Assembly: GCA_943329845.2 (NCBI GenBank)
Contig: CALQFM020000001.1
Coordinates: forward strand, 1-64,000
Origin: Candidatus Kuenenia stuttgartensis
GTDB lineage: Bacteria; Pseudomonadota; Alphaproteobacteria; SMXS01
Reading direction: 5' to 3'
DNA length: 64,000 bases
Below the pieces are notes generated by a model. The model ran no database searches. It saw only the letters and a program-made list of their open reading frames with translations, and had not been told where the DNA came from. Shown here one piece after another: positions 1 to 64,000 of the stretch (its first letter is position 1; each line of letters starts with the position of its first letter). The position numbers were made by a program, and so were the translations under genes.

Positions 1-81
1 CTTCACGTCCTGGCCTACAACCTCAAGCGGGTCATCGCGATCCTCGGCGCCAAGCGGCTCATCGCCGCCATCCAGAACTAA
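1..81 (+). mobile_element. C-terminal end of an IS-type transposase (IS1182-like), cut by the window edge
   Basis: The first 26 codons are open in frame 1 and end in TAA. They read as a tail containing LAYNLKRVIAILGAK. Tails of the form LAYNLKRV(M/I)xILG are typical of IS1182-family (broadly IS5-like) DDE transposases. The rest of the gene lies outside the window, so intactness cannot be judged. A candidate terminal repeat follows about 50 bases downstream. The family assignment is by recollection of the motif. Confidence 0.7.
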
Positions 82-132
82 GCAACGGCTTCGCCGCGCG
101 CCCATCGTCATCGCACCAAGCGCACCGTTTGT

Positions 133-148
133 GTTTTCACACAGCCTC
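133..148. repeat. Candidate terminal inverted repeat of the IS
   Basis: The bases gttttcacacagcctc read on the other strand as gaggctgtgtgaaaac, which resembles the outer end of IS1182-type elements. It lies 51 bases after the transposase stop, the expected place for the right end. The left end is outside the window, so the match between ends cannot be tested here. Confidence 0.45.
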
Positions 149-216
149 GGTCGATAGCTGACGTTCCGGCCAAACCGACTCTTGGCACCGCGTCCCTTCC
201 GGCATAACCTGCGCGC

Positions 217-1119
217 ATGCTGAAAATCGCCGCCCCATCCCGGACGGTCCAGGCCGTCCTGCTGATGATCTGCGCCAGCGCCACCATTTCGGTGCTGTGG
301 GCGCTGCTGCGCTGGGGCGCGGAGACCATGCATCCGGTCTACATGGTGTTCTGGCGGTCGCTGTTCGGCGCCGTCGTGCTGGTTCCGCTGTTCCTGCGAT
401 CGGGCGTCGCCCAGCTGAGGACACGGCGGCTGCCGCTGCATTTCCTGCGCAGCGCCTGCAGCCTGTTCGCCATGGTGGGCATCTTCTATTCCATCGCGCA
501 CGTTCCGCTGGCGCAGGGTATGGCGGTGAACTACTCGGCGCCGCTGTTCGCCACCATCGGCGCGGCGATCCTGCTGGGCGAGACGCTGCACCGGCGACGG
601 ATCGTCGCGGTGCTGATCGGCTTCCTCGGCATGCTGGTTGTGGTTCGGCCCGGCTTCGCGGACATCCATATCGGCATCCTCGCCGCGCTGATGGGCGCCG
701 TGGCCATGGCCGGCTCGCTGCTGTGCGTGAAGAAGCTGTCGGCCACCGAGCCGACCCAGGTCATCATCTTCTACGGCAACACATTGTGCCTGCCGATCTC
801 GCTGGCGCTGGCGCTGACCTACTGGCAGCCGATGACCTGGCACGACGCCGGCGTGATGGCGATCATCGGCGTGGTGTCGAGCACCGCCCAGTGGTTCCTG
901 GCGAAAGCCCTGTCCATGGCCGACGCGGGCGCGGTGCTGCCGCTCGACTTCCTGCGGCTGGTGTTCGTCACCATCCTGGGCGTGGCGCTGTTCCACGAAA
1001 CGCCCGACCTGTTCACCATGCTGGGCGCCGGCCTGATCCTGATCAGCGTCGTCTACATCGCACGGCGAGAGGCGAATTCCAAGGCGCCGCCGATCGCGAC
1101 GCAGGCACCCGCGGAATAG
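217..1119 (+). CDS. EamA/DMT-family membrane transporter
   Basis: This 300-residue protein is almost entirely hydrophobic and has about ten predicted membrane segments arranged as two EamA repeats (roughly residues 12-145 and 160-285). Family members export amino acids, metabolites or drugs across the inner membrane. Typical features are the MVFWRS segment after the first helix and the GEXL-like turn (LLGETL) near residue 125. The length matches the family. The substrate cannot be told. A weak TTGGCA/ATAACC promoter-like pair lies at 182-209 just upstream, after the IS end. The next gene follows after 86 bases on the same strand but is functionally unrelated. Confidence 0.85.
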   Translation: MLKIAAPSRTVQAVLLMICASATISVLWALLRWGAETMHPVYMVFWRSLFGAVVLVPLFLRSGVAQLRTRRLPLHFLRSACSLFAMVGIFYSIAHVPLAQGMAVNYSAPLFATIGAAILLGETLHRRRIVAVLIGFLGMLVVVRPGFADIHIGILAALMGAVAMAGSLLCVKKLSATEPTQVIIFYGNTLCLPISLALALTYWQPMTWHDAGVMAIIGVVSSTAQWFLAKALSMADAGAVLPLDFLRLVFVTILGVALFHETPDLFTMLGAGLILISVVYIARREANSKAPPIATQAPAE

Positions 1120-1205
1120 AGGCGCGGCTGCCTCGACACCGTGAAAACGCTGTGCTACATCGGCCCGCCGAATACAAAACAAACGCAACAAAAAGGGACG
1201 AGAGA

Positions 1206-1970
1206 ATGGATGTGAACGGGGTTGCCGCCGTGATCACCGGCGGCGCATCCGGCCTGGGCCGCGCGACCGCCGAGGCGCTGCTGGCCAAGGGCGCCAAGGT
1301 CACCATCTTCGACGTCAACGAGACCACGGGTGAAGCCGCCGCGAAGGAAATGGGCTGCGTCTTCGCCAAGGTCGACGTGACCAGCGAGGACAGCGTCATC
1401 GCCGGCCTGGACAAGGGCAAGGCCGCCCACGGCCAGGACGCCCGCATCCTGGTCAACTGCGCCGGCGTCGCCGACGCGGGCCGCACCGTGTCGAAGGGCG
1501 AGCCCCATTCGCTGGCGGTGTTCACCAAGGTGATCAACGTCAACCTGATCGGCACCTTCAACTGCATCCGCCTCGCCGCCGTGCGCATGTGCGCCATGGA
1601 CCCGCTGGCCGACGGCGAGCGCGGCGTGATCGTCAACACCGCCTCGGTCGCGGCCTATGAGGGCCAGATCGGCCAGGTGGCATACGCCTCGTCCAAGGGC
1701 GGCGTGGTTTCCATGACCCTGACGGTCGCCCGCGACCTCGCCCGCGACGGCGTCCGCTGCTGCACCATCGCGCCCGGCCTGTTCATCACCCCGATGCTGA
1801 AGGGCCTGCCGCAGAACGTGCAGGACGCGCTGGGCCAGTCGGTGCCGTTCCCGCCGCGCCTGGGCGACCCGGGCGAATACGCCAAGACCGCCATGTTCAT
1901 CTTCGACAACGTGATGCTGAACGGCGAGACCATCCGCCTCGACGGCGCGCTGCGCATGGGTCCGAAGTGA
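1206..1970 (+). CDS. Short-chain dehydrogenase, 3-hydroxyacyl-CoA dehydrogenase type 2 (HSD10-like)
   Basis: This 254-residue classical SDR has the NAD-binding glycine motif ITGGASGLG at residues 10-18, an NCAG motif, and the catalytic Ser and Tyr-x-x-x-Lys (YASSK). The C-terminal stretch GETIRLDGALRMGPK closely follows the HSD10 family, which oxidises 3-hydroxyacyl-CoA and 2-methyl-3-hydroxybutyryl-CoA in fatty-acid and isoleucine breakdown. The ATG at 1206 is chosen because the Rossmann fold begins right after it and a purine-rich gggacgagaga precedes it. A longer open frame upstream is the shadow of the transporter gene. A strong terminator follows. Confidence 0.9.
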   Translation: MDVNGVAAVITGGASGLGRATAEALLAKGAKVTIFDVNETTGEAAAKEMGCVFAKVDVTSEDSVIAGLDKGKAAHGQDARILVNCAGVADAGRTVSKGEPHSLAVFTKVINVNLIGTFNCIRLAAVRMCAMDPLADGERGVIVNTASVAAYEGQIGQVAYASSKGGVVSMTLTVARDLARDGVRCCTIAPGLFITPMLKGLPQNVQDALGQSVPFPPRLGDPGEYAKTAMFIFDNVMLNGETIRLDGALRMGPK

Positions 1971-1990
1971 GTTTGTCCGCATAGGACGTA

Positions 1991-2018
1991 AAAAGGGGCC
2001 TTCGCGGCCCCTTTTTTT
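1991..2018 (+). terminator. Rho-independent terminator after the SDR gene
   Basis: The stem aaaaggggcc / ggccccttttt with a TTCGC loop is followed by a run of T. It sits 20 bases after the SDR stop and should end that transcript. The A run on the other side could also terminate transcription from the minus strand. Confidence 0.9.
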
Positions 2019-2040
2019 GTTTTTCCCATGCTTGAAATCG

Positions 2041-2122
2041 TTGTCATCCCGGCGAAAGCCGGGACCCAGCGGATCGTAGAGCTCTTGCCCCTCCTGGGTC
2101 CCGGCTTTCGCCGGGATGACAA
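2041..2122. repeat. REP-like inverted-repeat element, copy 1 (perfect 29-bp arms)
   Basis: The arms at 2041-2069 and 2094-2122 are exact reverse complements over 29 bases, separated by 24 bases. The core is gtcatcccggcgaaagccgg. Related but diverged copies occur at 18934-19041 and 41339-41444. Similar palindromes are scattered between genes in many alphaproteobacteria. Confidence 0.85.
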
Positions 2123-2138
2123 TGAATGTTGATGTTCT

Positions 2139-2426
2139 TTACGTCGCCGCCTGGTCCATGAAGGTGGCGAGGGCGATGTCCTTCTTACTCACGCCGCCCG
2201 CGTCGTGGGTCGACAGCGTCACCTCGACCCGGTTGTAGACGTTGAACCACTCGGGGTGATGGTCGGCCTTCTCGGCCGCCATCGCGACCCGCGTCATGAA
2301 CGCGAAGGCCTCGTTGAAGTCGTTGAACTTGTAGCTCTTGGTGATAGCGTTACGGCCCGGCACCTCGGACCAGCCGTCGAGCCCGGCGAGCGCCGCCACG
2401 CGTTCGGGTCCTTCCAGTTTCGCCAT
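2139..2426 (-). CDS. phhB: Pterin-4a-carbinolamine dehydratase (PhhB/DCoH family)
   Basis: The 95-residue product matches the family length. It contains the signature EKADHHPEW near residues 52-60, whose histidines form the active site, followed by [12 protein letters not shown]. The enzyme dehydrates 4a-hydroxytetrahydropterin during recycling of the pterin cofactor of aromatic amino acid hydroxylases. No phenylalanine hydroxylase gene lies in the window. The gene is divergent from the O-methyltransferase, with only 50 bases between them. Confidence 0.92.
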
Positions 2427-2476
2427 GTTTGCCGCCCCTCGTTGCCCAAGTCGATTTGACCGTATGGAGATGAGAT

Positions 2477-3142
2477 ATGTCCAGAGGCAGCTTTCTCAAT
2501 GACGCGCTGTACGACTATCTGCTGACGGCCACGCTGGCGCCCGAGCCGCTGCTCGACCGGTTGCGCGACGAGACGACGAAGGTCACCGGCCAGTGGGCGG
2601 GCATGCAGATCTCGCGCGACCAGGGGCGCTTCATGCAGGTGCTGGTCAGGCTGATGGGGGCGAGGAAGTACCTGGAGGTCGGCACCTTCACCGGCTACAG
2701 CGCCCTGGTCGTCGCCCAGGCCTTGCCCGACGACGGCAAGGTGGTGGCCTGCGACATCAGCGAGGAATGGACTGCCGTCGGCCGGCGCTACTGGGACGAG
2801 GCGGGCGTCGGCCACAAGGTCGACCTGCGCCTGGCGCCCGCGCTGGAGACCATGGCGGCGCTGGCCGCCGGTCCCGAGGCCGGCAGCTTCGACATCACCT
2901 TCCTCGACGGCGACAAGAAGGAATATGACGACTACTACGAATACAGCCTGACCCTGCTGCGGCCCGGCGGCGTGGTGCTGATCGACAACGTGCTGTGGGG
3001 CGGCAGCGTCGCCAATCCGGACAAGCAGGATGAGAGCACCGTCGCCATCCGCGCGCTGAACGAGAAGATCAGGGACGATGCACGGGTCTACAGCGTCCTC
3101 GTCTCGATCGGCGACGGCCTGGCCATGGCGATGAAGCTCTAG
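2477..3142 (+). CDS. Class I SAM-dependent O-methyltransferase (caffeoyl-CoA OMT family)
   Basis: The 221-residue protein contains the SAM-binding segment [12 protein letters not shown], the metal/substrate motif [14 protein letters not shown] and the conserved [13 protein letters not shown]. Together these define the Methyltransf_3 (caffeoyl-CoA/catechol OMT-like) family. Bacterial members methylate catechol-type hydroxyls in a divalent-metal-dependent way; the substrate here is unknown. The gene sits six bases before the LMW phosphatase gene, so the two are probably co-transcribed. Confidence 0.88.
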
Positions 3143-3148
3143 CCCGCA

Positions 3149-3628
3149 ATGAACCCGACCAGCGTCCTGTTCGTCTGCCTGGGCAACATCTGCCGCTCGC
3201 CCATGGCGGAAGGCGTGTTCCGGCGGATGGTGATCGAAGCCGGCCTGCGCGACGCCATCAGCGTCGACTCTGCCGGCACCGGCGACTGGCATATCGGCGA
3301 GCAGCCCGACCGCCGCGCCATCGCGACAGCGGCAAAACGCGGAATCGACATCACCGGCCTGCGCGCGCGGCGGGTGCACGAAAAGGACTTCCTATCCTTC
3401 GGCCACATCCTCGTCATGGACCGCGCCAACCTTGCCGCATTGCAGCGGATGGCGCCTGCCGGCGGCGCGATTCCGGAATTGTTCCTGGGCTATGCACCGG
3501 GCGCCGGCGTCGACGAAGTGCCCGATCCCTACATGACCGGCGGGTTCGACGAAGTGCTGGACCTGATCGAGACCGCGTCCGCCGGATTGCTGCGGTCGCT
3601 AAGGAAATCGGCGAGCGGCGCACAATAA
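3149..3628 (+). CDS. Low-molecular-weight protein-tyrosine phosphatase
   Basis: The product is 159 residues long, which is normal for the family. The catalytic P-loop is at the N-terminus (VCLGNICRSPMAEGVF) with the CX5R nucleophile Cys10 and Arg16. The general-acid motif VPDPY lies near the C-terminus. The enzyme dephosphorylates phosphotyrosine or related small phosphates in the cytoplasm. No tyrosine kinase or exopolysaccharide genes lie nearby, so the partner is unknown. It is probably in one transcript with the preceding methyltransferase. Confidence 0.92.
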   Translation: MNPTSVLFVCLGNICRSPMAEGVFRRMVIEAGLRDAISVDSAGTGDWHIGEQPDRRAIATAAKRGIDITGLRARRVHEKDFLSFGHILVMDRANLAALQRMAPAGGAIPELFLGYAPGAGVDEVPDPYMTGGFDEVLDLIETASAGLLRSLRKSASGAQ

Positions 3629-3739
3629 TACGCAAAAGTAGTGTAGATAAATATATTTTACATTTTTGTTGATTAACCCAACCCGCAACACTAAATACCC
3701 CAACAGTCATGCGTGCAGGCTCAACCGCTATTGTTCGCC

Positions 3740-3768
3740 TTGCCGCAGGATGCGCGTGGTAGTATGTA
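3740..3768 (+). promoter_or_regulatory. Predicted housekeeping promoter of korAB
   Basis: TTGCCG (3740-3745) and TATGTA (3763-3768) are separated by 17 bases, in a 211-base intergenic stretch that is clearly AT-rich for this genome around 3630-3680. The expected start of transcription is near 3775, which leaves a leader of about 65 bases before korA. Confidence 0.4.
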
Positions 3769-3839
3769 AGCCGTGTGACAGCGCGCGTTTAAGCACGACT
3801 GCCGAAAATTCGACCCCGAAAGGATGGGGCTGGGAGAAG

Positions 3840-5717
3840 ATGGCAACCAATCTCGCTCAAAAGCCGACCGCGAGCGCGGACGTACGCGTCCCCGCGAGCC
3901 TTGAATCCGTCGTCATCCGTTTCGCCGGTGATTCCGGCGACGGCATGCAGCTGACGGGCACGCAGTTCACGCACTCGACGGCGCTGATGGGCACCGACCT
4001 GGCGACCTTCCCCGACTTTCCGGCGGAAATCCGGGCGCCCACGGGCACCACGTTCGGCGTGTCGGCGTATCAGATCAATTTCGGCGCGCGCCGCGTGCTG
4101 ACCGCCGGCGACCAGCCCGACGTGCTCGTCGCCATGAACCCGGCGGCGCTGATGACCAACCTGGATTCGCTGAAGCCCGGCGGCACCCTGGTGGTCGACA
4201 CCGGTTCGTTCAACGACCGGACGCTCGCGAAGGCCGGCTACACCTCGAACCCGCTCGAGGACGGCACCATCGCGCCGTACCACGTGATCCGGCTCGACAT
4301 CTCCCGGATGACGCTGGAATCGGTCAAGGAATTCGGCCTCTCCAACAAGGAGGCCATGCGCTGCAAGAACATGTGGACGCTTGGCCTGATGCTGTGGATG
4401 TACGGCCGCCAGCGCCAGTCGGTCGTTGACTGGCTGAAGGGCAAGTTCGCCAAGTCGCAGCAGCTCGCCGACGCCAACATCGCTGCGGTGAACGCCGGCC
4501 ACGCCTTCGGCGAGACCGCCGAGCTGGCGGGCGACATGAGCCACTCCACCGTCGGCCGCGCCGAGGTGGCGCCGGGTGTCTACCGCACCATCACCGGCGC
4601 GGAATCGCTGGCGCTCGGCCTCGTCGCCGGCTCCAAGCTGGCCGGCCTGAACATCATGTTCGGCTCGTACCCGATCACCCCCGCCTCCACCCTGCTGCAC
4701 CAGCTGGCGCGGCTGAAGGAGCATGGCGTGGTGACCTTCCAGGCGGAAGACGAGATCGCGGCCATCTGCTCGGCCATCGGCGCGTCGTTCGCCGGCTCGC
4801 TCGGCGTGACGTCCTCGTCGGGTCCCGGCATCGCGCTGAAGGGCGAGGCCATGGGCCTGGCGATCAGCACCGAGCTGCCGCTGGTGATCGTCAACTCGCA
4901 GCGCGGCGGCCCCTCGACCGGCCTGCCCACCAAGACCGAGCAGTCCGACCTGTACCAGGCGATCTACGGCCGCAACGGCGACGCGCCGCTGCCGGTCATC
5001 GCCTCCTCGACCCCGGGCGACTGCTTCGAGGTCGCCATCGAGGCGGTGCGCATCGCCACCAAGTACATGACCCCGGTGATCCTGCTGACCGACGGCTATT
5101 TGGCCAATGCGGCCGAGCCCTGGCCGGTGCCGGATTTCGACAGCCTGAAGCCGTTCAAGGTCCAGTTCCACACCGAGGCGGAAGGCTTCAGCCCATCCCA
5201 CCGCGACCCGGAGACGCTGGCGCGCAACTGGGCGATCCCCGGCAATCCGGGCACCGAGCACCGCATCGGCGGCATTGAGAAGGACTTCAACACCGGCAAC
5301 ATCTCCTACGCCGCGGACAATCACCAGCGGATGACCGACACCCGCTGGAACAAGGTGCTGGGCATCGCCGACGACATCCCGCTGCAGGAGATCACCCAGG
5401 GCGACGCCACCGGCGACCTGGTGGTGGTCGGCTGGGGCTCGACCTTCGGTCCGATCTACCGCGCCGTCGAGCAGTCCCGCGCCAAGGGCCTGAAGGTGTC
5501 GCAGATCCACGTTCGCTACATGTGGCCGCTGCCGAAGAACCTGGGCGACCTGCTGAAGGGCTTCGGCAAGGTGCTGGTGCCCGAGATGAACAAGGGCCAG
5601 TTCGCCACCGTGCTGCGCGACAACTATCTGGTCGATGCGGTCCGCCTGAACCAGGTCAACGGCCAGCCCTTCAAGGTGAGCCACCTGAACCAGGTCATCG
5701 CCGAGACGCTGGGCTGA
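3840..5717 (+). CDS. korA: 2-oxoglutarate:ferredoxin oxidoreductase, fused gamma-alpha subunit
   Basis: This is the large subunit of a two-subunit 2-oxoacid:ferredoxin oxidoreductase, which converts 2-oxoglutarate and CoA to succinyl-CoA and reduces ferredoxin. The gamma-type domain (about residues 22-200) begins VVIRFAGDSGDGMQLTG. The alpha pyrimidine-binding domain (about 230-600) carries SYPITPAS, the EDE segment and GGPSTGLPTKTEQSDLYQ. The ATG at 3840 follows a ggagaag ribosome site; a longer in-frame extension to 3666 lacks family similarity. korB follows after 11 bases. The substrate is inferred from the KorA-type architecture; a different 2-oxoacid is possible. Confidence 0.92.
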   Translation: MATNLAQKPTASADVRVPASLESVVIRFAGDSGDGMQLTGTQFTHSTALMGTDLATFPDFPAEIRAPTGTTFGVSAYQINFGARRVLTAGDQPDVLVAMNPAALMTNLDSLKPGGTLVVDTGSFNDRTLAKAGYTSNPLEDGTIAPYHVIRLDISRMTLESVKEFGLSNKEAMRCKNMWTLGLMLWMYGRQRQSVVDWLKGKFAKSQQLADANIAAVNAGHAFGETAELAGDMSHSTVGRAEVAPGVYRTITGAESLALGLVAGSKLAGLNIMFGSYPITPASTLLHQLARLKEHGVVTFQAEDEIAAICSAIGASFAGSLGVTSSSGPGIALKGEAMGLAISTELPLVIVNSQRGGPSTGLPTKTEQSDLYQAIYGRNGDAPLPVIASSTPGDCFEVAIEAVRIATKYMTPVILLTDGYLANAAEPWPVPDFDSLKPFKVQFHTEAEGFSPSHRDPETLARNWAIPGNPGTEHRIGGIEKDFNTGNISYAADNHQRMTDTRWNKVLGIADDIPLQEITQGDATGDLVVVGWGSTFGPIYRAVEQSRAKGLKVSQIHVRYMWPLPKNLGDLLKGFGKVLVPEMNKGQFATVLRDNYLVDAVRLNQVNGQPFKVSHLNQVIAETLG

Positions 5718-5728
5718 GGAGAACAATC

Positions 5729-6751
5729 ATGAACGAACTCTCCCCGCACAAGCTGACCGCCAAGGACTACGCCACCGACCAGGAAGTGCGCTGGTGCCCG
5801 GGCTGCGGCGACTACGCCATCCTGAAGTCCGTGCAGAAGACGCTGGCCGACCTGGAGGCCGATCCGGCGAACACCGTGTTCGTTTCCGGCATCGGCTGCT
5901 CGTCGCGCTTCCCGTACTACATGGCCACCTACGGTTTCCACACCATCCACGGCCGCGCCCCGGCGTTCGCCACCGGCATCAAGCTGGCGAACCCCAAGCT
6001 CGACGTCTGGATGGTGACCGGCGACGGCGACGGCCTGTCGATCGGCGGCAACCACCTGCTGCATGTGCTGCGCCGGAACGTCGACATCCAGATCCTGCTG
6101 TTCAACAACGAGATCTATGGCCTGACCAAGGGCCAGTACTCGCCGACCTCGCGGCCGGGCACCCGCTCGCCGTCGAGCCCCGGCGGATCGATCGAGCGCA
6201 ACCTGAACCCGTGCAACTTCGCCCTGGCCGCCGGCGCGCGCTTCGTTGCGCGTACCGTCGACACCGACCAGAAGCACATGCCGGAGATCCTCAAGCGTGC
6301 CCACGCCCACCGCGGCGCGTCGTTCGTCGAGATCTACCAGAACTGCATCGTGTTCAACGACGGCGTGTTCGCCGACTTCACCGACAAGAAGGCCGCGCCT
6401 GACCGCCAGCTGCGCGCCGAGCACGGCCACCGGCTGGTCTTCGGCCCGAACGGCGAGAAGGGCCTGCGCCTCAACCGCGACAAGGTGGCTATCGAGATCG
6501 TCACCATCGGCGAGAACGGCATCACCGCGGACGACATCCTGGTGCATGACGAGACCGACGCCCTGCTGGCGCAGATGCTGGTCACCCTGGACGGGCCGGA
6601 TGCGCCGGTCGTCGTCGGCGTGATCTACTGCAACCCCGTCGACACCTATGACGCCGGCGTCGCCAGGCAGGTCGAGAAGGCCAAGAGCGCCAAGCCGAAC
6701 GCCGACATGAAGGAGCTGCTGTTCGCGGGCAGCACCTGGACCGTCGACTGA
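5729..6751 (+). CDS. korB: 2-oxoglutarate:ferredoxin oxidoreductase beta subunit
   Basis: The 340-residue beta subunit binds thiamine diphosphate and one iron-sulfur cluster. Cys23 and Cys26 lie in WCPGCGDY, a third cysteine is in SGIGCSSRF and a fourth probably in NPCNF. The thiamine diphosphate motif is GDGDGLSIGGNH followed by NNEIYGLTKGQ. The start at 5729 has gaggag upstream. It is the second gene of the kor operon and is followed by a strong hairpin. An enzyme of this type can serve an oxygen-tolerant TCA cycle in place of, or beside, 2-oxoglutarate dehydrogenase. Confidence 0.93.
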   Translation: MNELSPHKLTAKDYATDQEVRWCPGCGDYAILKSVQKTLADLEADPANTVFVSGIGCSSRFPYYMATYGFHTIHGRAPAFATGIKLANPKLDVWMVTGDGDGLSIGGNHLLHVLRRNVDIQILLFNNEIYGLTKGQYSPTSRPGTRSPSSPGGSIERNLNPCNFALAAGARFVARTVDTDQKHMPEILKRAHAHRGASFVEIYQNCIVFNDGVFADFTDKKAAPDRQLRAEHGHRLVFGPNGEKGLRLNRDKVAIEIVTIGENGITADDILVHDETDALLAQMLVTLDGPDAPVVVGVIYCNPVDTYDAGVARQVEKAKSAKPNADMKELLFAGSTWTVD

Positions 6752-6772
6752 CGTTTCCCCCAGCTGGAATCG

Positions 6773-6799
6773 AACGGGGCGCCCAATGGGCGCCCCGTT
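6773..6799. terminator. Bidirectional hairpin between korB and the WG-repeat gene
   Basis: A perfect 12-bp stem, aacggggcgccc / gggcgccccgtt, encloses a three-base loop. It lies between two converging genes and probably terminates both. It lacks a long T run, so it may be only partly effective or Rho-assisted. Confidence 0.6.
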
Positions 6800-6816
6800 G
6801 CTTTCCGGCCCGCTAG

Positions 6817-7848
6817 TTACTGGGCGCAGTCGCTGGCATTGCCGGCGAATTGCGGGTTGATCACCCACTTGCCCTTCTTGTTCACATAGCCCCACTTGCT
6901 GCCGAACTTGGCGAGGGCCAGGCCGTCGTCGAACGGGCCGGCATCGTCGAATTGCGGATTGATCGCCCAGCGGCCCTTGCGGTCGACGAAACCCCAGCGG
7001 CCGTTCTGGGCGGCCGGCGCAAGGCCGTCCTCGAACGCCCCGGCCTGCTGGAACTGGGGATTGACGACCCACTTGCCGTCCTTGTCGATGAACCCCCAGC
7101 GGCCGTTCTGCGCGGCCGGGACCAGTCCATCGTCGAACTCGTCGCCGGCCAGGTCGAATTCGGGATTGATCACCCACACGCCCTTGTCGTCGATGAAGCC
7201 ATACCGGCTCTCCAACCCCGCCAGCGCCAGGTCGTCGTCGCCATAGCGGCCGGCCGACGAGAACTGCGGATTCACCAGCCATTTGCCGTCCTTGCCGATA
7301 TACCCCCAGCGGTCACCCTGGCGGACGGCGGCGCGGCCTTCGTTGAACATGTTGGCTTCGGTGAACTGGGGATTGATCACCCACTTGCCCGCCTTGTCGA
7401 CATAGCCCCAGAGGCCCGCCTGCATGGCAGCAGCCAGCCCGCCGTCGGAGAAATCGCCGGTGGCCTCGAAGGTGGGCTTGACCACCCATTGCCCCTTCTT
7501 GTCGACATAGCCGGCGCCTTCCTCGGTCTCGGCCGGGGCCAGGCCGTTGTCGCCGAACATGTAGGCGGCGGTAAACGCCGGCGGGATCGCCCACTTGCCC
7601 TTCTTGTCGACATAGCCCCAGAGGTCGCCCTGCCGCGCGACGGCCAGGCCGTTCTCATAAGGCCAGAGCGCATCGAACTGCGGGTTGAGCACCCACTTGC
7701 CGTCCCGGTCGACCATGCCGCACAGACCGTCGGCGCGGACGATCAGCGCCTCGTCGCGTGACGTACGCGGCGCGTGGTCCTTATCGAAGATGATGGCGCC
7801 GATGATGACGACAAACAGGAGTGCGACGGCGATGAGCATGTAGCGCAT
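6817..7848 (-). CDS. Membrane-anchored WG-repeat protein
   Basis: The protein has an N-terminal hydrophobic anchor (residues 4-20), followed by nine imperfect repeats of about 32-38 residues with the core WGYVDKKGKWVINPQF. That pattern defines the WG (KWG Leptospira) repeat. The anchored repeats should face the periplasm. WG proteins have no single agreed function; a binding or scaffold role is likely. The repeats are also visible in the DNA. The gene converges on korB. The last residues, NASDCAQ, contain a lone cysteine. It could equally be an exported protein with an uncleaved signal. Confidence 0.82.
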   Translation of the reverse strand: MRYMLIAVALLFVVIIGAIIFDKDHAPRTSRDEALIVRADGLCGMVDRDGKWVLNPQFDALWPYENGLAVARQGDLWGYVDKKGKWAIPPAFTAAYMFGDNGLAPAETEEGAGYVDKKGQWVVKPTFEATGDFSDGGLAAAMQAGLWGYVDKAGKWVINPQFTEANMFNEGRAAVRQGDRWGYIGKDGKWLVNPQFSSAGRYGDDDLALAGLESRYGFIDDKGVWVINPEFDLAGDEFDDGLVPAAQNGRWGFIDKDGKWVVNPQFQQAGAFEDGLAPAAQNGRWGFVDRKGRWAINPQFDDAGPFDDGLALAKFGSKWGYVNKKGKWVINPQFAGNASDCAQ

Positions 7849-7859
7849 GGAGAGCCTCG

Positions 7860-7889
7860 AACGGTTCCAGAAGTCTTCCGGAAACCGTT
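7860..7889. promoter_or_regulatory. Stem-loop or operator-like inverted repeat upstream of the WG-repeat gene
   Basis: The seven-base arms aacggtt (7860-7866) and aaccgtt (7883-7889) are perfect complements, and the interior agaag/cttcc also pairs. The element lies 12-41 bases upstream of the WG gene start, where it could fold in the leader or bind a regulator. Confidence 0.3.
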
Positions 7890-7951
7890 AACGTCCAGGC
7901 GCGGAAAAGGTTACCTCGGACGAGGCCGATCCTCGCTCCAGGGCCGGGGCG

Positions 7952-9253
7952 TCAGTCCAGCTTGGAGATCATCTCCGGGATCGTGGTGAACTTGCGCCGC
8001 GGCGCGCCATGGGACGCGCCAGCCTCCTCGGCCGCCTCGATGCGTTTCCAGTCCGCGAAGCTCACCACCCGAACGCTGCGGCTTGCCAGCAGCCGGTCGA
8101 GGCCTGCCGGGCCCTGCCTGGAGGCATCCGGCGTCAGCGCCTTGGCAAACTCCGCCACCTGGCTGCCGTCGGGGAAATTGGTGGCGATGGTGCCGCTGGG
8201 CCCGCGCTTGGCCCAGCCCGCCACGTAAAGGCCGTCCTCGATCCTGCCGTCCCGGTTCTCGAACCGCTGGTTCTTCTCGTCATAGGGCACGTTGTCGAGC
8301 GGCGTCGACTGGGTGCCGATGCAGGCGACGACGATGTTGCACGGCACATCGAAGGTTTCGCCGGTCGCGACAACCTTGCCGTCTTCCGTCAACCGCGTCC
8401 GCTCCATGCGGATGGCGGACACCTTGCCCTCGCCCAGCACGGCCACGGGCATGGCGTAGAACTGCAGGTGGATGCGCACCGGCTTCTCGTCGCCCTTGTG
8501 CTTCGCATACTCCCGCAGATAGCCGATGTTCTTTTCCTGGCTGCCGCGGCCCTTGTCTTCCAGCTCCACGTCATCGCCGGGCAGCACCGCCGGATCGACA
8601 AGTGTGACCGCATTGTCCAGCTCGCCGAACTCCTTCACTTCCTTGTGGGTGAAGGCGGCCTGCAGCGGCCCGCGCCGGGCGAACACATGAATGTCGGCCA
8701 GCGGCGCGACATCGATCGCGTCGGCGGCATAATGGGCCATGTCGGTGGCGCGCACTTCCTCGCCGGTCTTGGCCAGCAGCCGGGCCACGTCCAGCGCCAC
8801 ATTGCCGGCGCCGATCACCACGGCCGTGCCGGTGCTCAGGTCCGGCGCCAGTTCCTTGAAATCAGGATGGGCGTTGTACCAGCCGACGAACTCGGACGAG
8901 CCGTAGACGCCCACCAGATCCTCGCCGGGTATGCCCAGGCGGCGGTCCTTCGGCGCGCCGGTCGCCAGCACCACGGCGTCATAGAGGCCGCGCAGCTCGG
9001 CGATCGACACGTCGCGCGGTACTTCCACGTTGCCGAGGAAGCGCACCTGCGGCGACTGGGCCGTGCGCTCGAAAATCTTGGCGATCTTCTTGCTGCTCTG
9101 GTGATCCGGCGCAACGCCGGCGCGGATCAGGCCGAACGGCGTCGGCAGGCGGTCGATGATGTCCACCCTGCAGTCCGGGATGTCCTTGATCAGCGCGGCG
9201 GCCGAATAGAATCCGCCGGGACCGGACCCGACAATCGCAACGGTCAGGCCCAT
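7952..9253 (-). CDS. Ferredoxin/adrenodoxin-type NADP reductase (FprA-like flavoprotein)
   Basis: The product (433 residues) belongs to the adrenodoxin-reductase family. It has the FAD motif VGSGPGGFYSA at the N-terminus, the NADP motif VIGAGNVALDVAR in the middle and the family hallmark GWAKRGPSGTIATN. It moves electrons between NADP(H) and a ferredoxin. The nearby korAB needs ferredoxin, so the two could share a carrier; this is inference. The start at 9253 is preferred over an ATG 18 bases upstream because a near-perfect ribosome site (GGGGAGAGG, 9261-9269 on the minus strand) lies seven bases before it and overlaps that upstream ATG. Confidence 0.88.
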   Translation of the reverse strand: MGLTVAIVGSGPGGFYSAAALIKDIPDCRVDIIDRLPTPFGLIRAGVAPDHQSSKKIAKIFERTAQSPQVRFLGNVEVPRDVSIAELRGLYDAVVLATGAPKDRRLGIPGEDLVGVYGSSEFVGWYNAHPDFKELAPDLSTGTAVVIGAGNVALDVARLLAKTGEEVRATDMAHYAADAIDVAPLADIHVFARRGPLQAAFTHKEVKEFGELDNAVTLVDPAVLPGDDVELEDKGRGSQEKNIGYLREYAKHKGDEKPVRIHLQFYAMPVAVLGEGKVSAIRMERTRLTEDGKVVATGETFDVPCNIVVACIGTQSTPLDNVPYDEKNQRFENRDGRIEDGLYVAGWAKRGPSGTIATNFPDGSQVAEFAKALTPDASRQGPAGLDRLLASRSVRVVSFADWKRIEAAEEAGASHGAPRRKFTTIPEMISKLD

Positions 9254-9271
9254 CAGCCCACCTCTCCCCAA

Positions 9272-9330
9272 TGAAGTCTCACTTCAATCCCCGTGCCGCG
9301 GCCCCGTCCGGTGCCTATATCGCAATATAG
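9272..9330. promoter_or_regulatory. Two small inverted repeats in the divergent reductase / ECF-sigma promoter region
   Basis: Two short dyads lie in the 164-base gap between diverging genes. One is tgaagt-ctc-acttca (9272-9286) and the other is ctatat-cgca-atatag (9315-9330). Either could be an operator. No convincing housekeeping promoter was found around them. Confidence 0.3.
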
Positions 9331-9417
9331 TCATCCGTGCCGAAGGGTTTGCCGCAGGCCTCCGTTTAATAGCCAAGAACAGGGCTTAGGGCAACGATTG
9401 GCGATCGGATAAACTGC

Positions 9418-10071
9418 GTGAAACCGTCCTGGGAGATGAGCGGTTTGGCCATGGACAGCACGCGCGGCGCCGCACCCGCCGGCACAGCCGACGCGACCGC
9501 CCTGAACATCCTCTCGGACGAGGCGCTGATGCAGCGCGTCGGCGGGGGCGACGAGCCGGCATACCGGATCCTGGTGGCGCGCCATCTGTCCCGCCATCTG
9601 GGCTTCGCCACGCGGCTGCTGGGCGACCGCGCCGAGGGCGAGGAAGTGATGCAGGAGGCGTTCCTGAAGCTGTGGCGCGGCGCGGCCAACTGGCAGCCCC
9701 GCGGCGCGCGGTTCACCACCTGGTTCTACCGCGTGGTGCTGAACCTGTGCATCGACCGGCAGCGCAAGCGGCGCGGCCGCCAGGTGCCGATCGAGGACGC
9801 GGGCGACCCGGTGGACCAGCGCCAGCCTGCCGATGCGGGTATTCACGACCGGCAGATGAGCCGCCAGATCGACGGCGCGCTTGCCGAACTGCCCCAGCGG
9901 CAGCGCGAGGCGGTCAGCCTGTGCTACCTGCAGGGGCTGACCAACAGGGAGGCAGCCGACGTGCTGCAGGTCAACATCAAGGCCCTGGAAAGCCTGCTGA
10001 CGCGCGGCCGCGCCGCGTTGAAGCAGCGCCTGGGGCATCTGAGGAGCGAACTCACGGGGGGCACGCCATGA
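9418..10071 (+). CDS. ECF-family RNA polymerase sigma factor
   Basis: The protein is about 200 residues and has only sigma regions 2 and 4, as in extracytoplasmic-function factors. Region 2 runs from DEALMQRVGGGDEPAY through EEVMQEAFLKLWR, and region 4 contains LPQRQREAVSLCYLQGLTNREAADVL. It directs RNA polymerase to stress-response promoters. The start is uncertain: the GTG at 9418 or the ATGs at 9436 or 9451 are possible and none has a clear ribosome site. The stop overlaps the start of the next gene (ATGA), so the downstream membrane protein is translationally coupled and is the likely regulator of this factor. Confidence 0.88.
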   Translation: MKPSWEMSGLAMDSTRGAAPAGTADATALNILSDEALMQRVGGGDEPAYRILVARHLSRHLGFATRLLGDRAEGEEVMQEAFLKLWRGAANWQPRGARFTTWFYRVVLNLCIDRQRKRRGRQVPIEDAGDPVDQRQPADAGIHDRQMSRQIDGALAELPQRQREAVSLCYLQGLTNREAADVLQVNIKALESLLTRGRAALKQRLGHLRSELTGGTP

Positions 10072-10508
10072 GCATGAGCATGGACGAATTCAGGACTCTG
10101 CTGGAGGCGTGGGGCGCCGATCCGGCGCGATGGCCGCGCGAGCGGCAGACCGGCGCCCAGGCGCTGCTGGCATCGTCCGGGGAAGCCCGGATGCTGCTGG
10201 CCGACGAAGCCGCGTTCGACGCGCTGCTGGCCGGCGTGCCCGAGACCGTGCCCAGCGCGGCACTGATGCAGGGCATCCTGGCGATCCCGCGCACCGCGAA
10301 GCAGGAGCGAAAGGCCGGCGGCTGGCGGTTCGGCTTCCTGCCGGCACTGCCGCGTTTCGCCGGACTGGCGACCGCTGCGATGCTGGGCTTTTACATCGGC
10401 ACCACAAGCCTGTTCCAGCCGGCCCGGTCCATGGCGGCCGACACCGAGACCGTGAACATCAGCGACTATGTGTTCGGCGACAGCATCGACGGAGGAGCAG
10501 GACAATGA
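10068..10508 (+). CDS. Single-pass membrane protein, probable anti-sigma factor
   Basis: This 146-residue protein has a soluble N-terminal part (about residues 1-95), one membrane segment around 104-122 (FAGLATAAMLGFYIGTTSLF) and a short outer tail. I do not recognise a named anti-sigma domain. Size, topology and coupling by ATGA overlap to the ECF sigma gene upstream and the Spy/CpxP-like gene downstream all suggest that it holds the sigma factor at the membrane. The N-terminus MSMSMDEFRTLLEAWGADPARWP resembles segments seen in alphaproteobacterial genes that follow ECF sigma factors. Confidence 0.65.
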   Translation: MSMSMDEFRTLLEAWGADPARWPRERQTGAQALLASSGEARMLLADEAAFDALLAGVPETVPSAALMQGILAIPRTAKQERKAGGWRFGFLPALPRFAGLATAAMLGFYIGTTSLFQPARSMAADTETVNISDYVFGDSIDGGAGQ

Positions 10509-11017
10509 CCCGTTCGGAGAAGTGGCTGCTGGCGGGCCTGGGCCTGTCGCTTGCCGTCAACGGCCTGCTGGCCGCCCTGCTGTTCTTTCATCCCGGCCAT
10601 CACCGTGATCGCCACCACGGGCCGGACGTACGGGTCGGACGTATGGAGCAACACCTGGCACCGGCGTCGCGGGAGATCTTGCGCGCCGCGGTCGACAGGA
10701 ATCGCGCCGCGCTGAGGCAGGAATTCGAGGCCATGCGCGACGCCCGCGACGACATCGCCGACGCGCTGGAGAAGGAGCCGTTCGACCGCGCCGCGCTGGA
10801 AGCCGCCTTCGGCCGCGTCGGCAGTCACCGGGACATCATCCAGGCGACCATCCAGCGGAGCTTCATCGAGGCCGCGTCCCGGCTTCCCGTCGAGGAACGG
10901 GTGAAGCTGGCCAGGGGCGGCGAGCGCTATCTGCGCCGGCTGTTCGGCCCCCGCCGGGGCGATGGGCCCGGTCGCGGCGGCTGCGGGGACGATGGCCCGC
11001 CGGAGCCGGCGCCCTGA
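10505..11017 (+). CDS. Periplasmic heavy-metal sensor-like protein (Spy/CpxP-type helical domain)
   Basis: The 170-residue protein has one N-terminal membrane segment (residues 7-28), then a histidine-rich stretch (HPGHHRDRHHGP). A charged, all-helical region follows, with repeated Arg/Glu heptads such as AAVDRNRAALRQEFEAMRDARDDIADALEKE. This is the pattern of the heavy-metal-resistance/CpxP-like family (CnrX, ZraP). Its start overlaps the stop of the previous gene by four bases, completing a three-gene sigma / regulator / periplasmic sensor operon. The His patch could bind metal. The C-terminus is rich in Gly, Pro and Arg. Confidence 0.75.
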   Translation: MTRSEKWLLAGLGLSLAVNGLLAALLFFHPGHHRDRHHGPDVRVGRMEQHLAPASREILRAAVDRNRAALRQEFEAMRDARDDIADALEKEPFDRAALEAAFGRVGSHRDIIQATIQRSFIEAASRLPVEERVKLARGGERYLRRLFGPRRGDGPGRGGCGDDGPPEPAP

Positions 11018-11089
11018 AACTCGGGTTGGCGGTAATAGTGCTCGCGGTCACCGCCTGATGGATGCCGATGGCGATATTTCCGCCGCCAC

Positions 11090-11105
11090 TGAACCCGCGG
11101 GTTCA
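11090..11105. promoter_or_regulatory. Perfect 16-bp palindrome upstream of rpoH
   Basis: The sequence tgaacccgcgggttca is a perfect palindrome in the 228-base gap between the sensor gene and rpoH. It could be an operator. No strong housekeeping promoter is visible beside it. The rest of the gap holds two gttcat repeats but nothing else recognised. Confidence 0.35.
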
Positions 11106-11245
11106 AAAGCCTTCAGACCCCGCTCTTAAAGTGGAATCTGAACGCCCGGAACCGTTCATGTTCAGGCAGCGTTCATCTCAAGAACACCATTCTTCATCGT
11201 GACGAGGGCACGAAACCCTAGGTTCCACGATCCATCGGGGTGACG

Positions 11246-12118
11246 ATGTCGAGAGCAACTTTTGTCGCGGATGAGAATCTGGGCCGCTTCCTCAAGGAGA
11301 TGCGGCGCTACTCGGTTCTGACCGCCAACAACGAACAAACACTGGCGCTGGCCTGGCAGCAGCAACGGTGCCCACACGCGGCCGAGCAGCTGGTCGGCAG
11401 CCACCTTCGCCTCGTCGTGAAGGTCGCGAAAAGCGTCAGGGGCTATGGATTGCCGCTGGGCGAACTGGTCGCCGAGGGCAATGTGGGCCTGATGCAGGCC
11501 ATCGACCGTTTCGAGCCGGAGCGCGGCTTCCGCCTGTCCACCTATGCGCTGTGGTGGATCCGGGCGACGATCCAGGAATATGTCCTGCGGTCGTGGTCCA
11601 TGGTGAAGCTGGGCACCACGTCGGCGCAGAAGAAGCTGTTCTTCAATCTGCGCCGGCTGAAGACCAATCTCCGCGCCATCGAGGAAGACACGCTGACGCC
11701 CGTGCAGGTCGCCTTCATCGCCCACCAGCTCCAGGTGAGCGAGGAGGACGTGATCTCCATGAACCAGCGGCTGTTCGGCCGCGACCAGTCGCTGAACGTG
11801 ACGATCTCGGACGAGGACGACACGGAATGGCAGGATTGGCTGGAGGACGGCGAGGCCTCGCAGGAGGACTCGCTGATCGAGAACGACCAGATGGCCAAAC
11901 GCCGGGCACTGATGACGCGGTGCCTGACGCATCTCGACCAGCGTGAGCAGCATATCCTGATCAATCGCAGACTGCGCGACGATCCGCCGACCCTCGACGC
12001 CCTGTCGCAGGAACACGGCATTTCGCGCGAGCGTGTCAGGCAGATCGAGGTGCGTGCCTTCGAGAAATTGAAGCGCATCATGCGCGCCCCGGACATGCCG
12101 ACGGCCTACGCCGCCTGA
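11246..12118 (+). CDS. rpoH: Heat-shock sigma factor RpoH (sigma-32)
   Basis: The 290-residue protein has sigma-70 regions 2 to 4. Region 2 includes LVGSHLRLVVKVAKSVRGYG and ERGFRLSTYALWWIRATIQEY. The RpoH box is present as QKKLFFNLRRLK. Region 4 ends in LSQEHGISRERVRQIEVRAFEKLK. It directs transcription of chaperone and protease genes. The ATG at 11246 is preferred over the GTG at 11240 because gggg lies at the proper distance before it. A strong terminator follows. The gene is monocistronic and lies beside, but is not coupled to, the ECF operon. Confidence 0.95.
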   Translation: MSRATFVADENLGRFLKEMRRYSVLTANNEQTLALAWQQQRCPHAAEQLVGSHLRLVVKVAKSVRGYGLPLGELVAEGNVGLMQAIDRFEPERGFRLSTYALWWIRATIQEYVLRSWSMVKLGTTSAQKKLFFNLRRLKTNLRAIEEDTLTPVQVAFIAHQLQVSEEDVISMNQRLFGRDQSLNVTISDEDDTEWQDWLEDGEASQEDSLIENDQMAKRRALMTRCLTHLDQREQHILINRRLRDDPPTLDALSQEHGISRERVRQIEVRAFEKLKRIMRAPDMPTAYAA

Positions 12119-12152
12119 GGTCACTTTAGGAATACGGCTTGGGTCCCTTTCG

Positions 12153-12190
12153 GAAAACGGCTTCCCGTGTACGGACGGGAGGCCGTTTTC
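12153..12190. terminator. Terminator between rpoH and the aminotransferase gene
   Basis: A long stem with gaaaacggc pairing to gccgttttc, plus inner cccgt/acggg pairs, is followed by ttttgtt on the plus strand. It lies between two converging genes and should serve rpoH and probably both. Confidence 0.8.
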
Positions 12191-12196
12191 TTTTGT

Positions 12197-13351
12197 TCAC
12201 GGCCGCTGCTTCGGCAGCCATTCCTTCAGCCGCTTCGCCGCCTCGGCCATGTCTTCGCCGGTGCCCGCGAAGCACATCCGGATGAACCGGTCGCCGTCGA
12301 TCTCGTCGAAATCCGTGCCCGGCACCGTCGCCACGCCCGCGCCTTCCAGCATGGCGCGGCAGAACGCGGCGCTGTCGTTGGTGAAGCGCGACACGTCGGC
12401 ATAGAGGTAGAACGCGCCCTGCGGGTTGGCGAAACGCAGGCCCAGCGGCGCCAGCTCGGCGAGCAGCAGGTCGCGGTTGGCCTTGTAGCGGGCGACACGC
12501 TCATCCAGCTCGGCGCTGCAGTCGAACGCGGCCAGCGCCGCGTGCTGGGCCACGGTCGGCGGTGAAATGAACAGGTTCTGCGCCAGCCGCTCGACCGGCC
12601 GGATCAGCGCCTCGGGCACCACCATCCAGCCGATGCGCCAGCCGGTCATGCAGTAATATTTCGAGAAGCTGTTGATCACTACCGCGTCCGGGTTGAACGA
12701 CAGGGCGCTCACTTCATCCCCGTCGAACACCATGCGGTGATAGATCTCGTCCGAGATCAGCCTGATGCCGCGGTCTTCGCAGGCCGCGCCCAGCGCCGCC
12801 ATGCGTGCGGCATCGATCATGGTGCCCGTCGGATTGGACGGGCTGGCGACCAGCAGGCCGTCGAGCCTGTCGACGAACGCCAGGTGCGCCGGCGTGGGCT
12901 GGAAATTGTCGGCCAGGGTCGTGCGCAGCTCGACCGCCTCGATGCCCAGCGTGCGCATGATCCGCTCATAGGGCGGATAGCACGGCCGGCCGATCGCCAT
13001 CCGGTCGCCGATGTCGAAGCAGGCGGTGAACGCCAGGGTGAACGCCGCCGACGAGCCGGTGGTGACGATCACCCGCTTCGGGTCCACGTCGGCGCCATAG
13101 GCCTCGCCATAGTGCCGGGCGATGCGCTCCCGCAGCGGCGTGATGCCCAGCGCGACCGTGTAGCCGCCGCGGCCCGCACGCATGGTGCGCTCGGCCGCGT
13201 CGATCACCCGCTCGGGCGTCGGCGTGCCCGGCTCGCCCACCTCCATGTGGATGATGTGCCGACCCTGCGCCTCCAGCGCGGCGGCCGCCGTCATCACGTC
13301 CATGACGCGGAACGCGGGGATGTCGCTGCGCTTGGAAATTTTCGGCGGCAT
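12197..13351 (-). CDS. PLP-dependent class I/II aminotransferase
   Basis: The 384-residue protein has the fold-type I aminotransferase pattern: GEPGTPTP near the N-terminus, a YTVALGITPLRE segment, SPSNPTGT, SDEIYHRMVFDG and the PLP lysine in NSFSKYYCMTGWRIGW. These enzymes transfer amino groups between aspartate, aromatic or other amino acids and 2-oxo acids; the exact substrate is unclear. The start at 13351 gives MPPKISKRSDIP. A longer frame to 13498 would overlap the divergent Lon-like gene and lacks similarity. The two divergent genes then share a 105-base promoter region. Confidence 0.88.
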   Translation of the reverse strand: MPPKISKRSDIPAFRVMDVMTAAAALEAQGRHIIHMEVGEPGTPTPERVIDAAERTMRAGRGGYTVALGITPLRERIARHYGEAYGADVDPKRVIVTTGSSAAFTLAFTACFDIGDRMAIGRPCYPPYERIMRTLGIEAVELRTTLADNFQPTPAHLAFVDRLDGLLVASPSNPTGTMIDAARMAALGAACEDRGIRLISDEIYHRMVFDGDEVSALSFNPDAVVINSFSKYYCMTGWRIGWMVVPEALIRPVERLAQNLFISPPTVAQHAALAAFDCSAELDERVARYKANRDLLLAELAPLGLRFANPQGAFYLYADVSRFTNDSAAFCRAMLEGAGVATVPGTDFDEIDGDRFIRMCFAGTGEDMAEAAKRLKEWLPKQRP

Positions 13352-13456
13352 GGGAGCCTCGGAACGGTGCGGAACCAGCGCCGTTTCTCGCATCCCCGCG
13401 CGTTCAATCAAGACTTTTCCGGTCATCCGCCCTATTTTCCCCGGGGGAGAAACCGC

Positions 13457-15904
13457 ATGCCGACGAAGAAGCCCGCCGAATCCGACGCGCCCGTCCACCT
13501 GCCGTTGCCCGCCAGCGCGCTGTGCGGGCGGTGCGACGCGAGCACGCTGGGGTTCGAGACCACCGCCGAGCTCACCGAGGCCAACGGCGTCATCGGCCAG
13601 CAGCGCGCCATCGAGGCCATCGAGTTCGCGCTGGGCATGGACAAGCCGGGCTACAATTTGTTCGCCGTCGGCCCGCGCGGCACCGGCAAGTACCGGCTGG
13701 TGCGCGACCTAGTCGAGCGGGCGGCGTCGAAGCAGACGGCCGAACGCGAGTGGGCCTATGTCTACAATTTCGAGGACGAGCGCCGCCCCAACGCGCTGTC
13801 GCAGCCCGCCGGCCGCGGCGCGGCCTTCGCCGAGGCCATGGAGCAGCTGGTGCGGGACGTGCGCGCGGCGCTGACCAACGCGTTCACCAGCGAGGACTAC
13901 CGCAACGCCGTCCAGGCCATCCAGGACGAGGTGGAGCGGCGCCAGAACGCGGCGCTGGAGGCGCTGCGCGCCGAGGCGGCCGAAAAGCACATCACCCTGC
14001 TGAACACGCCCATGGGCATGGGCTTCGCGCCGCTGGAAGGCGGCAAGGTGATGGACCCGGAGAACTTCGCCAAGCTGCCCGAGGACGAGCGCAAGCGCAT
14101 CGAGGAAGACATAAGGGCGCTGCAGGAAGGCCTGCGCATCGCCATGCAGAAGATGCCCGCGGTGCTGCAGGAGGTGCGCGAGCGCATCGAGGCGGTGAAC
14201 GAGGAGACCGCCGAGTTCGCCACCGGCGGGCTGGTGCGCGCCGTGCAGGAACGCTACGCCGATCTCGAGGAGGTCGCCGCCCATCTGGAACGCGTCCATG
14301 CCGACCTGAAGGACAGCGTCGACCTGTTTCTGAAGGCGCAGAAGCCGGCCGACGACGACAAGGCGCCGGGCAGGGGCCGGGACCCTGAGAGCTATTTCCG
14401 CCGCTATCTGGTCAACCTGATCGTCGAGCACGCGGCCGGCGGGCCGGCGCCCGTGGTCTATGAGGACGAGCCCACCTATGAACGGCTGATCGGCCGCATC
14501 GAGCAGCGGGTGGAGATGGGCACGCTGGTGACCGACTTCAGCATGGTCCGAGCCGGCGCGCTGCACCGGGCGAATGGCGGCTACCTGCTGCTCGACGCGC
14601 GCAAGGTGCTGATGCAGCCGATGGCCTGGGAGGCGCTGAAACGCGCGGTGCGGGCGAACGAGATCCGCATCGAGCCGGTGTTCGGCGCCATGGGCCTGCC
14701 GGTCACCACCATGCTGGAGCCCGAAGCGATCCCACTGCGGGTGAAGATCATCCTGCTGGGCGAGGGCAGCATCTACTATCCGCTGCACGCCTATGATCCG
14801 GATTTCCCCGGCCTGTTCAAGGTGATGGCCGACTTCGACGAGCGGGTGGTCCGCGACGCCGATACCATCCAGAAGATGGCGCGGCTGATCGCCGCCCGGG
14901 CGCGCAGCGATGACCTGAAGCCGTTCCACCGCATCGCGGTCGCCCGGCTGATCGACGACATGTCGCGCGAGGAGGAGGACAGCGAGCGCCTGTCGGCCAA
15001 TGTGGAGCACCTGACCGACCTGATGCGCGAGGCTGACTACCTTGCCGGCAAGACCGGCCGCGAGGTGGTCGAGGCCGCCGACGTGGATGCCGCCATCGAT
15101 GCGCGCCGTCGCCGGGTCAGCCGCATCTCCGAGCGCATGCAGGCCGAGATCGTCCGCCAGACCATGCTGATCGACACCACGGGCGCGGTGACCGGCCAGA
15201 TCAACGGCCTGTCGGTCTATTCCATCGGCGCGGCGTCGTTCGGCAAGCCCAGCCGCATCACCGCCCGCGTCTGGCTGGGGCGCGGCGACGTGCTCGACAT
15301 CGAACGCACGGTGGCGCTCGGCGGGCCGCTGCATTCCAAGGGCGTGCTGATCCTGTCGGGCTATCTGGGCGCGCAATATTCCCAGGACATGCCGCTGTCG
15401 CTGTCGGCCAGCCTGGTGTTCGAGCAGTCCTATGGCGGCGTCGACGGCGACAGCGCCTCGTCGGCCGAGCTCTATGCGCTGCTGTCGGCGCTGGCCGAGG
15501 CGCCGATCTTCCAGCATTTCGCGGTCACCGGATCGGTCAACCAGCGCGGCCAGGTCCAGGCCATCGGCGGCGTCAACTACAAGGTCGAAGGGTTCCTCGA
15601 CCTGTGCGCCCAGCGCGGCCTGACCGGCAGGCAGGGCGTGCTGATCCCGACCGCCAACGTCAAGCACCTGATGCTGCATCACCGGGTGATCGACGCGGTC
15701 GAGGCGAAGCAATTCCATATCCATGCAGTCTCGAGCATCGACCAGGGCCTCGAGATCCTGACCGGCGTGGCGGCCGGCAAGGCGGATGCGAACGGCGTGT
15801 TTCCGCCGGGCACCATCAACGCGCGCGTCGCCGACCGGCTGCACGGTTTCGCCCAGGCACGGCAGCGCTTCGGCCAGCCGCCACGGTGGGAAGGCGACGC
15901 ATGA
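13457..15904 (+). CDS. Lon-like AAA+ ATP-dependent protease (LonB/AAA_32 type)
   Basis: The 815-residue protein has an N-terminal AAA_32-type ATPase with Walker A GPRGTGKYRL near residues 74-83, in which a tyrosine stands where Thr or Ser is usual. A long helical insertion follows (about 100-310), then GALHRANGGYLLLDARKVL. The C-terminal Lon protease domain (about 560-770) carries the catalytic Ser in DGDSASSAE and the Lys in GGVNYKVEGF. No substrate-binding Lon N-domain is present. The gggggaga site supports the ATG at 13457. The gene is coupled by ATGA to the next gene, which may encode a partner. It degrades unknown proteins in the cytoplasm. Confidence 0.9.
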   Translation: MPTKKPAESDAPVHLPLPASALCGRCDASTLGFETTAELTEANGVIGQQRAIEAIEFALGMDKPGYNLFAVGPRGTGKYRLVRDLVERAASKQTAEREWAYVYNFEDERRPNALSQPAGRGAAFAEAMEQLVRDVRAALTNAFTSEDYRNAVQAIQDEVERRQNAALEALRAEAAEKHITLLNTPMGMGFAPLEGGKVMDPENFAKLPEDERKRIEEDIRALQEGLRIAMQKMPAVLQEVRERIEAVNEETAEFATGGLVRAVQERYADLEEVAAHLERVHADLKDSVDLFLKAQKPADDDKAPGRGRDPESYFRRYLVNLIVEHAAGGPAPVVYEDEPTYERLIGRIEQRVEMGTLVTDFSMVRAGALHRANGGYLLLDARKVLMQPMAWEALKRAVRANEIRIEPVFGAMGLPVTTMLEPEAIPLRVKIILLGEGSIYYPLHAYDPDFPGLFKVMADFDERVVRDADTIQKMARLIAARARSDDLKPFHRIAVARLIDDMSREEEDSERLSANVEHLTDLMREADYLAGKTGREVVEAADVDAAIDARRRRVSRISERMQAEIVRQTMLIDTTGAVTGQINGLSVYSIGAASFGKPSRITARVWLGRGDVLDIERTVALGGPLHSKGVLILSGYLGAQYSQDMPLSLSASLVFEQSYGGVDGDSASSAELYALLSALAEAPIFQHFAVTGSVNQRGQVQAIGGVNYKVEGFLDLCAQRGLTGRQGVLIPTANVKHLMLHHRVIDAVEAKQFHIHAVSSIDQGLEILTGVAAGKADANGVFPPGTINARVADRLHGFAQARQRFGQPPRWEGDA

Positions 15905-16752
15905 CCGGCGCGCCTGTCTCCACGGAAAGCGTCATCGACCGCAAGGGCGGCCGGAAGCGGCATGTGGTCAGCCGCGTGGTGCTGACCATCGAGGCCGAAT
16001 CGCTGGGCGGCGAGGCCATCGACACCGCCGTGCGGCTGGCGCGCGCCTACCGGGCCGAGCTGGTCGCCCTGTTCGTCAAGACCAGCGACATGATCAACAT
16101 GGTGTCGCTGCCGTTCGGCGCGACGGTGACCAGCCGGGGCGGAGTCACCCGGCAGATCGACCGGACCATGCTCGACCACCGCCTGGACCGGCTGGCGCAC
16201 CAGGCCGAGGCGGCGCTCGCCCGGGCGGCGTCGGGCCTGCGCTGGTCGTTCCGCACCGCCACCGGGCATACCGAACAGGTGGCCGCGGGCGAGGTGCTGC
16301 AGGGCGACCTGCTGGCGATCTGCTCGCGCACCGCGCGGCACGTCAGCGAGGCGGTGGGCGCCATGGCCTGCTCGCTGCTGCTGCTGGGCGACGGGCTTGA
16401 TAGCCAGGGCCGGGGCCGCGACCGGCCGGTGATCGCGCTGTTCGAAGGCGACACGGGCGTGCTGGGCGTGGCGCGGGAGATGGCCGAGGCCTTCGGCAGG
16501 GAGCTGGCCGTGGTGCTGCCCCACGGCATGGACGCCCGGGCGCGCCGACGGGCGACGGACTGGCTGTCGCGGCGCGGCCTGCCGACCCGGCTGCTGCAGT
16601 TCTCCGAGCCGGACGGCGCCGCGCTGGCGGCCGAGCTGGCGGACCTGCGGCCGGGACTGCTGGTCATGGACCGCGACGCGGCTGCCTCGCGGCAGGTCCA
16701 GCGGACATTTGAAACCGAACGCCGCCCGGTGCCGTTATTACTGGTGTCATGA
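15901..16752 (+). CDS. Uncharacterised protein coupled to the Lon-like protease (tandem USP-like halves)
   Basis: I do not recognise a named family. The 283-residue soluble protein has no membrane segment. The first half (about 20-140) looks like a universal-stress-protein type alpha/beta unit: a beta strand VVSRVVLTIEAE, a long helix with GEAIDTAVRLARAYRAELVALFV, then DLLAICSR. The second half (about 165-283) repeats the plan: DRPVIALFEGDTGVLGVAREMAEAFG ... LLVMDRDA. Its start overlaps the protease stop (ATGA), so the two are translated together. It may be an adaptor or substrate of the protease; this is inference from position only. Confidence 0.6.
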   Translation: MTGAPVSTESVIDRKGGRKRHVVSRVVLTIEAESLGGEAIDTAVRLARAYRAELVALFVKTSDMINMVSLPFGATVTSRGGVTRQIDRTMLDHRLDRLAHQAEAALARAASGLRWSFRTATGHTEQVAAGEVLQGDLLAICSRTARHVSEAVGAMACSLLLLGDGLDSQGRGRDRPVIALFEGDTGVLGVAREMAEAFGRELAVVLPHGMDARARRRATDWLSRRGLPTRLLQFSEPDGAALAAELADLRPGLLVMDRDAAASRQVQRTFETERRPVPLLLVS

Positions 16753-16795
16753 AGGAAGTTGCTTATATCTTCCGGCACTTCCCTGAGGAACCCCG

Positions 16796-17197
16796 ATGGC
16801 GGTCATCTCGATCACACGATTGCGCGTTAGGTCCTGGCGGTTCCTGCCGGACTTCCTGCTGCACTCGGTGAAGATCACCCGCCAGGCGCGCGCCGCGCCC
16901 GGCAATCTCGGGGTCGAGGTGTTCCGCGACGCGGGCATGACCTTCTGGACCAAGTCCGCCTGGCGCGACGAGACGGCCATGCGCGCGTTCATGACGTCAG
17001 CCGCCCACAAGAACGCCATGCCGCACCTGCAGCGCTGGTGCAGCGAGGCCTCGGTGCTGCACTGGGAACAGGAAACCGCGCGCCTGCCGTTCTGGCAGGA
17101 CGCCGGCCGCCGCATGCAGCGCGACGGCCGCCTGGTCGCCGTCAAGCGCCCCAGCGAAACCCACGCGGCGGGACGGATCCCGCCGATGAAGACGTAG
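16796..17197 (+). CDS. Small ABM/DUF3291-like protein
   Basis: The 133-residue protein is of the dimeric alpha-beta-barrel type. TRLRVRSWRFLP, then GNLGVEVFRDAGMTFWTKSAWRDETAMRAFMTSAAHKNAMPHL and a conserved WCSEASVLHW match a widespread bacterial family usually labelled DUF3291 or antibiotic-biosynthesis monooxygenase-like. The function is unknown. gagga seven bases before the ATG supports the start. It stands alone between the Lon-like operon and the vapBC module. Confidence 0.7.
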   Translation: MAVISITRLRVRSWRFLPDFLLHSVKITRQARAAPGNLGVEVFRDAGMTFWTKSAWRDETAMRAFMTSAAHKNAMPHLQRWCSEASVLHWEQETARLPFWQDAGRRMQRDGRLVAVKRPSETHAAGRIPPMKT

Positions 17198-17205
17198 GCT
17201 GCGAT

Positions 17206-17595
17206 CTAACGAATAACCTGAACCAGCACGCCGACTGACTCGGCGACGCCCGCCCAGGCGCGGTCCGTCGTGATGGCGGGCAGGTCCAGCCTGTCTGCGA
17301 GGGCAAGGCACGCGCGGTCCCCCAGCGACAGACCGGCCGCTCGCGTCCGCGGCTCGAGCAAACCGGCATGGAGGGCAAGCTGATCATCGAAGTCCGCCCG
17401 CTCGATGGCTACCCGCGTGAGCACCGCGCGGATCGTTTCCTCCGTGGCGCCCTTGCGTGCGAGAAACCCGACGACCTCGGCGAGATTGACCGTCGAGATG
17501 ACGGCACCCTCAAGCATCGCCTCAACCTTTTCCCAACCAGGCTCTTGTCGCAGCAACGCCACCAGCGCCGATGCATCCAGCACGACGCCCGTCAT
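17206..17595 (-). CDS. VapC-type PIN-domain toxin ribonuclease
   Basis: The 129-residue product is a compact PIN domain. The acidic metal-binding residues are seen in VVLDASALVALL (first Asp), NLAEVVGFL (Glu), LSLGDRACLALA (Asp) and ITTDRAW (Asp), the full catalytic set. VapC toxins cut specific tRNAs or rRNA when freed from antitoxin. The ATG at 17595 overlaps the antitoxin stop by four bases. A longer open frame to 17886 is only the antitoxin gene read in another frame. Confidence 0.9.
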   Translation of the reverse strand: MTGVVLDASALVALLRQEPGWEKVEAMLEGAVISTVNLAEVVGFLARKGATEETIRAVLTRVAIERADFDDQLALHAGLLEPRTRAAGLSLGDRACLALADRLDLPAITTDRAWAGVAESVGVLVQVIR

Positions 17596-17843
17596 TCCTT
17601 CGCCGCCTCGCGCCGACGCTCGGCGATTAGTTCGTCGGACCACAGGTCCGTGCTGTCGCCGGCCAGCTGGCGAACCAGCGCCTGCGCCCGTGCGACTCCC
17701 TCGCGCAGCGTACGGATGCGAAGATCGTTGCCATCCATTTCCATGATTACCGTGCCGCCGCCGTCCAACCCCATGGCGCGTCGGACCTCGGCCGGAATGC
17801 TGACCCTTCCCGACGCCGATACTTTGACACGAATATTTTTCAT
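17592..17843 (-). CDS. VapB-type antitoxin with AbrB/SpoVT fold
   Basis: The 83-residue protein starts MKNIRVKVSASGRVSIPAEVRRAMGL, the swapped-hairpin AbrB/MazE DNA-binding fold. It ends in a charged tail (WSDELIAERRREAAKE) that would wrap the toxin. It neutralises the neighbouring PIN toxin and represses its own operon. The start at 17843 is chosen because the AbrB fold begins there; an upstream in-frame start at 17903 would add residues not seen in the family. The flanking bases 17844-17900 are less GC-rich than the surroundings, as expected for an acquired module. Confidence 0.88.
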   Translation of the reverse strand: MKNIRVKVSASGRVSIPAEVRRAMGLDGGGTVIMEMDGNDLRIRTLREGVARAQALVRQLAGDSTDLWSDELIAERRREAAKE

Positions 17844-18023
17844 GGCATGACTGAGCTTTATGGCATGGATGGATAATTTGGCACAAACCGGGTTCAGATA
17901 CAATTTTCCTGGTTCCGGCGCCGGCCCGGCCCTCGCGCTTTACGCGACGCTGGCCGAGCGCGCGCCCAGGGTTTAGGCTTCGCGCCGCCGCCTTGGGAAA
18001 CAGTTCACAGCGAGGGAAATCCG

Positions 18024-18764
18024 ATGATCAATCTCCACTACTGGCCGACCCCGAACGGCAAGAAAGTCACCATCTTCCTCGAGGAAGCCGGGGTCGAGTA
18101 CACCGTCATCCCGTGCAACATCGGCGCGGGCGACCAGTTCAAGCCCGAGTTCCTGGCGATCAACCCCAACCACCGCATGCCGACCCTGGTCGACGACGCG
18201 CCCGCCGGCGGCGGCGCGCCGATCAGCGTGTTCGAATCAGGCGCGATCCTGCTCTATCTGGCGGAGAAATTCGGGCAGTTCTGGCCGCAGGATCTGCGCA
18301 CCAAATACGACGTGGTCCAGTGGGTGTTCTGGCAGATGGCCAACCAGGGTCCGAAGCTGGGCGAACTGGGGACGTTCATCCGCGCCGGAGACAAGAATGG
18401 CGACCAGTCATTCGCCCTGCGCCGCTTCGGCGACGAGGCCAACCGGCTCTACGGCGTGCTGAACAAGCGGCTGTACGACCGCCGGTATCTGGCGGGCGAC
18501 CAGTACACCATCGCCGACATGGCCGCCTATCCGTGGACGGTGAACTGGAAGTTCCACAAGCAGGACCTGGGCGAATTCAAGTATTTCAAGCGCTGGTTCG
18601 ACGAGCTGAGCGAGCGCCCGGCGGTGCAGCGCGGCCTGGCGGTCGGCGCCGACTTCGCCTCGCTCCTCACCGACCTGCCGCCCGAGGAAATCGAGCGCCG
18701 GACGAAAATGCTCTACAACCAGCGGGCCCTGCCGGTGCCGGACACGGGCGGCTACGGGTTTTGA
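18024..18764 (+). CDS. Glutathione S-transferase (Nu-class / YfcG-like)
   Basis: The 246-residue protein has a thioredoxin-like N-terminal domain opening HYWPTPNGKKVTIFLEEAG, with the Thr and Asn that replace the usual catalytic Tyr or Ser in YfcG-type enzymes. NPNHRMPTLVDD and ESGAILLYLAEKFG form the glutathione site. The C-terminal helical domain holds YTIADMAAYPW. YfcG-like members act mainly as glutathione-dependent disulfide-bond reductases in the cytoplasm. It is a single gene, with tRNA-Gly converging from the other side. Confidence 0.9.
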   Translation: MINLHYWPTPNGKKVTIFLEEAGVEYTVIPCNIGAGDQFKPEFLAINPNHRMPTLVDDAPAGGGAPISVFESGAILLYLAEKFGQFWPQDLRTKYDVVQWVFWQMANQGPKLGELGTFIRAGDKNGDQSFALRRFGDEANRLYGVLNKRLYDRRYLAGDQYTIADMAAYPWTVNWKFHKQDLGEFKYFKRWFDELSERPAVQRGLAVGADFASLLTDLPPEEIERRTKMLYNQRALPVPDTGGYGF

Positions 18765-18790
18765 TGGGTTGCGGTGCTTGGCGCGGAAAC

Positions 18791-18864
18791 TGGAGCGGGT
18801 GAAGGGAATCGAACCCTCGTCGTAAGCTTGGGAAGCTTCTGCTCTACCATTGAGCTACACCCGC
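18791..18864 (-). tRNA. tRNA-Gly (anticodon CCC)
   Basis: Read on the minus strand, the 74-base gene folds into a full cloverleaf. The acceptor stem is GCGGGTG/CACCCGC, the D arm GCTCAATGGTAGAGC, the anticodon loop TTCCCAA and the T arm GAGGG-TTCGATT-CCCTT, with discriminator T and an encoded CCA end. The anticodon CCC reads GGG. The outermost pair of the anticodon stem (27-43) is mismatched. The sequence closely resembles the glyU type. Confidence 0.95.
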
Positions 18865-18884
18865 GCGTCCAGACGGTCTGAGAT

Positions 18885-18913
18885 AGCATATGGGCCGAGA
18901 CGCGCAAGCTCAA
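18885..18913 (-). promoter_or_regulatory. Promoter of the tRNA-Gly gene
   Basis: On the minus strand, TTGAGC (18908-18913) and TATGCT (18885-18890) are separated by exactly 17 bases, and the tRNA 5' end lies 20 bases beyond. This is a good housekeeping promoter by position and sequence. Confidence 0.65.
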
Positions 18914-18933
18914 TCCCGGCTGCGCCATTCCTC

Positions 18934-19041
18934 AGCCGTCATCCCGCCGAAGAGCGGGATCCAGAGCTTCTCTTACGAAGAACTCCGGCGTGCCGCAGCA
19001 ACTGCCCAGTCTGGATACCGGCCTTCGCCGGTATGACGGCT
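18934..19041. repeat. REP-like inverted-repeat element, copy 2
   Basis: The arms agccgtcatcccgccgaaga... (18934-18965) and ...cgccggtatgacggct (19010-19041) are imperfect complements. The outer gccgtcat/atgacggc is exact. It belongs with the elements at 2041 and 41339. It fills most of the gap between tRNA-Gly and the MscS gene; I see no gene in 18865-19124. Confidence 0.75.
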
Positions 19042-19124
19042 GGATTGGGGCAGTCCCTTGTTTTCGCATCTCCCGCGCCGGGCGGATTTCCCGTATTGAA
19101 GAGGCCTGCCTCCCGGAGTGCCGC

Positions 19125-19946
19125 ATGGACATGCACGAGATCATACGATCGGCGACCACGTTGCTGACGGTCTATGGCCTGAAGCTGATCGGCGCCGTGG
19201 TGATCCTGATCGTCGGCTGGTCGGTGTCGTCGTGGGCGAACCGCGCCATGGTGCGGCTGTCGCGCCGTGCCAGCAAGCTGGACCCGACGCTGACCACCTT
19301 CCTGGCCAGCTTCGTGCGCTGGGCCATCCTGGCCTTCACCATCATCGCGGTGCTGTCCCAGTTCGGCGTGGAGACCACCAGCCTGATCGCCGTGCTGGGC
19401 GCCGCGTCCATCGCCATCGGCCTGGCGCTGCAGGGGACGCTGAGCCATTTCGCCTCCGGTGTCATGCTGCTGCTGTTCCGGCCGTTCCGGGTGGGCGACG
19501 ACATCGAGGTGGGCACCAACGCGGGCACCGTTCGGGCGATCACCCTGTTCGCCACCGAACTGGCCATGGCCGACAACGTGCAGCTGTTCCTGCCCAACGG
19601 CATGGTCTGGGGCGCGGCGATCAAGAATTTCAGCGCCCACAAGACACGGCGCGTCGAGATCACGGTCAATATCGGCTACGGCAACCGGCTCGACGCCGTG
19701 CTCGCGATGATCCGCGACGTCGTCGCCGCCGATCCGCGCCCGCTGCCCAAGCCCGAACCACAGGTGGTGGCGGCCGCGCTGGGCGACCTGGCGGTGCAGG
19801 TGATCATCCGCGTGTGGGTGCAGGGCACCGACTACCTGGGCTTCCGCTACGACATGGTGGCGCGGCTGAAGCAGCGGTTCGACGACGAGGGCGTGCAGCT
19901 GGCGCTGACCCAGCACGAGTTGCACAACCCGCCGCCGACGCCCTGA
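19125..19946 (+). CDS. mscS: Small-conductance mechanosensitive channel (MscS family)
   Basis: The 273-residue protein has the MscS plan. Two outer helices (about residues 15-40 and 62-84) come first, then the pore helix with IAIGLALQGTLSHFASGVML. The beta domain begins RPFRVGDDIEVGTNAGTV, followed by LPNGMVWGAAIKNFS. The length and layout match E. coli MscS. It opens under membrane tension to release solutes at hypo-osmotic shock. The ggag site before 19125 supports the start. A hybrid kinase follows after 40 bases on the same strand, with no visible link. Confidence 0.92.
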   Translation: MDMHEIIRSATTLLTVYGLKLIGAVVILIVGWSVSSWANRAMVRLSRRASKLDPTLTTFLASFVRWAILAFTIIAVLSQFGVETTSLIAVLGAASIAIGLALQGTLSHFASGVMLLLFRPFRVGDDIEVGTNAGTVRAITLFATELAMADNVQLFLPNGMVWGAAIKNFSAHKTRRVEITVNIGYGNRLDAVLAMIRDVVAADPRPLPKPEPQVVAAALGDLAVQVIIRVWVQGTDYLGFRYDMVARLKQRFDDEGVQLALTQHELHNPPPTP

Positions 19947-19986
19947 GCCGGCATGAATTATTCCCCAAACCGGACGGATTTTCCCT

Positions 19987-22476
19987 ATGATGGGGAGACT
20001 TGGGGTTGCCAACAGCACCGTGATCGGACGCCGGCTAGCGGTTTGCGCGATGATTCCACGAACATCGGCTGAGGTGGGCAGGGCCGCCATCATCGCGCTG
20101 GTCTGCGCGGCGATCGCCGCCACCAGCCATCAATTCTCCATTGCCAGCACCGTGCCGCCGGCCACCTGGTGGCCGATGGGCGTCGCGCTGGGCGGCATCA
20201 TCGCGTTCGGGCGCGTGCTCTGGCCGGGAGTCCTGATCGGCTGGATGGCGGGCGCCATGCTCGCCGGCCTCGGCCCGGCGGCCGCGCTCGTCACCGCCGC
20301 CACCGGCACCGGCGCTGCCCTGGCGGGCTCCTGGGTGGCCGGGCGCGTGGGCCTGGGCGCCGGGCTCGACCGCTTCCGCGACGTGGGCCTGCTGCTGGCC
20401 GTCATCGTGCCCGCCGCGTCACTGGTGGCGGCGCTGGGCGACGCCCTGCTGTTCATGGTGCCGGCCCTCGCCGGACCGGGCGCGGAACCGGGCGCCGCGG
20501 CCGTCGGGCGCTGGCTGGGGTGCGTGTTCAGCAGCTTCACCTTCGTACCGTTGATGATAGGCATCGCCCTGCGCAAGCCGATCGCCACCCGGCCGCTGCG
20601 CTGGCTGGAATTCGCCGCCATCCTGGGCATCAAGGCGCTGTCGGCGGTCACCATCAACATGCCCCTCCTGCCCAGTCCGATACAGCTCGCCATGGTGGTC
20701 AGCCAGTTCCCGCTGCTGGCCTGGATGGCGGTACGGTTCAACCTGCTGGGCGTGGGCATCCTGATCACCGTCTCGCTGGTGTTCGCGCAGTTCGGCACCG
20801 CCCAGGGCGCCGGCCCGCTGCATGCCTTTTCGCCAAGCGGCCAGTGGATCACACTGACCGTGTTCGGCTCCCTGTCGACGTTGACGGCGCTGCTGCTGTT
20901 CACCGCCCTCGAGGCCATGCGGCGCATGCAGCGCGAGGTGCTCGACAGCGAGCGGCGGCTGCGCGACATCGCCGACAGCGCCAGCGATTTCTTCTTCGAA
21001 ACCGACGCGCGCGGGCGGCTGCAATACGTTTCCGAACGCTTCGCCGAGTTCGTCGGCAGCCAGACCGAGATGCTGCTGGGCCGGGTAGCGTTCCAGGACG
21101 AGGTGACCAACGCCACCGAATCCGACTGGCCGCTGCTGCTCGAGCACATCGGGCGGCGCGAAGCCTACCGCAACGTCCGGGTTCCGGTGACCACCATGTC
21201 AGGCGCCCGCAAGGTGCTGATGGCCAGCGGCAAGCCGATCTACGACGAGAATGGCGAGTTCCTCGGCTATCGCGGCGCGTGCAGCGACATCACCGAGCAG
21301 ATCGAGGCCGCCGACGCGCTGTTCCAGGCGCAGAAGATGGAAAGCGTCGGCCAGCTCACCGGCGGCCTGGCGCACGACTTCAACAACCTGCTGGCGGTGA
21401 TGATCGGCAACATGGAGCTGGCCGAGGAGACGCTGGCCGACAATCCGCAGAACAGCCGCGGCCTGCTGCGCAAGGCGCTCAACGCCGCCGAGCGCGGCGC
21501 GCTGCTGATCCAGCGGCTGCTGGCGTTTTCGCGGCGCCAGGCGCTGTCGCCCAAGATCGTCGACGTCAATATCCTGATCGCCGGCCTCAGCGAGATCCTC
21601 GAACACTCGCTGGGCGACGCCATCCAGGTCAGGCGCGAGCTGGAGGGAGATCCCTGGCTGGTGCGGGTCGATCCGTCCCAGCTCGAATCGGTCATCCTCA
21701 ACCTGGCGCTGAACGCGCGCGACGCCATGCCGTCGGGAGGCCTGCTGACCATCACCACCCGCAACGACCGCTTCGCCGCCGAGACCGTGGCGGGCAAGGA
21801 CCCGCTGCCCGCCGGCGAGTATATGACCATCGAGGTTTCCGATACCGGCACCGGCATGACGCCCGAGGTGCTGGACCGCATCTTCGAGCCGTTCTTCACC
21901 ACCAAGGACACCGGCCGCGGCAGCGGCCTGGGCCTGAGCATGGCCTATGGCTTCGTGCGCCAGTCGGGTGGCGCCATCAAGGCCGAGAGCGAGGCCGGCA
22001 AGGGCTCGCGCATAACCCTGTATCTGCCCAGCCACCGCGACAGGACGGAAACCGCAAGCAACGCCAGGGGGCCGGCGGCCCAGCATGGCGGCCGGGGCGA
22101 GCGCATCATGCTGGTCGAGGACGACGCAGCCGTGCGCGACCTGCTGGTGCGCCGGCTCCGCAGCATGGGCTATGACGTGCTGCCCGTCGACAACGCGGTG
22201 AAGGCGCTCGGCATGCTGCCCGACGAGCCCGACGTGGATCTGCTGCTGACCGACGTGGTGCTGCCCGGCGGCCTCTATGGCGACCAGCTGGCGGTGCAGG
22301 CGCGCGCGTTGCGGCCTGGCCTGAAGGTGCTGTTCATGTCGGGCTATCCCAAGAACGCGATGGACCATCTGGGCCAGCTTGGCATCGACGCACCAGTGCT
22401 GCGCAAGCCGTTCCGCAACCAGGAGCTGGCCGTCCAGCTTCGGCAGCTGCTTGACCAGACGGAGGAAAACGCCTAA
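19987..22476 (+). CDS. Membrane hybrid sensor histidine kinase (MASE1-like, PAS, HisKA, HATPase, REC)
   Basis: The 829-residue protein begins with a MASE1-like integral sensor (about 30-305, eight or so helices, TWWPMGVALGGIIAFG). A PAS domain follows (about 325-440), then a HisKA box with the phospho-accepting His463 in GGLAHDFNNLL. The ATPase domain has NLALNARDAMPSGG, DTGTGM and GRGSGLGLS. A C-terminal receiver (about 700-825) has the acceptor Asp756 in LLLTDVVLPGG. The signal is unknown. No separate response regulator lies nearby, so output must go to an unlinked partner. The start may be 19987 or 19990. Confidence 0.9.
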   Translation: MMGRLGVANSTVIGRRLAVCAMIPRTSAEVGRAAIIALVCAAIAATSHQFSIASTVPPATWWPMGVALGGIIAFGRVLWPGVLIGWMAGAMLAGLGPAAALVTAATGTGAALAGSWVAGRVGLGAGLDRFRDVGLLLAVIVPAASLVAALGDALLFMVPALAGPGAEPGAAAVGRWLGCVFSSFTFVPLMIGIALRKPIATRPLRWLEFAAILGIKALSAVTINMPLLPSPIQLAMVVSQFPLLAWMAVRFNLLGVGILITVSLVFAQFGTAQGAGPLHAFSPSGQWITLTVFGSLSTLTALLLFTALEAMRRMQREVLDSERRLRDIADSASDFFFETDARGRLQYVSERFAEFVGSQTEMLLGRVAFQDEVTNATESDWPLLLEHIGRREAYRNVRVPVTTMSGARKVLMASGKPIYDENGEFLGYRGACSDITEQIEAADALFQAQKMESVGQLTGGLAHDFNNLLAVMIGNMELAEETLADNPQNSRGLLRKALNAAERGALLIQRLLAFSRRQALSPKIVDVNILIAGLSEILEHSLGDAIQVRRELEGDPWLVRVDPSQLESVILNLALNARDAMPSGGLLTITTRNDRFAAETVAGKDPLPAGEYMTIEVSDTGTGMTPEVLDRIFEPFFTTKDTGRGSGLGLSMAYGFVRQSGGAIKAESEAGKGSRITLYLPSHRDRTETASNARGPAAQHGGRGERIMLVEDDAAVRDLLVRRLRSMGYDVLPVDNAVKALGMLPDEPDVDLLLTDVVLPGGLYGDQLAVQARALRPGLKVLFMSGYPKNAMDHLGQLGIDAPVLRKPFRNQELAVQLRQLLDQTEENA

Positions 22477-22546
22477 CACTCGCCTCGTGGTGATTTGGCG
22501 ACCAGCTTGCGGCCACGTTAAACAAACAGCTAAACGGTCGGGCGCG

Positions 22547-22579
22547 AACCCTGACCCGTTTTGGTCGGGGTTTTTTGTT
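22547..22579 (+). terminator. Terminator after the hybrid kinase gene
   Basis: The stem aaccctgacc / ggtcggggtt (one G-T pair) with a cgtttt loop is followed by a T-rich run. It lies 70 bases after the kinase stop and just before the next gene. Confidence 0.8.
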
Positions 22580-22592
22580 TTGGGCGGATGCG

Positions 22593-23207
22593 ATGTACGT
22601 ACCGGACCATTTCCTGCAGGACGACCGCGAGGCCGCGCTCGACCTGATCGAGCGTTACGAATTCGGCCTGCTGGTGGCGGGCGCCGAGGCGGCGCACATC
22701 CCGTTCGTGCTCGACCGGCAGCAGGGCCTGCTGCGCTGCCATGTGGCGCGCGCCAACCCGATCTGGAAGCAGGCGGTGAATCGGTCGGTGCTGGCCGTGT
22801 TCTCCGGGCCGCACTGCTATGTGTCGCCCGACTGGTACGACAGCACCGGGCAGGTGCCGACGTGGAACTACATGGCCGTGCACGTCGTGGGCACAGCCAG
22901 GCAGCTGCCCGCGGCGGCGCTCGATGCCCATCTGCGCGCCCTGGTCGCGCAGGCAGAGAGGCACGTGTCACCAAAGCCGGCCTGGGCGCTCGACCGGGTG
23001 CCGGCGGCGGCGGTGGCGGCAATGCAGCGCGGCATCGTCGGCCTGGAAATCCCGCTGGAGCGGGTCGACGCGAAATGGAAACTGTCGCAGAACCGGACGC
23101 CGGCCGATCGCCGCAAGGTGATCGGCGCGTTGCGCGCCCGGGGCGGCGAGAACAATACGGCCATCGCCGAGGCGATGCAGTTGAACGAGAAGGACGCAAG
23201 ACCATGA
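22593..23207 (+). CDS. FMN-binding PaiB-type regulator/enzyme
   Basis: The 204-residue protein starts MYVPDHF, the standard PaiB opening, and has HIPFVLDR, CHVARANPIWK, then VSPDWYDSTGQVPTWNYMAVHV, which forms the FMN-binding split barrel. PaiB in Bacillus is described as a negative regulator of sporulation and protease genes, but most homologues are uncharacterised and may be flavin enzymes. The ATG at 22593 is chosen over an in-frame one at 22575 because of the conserved start. The stop overlaps the metZ start (ATGA), an unusual pairing. Confidence 0.88.
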   Translation: MYVPDHFLQDDREAALDLIERYEFGLLVAGAEAAHIPFVLDRQQGLLRCHVARANPIWKQAVNRSVLAVFSGPHCYVSPDWYDSTGQVPTWNYMAVHVVGTARQLPAAALDAHLRALVAQAERHVSPKPAWALDRVPAAAVAAMQRGIVGLEIPLERVDAKWKLSQNRTPADRRKVIGALRARGGENNTAIAEAMQLNEKDARP

Positions 23208-24400
23208 CCGAGAAGAAACCCTCCGACTGGCGGCTCGCCACCAGGCTGGTGCGCGGCGGCACGAAGCGCTCGAATTTCGGCGAGACGTCGGAAGCCATCT
23301 TCATGACCTCGGGCTTCCGCTACGACGCGGCCGAGACCGCCGCCGACCGCTTCGCCGGCACCGCCGAGGGCTTCACCTATTCGCGCCTGTCCAACCCCAC
23401 CGTCGCCATGTTCGAGGAGCGCATGTCGCTGATCGAGGGCCTGCCCGTGGCCAAGGCGACGGCGACCGGCATGGCCGCGGTCAACGCCGCGCTGATGTGC
23501 CAGCTCCGCGCCGGCGACAAGGTTGTGGGCGCCAAGGCGCTGTTCGGCTCGTGCCGCTACATCCTCGACCAGATCCTGCCGCGTTTCGGCATCACCACCG
23601 AGCTGGTGACCGGCGCCGACAACGACGCCTGGACCCGCGCGATCACGCCAGGCACGAAAACCGTATTCGTCGAGACGCCGGCCAACCCGACCCTCGACGT
23701 TGTCGACCTGGCGCATGTCTGCACCGCAGCGCATGCCGTGGGCGCCACCGTCATCGTCGACAACGTGTTCGCCACGCCGCTGCTCCAGCGCCCGACCGAC
23801 TACGGCGCAGACATCGTCGTCTATTCCGGCACCAAGCACATCGACGGCCAGGGCCGCGCGCTGGGCGGCGTGATCCTGTGCGGCGAGAAATTCTTCGAGG
23901 ATCACCTCAACCAGTATCTGCGTCACACCGGCCCCACCATGAGCCCGTTCAATGCCTGGATCATGCTGAAGGGCCTGGAGACGCTGGACCTGCGCGTCGA
24001 GCGGATGTGCCGGAACGCCGCCATGGTGGCCGATTTCCTGGCCGACAGCGGCAGGCTTGCCCGGGTGCTCTATCCCGGCCGGAAGGACCATCCGCAGCAT
24101 GAGCTGGCCATGCGCCAGATGAAGGCCGGCGGCAGCGTCATCACCGTCGAGGTGCCGGGCGGGCGCGACGCCGCGTTCCGGCTGCTCAACGCGCTGCGGA
24201 TCATCGACATCTCCAACAATCTGGGCGACGCTAAGAGCCTGATGACCCATCCGTCGAGCACCACCCACCGGTCGCTGGCCGAGGACGCGCGGGTTGAGCT
24301 GGGGATCGTCGAGGGCACGCTGCGGCTGTCGATCGGCCTGGAGGACCCGCTGGACCTGATCGACGATCTGGATCAGGCCATGGCACGTATATCGGCTTAG
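23204..24400 (+). CDS. metZ: O-succinylhomoserine sulfhydrylase
   Basis: The 398-residue Cys/Met-metabolism PLP enzyme contains [16 protein letters not shown] and [15 protein letters not shown]. The PLP lysine is in [16 protein letters not shown], a form typical of MetZ rather than MetB or MetC, and [19 protein letters not shown] follows. It makes homocysteine directly from O-succinylhomoserine and sulfide, a step in methionine synthesis. Translation is coupled to the PaiB-like gene by a four-base overlap. apaG follows after 91 bases. Confidence 0.93.
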
Positions 24401-24417
24401 TGCTGTGGACAAACGGA

Positions 24418-24442
24418 AATCCGGGGGTAGAGTACCCGGATT
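24418..24442. other. Hairpin between metZ and apaG
   Basis: The perfect 8-bp stem aatccggg / cccggatt encloses a nine-base loop. It has no T run, so it is at most a weak terminator or an RNA-stability element. Confidence 0.4.
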
Positions 24443-24491
24443 GCCGCCCACTCGGACCGCAACCAGGGCCGATCGAAAACAAGGCCATACC

Positions 24492-24884
24492 ATGTACAAC
24501 GCCGTGACCCGGCTGATCAGCGTAACCGTAACGCCCTACTTCATCGAGGACCAGTCGGACCCCGAGGACAATCATTTCGTGTGGGCCTACAAGGTCGATA
24601 TCGAGAATACCGGCCGCGAAACCGTGCAGCTGATCAGCCGTTACTGGCATATCACCGACGCGAACGGCCAGGTGCAGGAAGTGCGCGGGGACGGCGTCGT
24701 CGGCGAGCAGCCGGTGCTGCGGCCAGGCGAGAGCTTCGAGTATACCAGCGGCACGCCGCTCTCGACGCCGTCCGGCATCATGGTCGGCCGCTACCAGATG
24801 GAAACCAAGGGTGGCGAGGAATTCGAGATCGAGATTCCCGCCTTCTCGCTGGACAGCCCGTACCAGCGCACGAGCCTGAATTGA
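24492..24884 (+). CDS. apaG: ApaG protein (Co2+/Mg2+ efflux-associated fold)
   Basis: The 130-residue product matches the ApaG/DUF525 family in length and sequence: [23 protein letters not shown], then [36 protein letters not shown] and GIMVGRYQM. The fold is fibronectin-III-like, and the role is still unclear beyond links to metal tolerance in Salmonella. In many alphaproteobacteria apaG sits beside metZ, as here. folE follows after 23 bases. Confidence 0.95.
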
Positions 24885-24907
24885 AGGCCGGAACCGGGGA
24901 GAAGACC

Positions 24908-25513
24908 GTGGACAAGAGAGTGGTGAGGATGCCGACCCGCGAAGAGGCGGAGGAGGCCGTGCGCACCATGCTGCGCTGGGCCGGCGACGACCCCGGACGC
25001 GAAGGCCTGGCGGATACGCCGGCGCGGGTCGCCCGCGCCTATGAGGAATACTTCGCCGGCTACCGCGAGGACCCGAACCAATACCTGGAGCGGACCTTCG
25101 AGGAAGTGGCGGGTTATGACGAGATGGTCGTGCTGCGCGACATCCCGTTCGAATCCCACTGCGAGCATCACCTGGCGCCGATCATCGGCAAGGCGCACGT
25201 GGCCTATCTGCCGACCAACCGGGTCGTCGGCATTTCCAAGCTGGCCCGCGTCGTCGACGCTTTCGCCAAGCGCCTGCAGGTGCAGGAAAAGATGACGGCG
25301 CAGATCGCCGAGTGTATCAACACCGCGCTGAAGCCCGACGGCGTCGCCGTGGTGGTCGAGGCGGTGCACCACTGCATGACCACCCGCGGCGTTCACAAGC
25401 ACGGCGTGTCCATGGTGACCAGCACGCTGCTGGGCGCGTTCCGGGAAAATATCCATACCCGTGCCGAGTTCATGGCCATGATCGGCAGCCCGGCCAGCCG
25501 AGTCTACGGCTGA
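24908..25513 (+). CDS. folE: GTP cyclohydrolase I
   Basis: The 201-residue enzyme turns GTP into dihydroneopterin triphosphate, the first step of folate synthesis. Zinc ligands are in [20 protein letters not shown] and in [33 protein letters not shown] is the family signature. A GTG start at 24908, preceded by ggggag at a normal distance, is chosen; an ATG at 24929 is also possible. Its product class is linked to the pterin recycling enzyme at 2139. argE follows after three bases. Confidence 0.95.
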
Positions 25514-25516
25514 GCC

Positions 25517-26680
25517 GTGCGGGATAACGCGCAACGGGCGGTAGACTTTCTCCGTGACCTGATCGCGTTCGACACGGTCAGCCGCAATTCCAACCTGGCG
25601 CTGATCGACTACGTCTCCAACTACCTGGCGACCATCGGTGTCGACTGCGAGATCATCCGCGACGACACCGGCGCCAAGGCCAATCTGTTCGCCACCGTCG
25701 GCGGCCCGGCGGGCGTTCCCGGCATCGTGCTGTCCGGCCACACGGACGTGGTCCCGGTCGAGGGGCAGGACTGGTCGAGCGATCCGTTCACGCTGGTCGA
25801 GCGCGACGGCAAGCTGTTCGGGCGCGGCACCTGCGACATGAAGGGCTTCATCGCGATCTGCCTCGCCATGGCGCCCGCCATCGCCAGGGCCGACCTGAAA
25901 CGGCCGATCCATTTCGCGTTTTCCTACGACGAGGAAGTCGGCTGCCGCGGCGTGGCCGGCATGATCGAGAAGATCGCCGGCCGGGCGCCGCTGCCGCGCG
26001 CCTGCATCGTCGGCGAGCCCACCTCCATGCGCGCGGTCACCGCCCACAAGGGCATCCGCGCGTTCGAGACACTGATCACCGGGCGGGAGTCCCACTCCAG
26101 CAATACGGAGTTCGGCGTCAGCGCCATCATGGCCGCCAGCCGGCTGATCGAGTTCCTGCGCGCCATCCTGGCGGAGATGAAGGCGCGCGGCGACGAGACC
26201 GGCCGGTTCGATCCGCCCTACACCTCGCTCAATGTCGGCATGATCGACGGCGGCACCGCCGTCAACATCACGCCCAACCACTGCCGGATGATCTGGGAAT
26301 ACCGCCCGCTGCCGCAGGCCGACGAGGACGAGATCATCACCCGGTTCGAGGCGTTCTCCCGCGAGGTCGAGGCCGAGATGCGCGCCCGGTACGACGGCGC
26401 GTCCATCGTCACCACCCAGATCTCGCGCGCGCCCGCGCTGCTGCGGCGGGAGAACTCGCCCGCCGAGGAGCTGGTGCGGGCGCTGACCGGCCAGAACGAC
26501 ACGCTGACCGCCGCCTATGTCACCGAGGCCGGGCTGTTCCAGCAGGCCGATATCCCGACCGTGGTATGCGGCCCCGGCTCCATCGACCAGGCCCACCGCC
26601 CCGACGAGTTCATCGAGCTGTCGCAGATGGACGCGGGTACCGAATTCATCAAGAAGCTGGTGGCGGCGCTGTCGGCCTGA
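25517..26680 (+). CDS. argE: Acetylornithine deacetylase (M20 family)
   Basis: The 387-residue metallohydrolase has the M20 metal-site pattern: SGHTDVVPV with Asp two residues later, RGTCDMKGF, then the catalytic Glu pair in YDEEVGCRG, and the last His in DQAHRPDEFI. It releases acetate from N-acetylornithine to give ornithine. The GTG start lies three bases after folE. argD and argF lie 7-8 kb away on the same strand. A dipeptidase or succinyl-diaminopimelate desuccinylase role is less likely given the ArgE-type HTDVVPVEGQDW. Confidence 0.88.
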   Translation: MRDNAQRAVDFLRDLIAFDTVSRNSNLALIDYVSNYLATIGVDCEIIRDDTGAKANLFATVGGPAGVPGIVLSGHTDVVPVEGQDWSSDPFTLVERDGKLFGRGTCDMKGFIAICLAMAPAIARADLKRPIHFAFSYDEEVGCRGVAGMIEKIAGRAPLPRACIVGEPTSMRAVTAHKGIRAFETLITGRESHSSNTEFGVSAIMAASRLIEFLRAILAEMKARGDETGRFDPPYTSLNVGMIDGGTAVNITPNHCRMIWEYRPLPQADEDEIITRFEAFSREVEAEMRARYDGASIVTTQISRAPALLRRENSPAEELVRALTGQNDTLTAAYVTEAGLFQQADIPTVVCGPGSIDQAHRPDEFIELSQMDAGTEFIKKLVAALSA

Positions 26681-26752
26681 CGTCGACCACCCCACGGTCG
26701 ACTCCGGCGATTTTTCCCTTAAGAATACCTGCCTGAACAACGGGAGGATTCC

Positions 26753-27670
26753 ATGGCCGCATCGCCTGAGTTGCAGGACGCCATCAACAAGCTGCGCGCG
26801 GGTAACGAGGCTGCGGCCAAGGCCGGGCTGGCGCCCACCGTGCAGGGCGTGCGCGACATGATGGCCGGCTCGGTGTTCACCGCGCCGGCGCCGGCCGGCC
26901 TCCGCACCGCGAAGGTGCGGGCGGTGACGGTGCCCTGCGAGTGGGTCTGCGCGCCGGGCTCCGATCCCAACAAGCGCATCCTCTATCTGCATGGCGGCGG
27001 CTACGCGGCGGGGAACCTGGACACCCACCGCGCCCTGTGCGGCGACATCTCGGTGGCGTCGGGCGCCTCGGTGCTCAACGTCGACTACAGGCTCGCGCCC
27101 GAATACACCGCGCCCGCCCAGTTCGACGACGCCCTGCTGGCCTATCGCTGGATGCTCGACAACGGCCCGCTGGGCGAGGACGAGGCGAGCCATGCCTTCG
27201 TCGCCGGGGATTCGGCGGGCGGCGGCCTCGGGCTGGCCGTGCTGCAGGGCATCCGCGACGCCGGCGTTCGCGCCCCCGATGCGGCGGCGCTGATCTCGCC
27301 CTGGACCGACATGACCGGCTCAGGCGCATCCATGCGATCGAATGCGGAGAAGGATCCCATGGTCGGCTACGGCCTGCTCTCGTGGATGGCGGGCATGGTG
27401 GTGGGCGACGGCGATCCCGCCGATCCGCGTGTGTCGCCGCTGTTCGGCGACTATGCCGGACTGCCGCCCATGCTGATCCAGGTCGGCGAGAACGAGACCC
27501 TGCTGGACGATTCCCGTTCCGCCGCGGACAAGGCGAAGGCGGCCGGTGTCGACGTCACCCTGGAGTGCTGGCCCGACGTGATTCACGTCTGGCACGCGTT
27601 GGGCCACGCCGTGCCGGAAGCATCCCAGGGCATCAATCGTGTCGGCGAGTACCTGCGCGGGCGGTTTTAG
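26753..27670 (+). CDS. Alpha/beta hydrolase, hormone-sensitive-lipase type
   Basis: The 305-residue protein has the HSL-family oxyanion motif YLHGGGYAAGN (about residue 80), YRLAPEY, and the nucleophile elbow GDSAGGG (about 151). The late Asp and His lie in LECWPDVIHVWH. These esterases cleave short acyl esters in the cytoplasm. gggagg before the ATG supports the start. It stands alone and converges on the aldo/keto reductase with an eight-base gap. Confidence 0.9.
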   Translation: MAASPELQDAINKLRAGNEAAAKAGLAPTVQGVRDMMAGSVFTAPAPAGLRTAKVRAVTVPCEWVCAPGSDPNKRILYLHGGGYAAGNLDTHRALCGDISVASGASVLNVDYRLAPEYTAPAQFDDALLAYRWMLDNGPLGEDEASHAFVAGDSAGGGLGLAVLQGIRDAGVRAPDAAALISPWTDMTGSGASMRSNAEKDPMVGYGLLSWMAGMVVGDGDPADPRVSPLFGDYAGLPPMLIQVGENETLLDDSRSAADKAKAAGVDVTLECWPDVIHVWHALGHAVPEASQGINRVGEYLRGRF

Positions 27671-27678
27671 GGAACCGC

Positions 27679-28770
27679 CTACGCCGGCCTTCCGAACGGC
27701 TTGTCGATCTTGGCGCCGCCGTCGGTCACGTCCTGGATGAAGCGGCTCTGGATCAGGTCGTGGGGATAGCCGAGCTCGATCTCGGTCAGTTCGTCCAGCC
27801 ACGCCTTGTGCTCCAGCGACAGCGTCACCTCCATGGCGCCGAGATTGTCCTCGAGCTGGGCCGGCGTGCGCGCGCCCAGGATGGTGCTGGAGACGCCCTG
27901 GTGCGCCATCACCCAGGCGAGCGCCACCTGCGCCGGGGTGGCGCCGATCTGCTTGCCGATGTCGATCAGCGCATCGTTCACCTCGAGCGCCTTCTCCGTT
28001 ACGCGGCCCGAGGCGGCCACCATGTTCTCGCGGGTGCCGTTGCCGCCGCCGAGCACGCGGGCGTCACCACTCCCGGGCTGGGCGATGTGCTTGCGGCCAT
28101 ACTTGCCGGTCAGCAGGCCGGCGGCGAGCGGCGACCACGGCGTGACGCCGAGGCCGAACTCCCGGCACATGGGCAGCAGGTCGCGCTCGGGCGTCCGCTG
28201 CAGCAAATTGTACTCCAGCTGGAGCGCGACGAACGGGCTCCAGCCCTTCAGGTCGGCGAGCGTGTTGGCCTGGGCGATCTTCCAGGCCGGCGCATTCGAC
28301 ACGCCCACATAGAGCAGCTTGCCCTGGCGCACCGCGTCGTCGAGCGCGCGCATGATCTCCTGCACCGGGGTGCGAAACTCCCAGACATGCAGCCAGTAGA
28401 GGTCGATATAGTCGGTGCCCAGACGCTTCAGCGACGACTCCAGCGACTGCATGATGTTCTTGCGCGCGTTGCCGCCGGCGTTGGGATCGCCGGGCGAGGT
28501 GTTCATGGTGAACTTGGTGCCGATCACCCACCGCTCGCGCTGGCCCTTCATGAACTCGCCGAGCAGCGTCTCGCTGGTGCCCTGGGTGTAGCCGTCGGCG
28601 GTGTCGACGAAATTGCCGCCCCGGTCGGCATACATGTCGAACATCCGCCGGCTGTCCTGGGCGTTGGCGCCCCAGCCCCAATCCTCGCCGAAGGTCATCG
28701 CCCCCAGGCAGAGCGGTGAAACCCTCAGGCCGCTGCGGCCCAGCGTGCGGTATTCATCCAAGGCAACCAT
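27679..28770 (-). CDS. Aldo/keto reductase
   Basis: The 363-residue TIM-barrel oxidoreductase has GRSGLRVSPLCLGAMTFG, the catalytic Asp-Tyr of NFVDTADGYTQG, a Lys in GTKFTMN and the His in DLYWLHVWEF. The NADP-binding end is STILGARTPAQLEDNLGA. Enzymes of this group reduce aldehydes and ketones with NADPH. The physiological substrate cannot be told. The TPR-like gene upstream on the same strand is 27 bases away, so the two may be co-transcribed. Confidence 0.9.
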   Translation of the reverse strand: MVALDEYRTLGRSGLRVSPLCLGAMTFGEDWGWGANAQDSRRMFDMYADRGGNFVDTADGYTQGTSETLLGEFMKGQRERWVIGTKFTMNTSPGDPNAGGNARKNIMQSLESSLKRLGTDYIDLYWLHVWEFRTPVQEIMRALDDAVRQGKLLYVGVSNAPAWKIAQANTLADLKGWSPFVALQLEYNLLQRTPERDLLPMCREFGLGVTPWSPLAAGLLTGKYGRKHIAQPGSGDARVLGGGNGTRENMVAASGRVTEKALEVNDALIDIGKQIGATPAQVALAWVMAHQGVSSTILGARTPAQLEDNLGAMEVTLSLEHKAWLDELTEIELGYPHDLIQSRFIQDVTDGGAKIDKPFGRPA

Positions 28771-28797
28771 GTCGCGTCTCCCCGCTTCGGTCGTATT

Positions 28798-29709
28798 TCA
28801 GCGTATGCTGTAGAGTTCGGTCAGCACCCCGTAGGATTGCTGCAGGTTCAGTTCCGTGTCGTTGCGGGCGTCGGTCGCGCCCACCGAGTCCCAATAGGCG
28901 ACGGCGGCCTTGCCCAGCACGACCGCCTCTTCCACGTCGGCCGTTACCTTGTTGTGCGCGCCGCGCACCGTCAGCGCCTGGGCGAGATTGCCCTGGATGA
29001 TCGCCTTCTGCCCCGGCAGGTTGAGCGTATCCACCATGGCCAGGGCAGCGCGCAACTGCGTCACCGCCTCGTTGGTCGGCGCCACGTCGTTGCTCAGCAT
29101 GGCCATCTCGACCAGCGCGCTCGCCATGTTGACCTGGATGCGCACGCGTTCGCGGTCGCCGGGCTTGATCGACGGGTCGGACAGCGCCGACCGGAAGGTC
29201 TCGTTGGCCTTCGTCATGGCGGCCACGTCCTTGGCCATGCTGCCCTTGGTCCATTGGGCGATGGCAAGGCTGTTCATCAGGCCGGGCCACAGGTCCGGCT
29301 GCGAATCGCGGGCGAACAGCGCCGCCGATTCGAACGCGGCGATGGCCTCGTCCAGCCGGCCGCGGTCGTTGGTGCGGCGCGCCAGCATCACCAGCGCCGT
29401 GCCCACATCCTTGTTGGCCGCCACCCACAACGCGCCGCGGCCGCCGGTCTCCAGCGACGCCAGCACGGCGGAAGCGGCATCGGCGCCGCGGCGGATCATG
29501 CCGACGTCGCCGCTCAGATCACCCAGCCGGAACATGGCCTCGGCCCGGCGCAGCGCCTGTTCGGGAGGCGCGCCGGTGGCGGGAATCTTCGCGATGACCG
29601 CCTGCAGCTCGGCCGGGCTTGCGTCCGACAGGTCTGGCTCGGCAGCCATGACGGCGCCGGACAGCGTGGCGGCCAGCAGGAGCATGACGATAAACGGTCT
29701 GATGGGCAT
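28798..29709 (-). CDS. Exported helical-repeat (TPR-like) protein of unknown function
   Basis: I do not recognise a named family. The 303-residue product has a clear signal peptide (RPFIVMLLLAATLSGAVMAAEPD, cleavage after AMA). The rest is Ala-rich paired helices, such as GRLDEAIAAFESAALFARDSQPDLW and TNEAVTQLRAALAMVDT, like tetratricopeptide repeats. It should be periplasmic and could serve protein-protein contacts. It lies upstream of the aldo/keto reductase on the same strand. Confidence 0.72.
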   Translation of the reverse strand: MPIRPFIVMLLLAATLSGAVMAAEPDLSDASPAELQAVIAKIPATGAPPEQALRRAEAMFRLGDLSGDVGMIRRGADAASAVLASLETGGRGALWVAANKDVGTALVMLARRTNDRGRLDEAIAAFESAALFARDSQPDLWPGLMNSLAIAQWTKGSMAKDVAAMTKANETFRSALSDPSIKPGDRERVRIQVNMASALVEMAMLSNDVAPTNEAVTQLRAALAMVDTLNLPGQKAIIQGNLAQALTVRGAHNKVTADVEEAVVLGKAAVAYWDSVGATDARNDTELNLQQSYGVLTELYSIR

Positions 29710-29775
29710 TCAATCCTCCGCGAGCATCTTAATGCCGGGCGCGGTGACGTTTGCAAGCCCAACCTCCCCTAGCAG

Positions 29776-29803
29776 CATCCTGCGTTCGCTCGAACGCAGG
29801 ATG
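29776..29803. repeat. Short perfect inverted repeat (13-bp arms)
   Basis: catcctgcgttcg / cgaacgcaggatg flank a two-base loop. It lies in the 171-base gap between the divergent TPR-like and ZIP-like genes. The atcctgcgttcg palindrome type is common between genes in alphaproteobacteria. It differs from the gtcatcccgg family. Confidence 0.6.
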
Positions 29804-29880
29804 ACGAGACGGCGCTTGCATCGGACTGCCATGTCGCCGATAACGGCCCATCGCCATCAGCGTTATGTTATAACAAAGAC

Positions 29881-30531
29881 ATGTACCTGGCCGCCGGCAT
29901 TATCGCCCTCCTCATCGGACCCGTTGCCTACCAGTTCCTGCACGGGCTGGCGCGGATCAGGCGTGCGCTCGACCTGGCCGTCACCGGCGTGATCACCGCG
30001 CTGGCGCTGCTGATCCTGTGGGACACGGGCGAAGCCGGCGGCTGGCTCACCGTGGCCTTCGCCGTTGCCGGGCTGGCCGGCCCGCTGGCGGCCGAGGCGT
30101 TGCTGCACCGGGAGCGCGGCGTCCACGCGGCGACCCTGATCGTTGGCGTGGCGGGCCTTCTGCTGCACAGCGCCGCCGACGGCGCCGCGCTGTTGAGCGG
30201 CCATCTCGGCCAACACGAGGCGCTGTCGCTCGCCGTGGTACTGCACAACGTCCCGGCGGGGCTCGCCATCTGGTGGCTGGTGCAGACCAATGTGAGCACC
30301 CGCGCCGCCGTCCTGGTGCTCGGCCTGCTGGCGGCGGCAACGGTGGCGGGCTATTTCGCCGCGGCGGCGGTCGCGAGCGTGGCCAGCGAGGCCGAGTTCG
30401 CCTGGCTGCAGGCGTTCGTCGCGGGTTCGCTGCTGCACCTGACCTATCACCGCCTGCGTCATGGCCATAACGGCCATGGGCACAACGGCGCGGAGCATCA
30501 TGGCCATGGCCATTCAGGGCACCAGAATTGA
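29881..30531 (+). CDS. ZIP-like integral membrane protein with His-rich tail
   Basis: The 216-residue protein has about six membrane helices. Two carry the ZIP metal-transport signatures, LLHSAADGAAL (helix 4 type, His and Asp kept) and VVLHNVPAGLAIW (helix 5 type, but Ala where ZIP has the metal-binding Glu). The C-terminal 30 residues are His/Gly-rich (HGHNGHGHNGAEHHGHGH), which should bind metal ions. It is shorter than canonical eight-helix ZIPs. It may be a degenerate or divergent divalent-cation transporter of the inner membrane. Confidence 0.65.
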   Translation: MYLAAGIIALLIGPVAYQFLHGLARIRRALDLAVTGVITALALLILWDTGEAGGWLTVAFAVAGLAGPLAAEALLHRERGVHAATLIVGVAGLLLHSAADGAALLSGHLGQHEALSLAVVLHNVPAGLAIWWLVQTNVSTRAAVLVLGLLAAATVAGYFAAAAVASVASEAEFAWLQAFVAGSLLHLTYHRLRHGHNGHGHNGAEHHGHGHSGHQN

Positions 30532-30674
30532 TGGACGGCGTTGTCTTCGGGTGTAATGGAGTTACATCTTTTCTTTGTCGCGCCTGCTTGGTACAGCATG
30601 CGGTAAGACGGAAACGCCAACCGGCCTGAACAAAAAATCCCGCCGGACCACAAATATCAGAGAAGGCTGCTGCC

Positions 30675-31586
30675 ATGAAATTCGCTCTCGGACCTGTCAC
30701 GGGCCTCGTGCTCGCCTGCCTTGCGCTGACGGGCTGCGACAAGAAGGCCCCCGACGAGCACGCCAAGGTGGAAGACGCCGTGGTCGCGACGGTCAACGGG
30801 CAGAAGATCCGCCAGTCCGACGTCAGCCAGCTCTATAACGCGCTGCCGGGCCAGTACCGCCAGCTGCCCATCGAGTTCCTGCAGGACCAGCTGGTCGAGC
30901 GGCTGGTGGACCAGAAGCTGGTGACCGCCAAGGCGCGCGCCGACGGCAAGGAGAAGGATCCCAAGTACAAGGAGCGGTTGGCCCAGGCAAAGGACCAGAT
31001 CCTGGAAGACGTCTGGCTGACCGCCGAGATCGACAAGCGCCTGTCGCCCGAGCGGCTGAAGAAGGCCTATGACGAGATGGTCAAGGGCTTCAAGCCGTCG
31101 GCCGAGTACAAGGCGAGCCACATCCTGGTGAAGACCGAGGAAGAGGGCAAACAGGTGATCGCCGACCTGGCCAAGGGCGCCGATTTCGCCACCGTCGCCA
31201 AGGAAAAGTCGCTGGACAAGGGATCGGCCGCGGACGGCGGCAATCTGGGCGACTATTTCGCACCCGACAAGATGGTCCCCGAGTTCGCCACGGCGGTGAC
31301 CGCGCTGAAGCCGGGCGAGGTCTCCAAGACCCCGGTGAAGAGCCAGTATGGCTGGCACGTGATCAAGGTGGTCGATACCCGGCAGAGCTCGCCGCCCAAG
31401 CAGGCGGACGTGGAGCCCCAGATCAAGGAATCCGAGCGCGACAAGGTCGTCCAGGAAATCCTCGACGAACTGCGCGGCAAGGCCAAGATCGAGAAGCCCA
31501 AGCCCGCCGCCGACGCCGGCTCGGGCCACGAAGGCCACGATGCGCCGCCGCCGCCCGCCGAACCGGCCAAGCCCGAAGGCAAGTAA
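30675..31586 (+). CDS. Parvulin-type peptidyl-prolyl isomerase lipoprotein
   Basis: The 303-residue protein has a lipoprotein signal with lipobox LTGC (Cys18). A SurA-like N-terminal helical region (about 30-140) comes first, then a rotamase domain (about 145-250) with ASHILVKTEEEGKQV, GGNLGDYF and SQYGWHVIKV. The tail is Pro/Ala-rich and includes SGHEGHD. It assists folding of exported and outer-membrane proteins in the periplasm. EpsD/PrsA-like naming is possible. A strong terminator follows. Confidence 0.9.
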   Translation: MKFALGPVTGLVLACLALTGCDKKAPDEHAKVEDAVVATVNGQKIRQSDVSQLYNALPGQYRQLPIEFLQDQLVERLVDQKLVTAKARADGKEKDPKYKERLAQAKDQILEDVWLTAEIDKRLSPERLKKAYDEMVKGFKPSAEYKASHILVKTEEEGKQVIADLAKGADFATVAKEKSLDKGSAADGGNLGDYFAPDKMVPEFATAVTALKPGEVSKTPVKSQYGWHVIKVVDTRQSSPPKQADVEPQIKESERDKVVQEILDELRGKAKIEKPKPAADAGSGHEGHDAPPPPAEPAKPEGK

Positions 31587-31610
31587 GCACCACACGGCGC
31601 CAAAACGCTT

Positions 31611-31643
31611 AGGGCACCCCGGTCAGCCGGGGTGCCCTTTTCG
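31611..31643. terminator. Terminator between the parvulin gene and gcrA
   Basis: The perfect 12-bp stem agggcaccccgg / ccggggtgccct with a tcag loop is followed by tttcgatt. It separates converging genes and probably serves the parvulin gene. Confidence 0.85.
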
Positions 31644-31677
31644 ATTCACCGTGTCGATTGGATAAGGCGCGGTACCC

Positions 31678-32118
31678 CTACCGGTTGCCGCGGCGGCGGT
31701 CCTTGCGCGGCTGGGGCGCCTGGTAGGCGATCGACGCATGGTGCTGGCAATAGGGCTGGCCGGGCGTCGACTTGCGGCCGCAGAAGCGGAAATCCGCGTC
31801 GCCCGGATGGCCCATGGGCCATTTGCACATGCGGTCGGTGAGAGTGAGGATGGTGATGATCTCCGGCTCGGCCTTCGGCGCCGGCTTCTCGACCTTCGGC
31901 GCCTTCTTGACCGGCTTGGCCACCGGCTCGGCGGCTTCCTCGGCAGGCTTCTTCACCGGCGACGGGCGCGATGACAGGCCAAGCCGGTGCGCCTTGCCGA
32001 TCACGGCATTGCGGGTCACGTCGCCGCCGAGTTCCTCGGCGATCTGGCTCGCGCTGAGGCCCTTCTTCCAAAGAGTCTTCAGAAGTTCGACCCGTTCGTC
32101 GGTCCAACCCAAGGTCAT
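31678..32118 (-). CDS. gcrA: Cell-cycle regulator GcrA
   Basis: The 146-residue protein starts MTLGWTDERVELLKTLWKKG, the GcrA helix-turn-helix, with GGDVTRNAVIGKAHRLGL after it. It ends in the conserved zinc-finger-like CKWPMGHPGDADFRFCG ... YCQHH. A Lys/Pro/Ala linker joins the two. GcrA binds sigma-70 and promoters carrying CcrM-methylated GANTC sites. The start at 32118 is chosen because the predicted promoter would begin transcription near 32178, where an upstream in-frame ATG lies. Confidence 0.95.
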   Translation of the reverse strand: MTLGWTDERVELLKTLWKKGLSASQIAEELGGDVTRNAVIGKAHRLGLSSRPSPVKKPAEEAAEPVAKPVKKAPKVEKPAPKAEPEIITILTLTDRMCKWPMGHPGDADFRFCGRKSTPGQPYCQHHASIAYQAPQPRKDRRRGNR

Positions 32119-32184
32119 CGTCAAGATCCTGTCCGGAGTTCGGGGGCGCACCCTACAGAAAACGCCTGTTTCGGTCAATCGCGA

Positions 32185-32212
32185 GACATAGGACGGCCTT
32201 TGCGCTTGTCAA
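32185..32212 (-). promoter_or_regulatory. Predicted promoter of gcrA
   Basis: On the minus strand, TTGACA (32207-32212) and TATGTC (32185-32190) are separated by 16 bases. A transcript starting near 32178 would give a leader of about 60 bases before gcrA. Confidence 0.6.
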
Positions 32213-32309
32213 ACCCCGCGCACATGGTCCGTGCGGCGCCGCACATTCCTGCAGCCTTGCCGAAAAGCGGACCTCGCGGTAGAAGCGGCGCCAAGGAAAC
32301 CGAGCCGCC

Positions 32310-33122
32310 ATGCACAAGATCATCGAACCGCCCGCCTATGCCGTCCGCCACATGGGCGCCGTCAACTGGATCGGGCTGTGGACGCTTTACTGCAAGGAAG
32401 TGAAGCGCTTCATGAAGGTGGGCCTGCAGACGGTGTTCGCGCCGGCGGTAACCACCATCCTGTACTTCGCCATCTTCATGCTGGCGCTGGGCGGCGACCA
32501 CCGTGTGGTGCACGGGCTGCCGTTCGGCGAGTTCCTGGTGCCTGGCCTGGTGATGATGGGCATCGTCCAGAACAGCTTCGCCAACACCTCGTCGTCGCTG
32601 CTGATCGCCAAGGTGCAGGGCAACATCGTCGACCTGCTGATGCCGCCGCTGAGCGCGGGGGAGATGGTCCTGGCGTTCGCGCTGGGCGGCGTCACGCGCG
32701 GCATCCTGGTCGCGTTCGCGGTGGCGTTGCCACTGGCGGCCTTCACCGACATGCACCTGCCGCATCCGCTGGTGGCGGCCTACTTCGCGCTGTCGGCCTC
32801 GTTGCTGCTGTCGCTGATCGGCCTGCTGGGCGGAGTCTGGGCGGCCAAGTTCGATCACATGGCAGCGATCACCAATTTCGTCATCATGCCGCTGTCATTC
32901 TTGTCGGGTACCTTCTACTCGATCGAGCGCCTGCCGGCCGTCTGGCAGGTGGTCAGTCACTTCAACCCGTTCTTCTATGCGATCGACGGGCTGCGCTATT
33001 CCTTCACCGGCCACGCGGACAGCTCCATCCCGCTGGGCATGGGTGTCATGCTGGCGTTGAACGTGGCACTATATACCGTCTGCTACTGGGTGTTCCGACG
33101 AGGCTACCGGCTCAAGGATTAG
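32310..33122 (+). CDS. ABC-2 type transporter permease
   Basis: The 270-residue protein has six predicted membrane helices and the ABC-2 permease pattern: a cytoplasmic N-terminus (WTLYCKEVKRFMKV), FGEFLVPGLVMMGIVQNSF, and near the end LSGTFYSIERLPAVWQVVSHFNPFFYAIDGLRY. It resembles YadH-like and nodulation-type exporters. No ATPase gene adjoins it, so its partner must lie elsewhere. The substrate is unknown. It precedes argD, from which it is separated by a weak hairpin and a promoter. Confidence 0.9.
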   Translation: MHKIIEPPAYAVRHMGAVNWIGLWTLYCKEVKRFMKVGLQTVFAPAVTTILYFAIFMLALGGDHRVVHGLPFGEFLVPGLVMMGIVQNSFANTSSSLLIAKVQGNIVDLLMPPLSAGEMVLAFALGGVTRGILVAFAVALPLAAFTDMHLPHPLVAAYFALSASLLLSLIGLLGGVWAAKFDHMAAITNFVIMPLSFLSGTFYSIERLPAVWQVVSHFNPFFYAIDGLRYSFTGHADSSIPLGMGVMLALNVALYTVCYWVFRRGYRLKD

Positions 33123-33146
33123 GCGCCTTTAGGCGTCTGCCTTTTT
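33123..33146 (+). terminator. Weak terminator after the ABC permease gene
   Basis: Overlapping short stems (ggcgcc-tttа-like ggcgtc, and aggc-gtct-gcct) are followed by ttttt. It lies directly after the permease stop and just before the argD promoter. Confidence 0.45.
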
Positions 33147-33148
33147 CG

Positions 33149-33177
33149 TTGACACCCCTTGGAGCGCTCTCGATACT
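33149..33177 (+). promoter_or_regulatory. Promoter of the argD-argF-hslO operon
   Basis: A perfect TTGACA (33149-33154), a 17-base spacer and GATACT (33172-33177) form a strong housekeeping promoter 43 bases before the argD start. No ARG-box-like palindrome was noticed. Confidence 0.7.
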
Positions 33178-33219
33178 CCACGGCTTTTTCCGAGACCCAC
33201 ACCCGGACGGGGAAATTCA

Positions 33220-34410
33220 ATGATCACGGCTGTCATGCCGACCTATGCGCGGGCCGACCTCGCCTTTGAAAAGGGCAAGGGGTCGTACCTCTACACCACC
33301 GATGGCGAGAAGTTCCTGGACTTCTGCGGCGGCATCGCCGTGACCAGCCTCGGCCATGCCCACCCGCATCTCGTCGCGGCGCTGAAGGCCCAGGCCGAGG
33401 CGCTTTGGCACACATCGAACCTCTACCGAATTCCGCAGCAGGAGAAGCTGGCGGCGCGCCTCGTCCAGGCGACGTTCGCGGACACCGTGTTCGTGTGCAA
33501 CTCGGGCGCCGAGGCGCTCGAATGCGCCATCAAGACCACCCGCAAGTACCACTACGTCAACGGCGCGCCCGAGCGCTTCCGCATCATCACCATGGAAGGC
33601 GCCTTCCATGGCCGGACCCTGGCGACCATCGCCGCCGGCGGCCAGGCCAAGCACCTCGAGGGCTTCGGCCCCAAGGTCGAAGGCTTCGACCAGGTGCCGT
33701 TCGGCGACCTGGACGCACTGGCCGGGGCCATCGGTCCGCAGACCGCCGGCATCCTGTTCGAGCCGGTGCGCGGCGAGGGTGGCATCAACGCCATTCCGGT
33801 CGAGCTGATGGCGAAAATCCGCACGCTGTGCGACGAGCACGGCATCCTGATGGTGCTGGACGAGGTCCAGTGCGGCATTGGCCGCACCGGCAAGCTGTTT
33901 GCCTATCAGTGGTCCGATATCACGCCCGACATCCTGGCGACGGCCAAGGGCCTTGGCGGCGGCTTCCCGATCGGCGCGTGCCTTGCCACCGAGACGGCGG
34001 CGAAGGGCATGGTGGCCGGTAGCCACGGCTCGACCTTCGGCGGCAACCCCATGGCCTGCGCCGTGGCCAACGCCGTACTCGACGTGGTGCTGGAGCCCGG
34101 CTTCCTCGACCATGTGCAGGACCTGGGCGGCTACATGGGCCAGAAGATGGCCGCGGTGGTGGCCCGGCATCCCGACATCCTCGAAGGCGTGCACGGCGTC
34201 GGCCTGATCCGCGGCCTGCGCTGCAAGGTGACCAATACCGACCTGGTGAACGCGCTGCGCGACCAGCACGTGCTGACCGTGGGCGCGGGCGACAACCAAG
34301 TGCGGTTGCTGCCGCCGCTGACCGTGACCGAGGACGAGATCGACGAGGCGGTCGCCGCCATCGACGCGGCATGCGCCGCGGTTTCGGCGCAGTTGAGTCC
34401 AGCGTCATGA
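33220..34410 (+). CDS. argD: Acetylornithine aminotransferase
   Basis: The 396-residue class III aminotransferase has [63 protein letters not shown] and the PLP lysine in [14 protein letters not shown]. It makes N-acetylornithine from the semialdehyde and may also act as succinyl-diaminopimelate transaminase. It is first in the argD-argF-hslO operon, typical of alphaproteobacteria, and its stop overlaps argF by four bases. Confidence 0.95.
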
Positions 34411-35342
34411 GCGAAGGCAGTTTCCGGCACTTCCTGGACCTTGATGGGATCGACGCCGGCGAATTGAGGGGCATCATCGACCGCGCCCGAGCCATCAAGG
34501 CGGCACGCGCCGGTCTGCCCAAGGGCGCGCTGGACCCGCAGGCGCCGCTGAACGGCCACATGCTTGCGGCCATCTTCGAGCGCGAATCCACCCGGACGCG
34601 CGTGTCGTTCGACGTCGGCATGCGCCAGCTTGGCGGCCAGACCATGGTGCTGACCGGCGACGAGACCCAACTCGGCCGTGGCGAGACGGTGGCCGACACG
34701 GCCCGCGTGCTGTCGCGCTTCGTCGACGCCATCATGCTGCGCACCCTGCGCCACGACTACCTGCTGGAGCTCGCCGCCAACGCCACCGTCCCGGTGATCA
34801 ACGGCCTGACCCAGCTGACCCATCCGTGCCAGCTGATGGCCGACGTGATGACCATCGAGGAGCATCGCGGTCCGATCGCCGGCAAGGTGGTCGCCTGGAC
34901 CGGTGACGGCAACAATGTCTGCGCCAGCCTGGTGCATGCGGCGGTGAAGTTCGATTTCGAGCTGCGCATCGCCACGCCGAGGAAATACGCCCTGCGCCAG
35001 GACGTGCTGGACTGGGCGGCGTCGCATCGGGGCCGCGTCTCGGTGGGCGACGATCCCTGGACGGCGGCGAAGGACGCCGACTGCGTGTTCACGGACACGT
35101 TCGTTTCGATGGGCCAGACCGGCCGCGAGAAGCGTCTGGAACGGCTGGCGCCCTACGCCGTCAGCGAAAAGCTGATGGCGACGGCCAGGCCCGACGCCCT
35201 GTTCCTGCACTGCCTGCCCGCCCACCGCGGCGAAGAGGTCGACGAGGCGGTGATCGATGGGCTCCAGTCCGTGGTCTGGGACGAGGCCGAGAACCGGCTG
35301 CACGTCCAAAAGGCCATCCTGCTGTGGTGCCTGGGAAAGTAA
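34407..35342 (+). CDS. argF: Ornithine carbamoyltransferase
   Basis: The 311-residue enzyme makes citrulline from ornithine and carbamoyl phosphate. The carbamoyl phosphate motif is ESTRTRVSF, with [10 protein letters not shown] next. The ornithine-side loop is DTFVSMGQ and the late motif is [12 protein letters not shown]. The start overlaps argD (ATGA) and hslO follows after seven bases. All catalytic motifs are intact. Confidence 0.96.
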
Positions 35343-35349
35343 GAGCCTC

Positions 35350-36261
35350 ATGCCTGCCAGTACCTCCGGTCTCGGCGGCGACGCCGACGATGTGATCCAG
35401 CCGTTCCAGATCGAGGGCGAGGACGTGCGCGGCCGCGTCGTCCGCCTCGGCCCGCTGGTCGACGAGATCCTGCACCGCCACGCCTATCCGGAAGGCGTCG
35501 CCAGCCTGCTGGCGCACGCCCTGGCCATGACGGCGCTGCTGGGCAGCTCGATCAAGTTCGAGGGCAAGCTGATCATGCAGGCCAAGGGCGATGGCGCGGT
35601 GAAGACCATCGTCGTCGACTACAAGACGCCTGGCGAGATGCGGGGCTGGGTCGCGTTCGACCAGGAACTGTATGACCAGGCGGTGGAGCGGGGCGTGGAC
35701 CCGGGACGCGAGGTGCCCCAGCTGCTCGGCGGGGGCTACCTGGCGTTCACCATCGACCAGGGGCCGGACACCGAGCGCTACCAGGGCATCGTCGGCCTGG
35801 AAGGCGGCACGCTGGCCGAGTGCGCCCAGAAATATTTCGAGGATTCCGAGCAGCTTCCCTCGGCGGTGAAGCTGAGCGCCGCGCAGGTCGACGGCAAATG
35901 GCGCGCCGGCGGCATCATGCTGCAGTACCTGGCTTCGGCCGGGCACCAGCATGACGACGACGAGGATGACGACAGCTGGCGCGAGAGCGCCATCCTGATG
36001 GCCAGCACCCGCGACGACGAGCTGGTCAGCCCTGACATCTCGCCCACGCAGCTGCTGTTCCGGCTATACCACGAGCGCGGCGTGCGGGTGTTCGATCCGA
36101 TCCCGCTCACGGTGTTCTGCCAGTGCAGCCGCGAGCGGATCGAGGATGTGCTTGCCCAGTTCGGCGGCGACGACATGTCGGACATGGTCGTCGATGGGAA
36201 GATCATCGTGACCTGCGAGTTCTGCAGCCGGGTTTACCAGTTCGATCCGCCGTCGAAATGA
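35350..36261 (+). CDS. hslO: Redox-regulated chaperone Hsp33
   Basis: The 303-residue protein has the Hsp33 N-terminal substrate domain (AHALAMTALLGSSIKFEGKLIMQAKGDG). The C-terminal zinc switch carries cysteines in FCQCSRERI and CEFCSRVYQF, the CXC and CXXC pairs. Under oxidative stress the zinc is lost and disulfides form, turning on holdase activity in the cytoplasm. An acidic insert (HQHDDDEDDDSW) is a lineage feature. It is the last gene of the argD-argF-hslO operon. Confidence 0.95.
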   Translation: MPASTSGLGGDADDVIQPFQIEGEDVRGRVVRLGPLVDEILHRHAYPEGVASLLAHALAMTALLGSSIKFEGKLIMQAKGDGAVKTIVVDYKTPGEMRGWVAFDQELYDQAVERGVDPGREVPQLLGGGYLAFTIDQGPDTERYQGIVGLEGGTLAECAQKYFEDSEQLPSAVKLSAAQVDGKWRAGGIMLQYLASAGHQHDDDEDDDSWRESAILMASTRDDELVSPDISPTQLLFRLYHERGVRVFDPIPLTVFCQCSRERIEDVLAQFGGDDMSDMVVDGKIIVTCEFCSRVYQFDPPSK

Positions 36262-36391
36262 CTCATCGTTTCGCCGTTTCGGAACGAATTGGGCGGTTTT
36301 CGGCACGAATCCGCCGCAAAAGCGCGCCAACCGGAATTACCGTCCCGCGAGACTGAAAGTCACGAAAAGTATTCCAGATCATTAATCGGCG

Positions 36392-36898
36392 CTATTGCAG
36401 GCTGTCCTCGGCGTCGCCGCTGGCGGCGGCGATGGCGCTGTTGCTCTCCAGCCGCTCGGCAGCATCCCACAGCAGCAGCGCGGTCTCGAGGCTGCCGCGC
36501 ACTTCCGGGTCGCGGCGAAGCTGCCAATAAGCCGAGCGCACCGCCAGATAAGTGGTCATGTCGTCGCCCAGCAGCTCGGGGTTTTCGCTGAGGGTGAAAA
36601 GCTGGCGGACGGCGTCCTGCCGGTCGCGCGGGCTGGTGACGAGGTTTTTGCCAACGGCGACGAGCTGGCGGGCGACCGGATTGGTGAAGGTCTGGGTCGG
36701 CGGCACCAGCTTGTCCTTGATATCGTCGACATCGACGGCATCCTCGGGCTTGATCAACACCACCTCGGCGTCGGGATCGAAGACTGGCAGCACATAGCGG
36801 ACGGTGATGAGGGCAAGCAGCATGCCGATCGCGGCCCAGCGCGCGACCGTCAGGACGCGCGCCAGGCGTCCCGGAGGTTGTTCGTCGGAATCAGGCAT
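36392..36898 (-). CDS. Single-pass membrane protein of unknown function
   Basis: I do not recognise a family. The 168-residue product has one membrane helix (about residues 20-40, ARWAAIGMLLALITVRYVLPVF) and then a soluble, probably periplasmic, helical part containing NPVARQLVAVGKNL and YLAVRSAYWQLRRDPEVRGSLETALLLWDAAERLE. It lies 15 bases downstream of lysA on the same strand, so it likely ends the argH-lptM-lysA transcript. The 130 bases before hslO's end hold no gene. Confidence 0.7.
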   Translation of the reverse strand: MPDSDEQPPGRLARVLTVARWAAIGMLLALITVRYVLPVFDPDAEVVLIKPEDAVDVDDIKDKLVPPTQTFTNPVARQLVAVGKNLVTSPRDRQDAVRQLFTLSENPELLGDDMTTYLAVRSAYWQLRRDPEVRGSLETALLLWDAAERLESNSAIAAASGDAEDSLQ

Positions 36899-36913
36899 TT
36901 TGCCCTTGTTTCC

Positions 36914-38185
36914 TCAGCCCAGCAGCCAGTCCGGCAGCGTTTCCGCGGCCAGTATTTCCTCGTATGTAGGCCGGCGGCGGGTGATGGCGAATCGGTCACC
37001 GTCCACCAGAACCTCCGGCACCAGCGGTCGGGTATTATAGCTCGAAGCCATCACCGCGCCATAGGCGCCGGCGGACATGATGGCGACGAGGTCGTTCGCG
37101 GCGAGCGGCGTCGACATCCGTTCCTTGGCGAAGGTGTCGCCGGTCTCGCAGATCGGCCCGACGAAGTCGACCGGCGAGGCCTCCGCCCCGGGCGCGGGCT
37201 CGGTGACGGGCAGGATATGGTGATAGGCGCCGTACATGCTGGGGCGCACCAGGTCGTTCATGGCGCCGTCGATGATCACGAAGCTGCGGTTGCCCGTCTG
37301 CTTCACATAGACGACCTTGGAGACCATGATGCCGGCGTTGCCGACGATCAGCCGGCCCGGCTCGAGCACGATCTGGCACTCGAGCGGACCGATCAGCCGC
37401 GCGATCACCTCGGCGTAGCGGTCGGGATGGGGCGGTTCGGGATCGTCGGGATGGTACGGGATGCCGAGGCCGCCGCCCACGTCCACGCGGCGGATGTCGT
37501 GGCCTTCGGCGCGCAGTTCCATCACCAGCGTGGCGATATGGCCGAAAGCCTCCTCGTAGGGCTCGAGCGTGGTGAGCTGGGAGCCGATATGGACATCGAC
37601 GCCGACCGGGTCGATGCCGGGAAGCTCGGCGGCCAGCCGGTACATCTCGCGCGCCCGCACCAGCGGGAGGCCGAACTTGTTCTCGCCCTTGCCGGTGGCG
37701 ATCTTCTCGTGGGTCCTGGCATCGACATCGGGATTGATGCGCAGCGCGACCGGCGCCTTCACGCCCTTGCGCACCGCGACGGCGTTGAGCACCATCAGCT
37801 CGGGCTCGGACTCCACGTTGAACTGGAGGATGCCCTGGTCGAGCGCGAACGCCATCTCGTCATAGGTCTTGCCGACACCCGCGAACACGATCTTGTTCGC
37901 CGGGATACCCGCCGCCAGCGCCCGGCGAAGCTCGCCTTCGGAGACGATATCGGCGCCGGCGCCGAGCCTGCCCAGGGTCTTCAGCACCGCGATGTTGGAG
38001 TTGGCCTTCACCGCATAGCACACCAGCGCATCCATCCTCGCGAAGGCGTTGGAGAACACGGTGAAATGCCGGGTCAGGGTGGCGGTCGAGTAGCAATAGA
38101 ACGGCGTGCCGACCGCCGCCGCGATCTCGGGCAGCGGTACGTCCTCGGCGTGCAGGACGCCGTCCTTGTACTCGAAGTGATGCAT
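36914..38185 (-). CDS. lysA: Diaminopimelate decarboxylase
   Basis: The 423-residue fold-type III PLP enzyme has the cofactor lysine in LVCYAVKANSN, VDVGGGLGIPY, EPGRLIVGNAGI and the active-site motif PICETGDTFAKER. It removes CO2 from meso-diaminopimelate to give lysine. The start at 38185 (MHHFEYKDG) shares bases with the lptM stop (TGATG), so translation is coupled. A longer frame to 38428 is only the overlapping genes read out of frame. Confidence 0.96.
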   Translation of the reverse strand: MHHFEYKDGVLHAEDVPLPEIAAAVGTPFYCYSTATLTRHFTVFSNAFARMDALVCYAVKANSNIAVLKTLGRLGAGADIVSEGELRRALAAGIPANKIVFAGVGKTYDEMAFALDQGILQFNVESEPELMVLNAVAVRKGVKAPVALRINPDVDARTHEKIATGKGENKFGLPLVRAREMYRLAAELPGIDPVGVDVHIGSQLTTLEPYEEAFGHIATLVMELRAEGHDIRRVDVGGGLGIPYHPDDPEPPHPDRYAEVIARLIGPLECQIVLEPGRLIVGNAGIMVSKVVYVKQTGNRSFVIIDGAMNDLVRPSMYGAYHHILPVTEPAPGAEASPVDFVGPICETGDTFAKERMSTPLAANDLVAIMSAGAYGAVMASSYNTRPLVPEVLVDGDRFAITRRRPTYEEILAAETLPDWLLG

Positions 38186-38367
38186 CAGGGCGTATTGGGC
38201 TGGGGCGGCATGTTCGCGCTCGGCTTGCTGTCCGGCGACTGGGGCGAAACCTTCGTTACGGGCGGCGGAGCGGTGGCGTTCGGCGGCGCCTCCAGCGGAC
38301 CCTTGCGGCCGCAGGCAGCGGCGAGGCCACACAACAGGATGAATGTGGCGATCTTGATCGGCTTCAT
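38185..38367 (-). CDS. lptM: Small LptM (YifL)-type lipoprotein
   Basis: The 60-residue product has a lipoprotein signal [29 protein letters not shown]. The CGRKGPL motif right after the lipid-bearing Cys is the LptM/YifL hallmark. In E. coli LptM helps mature the LptD/E lipopolysaccharide translocon. It sits between argH and lysA, as in most proteobacteria, overlapping argH by ATGA and lysA by TGATG. The Pro-rich tail is unstructured. Confidence 0.9.
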
Positions 38368-39758
38368 GCGAGACGTTCCTTCCACGCGGCGATGGCCTCG
38401 CGCACCCGTTCGGGCGCGGTGCCGCCATAAGACCGGCGGCTGGCGACCGACCGCTCGACCGTCAGCACGCCGAACACGGCGTCGGTGATGCCGGGCTCGA
38501 CCGACTGCATGTCGGCGAGGCTCAGATCCGGCAGGTCGCAGCCCTTGCCCTCGGCCAGCTTCACCAGCGACCCGGTGACGTGATGGGCACGCCGGAACGG
38601 CATGTTGAGGTTCTGCACCAGCCAGTCGGCCAGGTCGGTCGCCGTGGCGAAGCCGGTGGAGGCGGACGCCAGCAGCACCTTCTCGTTGACCTTCAGGTCG
38701 GCGATCATGCCGGTCATGGCGGCGACACAGAGCGAGATCGACTCGGCGGCGTCGAAGGTCGGCTCCTTGTCTTCCTGCATGTCCTTGGAATAGGCCAGCG
38801 GCAGGCCCTTCATGACGATCAGCAGGGTGTTGAGCGAGCCGACGATGCGGCCGGTCTTGGCGCGGATCAGCTCGGCGGCGTCGGGATTGCGCTTCTGCGG
38901 CATGATCGACGAGCCGGTCGAGAACGAATCGCTCAGGCTGGCGAAACGGAACTGGGCGCTGGACCAGATCACCAGCTCCTCGGCCAGCCGCGACAGGTGC
39001 ACGGCGCAGATCGACGCGGCCGACAGGAACTCCAGCGCGAAATCCCGGTCGGACACCGCGTCGAGCGAATTGGCGGTAGGCCGGTCGAAGCCGAGCGCCG
39101 CGGCCGTCATGTGCCGGTCGATCGGAAAGGATGTGCCGGCGAGCGCGGCCGAGCCCAGAGGGTTCTCGTTGAGCCGCTTGCGCGCGTCCGCCAGCCGGCC
39201 CCGGTCGCGGCCGGCCATCTCCACATAGGCCATCAGGTGGTGGCCGAAGGTCACCGGCTGCGCCACCTGCAGATGGGTGAAGCCGGGCATCAGGGTGTCG
39301 GCATGCTCCTCGGCCCGCGCCAGCAGTACTTTCTGCAGATCGCCGAGGGCGCCGTCCAGATTGTCGATCGCGTCGCGCACCCAGAGGCGGAAGTCGGTCG
39401 CCACCTGGTCGTTGCGCGACCGGGCGGTGTGCAGCCGACCGGCCGCGTCGCCGATGATCCGGGCGAGCCGGGATTCCACATGCATGTGGATGTCCTCGAG
39501 CGCCGGGTCGAAGGTGAAGCCGCCCGCCTCGATCTCGCCCCTGATCTGGTCGAGTCCGGCGAGGATCGCGTCGGCGTCGGCCTGCGAGATGATCCCGGTG
39601 GCGGCCAGCATGGCGCAGTGTGCCTTGGACGCGGCGATATCCTGGGCATAGAGCTTGCGGTCGAAGCCGATGGAGGCGTTGATGCGCTCCATGATCGCGG
39701 CCGGACCGCCGGCGAAGCGCCCGCCCCAGAGCTTGTTGGACCCGTTGTCGTCTGCCAT
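38364..39758 (-). CDS. argH: Argininosuccinate lyase
   Basis: The 464-residue enzyme splits argininosuccinate to arginine and fumarate. It begins [19 protein letters not shown] and contains the fumarase-superfamily signature [12 protein letters not shown], with [16 protein letters not shown] and [18 protein letters not shown] for substrate binding. The start at 39758 is set by the conserved N-terminus; a longer frame upstream is the antisense of tlpA. It heads the argH-lptM-lysA operon, divergent from tlpA with 34 bases between. Confidence 0.96.
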
Positions 39759-39792
39759 CTTGTCCGCCGCCGCCCCCGAACCGGAGCTCATC

Positions 39793-40362
<570 letters not shown>

Positions 40363-40377
40363 GTCGCATAGTGCCCG

Positions 40378-40404
40378 TAGCCTGTAAGGCTAATTGTTTT
40401 GTTT
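40378..40404 (+). terminator. Putative terminator after tlpA
   Basis: The short stem tagcc-tgtaa-ggcta is followed by attgttttgttt. The stem is only five pairs, so the call is tentative. Confidence 0.4.
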
Positions 40405-40422
40405 GCCTGTTTGACATACATT
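40394..40422 (+). promoter_or_regulatory. Predicted promoter/operator of the DUF1778-GNAT module
   Basis: TTGTTT (40394-40399) and TACATT (40417-40422) lie 17 bases apart, overlapping a perfect TTGACA at 40411. TTGACATACATTGT-like boxes are often seen upstream of DUF1778-GNAT pairs, where the complex represses itself. Which hexamers are used is not clear. Confidence 0.4.
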
Positions 40423-40456
40423 GTGCGTGGAATTCACGTCGATGGGAGCCGCCCTC

Positions 40457-40759
40457 ATGCCGCAAAAGCAAACAAAGGCCGAAAGCCCGCCGAACCGCGT
40501 CGAGCGCCTCGGATTCCGGCTGGACGAGGACACGAAGGATCTGATCGAGCGGGCGGCCCACCTGTCCCGCCGCAAGGTGAGCGACTTCTGCGTCACCGCG
40601 CTGGTCGAGACCGCGCGCCGGACCATCGCCGAGCATGAGACGCTAGCGCTTTCCGACCGCGACCGCGCGGCGTTCTTCGACGCGCTGGTCAATCCGCCGG
40701 AGCCGAGCGAGCGGTTGGTGCGCGCGCTGGCCGAACACAAGCGGCGCGTGGCGCCCTGA
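40457..40759 (+). CDS. DUF1778 ribbon-helix-helix antitoxin (TacA/AtaR type)
   Basis: The 100-residue protein has an N-terminal ribbon-helix-helix DNA-binding unit (RVERLGFRLDEDTKDLIERAAHLS). SDFCVTALVETARRTIAEHETL follows, the DUF1778 signature, and then a tail that would block the acetyltransferase toxin. gggag eight bases before the ATG at 40457 supports that start over earlier in-frame codons at 40421 or 40442. The toxin starts two bases after its stop. Confidence 0.88.
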   Translation: MPQKQTKAESPPNRVERLGFRLDEDTKDLIERAAHLSRRKVSDFCVTALVETARRTIAEHETLALSDRDRAAFFDALVNPPEPSERLVRALAEHKRRVAP

Positions 40760-40761
40760 GC

Positions 40762-41283
40762 GTGGCCGCGCCTGGTCCTGATCTGAGGATCGAGGCGTTG
40801 GCAGCGCACCACGACCGGAATGGCTTTTCCTGCGGCATCGACAGTCTCGACCGCTACTTCCGGACCCAGGCGGCCCAGGATGTCCGGCGCAAGGCCAACG
40901 CCGTGTTCGTCCTGACCGAACCCGAACGGCCGGATGTCGTGCTCGGATACTACACGCTCTGCGCCACGGGCCTGCCGCAGGGCGACGTTCCCGCCGCCGC
41001 GCGCAAGCATGTGCCGCGCTATCCGCTGGTCAGCGCAACCCTCGTCGGGCGGCTTGCGGTGTCGGAAACGAGACAGGGCGAGCGGCTGGGCGCCATGCTG
41101 CTCGCCGATGCCGTACGCCGCGCCTTTGCCAGCGCGTCCACGGTCGGCTCGTCGATGCTGGTGGTGGACGCGATCAACGACCGCGCCGCCGCCTTCTATG
41201 AAGCCAACGGCTTCGTGCGCCTGCCGGAGTCGCTGCGCCTCGTGCTGCCGATGCATGTGATCATGGGTTTGGTGGAACCATGA
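40762..41283 (+). CDS. GNAT-family toxin acetyltransferase (TacT/AtaT type)
   Basis: The 173-residue protein opens with a GTG start two bases after the antitoxin. It carries FSCGIDSLDRYFRTQAAQD, typical of GNAT toxins, and an acetyl-CoA site GRLAVSETRQGERLGAMLL. NDRAAAFYEANGFVRLP completes the fold. Toxins of this kind acetylate the amino group of charged tRNAs and stop translation. Identification rests on these motifs and the paired DUF1778 gene. Confidence 0.88.
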   Translation: MAAPGPDLRIEALAAHHDRNGFSCGIDSLDRYFRTQAAQDVRRKANAVFVLTEPERPDVVLGYYTLCATGLPQGDVPAAARKHVPRYPLVSATLVGRLAVSETRQGERLGAMLLADAVRRAFASASTVGSSMLVVDAINDRAAAFYEANGFVRLPESLRLVLPMHVIMGLVEP

Positions 41284-41338
41284 GCGATCCAGGCGGGTGA
41301 ACCAGCCCATAGAAAGCGGTTTTATTACAATATATTAT

Positions 41339-41444
41339 CCGTCATCCCGGCGAAGGCCGGGACCCAGACTTGGCGGGTGCGTGCTTGCGCGCCGGTTTGT
41401 TCGTCAGAAGGGTCTGGGTACCGCTCTTCAGCGGGATGACGGCT
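41339..41444. repeat. REP-like inverted-repeat element, copy 3
   Basis: Left arm 41339-41368 (ccgtcatcccggcgaaggcc...) and right arm 41413-41444 (...cagcgggatgacggct) are imperfect complements. The left arm is nearly identical to that of the copy at 2041. It fills the 241-base gap between the toxin gene and the acyl-CoA dehydrogenase gene; no gene is seen there. Confidence 0.8.
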
Positions 41445-41524
41445 GAGGGTGATGCGAACGGCTTGCCTGAACGGCCGACTTGCCCTCTCTTTACGCCCAA
41501 CCCGAATCCACGCAGGAACCGACT

Positions 41525-42664
41525 ATGCTCACGCGCAGCATCTATGAGCCGGAACACGAGATGTTCCGCGACGCCGTCCGCAAGTTCTTCGACAAGGAGA
41601 TGAAGCCCTTCCACGGCGAGTGGGAGAAGGCGGGGAAGGTGCCGCGCGAGTTCTGGCGCAAGGCCGGCGAGCAGGGACTGCTGTGCCCGCAGGTGCCGGA
41701 GGAATATGGCGGCGCCGGCGGCGACTACCGCTATCTCGCCATCGTCGACGAGGAACTGGGGCTGGCCGGCGCGTCCGGGCCGGGCTTCGCCGTGCACAGC
41801 GACATCGTCTGCGGCTACATGCTGAAATACGCCAGCGAGGACCAGAAGCGCGAGTGGCTGCCGAAGATGGTCACCGGCGAGGTGGTGACCGCCATCGCCA
41901 TGACCGAGCCGGGCACCGGCAGCGACCTGCAGGGCGTCAAGACCACGGCGCTGCTCGACGGCAACCACTATGTGGTCAACGGCAACAAGACCTTCATCTC
42001 AAACGGCCAGAACGCCGACCTGATCATCGTCGTCGCCAAGACCGACCCGACGCTGGGCGCGAAAGGCATCAGCCTAATCCTGGTCGAAGCGACGCGCGAG
42101 GGCTTCTCGCGCGGGCGGAACCTGGACAAGATGGGCATGCACGCGGCCGACACGTCGGAGCTGTTCTTCGACGAGGTGCGGGTGCCGACGTCGAACCTGC
42201 TCGGCCCGGAAGAGGGCAAGGGCTTCATCCAGCTGATGAGCGAGCTGCCGCAGGAGCGCCTCGGCATCGCGCTCAACGCCCAAGCGGTGGCGCAATACGC
42301 CTACGACCTGACCGTGGCCTACGTGAAGGAACGCAAGGCGTTCGGCAAGACCGTGTTCGACTTCCAGAACACCCGCTTCAAGCTGGCCGAGCTGAAGACC
42401 CAGGTCGAGGTCGGCTGGGCGTTCTGCGACAAGTGCATCGAGCATCATCTGCGCGGCGCGCTGACCGCCACCGACGCCGCCATGGCCAAGCTGTGGGTCA
42501 CCGAGATGCTGGGCCGCGTGGTCGACGAGGGCGTGCAGCTCCACGGCGGCTACGGCTTCATGAACGAATACCCGATCACGCGGCTGTACACCGATTCCCG
42601 CGTGCAGCGCATCTTCGGCGGCACCTCGGAGATCATGAAGGAACTGATCAGCCGGGGGATTTGA
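41525..42664 (+). CDS. Acyl-CoA dehydrogenase, long-chain (LCAD) type
   Basis: The 379-residue flavoenzyme has AMTEPGTGSDLQGV and NGNKTFISNGQNADLIIVV for FAD and substrate binding. The LCAD-type catalytic Glu is in SELPQERLGIA, while the position used by short-chain enzymes is Gly (QRIFGGTSEIMKE). Sequence throughout resembles mammalian LCAD. It catalyses the first step of beta-oxidation. The start at 41525 gives MLTRSIYEPEHEMF. The 3' end overlaps the converging PepSY gene by 17 bases. Confidence 0.92.
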   Translation: MLTRSIYEPEHEMFRDAVRKFFDKEMKPFHGEWEKAGKVPREFWRKAGEQGLLCPQVPEEYGGAGGDYRYLAIVDEELGLAGASGPGFAVHSDIVCGYMLKYASEDQKREWLPKMVTGEVVTAIAMTEPGTGSDLQGVKTTALLDGNHYVVNGNKTFISNGQNADLIIVVAKTDPTLGAKGISLILVEATREGFSRGRNLDKMGMHAADTSELFFDEVRVPTSNLLGPEEGKGFIQLMSELPQERLGIALNAQAVAQYAYDLTVAYVKERKAFGKTVFDFQNTRFKLAELKTQVEVGWAFCDKCIEHHLRGALTATDAAMAKLWVTEMLGRVVDEGVQLHGGYGFMNEYPITRLYTDSRVQRIFGGTSEIMKELISRGI

Positions 42665-43994
42665 GTGGCGCGGCCCTTAGCCCCAGCCACACGCTGACTG
42701 GCCGCACCCGCCTCAACACCAGCCATTCGACCAGCGCCACCGCGACCAGTGACGCGCCCAGCACCGGCAGGAATACCGCCAGCGCGAGGATCAGCACGCC
42801 CAATCCCACCGAAAGCCTGCCATCGCCCACAGCAGGCGGCGCGCCCAGCCTGCCGTCGGGGCGGCGCTGCCACCACATGACGTAGCCGGTGACGGACAGG
42901 CCGATCAGCGACAGCGCCGTCAGCACGTCCAGCGCCTGGTTGAGCGGGCCGAACAGCTGGCCCTCATGGGCGGCGACGCCGTAGCCGACGATGCGGTCGA
43001 CCAGGTGGCTGTCGCCGAAGCCCTGCGTCTTCACCACCGCGCCGGTCGCGGGATCCAGCGTCAGCATGACCCGCTGCGGCCGGTTCTGGGTGTCGGAGCG
43101 GGCGACCCAGTCGGGCGATTTCGGCCAGCGGTCGGACGGCGGCTGGATCAGCACCGGCGCTGGCAAATGCAGGGGCCGCACCGTCGCCACCAGGGCGTCG
43201 AGCGACGCGGGTGCCGCCGCGTGATGGCCCGCATGCTCGTGATGCTCGTGGTCGTGGTGGACATGGGCGGCCATGCCCGCCTTCCAGTCCTGCTTGCCCC
43301 TGGTGATGCCGGCCACTTGCTTGATGTCCTTGAACGCACCGCCCCAGATGGTCGTCCACGGCAGGCCGCTGAGCAGCAGGAACAGGGCGAGCGCCGAGAC
43401 CCAGATGCCGGTCACCGCGTGCAGGTCGCGCCAGAACTGGCGGCCGCCCTGCCTGAGGCGCGGATAGAGCACGCCGGCCAGCCCGGACGACTCGCGCGGC
43501 CACCACAGATAGAGGCCGGTGATGATCATGACGATGGCCCAGCTCGCCGCCAGCTCCACCACGATCGAGCCCGTGTCGCCCATCAGCAGCTCGCCGTGGA
43601 TGGTCTTCACCACCTGCATCAGCCGCTCATCCTCGCGCACCGTGCCCAGCACCGCGGCGGATTGGGGATGGACGTAGACGCGCACGTCGCCGTCCTGTCC
43701 CGCCACGACCACCCGCGCCGCGTCGGCCGGGTTGGCGCGCACCTCGTAGGACCGCAGCGACGATCCGGGCACCGCCGCCAGCGCCGCGTCGACCTGTGCG
43801 GACGCGCTAGCCGATGGGCCGCTGAGCACGAGGCCGTCGTAGCCGCGCTCCGACCACGCCTCCACCTGCGGCTTGAACAGGTAGAGTGAGCCGGTCAGCG
43901 CCAGCACGATGACGAACGGCACGCAGAACAGGCCGGCATAGAAATGCCAGCGCCAGACCGCGCGGTAGAGTGTGCTCGGTGCGGAAGTGCTCAT
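42648..43994 (-). CDS. PepSY-associated membrane protein (ferric-siderophore/metal reductase type)
   Basis: The 448-residue protein has four main membrane helices and the PepSY_TM pattern: WRWHFYAGLFCVPFVIVLALTG at the start, HGELLMGDTGSIVVELAASWAI, FWRDLHAVTGIW and LFGPLNQALDVLTALSLIGLS. A His-rich periplasmic loop (HVHHDHEHHEHAGHH, about residue 240) stands out. Proteins of this type sit beside TonB receptors and are thought to reduce or release imported metal chelates. It starts seven bases after the TonB receptor stop and is therefore in its operon. Confidence 0.88.
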   Translation of the reverse strand: MSTSAPSTLYRAVWRWHFYAGLFCVPFVIVLALTGSLYLFKPQVEAWSERGYDGLVLSGPSASASAQVDAALAAVPGSSLRSYEVRANPADAARVVVAGQDGDVRVYVHPQSAAVLGTVREDERLMQVVKTIHGELLMGDTGSIVVELAASWAIVMIITGLYLWWPRESSGLAGVLYPRLRQGGRQFWRDLHAVTGIWVSALALFLLLSGLPWTTIWGGAFKDIKQVAGITRGKQDWKAGMAAHVHHDHEHHEHAGHHAAAPASLDALVATVRPLHLPAPVLIQPPSDRWPKSPDWVARSDTQNRPQRVMLTLDPATGAVVKTQGFGDSHLVDRIVGYGVAAHEGQLFGPLNQALDVLTALSLIGLSVTGYVMWWQRRPDGRLGAPPAVGDGRLSVGLGVLILALAVFLPVLGASLVAVALVEWLVLRRVRPVSVWLGLRAAPLKSPG

Positions 43995-44001
43995 GCCGTC
44001 C

Positions 44002-46293
44002 TCACATGCGCCACTTGAGTTCGACCACGCCGGTCCGCTGCGGATAGGGGTGGAAGACCCAGGCCTTGTCGTTGTTGACGTTGTCGATGCCCATGCTCGC
44101 CTGAAGCTGGTCGGTAATGTCCCAGGTCAGCCGCAGGTCGATGATCAGCAGCTCGGAGGTGTAGCCATAGGTGTCGCCGCGCTGGGTGCCCGCGAGGTCC
44201 GTGTTGGGCCGCGAGGCATAGCGCAGGCCGACCGACGCCTTCACCGTGTCGCTGATCGCATAGCGTAGATTGCCGTTGATGCGCCACTCCGGAATGCGCG
44301 GGAACCGCTCACCCTCGGAGGCGGGCAGCGGGTCGTTGCGGACGGTGCGGGCGTCGATCCACGCCAGGTTCACGTCCACGTCGAGACCGGGGATCAACAC
44401 GTCCTGGGCCTCGACGATCAGCTCGGCGCCGTATTGCCGCACCTTGTCGATGTTCTTGAACGAGCTGGTGACGATGCCGTTCTGGTTGAAGCCCTGGACG
44501 CTGAAGATGGCGTCCTTCACGTCCTGGTAGAACAACGAGCCGGTCAGCCGCACGCCGCCGAAGTCGTGGCGTAGGATCAAATTGGCATCCTTCGACTTCT
44601 CCGGCTTCAAATTGGGATCGAAGCTGTTGGGATCGAAATTGCCCAGCGCATCGAGCCTTCCCTGGAACAGCTCGCCCACGGTGGGAAAGCGGGTCGCGGT
44701 CGCCAGGCTGAGCTGGGCGTGCCAGTCGGGCACGAACTCCCACTGGGCGCTGAGCTTGGGACTGAGCGCGTCGTCGCTGCGGTGGTCGTAGCGCTGGCAT
44801 ACCGGCGCCGCGCCCACCTGGCGGCAGATGCCGCCGTCGAAGGCGCGCCAGCTCTCGTAGCGCAGGCCGCCCGTGACGCTGAAACTGTCGGACAGCGACA
44901 CCTTGTCCTCGGCGAAGCCGCTGATCAGGGTGGTGCGGCCGAAGGTGCCGGTGGAGAACGCCAACCCTTCGCGGGTGCGCCAGTTGGCGGCGGTGAAGTT
45001 GTCGACGGCGGTTTCATAGAGGTTGGCGCTCATGCCGACCGCGATCTCGTGGGCGCCGGTCATGCGCACGGCCAGCAGGTCGCCGGTCCACCAGCCGGTG
45101 GTGCCCTGGTCGCTGAACGTTCCGGCCCCGTCGTTGATGCCCGTGGTGTAGGTGTTGGACTTGCGGGCGGCCAGCTTGTCGATCCAATAGTGCGACAGGT
45201 TCGCGGTGACGTCCCAGCCGGCGAGCGGACCGGCCAGCTTCAGGCCCGCCAGCATCTCGGTCTTGTCGGTCAGGCCTTGGCCCAGCCCGGCCCCGGCGGT
45301 ATAGGTCTTGCCGTCCACGGTGACCTTGCCGTCGAACACCGGGTTGCCGGCGGCGTCGCGGAGATAGGTTTCGGATTTCAGCGTGTTGGAATCCGTGGTC
45401 CACAGGGTGAATAGCGCCGTCGCCGTCCAGCTGCCGAAGTCGTAGCCGACGCGGGCGCGGAACTGGTCCTGCACCGTGTGGTCGGGCGCGAAGGCGCCGG
45501 AGACCGGCGTCGGCGTGATCAGCTCCGGGTCGGTCACCGCGCCGGTGACCGGCGTGCCGGTTCCGGTTGCCGGCGTCAGCTGGCTGAACTGCATGGGATG
45601 GCCCACATTGTCCAGGTGCCGCACGCTGAACCGGCCGCTCCACGGCCCGTTCTCCTGCCTGAAGCCGGCGCCGCCCTCGAAGGTATAGCCGCTGAACGTG
45701 TCCTTGGTGCCGTACTGCTTGTAGGGCTGGGAAAATCCCTGGACCGTGGCGAAGGCTTCCGGGCCTTCCGGCTCGCGGGTGGTGATCGAGACCAGGCCGC
45801 CCATGGTGTTGCCCGAATAGCGGGCCGAATAGGGGCCGTAGACGATGTCGAACTGCTTAACCTCGCCCGGGCCGATCAGGCCCCATTTCGGCGGGAAGGA
45901 AAAGCTGTTGCCGGTGTAGTCGGACACCACGAAGCCGTCGATCATAACCATGGACCGGGCCGACTGGGTGGAATGGGTGCCGCGGAAGCCGGGCACGGCG
46001 TTGGCATCGCCGATGTAGCGTTTGCGCACGAAGAAATTGGGCGCGTACTTCATCAGGTCTTCGACGTTGACGGCATTGATCGCCTCGAACTCGGTCTGGC
46101 CGAGCGACACGGACAGGCCGCGCGGCTCGACGGAAATCGGCGCGGCGCTGTGGCCGATGACGATCACCTGGTCGGCATAGGCGACCTGTTGTGGTTGCTG
46201 CGGGTCGGCAGAAGCGGCCTCATCGGCCCGGGCAGTCGGGACATTGATAATGGTGGCTGACAGGGCAAGCGCACCAAGACGGACGGCAAACAT
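44002..46293 (-). CDS. TonB-dependent outer-membrane receptor
   Basis: The 763-residue protein has a signal peptide (cleavage after TARA) and a plug domain (about 60-170) with LMKYAPNFFVRKRYIGDANAVPGFRG and MVMIDGFVV. A 22-strand barrel follows, with IVYGPYSARYSGNTMGGLVSITTREPEG. It imports a metal chelate or similar nutrient with TonB energy. Neighbours (DUF2946 and PepSY proteins) suggest copper or iron; this is inference. The ATG at 46293 is set by a gagggg ribosome site six bases upstream. The last residues KWRM lack the usual aromatic end. Confidence 0.92.
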   Translation of the reverse strand: MFAVRLGALALSATIINVPTARADEAASADPQQPQQVAYADQVIVIGHSAAPISVEPRGLSVSLGQTEFEAINAVNVEDLMKYAPNFFVRKRYIGDANAVPGFRGTHSTQSARSMVMIDGFVVSDYTGNSFSFPPKWGLIGPGEVKQFDIVYGPYSARYSGNTMGGLVSITTREPEGPEAFATVQGFSQPYKQYGTKDTFSGYTFEGGAGFRQENGPWSGRFSVRHLDNVGHPMQFSQLTPATGTGTPVTGAVTDPELITPTPVSGAFAPDHTVQDQFRARVGYDFGSWTATALFTLWTTDSNTLKSETYLRDAAGNPVFDGKVTVDGKTYTAGAGLGQGLTDKTEMLAGLKLAGPLAGWDVTANLSHYWIDKLAARKSNTYTTGINDGAGTFSDQGTTGWWTGDLLAVRMTGAHEIAVGMSANLYETAVDNFTAANWRTREGLAFSTGTFGRTTLISGFAEDKVSLSDSFSVTGGLRYESWRAFDGGICRQVGAAPVCQRYDHRSDDALSPKLSAQWEFVPDWHAQLSLATATRFPTVGELFQGRLDALGNFDPNSFDPNLKPEKSKDANLILRHDFGGVRLTGSLFYQDVKDAIFSVQGFNQNGIVTSSFKNIDKVRQYGAELIVEAQDVLIPGLDVDVNLAWIDARTVRNDPLPASEGERFPRIPEWRINGNLRYAISDTVKASVGLRYASRPNTDLAGTQRGDTYGYTSELLIIDLRLTWDITDQLQASMGIDNVNNDKAWVFHPYPQRTGVVELKWRM

Positions 46294-46357
46294 GAAAATC
46301 CCCTCGATCGGACGAAAAGCAAGCCGGCGCGCGTCAGCGGCCGGCGGCAAAGTCGCG

Positions 46358-46774
46358 TCAGACGAGGGAGGGTGGTCCGGTGGCGGGGGGCGGCGGGGCG
46401 GCGAGGCCTTCGCCGGGGCGCTGCTGGACGGCGGCCCAGAACGGCGCGGGCGCGGCGACCGGCGCGGGCAGTTCGAGAACCGCCGGCGCGGACGGCGCGA
46501 CGTTGACGGCGACGGCGGCGAACACGCAGGGCTCGCCGGACTTGCCGTCGTCATGCTTGGCCGGGGTGGTCTTGCCCGGGATGCCGTAGCCGTCGGCCTT
46601 GATGGTGATCATGCCGGCCGAGCTGCAGATCACCAGAGCCGGCAGGTCGCCGTCTTCCGCCGGCTTGTGCAGCATGGTGCCGGCCGGGATGGCGAAACGC
46701 ACCGCGAGCGCGAGCACGGTCAGCGTCACGAAGACGCGCGACATCAACCCGTTGATCCGCGATACGAAAGCCAT
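46358..46774 (-). CDS. DUF2946-type small membrane/exported protein
   Basis: The 138-residue product has one N-terminal hydrophobic segment (about 12-30) and two conserved-looking cysteines in LVICSSAGM and GEPCVFAAVAV, then a Pro/Ala-rich tail. This matches the DUF2946 family, usually found next to TonB receptors in metal, often copper, loci. The function is unknown. It lies 64 bases upstream of the receptor on the same strand. The start at 46774 is preferred over an in-frame one at 46828. Confidence 0.75.
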   Translation of the reverse strand: MAFVSRINGLMSRVFVTLTVLALAVRFAIPAGTMLHKPAEDGDLPALVICSSAGMITIKADGYGIPGKTTPAKHDDGKSGEPCVFAAVAVNVAPSAPAVLELPAPVAAPAPFWAAVQQRPGEGLAAPPPPATGPPSLV

Positions 46775-46846
46775 GGCCGGTTCTGTACCGCCGAAACGAT
46801 CGGTCGTCCAGAGGCCGCATGGCCGCATTCGTACAGGCCTGTGGCG

Positions 46847-48676
46847 CTAAAAGTGGATTTCGGTGTCTTCCAGGCGCACGTCGACGAGGCCCCAGACCGC
46901 GTTGGCAAGGCAGACGCGGTCGGCCGTCCGCACCTCATCCTGGGTCAGCGGCCGGACCTGGACGGGCGTGCCGGTCATGAAATGCTGCCGGAACACGCCG
47001 GGCAACAACCCGCTCGACACCGGCGGCGTCAGCCAGTGGCCGTCCTTGTGCAGGAACAGGGTGCTGCGCGCCCCTTCGGTGACCTCGCCGCGCTCGTTGA
47101 CGAACAGCAGGTCCCAGTGGCCGGCGGCTGTCGCCGCCTTCAGCGCGCGGTCATAGGCGGCGCGCCGCGTGGTCTTGTGGGCGAGAAAGCGATCGCCCGA
47201 GTTCACCGCACCCACCGCCCACGCCACCGTCGGCGGATCGGCGCGCAGCGCCGACCGTCCGCTTTCCACGTCGATGGCCACGGCGGTGACAGACACCTCG
47301 CCTGACGATGCGAGCAGCAGCCGCACCCGCTGGTCGGTTTCCGGAGAGTAGCTTTCGGCGGCAAGGGCGAGCGCGTCGCGGATGGCGGCTTCGTCGAACG
47401 GATAGACGAAGTAGGCCGCCGAGTCCCGCAGCCGCTCAACATGCTCCTCCAGCAGCCAGTAGCCGCCGGCGCGTTGCCACAACAGGGTCTCGATCAGGCC
47501 CGGGCGGTCCTGCGGGTCTTCGAGGAAGGCCGCCTTCAGCAGGCATTCGTCCCACTCGCCGGGGCCGTCCGAATCCGCCACCACGCCACTGCCGATGCCC
47601 ATGCGCGCCGCGCCGTCACGGCCGAGGACCAGCGTCCGGATCGGCACGGAGAACGCCGCGTCGCCGTCCGGCGCGATGTGGCCGATGGCGCCGGTGTAGA
47701 CGCCGCGCGCCCGCCGCTCCAGCCCGGCGATGATCTCCATGGCGCGGATCTTCGGCGCGCCGGTCACCGAGCCACAGGGAAAGATGGATTTCAACACATC
47801 GAGGGTGCGCACGCCGTCCGCCACCTTGGCGCGGACGGTCGAGACCAGCTGCAGCACCGTCGGATAGGCTTCCACCTCGAACAGGCCGTCGACGGTCACC
47901 GAACCGGGCCGTGCGAGCCGCGACAGGTCGTTGCGCTCCAGATCGACGATCATCAGGTTCTCGGCGCGGGACTTGGGATCGTTTTTCAGCGCGCCCGCCG
48001 CCGCCTCGTCCTCGGCGAAGGAGCGGCCGCGCGGCGCCGTGCCCTTCATCGGCTTCACCGTTAGCCGCTTGCCGCGGCGCTCGAGGAATAGCTCCGGCGA
48101 ATGGGACGACACGCACCAGTCGCCCGCCGCGATGAAGCCGCCATGGGCGACCGGCTGGGCCTGGCGCAGCGCCGCGTGCAGCCGGAGCGGATCGCCGGAG
48201 AAATCGGCGACCGCGTCCATGGTCAGGTTGATCTGGTAGACATCGCCCGCCGCCAGGAACTCCTGCACCTGGGCGAACGCCGCCAGATAATCCTCGCGGC
48301 GCAGCGCAGGGCGCAACGGCGACATTGCATAGGACGCGCCCTGGGTCCGTTCGCGCCAGAAAGCGTCCACGTCGGCGCCGTTGAGCCGGCGCCGGCGGCT
48401 GAACAGGCCGAACCAAATGAGGGGTTCGCGGCGCTGGGCCGGCATCAGCGGCGCGAGCCTGGGCTCCAGCGCATAGCCGACCTCGTAGGACAGCCAGCCC
48501 GCCGCGTGCAGGCCGTCGTCCAGCCCCTGCTGGATCTCCGCCAGCGCGCCGTCGATGCCGGCCGGATCGTCGCAGCGGACGATCTTCTCCGGCCGCTCGA
48601 ACAGCAGCGAGGCCGCGCGCGGGTCGCGGCTGTTCTCCAGCAGCACGAAGGGCTCGTTGGGCATCAGCGTTGTCAT
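46847..48676 (-). CDS. pabB: Fused aminodeoxychorismate synthase component I and aminodeoxychorismate lyase (PabB-PabC)
   Basis: The 609-residue fusion makes p-aminobenzoate for folate. The N-terminal chorismate-binding domain (about 1-380) carries the catalytic KPMKGTAPRG with the PabB-type Lys, then SRAENLMIVDLERNDL and SIFPCGSVTGAPKIRAMEII. The C-terminal class IV PLP domain (about 390-609) has the PLP lysine in AHKTTRRAAYDRA, then FVNERGEVTEGARSTLFL. Fusions of this kind are common in alphaproteobacteria. The glutaminase PabA is not in the window. folE lies 22 kb away. Confidence 0.93.
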   Translation of the reverse strand: MTTLMPNEPFVLLENSRDPRAASLLFERPEKIVRCDDPAGIDGALAEIQQGLDDGLHAAGWLSYEVGYALEPRLAPLMPAQRREPLIWFGLFSRRRRLNGADVDAFWRERTQGASYAMSPLRPALRREDYLAAFAQVQEFLAAGDVYQINLTMDAVADFSGDPLRLHAALRQAQPVAHGGFIAAGDWCVSSHSPELFLERRGKRLTVKPMKGTAPRGRSFAEDEAAAGALKNDPKSRAENLMIVDLERNDLSRLARPGSVTVDGLFEVEAYPTVLQLVSTVRAKVADGVRTLDVLKSIFPCGSVTGAPKIRAMEIIAGLERRARGVYTGAIGHIAPDGDAAFSVPIRTLVLGRDGAARMGIGSGVVADSDGPGEWDECLLKAAFLEDPQDRPGLIETLLWQRAGGYWLLEEHVERLRDSAAYFVYPFDEAAIRDALALAAESYSPETDQRVRLLLASSGEVSVTAVAIDVESGRSALRADPPTVAWAVGAVNSGDRFLAHKTTRRAAYDRALKAATAAGHWDLLFVNERGEVTEGARSTLFLHKDGHWLTPPVSSGLLPGVFRQHFMTGTPVQVRPLTQDEVRTADRVCLANAVWGLVDVRLEDTEIHF

Positions 48677-48776
48677 ACCGGGTGTCTAGCCCATCAGGCC
48701 GACGCCGGGAAGACGCCTCGACCGCGCTGGCGACGCTCCGTATGCTGGAGCGACCGCCTGGGGCTTAGAGACCTGC

Positions 48777-49400
48777 ATGAACCTCCGCATCCTGACGCTG
48801 CTCGCGCCGCTGGCCCTCGCCGGCTGCGGCGCGTCGCCGACGATCGGCATGCTCGAGGGCCATGTCGACAAGGACACCACCAGCAACTTCGTCGTCTGCG
48901 CCAATTATCAGTGCACCGCGCGCTACAACGTGGTCATGACCGATGCCGACTGGGCGCAGGTGCGCGCGTTCTTCGATCCGCCGGCCGCCGATCCGGCCGC
49001 CGAACGGCAACAGATTTCCCTCGCCATCGGCCAGATCGAACGCATCGTCGGCCCCAAGACCAACACCGCGAAAGACAGGCCGGGCGCCACCATCATCACC
49101 ACCGACACCAAGGGCCAGATGGACTGCCTCGACGAATCCCACAACACCTCGGTCTATCTGCACCTGATCGAGCGTGACCATCTGCTGAAATGGCACAAGG
49201 TGGGCCAGCCGATCATCCGCGGCCACGTCATCGACAGGTGGTTCCATAACACCGCCACCGTGACCGACACGACGACGGGCGTGCTGTGGGTGATCGATTC
49301 CTGGTTCGGCGCCAACGGCGAGCCCGCCGACGTGGTCACCGCGGATGTCTGGCTGAAAGGCTGGGAGCCGGAGAAGTTCCTGACGCGGACGGACCGGTAG
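48777..49400 (+). CDS. Lipoprotein of unknown function with a transglutaminase-like Cys-His-Asp pattern
   Basis: I do not recognise a named family. The 207-residue product has a lipoprotein signal with lipobox LAGC (Cys17). Later parts read GQMDCLDESHNTSVYLHL, then RWFHNTATVTDTTTGVLWVIDSWFG. A Cys at the start of a helix, a His beginning a strand and an Asp about 17 residues on in the next strand is the layout of transglutaminase/papain-like enzymes. It would be anchored to a membrane facing the periplasm. It is a single gene, divergent from pabB. Confidence 0.6.
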   Translation: MNLRILTLLAPLALAGCGASPTIGMLEGHVDKDTTSNFVVCANYQCTARYNVVMTDADWAQVRAFFDPPAADPAAERQQISLAIGQIERIVGPKTNTAKDRPGATIITTDTKGQMDCLDESHNTSVYLHLIERDHLLKWHKVGQPIIRGHVIDRWFHNTATVTDTTTGVLWVIDSWFGANGEPADVVTADVWLKGWEPEKFLTRTDR

Positions 49401-49475
49401 GCTCGGCGACGGAATCAGCTGTCCACGCTGGCCCGGCATACCGGTCTTGCACCGCAGTTTCGGGGTAGAACCCGT

Positions 49476-49652
49476 TCACACCGGCTCGGCCGAGAAATCC
49501 TCGAACGCCCACTCCTCGCCGGAGTCCATCTGCTCCTCGAACAGCGCCTCGGCCGCCATTGCGGCGTCCTCCTCGCTGTCCGCCTCGACGGTGGCGATCC
49601 AGTAGAAGGTGCCGAGCTTCAGGTTGGTGCGCAGGGTGACTTCGTATTTCAC
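49476..49652 (-). CDS. Small conserved-looking protein of unknown function
   Basis: The 58-residue product (VKYEVTLRTNLKLGTFYWIATVEADSEED... from a GTG start) is acidic and looks like a small alpha-beta unit. It has no signal or membrane part. The GTG at 49652 has gagg six bases upstream and begins only eight bases after the stop of the acyl-CoA dehydrogenase, so the two are likely co-transcribed. A TTG at 49664 is a less likely start. Confidence 0.6.
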   Translation of the reverse strand: MKYEVTLRTNLKLGTFYWIATVEADSEEDAAMAAEALFEEQMDSGEEWAFEDFSAEPV

Positions 49653-49660
49653 CGGCGGCC

Positions 49661-50881
49661 TCAACGGTTGGAGTAGGGGCGAAGCTCGAGCTTCGCCACG
49701 GTTTCGGTGTGCACTTCATCCGGACCGTCGGCCATCTGGGTCGTGCGGGCATAGGCCCAGGCCTTGGCGAGGAAGAAGTCGTTGGTGAAGCCGCCGGCGC
49801 CGTGGGTCTGGATGGCGCGGTCGATGATCTTGGCGACGGTCTGCGGCACCACCACCTTGATCATGGCGATTTCCTTGCGCGCGCCCTTGGCGCCCACCTG
49901 GTCCATCATGTAGGCGGTCTTCAGCACCAGCAGGCGCAGCTGCTCCAGCTCGATGCGCGACCAGGCGATGTTCGAGCGGATGGTGTCGAAATCGGCCAGC
50001 TTCTTGCCGAACGCCTCGCGCGTCGAGGTGCGGCGGCACATCTGGTCGATGGCGCGGTCGGCGGCGCCGATCAGGCGCATGCAGTGATGGATGCGGCCCG
50101 GGCCGAGGCGGCCCTGAGCGATCTCGAAGCCGCGGCCCTCACCCAGCAGCACGTTGGACGCCGGCACCCGGACGTTGTCGAACAGCACCTCGGCCTCGCC
50201 GAACGGCGCGTGGTCGTCGTTGTAGACCTGCAGGTGGCGGACGATCTTCACGCCGGGCGTGTCCTTGGGAACGAGAATCTGCGACTGCTGCTGGTGCTTG
50301 GGCGCGCTGGTATCAGTCTTGCCCATGACGATGAAGATTTTGCTGGTCTCGCGCATGCCGCCAGTGGTGTACCACTTGCGGCCGTTGATGACGTATTCTT
50401 CACCCTCGCGCTTCATGCTGGTGGCCACGTTGGTGGCGTCGGACGAGGCGACCTGAGGCTCGGTCATGCAGAAGCACGAGCGGATCTCGCCCTCGAGCAG
50501 CGGGATCAGCCATTTGTCCTGCTGTTCCTCGGTGGCGTATTTGACGAACACTTCCATGTTGCCGGTGTCCGGCGCGTTGCAGTTGAACGCTTCCGAGGCC
50601 CAGTCGACGCGGCCCATGATCTCGGCCAGCGGCGCGTATTCAAGGTTGGTCAGGCCGACGCCGTACTTCTCGCGGAACGGATGCGGCAGGAACAGGTTCC
50701 ACAGGCCCTCGGACTTGGCCTTGGCCTTGATGTCCTGGAGAATTTGCGGGGTGCGGAAGCGGTTGCCTTGGCTGTCGAGCTGTTCGTAGAACAGGTCCTC
50801 ATTCGGATAGACGTGGGCGTCCATGAAATCCGTCAAGCGCTTCTGCAGGTCCTTGACGCGGTCGCTGTAGTCGAAATCCAT
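49661..50881 (-). CDS. Acyl-CoA dehydrogenase, ACAD10/11-like
   Basis: The 406-residue flavoenzyme has [17 protein letters not shown] and [11 protein letters not shown] in the middle domain, then [58 protein letters not shown] closes it, a signature of the ACAD10/11 group that acts on long or branched acyl-CoA. It differs clearly from the LCAD-type enzyme at 41525. The start at 50881 ([12 protein letters not shown]) has ggaggat upstream. Confidence 0.9.
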
Positions 50882-51006
50882 GGAGATCCTCCCGAAGAAT
50901 GGCCGTGGGCCGGCGCGAGGCGCGGCCGCGCCTTCTTATAGCGGGGAATCCGCCGTTGCCAAGCGGGAGGTTTGCCCGGAACGAAAGGTTCCGATGGGCC
51001 GGAAGA

Positions 51007-51663
51007 TCAGTTGGCCGCCGCGGCGGGCGCCGACGCCGCGCCGATCTGCGCGGCCTGCAGGGGCCGCGTGTCGAGGTCGGGCATGTGGATCGACGCCAGG
51101 TCAGGAATGCGACTGTTCAACGTGGGCACGTCCTTGCTCGCCATGGTGCGGTTCGACGGGTCGTTGCACAGGGGCGCCGTGGTCGCCGGCAGCATGTTGG
51201 TGTCGAACTCGCCGCGCAGCACCGCGCCGTCGGCCTTGGCCATGATCGCCACCGCTGAGGCGGCCATGTCCTCGCAGAACGTCTTGTTGCCGAAGGTGTT
51301 GAGCGAGAAGTAGTTGGCCAGGCTGGTCATGTACTTGTTCAGCGCATCCTTGTAGCCCTGGCCGTAGCTGCGCTTGAAATAGGCCTGCATGACGTTGGAA
51401 TGGCTGGTCAGCTCGTTGTTGTAGCGCGACACGAACGCGTTGTAGTTCTCGTGCAGCTTCAGGCTGGGCTTGTGGACGCATTTCAGCGCCGCGACCATCA
51501 GGGCGGCCTGCAGGCCGCGGGCCTGTTCGGCGGTGGTCTCGGCCTTGGTCATGCACGGCAGCGCGAAGGCGCCGCCGGAGACCGCGAAGATGGCGGCGAA
51601 TGCTACCGTCGCGTGTGCAGCACGACGCAGGAATCCACGGAATCCGCCATTGCCTCGATGCAT
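51007..51663 (-). CDS. Exported protein of unknown function with four cysteines
   Basis: I do not recognise a family. The 218-residue product has a signal peptide (RAAHATVAFAAIFAVSGGAFALP). Its mature part has four cysteines (LPCMTK, LKCVHK, TFCEDM, PLCNDP) that could form two disulfides, and a central helical region HENYNAFVSRYNNELTSHSNVMQAYFKRSYG. A Pro/Ala tail ends it. agagagg eight bases before the ATG at 51663 supports this start; a longer frame to 51798 would run into the next gene. Confidence 0.7.
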   Translation of the reverse strand: MHRGNGGFRGFLRRAAHATVAFAAIFAVSGGAFALPCMTKAETTAEQARGLQAALMVAALKCVHKPSLKLHENYNAFVSRYNNELTSHSNVMQAYFKRSYGQGYKDALNKYMTSLANYFSLNTFGNKTFCEDMAASAVAIMAKADGAVLRGEFDTNMLPATTAPLCNDPSNRTMASKDVPTLNSRIPDLASIHMPDLDTRPLQAAQIGAASAPAAAAN

Positions 51664-51751
51664 GCCAGTGACCTCTCTTCGATCCGCGACATGGCCGCGT
51701 CCCGCGCAGCGCATGTGTAACCCCCAGGCGGTCACTATAGCCGCGTCGCCG

Positions 51752-52072
51752 CTAAATCTCAAAATCGGAATTGTTGGCGGGCAGCGCGTCGTCGCCATAG
51801 CGGATCGACGGGCCTTCGGCGCGGATGCGCTCGCGGGCGCTCAGCGGCTGATGGTCCCCGGTGATCTCGATGGCATAGACGCCCACGACGAGATTGGCCG
51901 CCGCGTCCTGTTCGGCCGCGGCGACCAGCGCGTCCGCCTCCGTACCCGAGGCGACCGTCGCCGCGTGGATGTCGGCGGTCCAGCCGCCATCGCTGTTGAA
52001 GTAGACGATGATGCCGTCGCGCAGGCGGTTCGCCGTCACCACCCGGTACACTTCCAAGTCGCCGTCCGCCAT
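51752..52072 (-). CDS. DUF2849 family protein
   Basis: The 106-residue product reads MADGDLEVYRVVTANRLRDGIIVYF followed by DIHAATVASGTEADALVAAAEQDAAANLVVGVYAIEI and ends HQPLSARERIRAEGPSIRYG. This is the DUF2849 pattern of alphaproteobacteria, where the gene usually lies beside sulfite-reductase genes. No cys genes are seen here, so the context is unusual. The function is unknown. A longer frame to 52165 lacks similarity. Confidence 0.8.
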   Translation of the reverse strand: MADGDLEVYRVVTANRLRDGIIVYFNSDGGWTADIHAATVASGTEADALVAAAEQDAAANLVVGVYAIEITGDHQPLSARERIRAEGPSIRYGDDALPANNSDFEI

Positions 52073-52289
52073 GGCGGTTCCTTTCGTCTGCCGCGCCCCG
52101 GGCATCAGGCCCTGGCGCGAACTCCCTGTCGCGCCTGTTTGACAATAGCGCCTGCCCGGCGGCAAGAACTTTTTGCCGCGCAGGGACGCCGAGGGCGCTT
52201 CTTGCCGCGCCCGCGGGCCGCGACTATACAGGTTGGCAACGACACCGCGCCAATCGAGACTCTGCCACCGCGACCCAAAGGAAACGCCA

Positions 52290-52721
52290 TTGCCCGAACA
52301 GATCGGCTACTATTTCGAAGACCTGGCCGAAGGCATGACCGCCTCCTTCGCCAAGACCGTGACCGAGGCCGACATCGTGCTGTTCGCCGGCGTCAGCGGC
52401 GACACCAACCCGGTTCACCTCAACGAAGAGTTCGCCCGCGAGACCATGTTCAAGGGGCGCATCGCCCACGGCATGCTCTCCGCCAGCCTGATCTCCACCG
52501 TATTCGGCACCAAGATGCCAGGACCGGGCTGCATCTACATGAGCCAGACCCTGCGCTTCAAGGCGCCGGTGCGTCCGGGCGACACGGTCACCGCCAAGGT
52601 CACGGTCGTCGAGCTGAAGACGGATAAGAAGCAGGCCCGCTTCGAGTGCGTCTGCCTGGTGAACGGCAAGGCGGTGCTCGACGGCGAGGCGCTTATCCTG
52701 GTGCCGGCGCGGCCGGCATAG
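52290..52721 (+). CDS. MaoC-like (R)-specific enoyl-CoA hydratase
   Basis: The 143-residue hot-dog-fold protein has the hydratase-2 motif GDTNPVHLNEEFARETMFKG with catalytic Asp and His, then RIAHGMLSASLIS and KAPVRPGDTVTAKVTV. It hydrates enoyl-CoA to (R)-3-hydroxyacyl-CoA, feeding polyhydroxyalkanoate synthesis or fatty-acid turnover. The start is a TTG at 52290 because aaagga lies seven bases upstream and the family N-terminus begins there (PEQIGYYFEDL). Translation continues into ribF nine bases later. Confidence 0.9.
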   Translation: MPEQIGYYFEDLAEGMTASFAKTVTEADIVLFAGVSGDTNPVHLNEEFARETMFKGRIAHGMLSASLISTVFGTKMPGPGCIYMSQTLRFKAPVRPGDTVTAKVTVVELKTDKKQARFECVCLVNGKAVLDGEALILVPARPA

Positions 52722-52730
52722 CCCACGCCG

Positions 52731-53732
52731 ATGAAGATCTACAGGCATCTGGGGAACCTGCCGCGCAGCGTGACGGGCTCCGTCGTCGCCTGGGGCAATT
52801 TCGACGGATTCCACAAGGGCCACCAGGCGGTGGTCCGGCGAGCCGCCGAGATCGCGGACGAGTTGGGCGCGCCGCTCGCGGTGATGACCACCGAGCCGCA
52901 TCCGTCCCAGTTCTTTCGCCCGGAAACCCCGTCGTTCCGGCTGATGAGCCTGCGGTCGAAGGCCCAGGCGCTGGAAAGCTTCGGCGCCGACGTGGTGTTC
53001 GTGCTCACCTTCGATGCCGGCCTCGCCGGCACGCCGGCCGAGGACTTCGTGCGCGACGTGCTGGTGGACAAGCTGAAGGCGCTGCACGTGGTGACGGGCT
53101 ACGATCAGCGCTTCGGCAAGGGAAGGGGCGGCGACGCCGCGCTGCTGCGCCGCATGGGCGAAGGCGCCGGATTCGGCGTCACCGTGGTGGAGCCGCTTGA
53201 GGTGGAAGGGGGGGTCTATTCCTCGTCACGTGTGCGCGAGCACCTGCGCAACGGCGATCCCGAGCAGGCGGCGATGCTGATGGGTCACTGGTGGCGCATC
53301 GAGGGCCGGGTCGAGCAGGGCGACCAGCGTGGTCGCACGATCGGCTTCCCCACCGCCAATGTGAACTGGGGCGATTACCTGGAGCCGAAGCTTGGCGTCT
53401 ACGCCGTGCGCATGCAGGTGGAGGACGGCCCGCGCAAAGGCGTCTATGACGGCGTCGCAAACCTCGGCCGGCGGCCAACCTTCGGCAAGACCGACATCAG
53501 CTTCGAGGTGCACCTGTTCGACTTCGAGGGCGATCTCTACGGCGCCCATGTGGGTGTCGACATGATCGCCTTCATCCGGCCCGAGCGGAAATTCGACGGC
53601 CTCGACGCGCTGAAGGCGCAGATCGCCGACGATGCCCGGGCGGCGCGCGAGATCCTGGCCGGCCCCGCCGCGGCGGATGGCCGTTTCCCGCCCGCGACGC
53701 GGCGGACCTCGACAGGCACCGGCCCGGCCTGA
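52731..53732 (+). CDS. ribF: Bifunctional riboflavin kinase / FAD synthetase
   Basis: The 333-residue enzyme makes FMN and FAD from riboflavin. The N-terminal adenylyltransferase domain (about 15-180) has WGNFDGFHKGHQAVV, and SSSRVREHL ends it. The C-terminal flavokinase domain (about 185-310) has GRTIGFPTANV and PKLGVYAVRM. The last 20 or so residues are Ala/Thr/Arg-rich and nonconserved. It precedes the lspA region, as in many proteobacteria, but ileS is not between them here. Confidence 0.95.
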   Translation: MKIYRHLGNLPRSVTGSVVAWGNFDGFHKGHQAVVRRAAEIADELGAPLAVMTTEPHPSQFFRPETPSFRLMSLRSKAQALESFGADVVFVLTFDAGLAGTPAEDFVRDVLVDKLKALHVVTGYDQRFGKGRGGDAALLRRMGEGAGFGVTVVEPLEVEGGVYSSSRVREHLRNGDPEQAAMLMGHWWRIEGRVEQGDQRGRTIGFPTANVNWGDYLEPKLGVYAVRMQVEDGPRKGVYDGVANLGRRPTFGKTDISFEVHLFDFEGDLYGAHVGVDMIAFIRPERKFDGLDALKAQIADDARAAREILAGPAAADGRFPPATRRTSTGTGPA

Positions 53733-53845
53733 TACACACACCAACCGGATTCGGACGACGCGGGCCCTTGGCGCCGCAAACGATTGGCACGGATGACGCT
53801 TCAGCCTTCACCACAGACGACGACCAGCCAGGGACGGCGCGCGCC

Positions 53846-54331
53846 GTGAGCCGCCGTTCCAACATCGGCTGGGCCACCGCGGCCGGCACCATCGCGCTCG
53901 ACCAGGCGGTCAAGTGGTGGCTGCTCACTTCCTATGACATCGCCGCGCGCCATCCGGTCGAGGTCACGCCGTTCTTCAACCTGGTGATGACCTGGAACCG
54001 GGGTGTCAGCTTCGGCCTGTTCGGCGACTACGGCGACCTGATGCGCTGGCTGCTGTTCGGTTTCGCCGTCGCCGTATCGATCGCCCTGGCGGTGTGGATG
54101 ATCCGGGCCACGACCCTATTTCTTACGGTGGCGCTGGGTCTGATCACAGGCGGCGCGCTGGGCAATGCGATCGACCGGATCGCGCACGGAGCAGTGGCGG
54201 ATTTCTTTGATTTTCATGTGGCGGGATGGCACTTTTGGGCCTTCAATATCGCCGACAGCGCGATTTCGGTCGGGGTGGTCCTGCTGCTGTGGGACGCATT
54301 CTTCGGCACCGGCCGACGGCAGGGCGAGTAA
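53846..54331 (+). CDS. lspA: Lipoprotein signal peptidase
   Basis: The 161-residue inner-membrane aspartyl protease removes signal peptides from prolipoproteins. It has four helices and the motifs LDQAVKWW, FNLVMTWNRGVSFGLF and the catalytic Asp pair in GGALGNAIDRIAHGAVADFFDF and FNIADSAISVG. The GTG at 53846 gives the normal family length. The open frame continues upstream to a TTG at 53768, so an extended form is possible. Its likely clients in the window include the lipoproteins at 30675, 38185, 48777 and 54349. Confidence 0.93.
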   Translation: MSRRSNIGWATAAGTIALDQAVKWWLLTSYDIAARHPVEVTPFFNLVMTWNRGVSFGLFGDYGDLMRWLLFGFAVAVSIALAVWMIRATTLFLTVALGLITGGALGNAIDRIAHGAVADFFDFHVAGWHFWAFNIADSAISVGVVLLLWDAFFGTGRRQGE

Positions 54332-54348
54332 GGAAACAGGACAGGATC

Positions 54349-54837
54349 ATGGTGGCACGGAATTCGGTCGGCCTCTCGTTGGCGTTGGCGTTGCTGGCCA
54401 CCGGCTCGCTCAGCGGCTGCGGCGGCCTCAAGGATGCGCTGGGCGCCAACAAATATCCGCCGGACGAGTTCGCGGTGGTGTCGAAGCGCGCGCTGGTGAT
54501 CCCGCCGGACTACAATCTGCGCCCGCCGGGGCCGAACCAGCCGAAGCCGAAGGACGCCGATCCGTCGGAGATGGCGCTGCTGGCGCTGTTTCCCGAATCC
54601 AAGCGGCAGGTGGCGATCACCTCGCCGGCCGAGCAGCAGCTGATGAAGGCGACGGGCGGCGGTTCGGCCGACGCCGACGTGCGCTCGGACCTGTCGCCGG
54701 AAGGCAACGTGGTCAACAAGGGAAACATGACCGAGCAGCTGTTGTACGACAACAAGGTGGAGGGGGCGCCCCAGACCACCATCCAGCGCGAGACACCCAC
54801 CCAGTCGTCGCCGGACTATATCGGCCCGCTCCAGTAA
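54349..54837 (+). CDS. DUF3035 lipoprotein
   Basis: The 162-residue product has a lipobox LSGC (Cys24) after a hydrophobic signal. A mature part follows with PPDEFAVVSKRALVIPPDYNLRPPGP, the DUF3035 hallmark. It resembles small lipoproteins of the outer-membrane assembly machinery, but the function is not established. It lies 17 bases after lspA and 11 bases before the first M16 peptidase. The ATG at 54349 follows an aggaaacaggacagg stretch. Confidence 0.82.
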   Translation: MVARNSVGLSLALALLATGSLSGCGGLKDALGANKYPPDEFAVVSKRALVIPPDYNLRPPGPNQPKPKDADPSEMALLALFPESKRQVAITSPAEQQLMKATGGGSADADVRSDLSPEGNVVNKGNMTEQLLYDNKVEGAPQTTIQRETPTQSSPDYIGPLQ

Positions 54838-54851
54838 AGAGGTGCCACCTG
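54838..54851 (+). promoter_or_regulatory. Ribosome site and probable CTG start of the first M16 peptidase
   Basis: AGAGG (54838-54842) is followed after six bases by CTG (54849-54851). No ATG, GTG or TTG exists in this frame between the previous stop and position 55030, which would lie beyond the signal peptide. Confidence 0.65.
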
Positions 54852-56255
54852 AGACAGGACGCACGGTCAAGCCGTCCCCTGCTCGGTTTTCTCGCCGCCC
54901 TGCTGATCGCCGTCTCGGGCATCGGGCAGGCGCGCGCCGCCGAGCCGCTCGACAGCCATGAATACACCCTGGCCAACGGCCTCAAGCTCCTCGTGATCGA
55001 GGACCACCGGGCGCCGATCGTCACCCACATGGCCTGGTACAGGGTGGGCGCCACCGAGGAGTACGCCGGCAAGACTGGCCTGGCGCATTTCCTCGAGCAC
55101 CTGATGTTCAAGGGCACCGCCAAGGTGCCCTCGGGCGAGTTCTCCAAGACCGTCAGCCGCAACGGCGGCCAGGACAACGCCTTCACCTCGTCCGACTACA
55201 CCGCCTATTTCCAGCAGGTCGCGGCCGACAAGCTGCCCTTGGTGATGGAGATGGAAGCGGACCGCATGGTCAACCTGAAGATCGCCGAGGACGAGGTGAA
55301 CCAGGAGCGCGACGTGGTGATCGAGGAGCGCCGCACCCGCACCGACAACTCGCCGCCGGCGCTGTTCCGCGAGCAGATGGACGCCGTCCAGTTCCTGTCC
55401 CATCCCTACCGGATTCCGGTGATCGGCTGGATGCGCGACATCGAGACGCTGACCCGCGCCGACGCGCTCGGCTTCTACAAGCTGCACTACGCGCCCAACA
55501 ACGCCGTCGTGGTCGTGGTCGGCGACGTGAAGGCCGACGCGGTGAAGGCGCTGGCCGACAAGACCTACGGCAAAATCCCGGCCAAAGCCGTGCCGCCGCG
55601 CACCGTCAGCGTCGAGGCGCCGCAACTGGCCGCCCGCGAACTGGTGATGCGCGACGCCCGGGTCAGCCAGACCTCGTGGGTACGCACCTACACAGCGCCG
55701 AGCTACCAATATGGCGACAGCAAGCTGGCCGTGCCGATGGAGGTGCTGGACGAAATCCTGGGCGGGGGTACCACAAGCCGGCTCTATCAGACCCTCGTCG
55801 TCCAGAAGAAACTGGCGGTCGAGGCCGGGTCGAGCTACAGCCCCGACGGACTCGGCCCGTCCACCTTCGGCATCTCGGTGCGGCCGCAGAACGACGATCC
55901 GGCGCCGATCCCGGCGGCCGTCGACGCGGTCATCGCCGAGGTGGCGAAAAACGGCGTCACCGACGAGGAGCTGAAGCGCGCCAAGAAATCGCTGAAGGCC
56001 GCCGCCGTCTATGCCCGCGACAGCGGCGAGGGCCTCGCCAACATCTTCGGCGCGGCGCTGGTCACCGGCCGCAGCGTGCAGGACGTAATGAGCTGGCCCG
56101 ACAGGATCGAAGCCGTCACCAATGCCGACATCATCGCCGCCGCCCGCGCCGTGTTCGAGGCCGAGCGGTCGGTCACCGGCCTGCTGATGCCCGACCCCGA
56201 GGCACCGCCCGCGGCTGGACCGCCGGCGCCGCCGCCCGGACCGGAGCACCCGTGA
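54849..56255 (+). CDS. M16 family zinc metallopeptidase, active subunit
   Basis: The 468-residue protein has a signal peptide (SSRPLLGFLAALLIAVSG, cleavage near ARAAEP) and the inverted zinc motif HFLEH (His80, Glu83, His84). The downstream Glu ligand lies in EDEVNQERDVVIEERR. The C-terminal M16_C domain follows, ending in a Pro-rich tail. It works in the periplasm, probably as a heterodimer with the next gene product, degrading peptides. The start appears to be CTG (see separate entry). The stop overlaps the next start by one base. Confidence 0.9.
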   Translation: MRQDARSSRPLLGFLAALLIAVSGIGQARAAEPLDSHEYTLANGLKLLVIEDHRAPIVTHMAWYRVGATEEYAGKTGLAHFLEHLMFKGTAKVPSGEFSKTVSRNGGQDNAFTSSDYTAYFQQVAADKLPLVMEMEADRMVNLKIAEDEVNQERDVVIEERRTRTDNSPPALFREQMDAVQFLSHPYRIPVIGWMRDIETLTRADALGFYKLHYAPNNAVVVVVGDVKADAVKALADKTYGKIPAKAVPPRTVSVEAPQLAARELVMRDARVSQTSWVRTYTAPSYQYGDSKLAVPMEVLDEILGGGTTSRLYQTLVVQKKLAVEAGSSYSPDGLGPSTFGISVRPQNDDPAPIPAAVDAVIAEVAKNGVTDEELKRAKKSLKAAAVYARDSGEGLANIFGAALVTGRSVQDVMSWPDRIEAVTNADIIAAARAVFEAERSVTGLLMPDPEAPPAAGPPAPPPGPEHP

Positions 56256-57580
56256 TGGCCCGCATCCTCGCAGCCCTGTTGCTGGTCTTCGCCTTCGCCC
56301 TACGCGCCGAGGCCGTGGAGATCAAGGAAGTGGTCAGCCCCGGCGGCATCAAGGCCTGGCTGGTCGAGCAGCATTCCATTCCGCTCATCGCCGTCAGCTA
56401 CGAGTTCGCGGGCGGCGTCTCGGCCGATCCGCCGGGCAAGGGCGGCCTCGCCTACCTAGCGTCCGGCCTGATGAACGAGGGCGCCGGCGACCTGGATGCG
56501 CTGGCGTTCCAGAAGGCGCTCGACGAGCGGGCCATCCGCATGAGCTTCGACGCCGACCGCGACCAATTCAGCGGCGCCATGGCGACCCTGACCGAGGAGA
56601 AGGCCGAGGCGTTCCGCCTGCTGGGCCTGGCGCTGAGCCAGCCGCGCTTCGACGCCGACGCGGTCGAGCGGGTGCGCGACCAGGTGCGCTCGATCCAGCG
56701 CTCGGAAGACGACCAGCCGCGCTCCATCGCCGCCAAGGCATGGATGAAGGCCGCGTTCCCCGGCCATCCCTATGCCAGCAACACCACGGGCACGCCGGAA
56801 ACCTTGTCCGGCCTGACCGCCGCCGATTTGCACGCCTATGTGAAGGACAACCTGTCCCGCGACCGGCTGATCGTCGGCGTGGTCGGCGACATCACCCCCG
56901 CCGAGCTGGGCCCGCTGCTCGACAAGACCTTCGGCGCGCTGCCGGCCAAGGGTGCGGCGCTGAACGTGCCTGATGTCACGCTGGCGCAGGCCAAGACCCA
57001 GGTCATCGAGCGCAAGGTGCCGCAGAGCGTCGCCGTGTTCGGCATGCCGGGCATCAAGCGCGACGATCCCGACTGGTACGCCGCCATGGTGGTGAACCAG
57101 ATCTTCGGCAGCGGCGGGTTTTCGTCGCGGCTGATGGAGGAAGTGCGGCGCAAGCGCGGCCTGACCTACGGCGTCTACACCTACCTGCAGCCCTATACCC
57201 ATGCCGGGCTGGTGCTGGGAAGCGTCGCCACCGTCAACGCCCGCATGGGCGAATCGAAGCAGGTGATCGAGTCGGAGATCGCCCGCATGGCCGACAGCGG
57301 CGCCACCGAGGCCGAGCTCGCCGACGCCAAGACCTTCCTGACCGGCTCCTATGCACTCAACTTCGACACCAGCGGCGCCATCGCCGGCCAGCTGGTGGGA
57401 ATCCAGCGCTACGGCTTCGACCGGGACTACATCGACAAGCGCAACGCCTACATCGAGGCGGTGACCCTCGCCGATGTGAACCGGGTGGCCAAACGGCTGC
57501 TGGACCCCAGCCGGCTGTTCTGGGTTATCGTGGGCGAGCCGGGGGGACTCGACTCGAAGCCGGAGACCGCGAAACCATGA
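56255..57580 (+). CDS. M16 family peptidase, non-catalytic subunit
   Basis: The 441-residue protein has a signal peptide (ILAALLLVFAFALRAEAVE) and the M16 fold. The zinc motif is lost: GLAYLASGLMNEG stands where HXXEH should be. The typical C-terminal motif KRGLTYGVYTYL is kept. Such proteins pair with the active subunit, here encoded just upstream, to form the closed chamber. Start and stop codons overlap (TGATG upstream, ATGA into pgi), so the genes are translated together. Confidence 0.9.
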   Translation: MARILAALLLVFAFALRAEAVEIKEVVSPGGIKAWLVEQHSIPLIAVSYEFAGGVSADPPGKGGLAYLASGLMNEGAGDLDALAFQKALDERAIRMSFDADRDQFSGAMATLTEEKAEAFRLLGLALSQPRFDADAVERVRDQVRSIQRSEDDQPRSIAAKAWMKAAFPGHPYASNTTGTPETLSGLTAADLHAYVKDNLSRDRLIVGVVGDITPAELGPLLDKTFGALPAKGAALNVPDVTLAQAKTQVIERKVPQSVAVFGMPGIKRDDPDWYAAMVVNQIFGSGGFSSRLMEEVRRKRGLTYGVYTYLQPYTHAGLVLGSVATVNARMGESKQVIESEIARMADSGATEAELADAKTFLTGSYALNFDTSGAIAGQLVGIQRYGFDRDYIDKRNAYIEAVTLADVNRVAKRLLDPSRLFWVIVGEPGGLDSKPETAKP

Positions 57581-58851
57581 TGCCGTTCACCCAGAATCTG
57601 GATGCCTGTTTCGAGGACGCTGTTTGCGGCGGCATCAGCCGGCCGGCATTCGACAGGGCCATGGGCAAGGCCGCCGCTGGCGTGGCGCGCATCCGCGCCG
57701 CCTACGCCGACCGCACCCTGCCGCTGCTGCGCCTGCCCGAGGACACCGCCGACCTGCTGAGCCTGACTGACATCGCCGGATTGCTGTCGCGCCAGAGCAG
57801 CCATGTGGTGGTGCTGGGCATCGGCGGATCGAGCCTGGGCGGCCAGACCCTGACGACGCTGGCCAAACGCGGCCGCAAGCCGTCGGTCGAGTTCGCCGAC
57901 AATCTGGACCCGGTGGCGCTGGGCGAACTGCTGACCGAAATCGATTTCACCGACACCAGCTTCATCGTCGTCTCCAAGTCGGGCGGCACGCCGGAGACCC
58001 TGGCCCAGTTCCTGATCCTGCTCGACGCCTACCGGTCGCGCGGCATGGAGGAGGAAGTGGGCGCGCGGGTGCTCGCCATCGTCCAGCCGGGCGCCAGCCC
58101 GCTGCGCGACATCGCCGGGCAGTGGTCGATCCCGATCCTCGACCACGACCCGGACGTGGGCGGACGCTTCTCGGTGCTGTCGTGCGTCGGCCTGCTGCCC
58201 GCGGCGATCGCCGGTCTGGATCCGTGGGCGATCCGCTCGGGCGCGGCGGCCGTGCTGCGCGACGTGCTGCGCTCGGAGACCTCCACACCGGCGCTCGGCG
58301 CTGCCGTGATCGGCGCGCTGGCCGAAGAAAAGGGTGTCACCACGCTGGTCATGATGCCCTATGTGGGCAAGCTCGAGCGGGTCGGGCACTGGTACCGGCA
58401 GCTGTTGTCCGAGAGCGTCGGCAAGGACGGCAAGGGGCTGACGCCGCTCGCCGCGCTGGGTCCGGTGGACCAGCATTCCATGCAGCAATTGCTGGTCGAC
58501 GGCCCGGACGACAAGCTGGTGACGGTGATCACCGCCGACATCGCCGGCACCGGCCCAACCGTCCCGGCCGACCTGGCGCAGGACAAGGCGCTGTCGTTCA
58601 TGGCCGGGCGCACCATCGGCGACATCGTCGCGGCGCAGGGCAAGGCCAGCATGGACGTGCTGATCCGCAAGGGTCACCCGGTGCGCCACATGCATGTGGC
58701 GCGGACCGACGAAAAGACCGTCGGCGGGCTGCTGATGCACTTCATGCTGGAAACCATCATCATCGGGGATATTCTGGGCGTCGATCCGTTCGACCAGCCC
58801 GCCGTCGAGCTGGGCAAGGTCCTCACACGGGAATATCTCCAGGCCACATGA
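57577..58851 (+). CDS. pgi: Glucose-6-phosphate isomerase
   Basis: The 424-residue protein has the SIS-domain signatures [15 protein letters not shown] and [10 protein letters not shown], the [13 protein letters not shown] segment, and [23 protein letters not shown] near the active His. It interconverts glucose-6-phosphate and fructose-6-phosphate. It is shorter than the 550-residue E. coli enzyme and belongs to the compact bacterial form. It overlaps the peptidase gene before it and mutL after it by ATGA. Confidence 0.9.
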
Positions 58852-60656
58852 GCATCCGCCTCCTGCCCGAGACCACCGTCAACCGCATCGCCGCGGGAGA
58901 GGTGGTGGAGCGGCCGGCGAGCGCCATCAAGGAACTGGTCGAGAATTCCATCGACGCCGGCGCGCGCCACGTGGACGTGGTGCTGTCGGGCGGCGGCATC
59001 GAGTATATCGGCGTAACCGACGACGGCGCCGGCATGGCGCGGACCGACCTGGAGCTGTGCATCGAGCGCCACGCCACGTCGAAGCTGCCCGACGACGACC
59101 TGCTGCATGTGGCCTTCCTGGGCTTCCGGGGCGAGGCGCTGCCGTCGATCGGCGCGGTGAGCCGGATGACCATTGCCAGCCGCGCCAAGGGTGCGTCCGA
59201 GGCCTGGCAGATCGGCGTCGACGCGGGCAAGCGGATTCCGGCGAAGCCCGCGGCCCTCAACCAGGGCACCAAGGTCGAGATCCGCGACCTGTTCTACGCC
59301 ACGCCCGCGCGGCTGAAGTTCCTCAAGGGCGAGAGAACCGAACTCAACCAGGCGGTGGAGATGATGCGGCGCCTCGCCATGGCCAATCCGGAGGTGGGCT
59401 TCACCCTGACCCACGACAACCGGGTGATGCTGCGCGTGCCGCCTGCGCCCGGCGACCTGTTCGACCAGCGGCTGCTGGCCCGGCTGTCGGCGCTGCTGGG
59501 CGCGGACTTCGCCGAGAACACCATCCCGATCGACGCCGAGCGCCGCAGTTTCCGGCTGAAGGGCTATGCCGGCGTGCCAACCTACAACCGCGGCAATGCC
59601 CAGCAACAGTATCTTTTCGTCAACGGCCGGGCGGTGCGCGACAAGCTGTTCGTCGGCGCGGTGCGCGGCGCCTACATGGACTATTTGGCCCGCGACCGGC
59701 ATCCGGTGCTGGCGCTGTTCCTCGACGCCGATCCCGAGGATGTGGACGTCAACGTTCACCCCGCCAAGGCCGAGGTGCGCTTCAAGGATTCGGGCGTGGT
59801 GCGCGGCCTGATCGTCGGCGCGCTGCGCAACGCGCTCGCCGCCGCCGGCCACCAGGCCTCGACGACGGTGGGCGCCGCCGCGCTGGGCGCGATCCGCCGC
59901 GACAGCCAGCCGTTCCGGCCGAGCGAGGCGTTCGCCGAGTTTCACCGGCCCTTGCCTGGCGGCTTCGGCGAGACGCCGCAGACGGGCTTCGTCTATGCCG
60001 ACACGCCGTCGGCACGGATCGAGAGCGCGCCGTCATCCACCGCCGCACCGGTTACCGAGGCTCCGCAGGAGGCGCGCTTTCCGCTGGGCGCGGCGCGGGG
60101 GCAGCTGCACGAGACCTACATCATCTCGCAGACCGAGGACGGCATCGTCATCGTCGACCAGCACGCCGCCCATGAGCGGCTGGTCTATGAGCGGATGAAG
60201 AAGGCGCTGACCGACAAGGGCGTGGCGCGGCAGATGCTGCTGCTGCCCGAGGTGATCGAACTCGACCCGGTCGCCGCCTCCAACCTGGCCGACCGGGCGC
60301 ATGAACTGGCCGAGCTCGGCCTGGCGCTGGAGCCGTTCGGTGCGGGCGCCGTCGTCGTCCGCGAGGTGCCGGCGCTGTTGGGAGACTGCGATATCAGGGG
60401 GCTGGTGCGCGACCTGGCCGACGACCTGGCCGAGCTGGACGAGGCGCTGAGCCTGAAGGAGCGGCTGGAGGACGTCTGTTCCACCATGGCCTGCCACGGC
60501 AGCGTGCGCGCCGGCCGTCGCCTGACGGTGACGGAAATGAACGCGCTGATGCGCGAAATGGAGGCCACGCCCCATTCCGGCCAGTGCAACCACGGCCGCC
60601 CTACCTATGTGGAGCTCAAGCTCAAGGATATCGAGCGGCTATTCGGGCGGCGGTGA
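58848..60656 (+). CDS. mutL: DNA mismatch repair protein MutL (with endonuclease motif)
   Basis: The 602-residue protein has the GHKL ATPase domain (about 1-330): [31 protein letters not shown] and FRGEALPSI. After a linker of about 80 residues comes the C-terminal dimer domain. It carries the nicking-endonuclease motif [12 protein letters not shown] (Asp437), with [13 protein letters not shown] and QCNHGRP as further metal ligands. It therefore nicks DNA itself, as in bacteria without MutH. Its end overlaps a small antisense gene by 18 bases. Confidence 0.96.
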
Positions 60657-60836
60657 CTTTCGTCGTCGCGCCGTCTTCGTCGATTTGGAAATATCCATGG
60701 TCCTGATCAGCGTATCCGCCTCGATCGCCGCGAGCCGCAGATACATGGCGACGCTATCGGCGCCCGCCAGATCGGCGTCCTTCTCGAGGTAGCGGATCGT
60801 CTCATAGATTGCCCGGAGCGATTCACGCCCTGTCAT
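60639..60836 (-). CDS. Small protein of unknown function overlapping the mutL end
   Basis: The 65-residue product ([41 protein letters not shown]...) is predicted to be two helices with a basic tail (RRRKSPPPE). No family is recognised. The ATG at 60836 with AAGG upstream is preferred over a TTG at 60857. It converges on mutL and shares 18 bases with it. Confidence 0.55.
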
Positions 60837-60927
60837 TGCCCGGCCTTGTGCGTTCAAAATGGTTGCCCAATCAATATGAGGGCCAGCCTACTTCAAGTTC
60901 CGGCAACCAACAACGCCGGGGCGCGCC

Positions 60928-61479
60928 TCAGGTTACGTATTGGGTACAAAGAATCCGGGTGGCGCCGTAGCGTCGGTCGTCGAGTTCGCGAAACCCTGGC
61001 GGAAATGCGGGGCTTTCATCGCCCGGCAGCTCGATGACCACCATCGCGCCGCCGGCCAGCCAACCGCCGGCCGCCGCCGACGCGAGCGCCGGGACGATCA
61101 GCGACCTGCCATAGGGCGCGTCGAGGAAGGCGAGGGTCGCGGCCAGGCTCCGGGGCGGCAGCCGGGTCGCGTCTGCACGAACGATATCGCAGAGGCTTTC
61201 CGCCTTGAGCGCCGCCACGTTGGCGCGCACCAGCGCCAGCGACCGGGGGTCGAAGTCGACGAACACGGCCCGCGCCGCGCCGCGCGACAGCGCTTCCAGC
61301 CCGAGCGCGCCGGTGCCGGCGAACAGGTCGAGCACCACGGCGCCGTCCAGCACCGGCGGGTTGCGGTGCGCCAGGATGTTGAACAGGGATTCGCGGACCC
61401 GGTCGGTGGTCGGCCGCACCCGGTCGTCGGCCGGCGCCGCCAGCCGGTGCCCACGATACCGGCCACCAACGATTCTCAG
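60928..61479 (-). CDS. rsmD: 16S rRNA (guanine-966-N2)-methyltransferase
   Basis: The 183-residue enzyme methylates G966 of 16S rRNA. It has the conserved N-terminus RIVGGRYRGHRLAAPADDRVRPTTDRVRE, the SAM motif VLDLFAGTGALGLEALSRGA and the catalytic FLDAPYG (a D-A-P-Y form of DPPY). The conserved N-terminus requires a start at CTG 61479, as no ATG, GTG or TTG precedes it in frame. The GTG at 61419 would cut off 20 conserved residues. A REP-like repeat lies just upstream. Confidence 0.9.
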   Translation of the reverse strand: MRIVGGRYRGHRLAAPADDRVRPTTDRVRESLFNILAHRNPPVLDGAVVLDLFAGTGALGLEALSRGAARAVFVDFDPRSLALVRANVAALKAESLCDIVRADATRLPPRSLAATLAFLDAPYGRSLIVPALASAAAGGWLAGGAMVVIELPGDESPAFPPGFRELDDRRYGATRILCTQYVT

Positions 61480-61499
61480 GAACAGGCGCCGCTGGCGCG

Positions 61500-61620
61500 G
61501 CTCCCCCTCATCCGGCCGCTACGCGGCCACCTTCTCCCACGAGGGGAGAAGGCCTGGAGGGTAGCCGCCTCGTCAATTCTTCCCCTCTCCCCTTGTGGGA
61601 GAGGGCAGGGTGAGGGGGAC
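61500..61620. repeat. Intergenic palindromic repeat (cccctcatcc / ggtgagggg type)
   Basis: tccccctca (61502-61510) and tgaggggga (61611-61619) are exact complements at the outer edge, and ccttctcccac pairs with gtgggagagg inside. Further internal hairpins (ccggccgctacgcggcc, cttctccc-acgag-gggagaag) make a mosaic. Elements of this type are scattered between genes in many proteobacteria. It fills the 157-base gap between rluB and rsmD. Confidence 0.75.
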
Positions 61621-61636
61621 GGCGGCAGCACAACCA

Positions 61637-62386
61637 TCACTTCGCTTTGAGCTGGTATGCCGCGCCGAGCTGGGTGCGCAGCACGGGGCGCGTCACCTCG
61701 CGCACCTCGCCGCGCTCCAGCGCGCCGAGCTGGAACGGGCCGTAGGCGACGCGGATCAGCCGGCTGACCTGCAGGCCGGCATGCTCCAGCAGCTTGCGCA
61801 CTTCGCGGTTCTTGCCCTCGCGGATGCCGACGGCGATCCAGGTGTTCGACGCCTTGCGGCTTTCCACCTCCACATCTGCGGGCGCGTATTTGATGCCGTC
61901 GACGACGACGCCCTTGCGCAGCTGTTCCAGCCGCTTGTCGTCCGGCTCGCCCCAGGCGCGGGCGCGGTATTTGCGTTTCCAGCCGGTCTTGGGGCTTTCC
62001 AGGTGCCGCGCCAGCTCACCGTCATTGGTCAGCAGCAGCAGCCCTTCCGAATTGATGTCGAGCCGACCGATCGAGATCACCCGCGGCATCTCCTTGGGCA
62101 GGTTCTCGAACACGGTGTTGCGGCCCTTGGGGTCCTTGTGGGTGGTCAGCAGTCCAGGCGGCTTGTGGTAGAGCCACAGCCGCGTCGCCTCGGCCGCGCC
62201 GATCGGCTTGCCGTCGACGGTGATGACCTGTCCCGGCGTGACGTTGAGTGCCGGGCTGTCCAGCTGCTTGCCGTCCACCGCGACCCGCCCGGCCTCGATC
62301 ATGGCCTCGGCCCCGCGCCGCGACGCGACACCCGCCCGCGCCAGCACCTTGGCGATCCGCTCGCCGCTCTTGTTATCGTCCGTCAT
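61637..62386 (-). CDS. rluB: 23S rRNA pseudouridine(2605) synthase
   Basis: The 249-residue protein has an N-terminal S4 RNA-binding domain (ERIAKVLARAGVASRRGAEAMIEAGRVAVDG). The RsuA/RluB catalytic domain follows, with the Asp in ISIGRLDINSEGLLLLTNDG and the late motif EGKNREVRKLLEHAGLQVSRLIRVAYGP. It makes pseudouridine in 23S rRNA. RluF or RluE roles are less likely from the length. It lies just upstream of rsmD in the direction of transcription, separated by a repeat. Confidence 0.93.
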   Translation of the reverse strand: MTDDNKSGERIAKVLARAGVASRRGAEAMIEAGRVAVDGKQLDSPALNVTPGQVITVDGKPIGAAEATRLWLYHKPPGLLTTHKDPKGRNTVFENLPKEMPRVISIGRLDINSEGLLLLTNDGELARHLESPKTGWKRKYRARAWGEPDDKRLEQLRKGVVVDGIKYAPADVEVESRKASNTWIAVGIREGKNREVRKLLEHAGLQVSRLIRVAYGPFQLGALERGEVREVTRPVLRTQLGAAYQLKAK

Positions 62387-62449
62387 GGGCGCACCATAGT
62401 GCGGAACGGATGCTTCGCATATGGCGGGTTTATCGTCCGGAGTCCAAGG

Positions 62450-63001
62450 TCATTGTCGGTCACGCTCGGCGCGAATGATGTCCGCGGCCGAAATCGACGG
62501 GTTGACTTCCGGCCATTGGTTCAACCTCGCACGAAGTCGATCAAGTCTCAGGTCGAGTGTCAGGAAAATGCTGTTGGGATCAGGCCGGTAGTCGCCGAAC
62601 GGCGGGCAGTCCACGAAGCCGTGGCTGCGATAGAGCGCGTGGGCCGGGCGGAAGAAGTCCCGGGCACCGGTCTCAAGGTTGAGCCGGGACATGCCGGCCG
62701 CCACCGCCGCCTCGACGATGTGCCGCAGCATGGCCCGGCCCACGCCCCGCCCCCGCATGGCCTGGGCGGTGTGCATGGACTTCACCTCGCCGTGGTCGGC
62801 CGACAGCCGCTTGAGCGCGCCGACGCCCGCCAGCGTCTCGCCGTCCCAGATTGTCCAGAGGGTGATATCGGGCGCGTTTAGCCCGCTCAGGTCGAGCGCA
62901 TGGGCGCTGCCGGGCGCCGTCTCCGCCCGTGCGGTGTTCAGATGAATACGCAGCAGATCGATAACCCGCTGATCGCTGAAATCGGCTTGAATGATATGCA
63001 T
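62450..63001 (-). CDS. GNAT N-acetyltransferase with an extra C-terminal segment
   Basis: The 183-residue protein has a GNAT domain (about 1-152) with GEVKSMHTAQAMRGRGVGRAMLRHIV for acetyl-CoA and FRPAHALYRSHGFVDCPPF, as in YsnE-like enzymes. A 31-residue tail follows, DRLRARLNQWPEVNPSISAA then DIIRAERDRQ, that is not part of the usual fold. It resembles a ribbon-helix-helix or antitoxin helix. This could be a fusion made by loss of a stop codon, or a lineage-specific extension. The substrate is unknown. Confidence 0.8.
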   Translation of the reverse strand: MHIIQADFSDQRVIDLLRIHLNTARAETAPGSAHALDLSGLNAPDITLWTIWDGETLAGVGALKRLSADHGEVKSMHTAQAMRGRGVGRAMLRHIVEAAVAAGMSRLNLETGARDFFRPAHALYRSHGFVDCPPFGDYRPDPNSIFLTLDLRLDRLRARLNQWPEVNPSISAADIIRAERDRQ

Positions 63002-63084
63002 CGCTTGTCAGCCCGTCGCTGCCGCTCGACAACGTAGTGCGGGTGGCGGACCGATGAAAGGTCATGCCTGCCGCAGGTTGTGGG

Positions 63085-63288
63085 TCAGTTTGAGTTTAGG
63101 AGTGCTTGGCCAGCCTCGGTCCATTTCGCATATCTGCCCACTGAATCGACTAGCCCGTATTTGAAAAGAAGCTCAACAGCACCCTCGCCAGCGCTCATGC
63201 ACTCATGATCGAGACCTTCGCTATCGGAGATGTACTGCTCGCACATCCAGGCGAGGGCCACGAGTAGCTGCTTCTCGTCCTCTGTCAC
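63085..63288 (-). CDS. Small protein coupled to an IS1-like transposase remnant
   Basis: The 67-residue product (MTEDEKQLLVALAWMCEQYI... KWTEAGQALLNSN) has the feel of a small winged-helix-type protein. Its GTG start at 63288 overlaps the TGA of the transposase tail upstream (GTGA), and aggag lies at a fitting distance. Its base composition is less GC-rich than the neighbours. It is probably a passenger or accessory gene of the insertion element. Function unknown. Confidence 0.6.
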   Translation of the reverse strand: MTEDEKQLLVALAWMCEQYISDSEGLDHECMSAGEGAVELLFKYGLVDSVGRYAKWTEAGQALLNSN

Positions 63289-63374
63289 AGCGCCTTCTCC
63301 TGCTTCTTGTAAGGTCCGCGTTTGGCTGGCTTCGCTTCGGCCGCCTCTATCAACGCAACGATATCACCAATCTA
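63285..63374 (-). pseudogene. C-terminal remnant of an IS1-like (ISXO2-type) transposase
   Basis: Read on the minus strand, the codons between a TAG at about 63372 and the TGA at 63285 give IGDIVALIEAAEAKPAKRGP followed by YKKQEKAL. Alphaproteobacterial IS1-like transposases end in forms such as DIVALIEAAE...KRGPYKKR, by recollection. No start codon or catalytic domain lies upstream, where the tadA leader begins. The element is thus a broken relic. Terminal repeats were not found. Confidence 0.6.
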
Positions 63375-63439
63375 CCAAGGCCGGTCAGACACCAGCAGCC
63401 CTGCTTGACGGCCTCGCTTGGTTTCACCAAGGTCCGCGC

Positions 63440-63886
63440 ATGCGCAACCCGTTCATGCAGATGGCCCTGGAAGAAGCCGCCGACGCCGCCTCTCGCGGCG
63501 AGGTGCCAGTCGGCGCGGTCCTGGTGAACGCCGACGGCGCGGTGCTGGCGCGGGACGGGAACCGGATCGTCGAATTGCGCGATCCCACCGCCCATGCGGA
63601 GATGATGGTCATCCGCGCGGGGGCGCGGGCGCTCGGCAGCGAGCGGCTGACCGGCTGCGATCTCTACGTCACGCTGGAGCCGTGCCCCATGTGCGCGCAG
63701 GCCATGGCGTTCGCGCGCATTCGCCGGCTGTACTACGGCGCGGCTGACCCCAAGGGCGGCGGCGTCGACCAAGGGCCGCGCATCTTCGCCCAGCCCACCT
63801 GCCATCACGCGCCCGAGGTTTATGGCGGCATCGGCGAGGGCGAGGCGGCGCGGTTGCTGAAGGACTTCTTCGCCGCGCGCCGCTGA
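63440..63886 (+). CDS. tadA: tRNA-specific adenosine deaminase
   Basis: The 148-residue deaminase converts A34 to inosine in tRNA-Arg (ACG). It has the zinc motif PTAHAEMMVIR (His52, Glu54) and EPCPMCAQAMAFARI (Cys82, Cys85), with ...LYYGAADPKGGGVDQGPRIF typical of TadA. The ATG at 63440 gives the family N-terminus (MRNPFMQMALEEA). It lies at the edge of the IS1-like remnant, 49 bases before the next gene. Confidence 0.95.
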   Translation: MRNPFMQMALEEAADAASRGEVPVGAVLVNADGAVLARDGNRIVELRDPTAHAEMMVIRAGARALGSERLTGCDLYVTLEPCPMCAQAMAFARIRRLYYGAADPKGGGVDQGPRIFAQPTCHHAPEVYGGIGEGEAARLLKDFFAARR

Positions 63887-63935
63887 GACGTCTAAGCGAT
63901 TCCGATTTACGCCAATCCACTCTAAGATTCGCGCC

Positions 63936-64000
63936 ATGGACCTGTCCCGCAGCATCCGCGACCTCGAGGCTTGGCTTGCCCATGCGGTGGACTGGACGGT
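63936..64000 (+). CDS. Start of a gene cut by the window end
   Basis: From an ATG at 63936 the frame is open to the last base and reads MDLSRSIRDLEAWLAHAVDW. That is too little to name a family. Two GATTC (CcrM-type GANTC) sites lie just upstream at 63898 and 63926. Confidence 0.45.
   Translation, partial: MDLSRSIRDLEAWLAHAVDWT

Follow-up and report, generated by a model that had tools for sequence, protein, structure and literature searches.

The window, a stretch of DNA of 64,000 nucleotides, contains two overlapping genes on the forward strand, the first coding for a Lon-type protease and the second for a protein related to the universal stress proteins (USPs). Below, the latter is referred to as the partner. 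Both genes were located on this strand where a preliminary description based on the sequence had placed them, with the ATGA overlap that it gave.

13457-15904, + strand: gene for a LonC-type Lon protease, 815 amino acids (Pfam AAA_32, LonB_AAA-LID, LonC_helical, Lon_C)
13670-13696, + strand: degenerate Walker A motif GPRGTGKYR, residues 72-80, aligned with GPPSLGKHE of MtaLonC
14576-14599, + strand: degenerate Walker B motif GGYLLLDA, residues 374-381, aligned with GYLILDA of MtaLonC
15452-15454, + strand: catalytic Ser666 (GDSAS), invariant in 61 of 61 partner-bearing LonCs
15581-15583, + strand: catalytic Lys709 (NYKVEG), invariant in 61 of 61 partner-bearing LonCs
15605-15628, + strand: LonC-specific insertion CAQRGLTG, fitting the published consensus CX3GLX(G/E)
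15901-16752, + strand: gene for the tandem USP-like partner, 283 amino acids (family profile against TTHA0350, E=3e-25)
15964-16395, + strand: N-terminal USP-like half, residues 22-165, with a conserved extra segment around FV(E/K)..LL...LPF
16417-16749, + strand: C-terminal USP-like half, residues 173-283, defined by the structure model and half-versus-half homology

The partner start and the LonC stop share the ATGA at positions 15901-15904, and a Shine-Dalgarno-like GGAAGG is located just 5' of the partner start, within the end of the LonC gene. The same overlap of -4 recurs for 31 of the 49 partners of the window's class and for all six partners of the Thermaceae (-4, ATG). Therefore, the overlap is not a matter of chance.

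A LonC protease and a diverged tandem USP

All four domains of the protease scored above the Pfam cut-offs, with 46.7 bits versus 24 for LonC_helical, and the closest solved structures were those of MtaLonC from Meiothermus taiwanensis and the TTC1975 peptidase from Thermus thermophilus (E 1e-89). LonC is a described subfamily with degenerate Walker A and B motifs, no ATPase activity, and the protease-domain insertions CX3GLX(G/E) and phiX2Aphi that are specific to it (PMC3391209). With MtaLonC and TTC1975 the window protein shares the domain order, the LonC_helical domain and the LonC-specific insertions, the second of which is represented by VIDAV at the aligned place in the protease domain. 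The degenerate Walker motifs and an Asp-preceded Ser-Lys dyad are likewise common to the three proteins. Indeed, the dyad is intact in the window LonC, GDSAS and NYKVEG aligning with MtaLonC, while no Thr or Ser follows the Lys of Walker A and an Ala occupies the usual place of the catalytic Glu after the Asp of Walker B. Judged by its domains, insertions, dyad and degenerate Walker motifs, the window protease is a LonC, and not a LonB, the type to which the preliminary description had compared it; against the LonB equivalog TIGR00764 it reached 116 bits, where the cut-off is 517. The lack of a Thr or Ser in Walker A, correctly read before, had been taken as a possible sign of altered ATP use. 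That it is special to this gene was rejected, since the altered motif occurs throughout LonC: most of 187 LonCs have a residue other than Thr or Ser behind the Walker Lys/Arg, and the Lys is often replaced by Arg (see also PMC3391209). MtaLonC has no ATPase activity and, without ATP, breaks down proteins that are unfolded while leaving well-folded ones intact (PMC3391209). By analogy with MtaLonC, the window enzyme is probably ATP-independent as well.

Taken alone, the partner scored 13.6 bits against Pfam Usp, below the cut-off of 24, whereas 24 of 43 members of its family matched Usp at E values up to 0.1 (best 5.5e-17). A profile of these 43 sequences, the window protein plus 42 relatives encoded next to LonC (profile A2), matched the tandem USP TTHA0350 of T. 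thermophilus (PDB 3ab7/3ab8) along its whole length with E=3e-25. TTHA0350, which like the partner has two USP domains in a chain of about 270 residues, was the best solved relative both by profile and by Foldseek. The two similar USP-type halves that had been noticed in the sequence were borne out, as hhalign finds homology between them (E=8e-8) and an AlphaFold2 model built with nine sequences (pLDDT 71.5, pTM 0.51) predicts a USP fold in each of them. Modelled residues 173-283 gave a Z of about 11 and an rmsd of 2.2-2.7 Å against solved USPs, and residues 20-160 gave a Z of 10.9 and an rmsd of 2.8 Å against single-domain USPs; the relative arrangement of the halves is unreliable in this model, given its pTM. 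TTHA0350 keeps the ATP-binding motif in its first half (PMC3673472), whereas the motif G-2x-G-9x-G-(S/T) is absent from either half of the window partner. Of 63 partners, 4 have its strict form, among them three from Chloroflexota and Balneolota. The lack of the motif speaks against canonical nucleotide sensing by the USP of the window lineage. The partner is a diverged tandem USP. The superfamily of this protein, previously described as uncharacterised, is thus a known one, but the LonC-linked partners form a distinct branch within it.

These properties bear on two alternative roles. The partner could be a holdase chaperone, holding substrates in an unfolded state close to LonC, and not regulate the protease. 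Chaperoning is not known as the established role of the USP fold, and we regard this role as improbable, even though a holdase would be useful to an enzyme that accepts only unfolded substrates (PMC3391209). Alternatively, the partner might mainly be a substrate or autoregulatory target that is degraded when LonC is free, thereby reporting or limiting the protease load. The tight coupling of the synthesis of the two proteins and the strong divergence of the partner, which in most families is 15-30% identical to that of the window, would fit such a role. However, MtaLonC spares well-folded proteins (PMC3391209) and the partner is predicted to be mostly folded. In addition, conserved segments are kept in its N-terminal half, which is unlikely for a mere substrate. 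Accordingly, we give little credence to the substrate role.

Linkage of the partner to LonC

In a first survey, the partner was found in six of the seven genomes of the window's genus, the window's own included, and in one other genus of the family, and it follows LonC at the genus and family loci that were read. Within the window's class, LonC_helical is present in 102 of 289 genomes. A profile built by homology to the window partner alone, without reference to LonC (A1), gave 20 matches at E<1e-6 in these 289 genomes, all of them adjoining LonC; at one apparent exception, in genome G011, the LonC gene is cut by the contig end. With profile A2 and a threshold of E<1e-20, 48 genomes yielded 49 places; once the interrupted contigs of G077 and G191 had been accounted for, every one of these lay immediately downstream of LonC. 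It should be noted that A2 was made from LonC-adjacent genes and that its count is therefore partly circular, whereas the A1 count is unbiased. The next 34 places found with A2 (E 5e-20 to 1e-12) are other, ordinary tandem USPs located elsewhere. When 100 LonC loci and the window were read, the partner was directly downstream in 49. About half of the LonC genes of the class have no partner, and LonC can therefore work without it. The loci L068, L081 and L095, which have an ordinary-looking tandem USP downstream, were excluded from the strict partner counts. Their LonCs form a branch inside the paired clade, and the tandem USP mostly lies at a larger gap; it may represent an earlier state or a replacement. 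No match to the partner was found in a plasmid collection.

When named genomes were scanned for LonC, 80 loci came up, and at nine of them the partner follows directly downstream. These nine belong to Chloroflexota, Balneolota, Deinococcota, Actinomycetota and Gammaproteobacteria, the carriers including Fodinibius roseus (Balneolota), Trueperaceae (Deinococcota) and Rubrobacter (Actinomycetota). The partner was missing at all sampled Pseudomonas, Pseudoalteromonas, Geobacter and MtaLonC-type loci, and the two Meiothermus loci nearest to MtaLonC have no USP-like gene nearby. A suspected proximity of TTHA0350 to the Thermus LonC TTC1975 was not confirmed, as its homologues at 14 Thermaceae loci (L225-L238) have no LonC within up to 1.5 kb on each side. 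Altogether, absence of the pair from close relatives, named in the preliminary description as a refutation, does not apply: the surveys at the levels of genus, class and phylum indicate that the proposed functional pair is conserved and probably functional.

In a FastTree phylogeny of 188 LonCs, all 61 paired LonCs fall within one subclade of 90 (support 97). The window LonC thus sits in a subclade far from MtaLonC and TTC1975, one with a coupled partner. The unpaired members of this subclade include apparent losses and truncated contigs. We considered whether they might have hidden, diverged partners, but the downstream open reading frames that can be recognised by eye look unrelated, examples being a dihydrouridine-synthase-like enzyme and a low-molecular-weight-phosphatase-like protein. 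Nor does the paired clade have a clear LonC domain, insertion or tail of its own; its signature is limited to 12 scattered positions. Six other Thermaceae genomes (L219-L224) hold both LonC and partner, and their LonCs are nearer to that of the window than to MtaLonC. Since in separate trees both the LonCs and the partners of these genomes group with the class loci L053 and L065, the sequences suggest that the pair was transferred as a unit into some Thermaceae. Over the pairs, LonC and partner distances correlate with r=0.76, a value attained in 0 of 2000 permutations, which is what joint inheritance alone predicts.

Upstream sites and low oxygen

13407-13438, + strand: candidate class II FNR/CRP-type promoter, conserved in the same-genus and same-family loci L083, L071 and L076

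This candidate consists of the half-site ATCAA (13407-13411), followed after 21 nt by TATTTT (13433-13438). At the window only the right half-site is present, the left FNR half-site being unrecognisable, and a scan of the locus for sigma-70 promoters and terminators found nothing. Among paired LonC genes, TTGAT-N4-ATCAA with at least 9 of 10 matches occurs upstream of 9 of 52, where dinucleotide shuffling predicts 0.4 (at most 2 in 60), and the perfect palindrome upstream of 4 of 52, versus 0.02 expected. Such boxes were not enriched at the unpaired LonC loci of the class (1 of 29 versus 0.6 expected), and 68 other loci had 3 versus 1.0 expected. The arrangement ATCAA, 21-22 nt, TAnnnT was present at 7 paired loci versus 0.25 expected, although four of the seven come from the window and close relatives of it and so do not count as independent. 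FNR/FixK-type palindromes or half-sites were seen upstream of paired LonC at L039, L040, L053, L065, L077, L079, L102, L111 and L138, some of them at class II spacing to a -10-like TA. The window genome also encodes, on contig C77, a CRP/FNR-family regulator with FNR-like cysteines (L242, 1486-2220, - strand), and it contains eight perfect TTGAT-N4-ATCAA palindromes versus none in a reversed control. One such palindrome lies close to the regulator gene on C77. The RpoH-like sigma factor of this genome has its nearest plasmid-record match in Azospirillum, which makes an alphaproteobacterium likely. From these sites, low-oxygen control appears plausible for part of the LonC-partner family; at the window locus it is unproven.

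Shared control could in itself account for the pair, if LonC and the USP-like protein were stress or low-oxygen proteins that are co-transcribed but act separately and make no contact. In Dinoroseobacter shibae the targets of FnrL include USP genes (PMC5398030), several USPs increase in Bradyrhizobium under microoxia (PMC6515984), and FNR-type sites precede part of the pairs. On the other hand, a merely co-regulated gene should sometimes sit elsewhere, which was the case for 0 of the 49 strong partner matches, and the partners form a branch of their own, mostly without the USP ATP motif. Shared regulation without contact is therefore rather unlikely in our view, though it deserves consideration.

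Possible joint function of the pair

The exclusive linkage, the translational coupling and what looks like joint transfer are consistent with a partner that acts on LonC or together with it. We consider it somewhat probable that the partner is a direct accessory protein that forms one functional unit with LonC, itself probably an ATP-independent Lon; the contact between the two is what we infer from these observations. Translational coupling would keep the amounts of both proteins matched. The partner would then most likely bind the LonC hexamer and control it, whether by letting unfolded substrates in, keeping them back or bringing them to the protease, thus supplying the control that a LonC without an ATP motor lacks. 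Its original role may have included the sensing of adenine nucleotides, because the first USP half keeps the ATP motif in some members from other phyla that branch close to the root of the main paired group; in the window lineage this motif is absent. Where the operon is activated by FNR/FixK, as it may be in part of the family, the pair would serve under low oxygen and scarce ATP. The full picture is that of a widespread motor-less Lon ring gated by a dedicated degenerate tandem-USP subunit; in part of the family it would be induced by low oxygen, and its ancestral form would have been tuned by adenine nucleotides. This picture is tentative and, taken as a whole, doubtful. In its proposed role as a dedicated controller of a ring protease, the partner resembles protease adaptors such as MecA of ClpC (cited in PMC9569914). 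The likeness concerns the role only: no kinship of sequence or fold is claimed, and LonC is not a working AAA+ motor.

LonC proteases and tandem USPs are already known, and the new element is the linkage of a USP-like partner to LonC. No description of a LonC-USP pair was found among the openly available papers searched. What LonC does in the cell and what USPs do at the molecular level are long-standing questions, which the pair makes testable together. If the partner binds and controls LonC, this would be a first defined job in proteolysis for a protein with the USP fold, and it would explain how cells avoid damage by a Lon without a motor.

Across families no third gene is common to the pair, the neighbours being shared only locally. 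By eye, a same-strand gene upstream of LonC at L044, L046, L051, L056, L057, L067, L075 and L085 resembles those for small zincin-type metallopeptidases, and a gene beside the pair at L074, L077, L118 and L125 resembles that for a host attachment protein. In the window itself, positions 17206-17903 (- strand) hold small overlapping genes that look by eye like a VapBC-type toxin-antitoxin system (PIN-like and AbrB-like).
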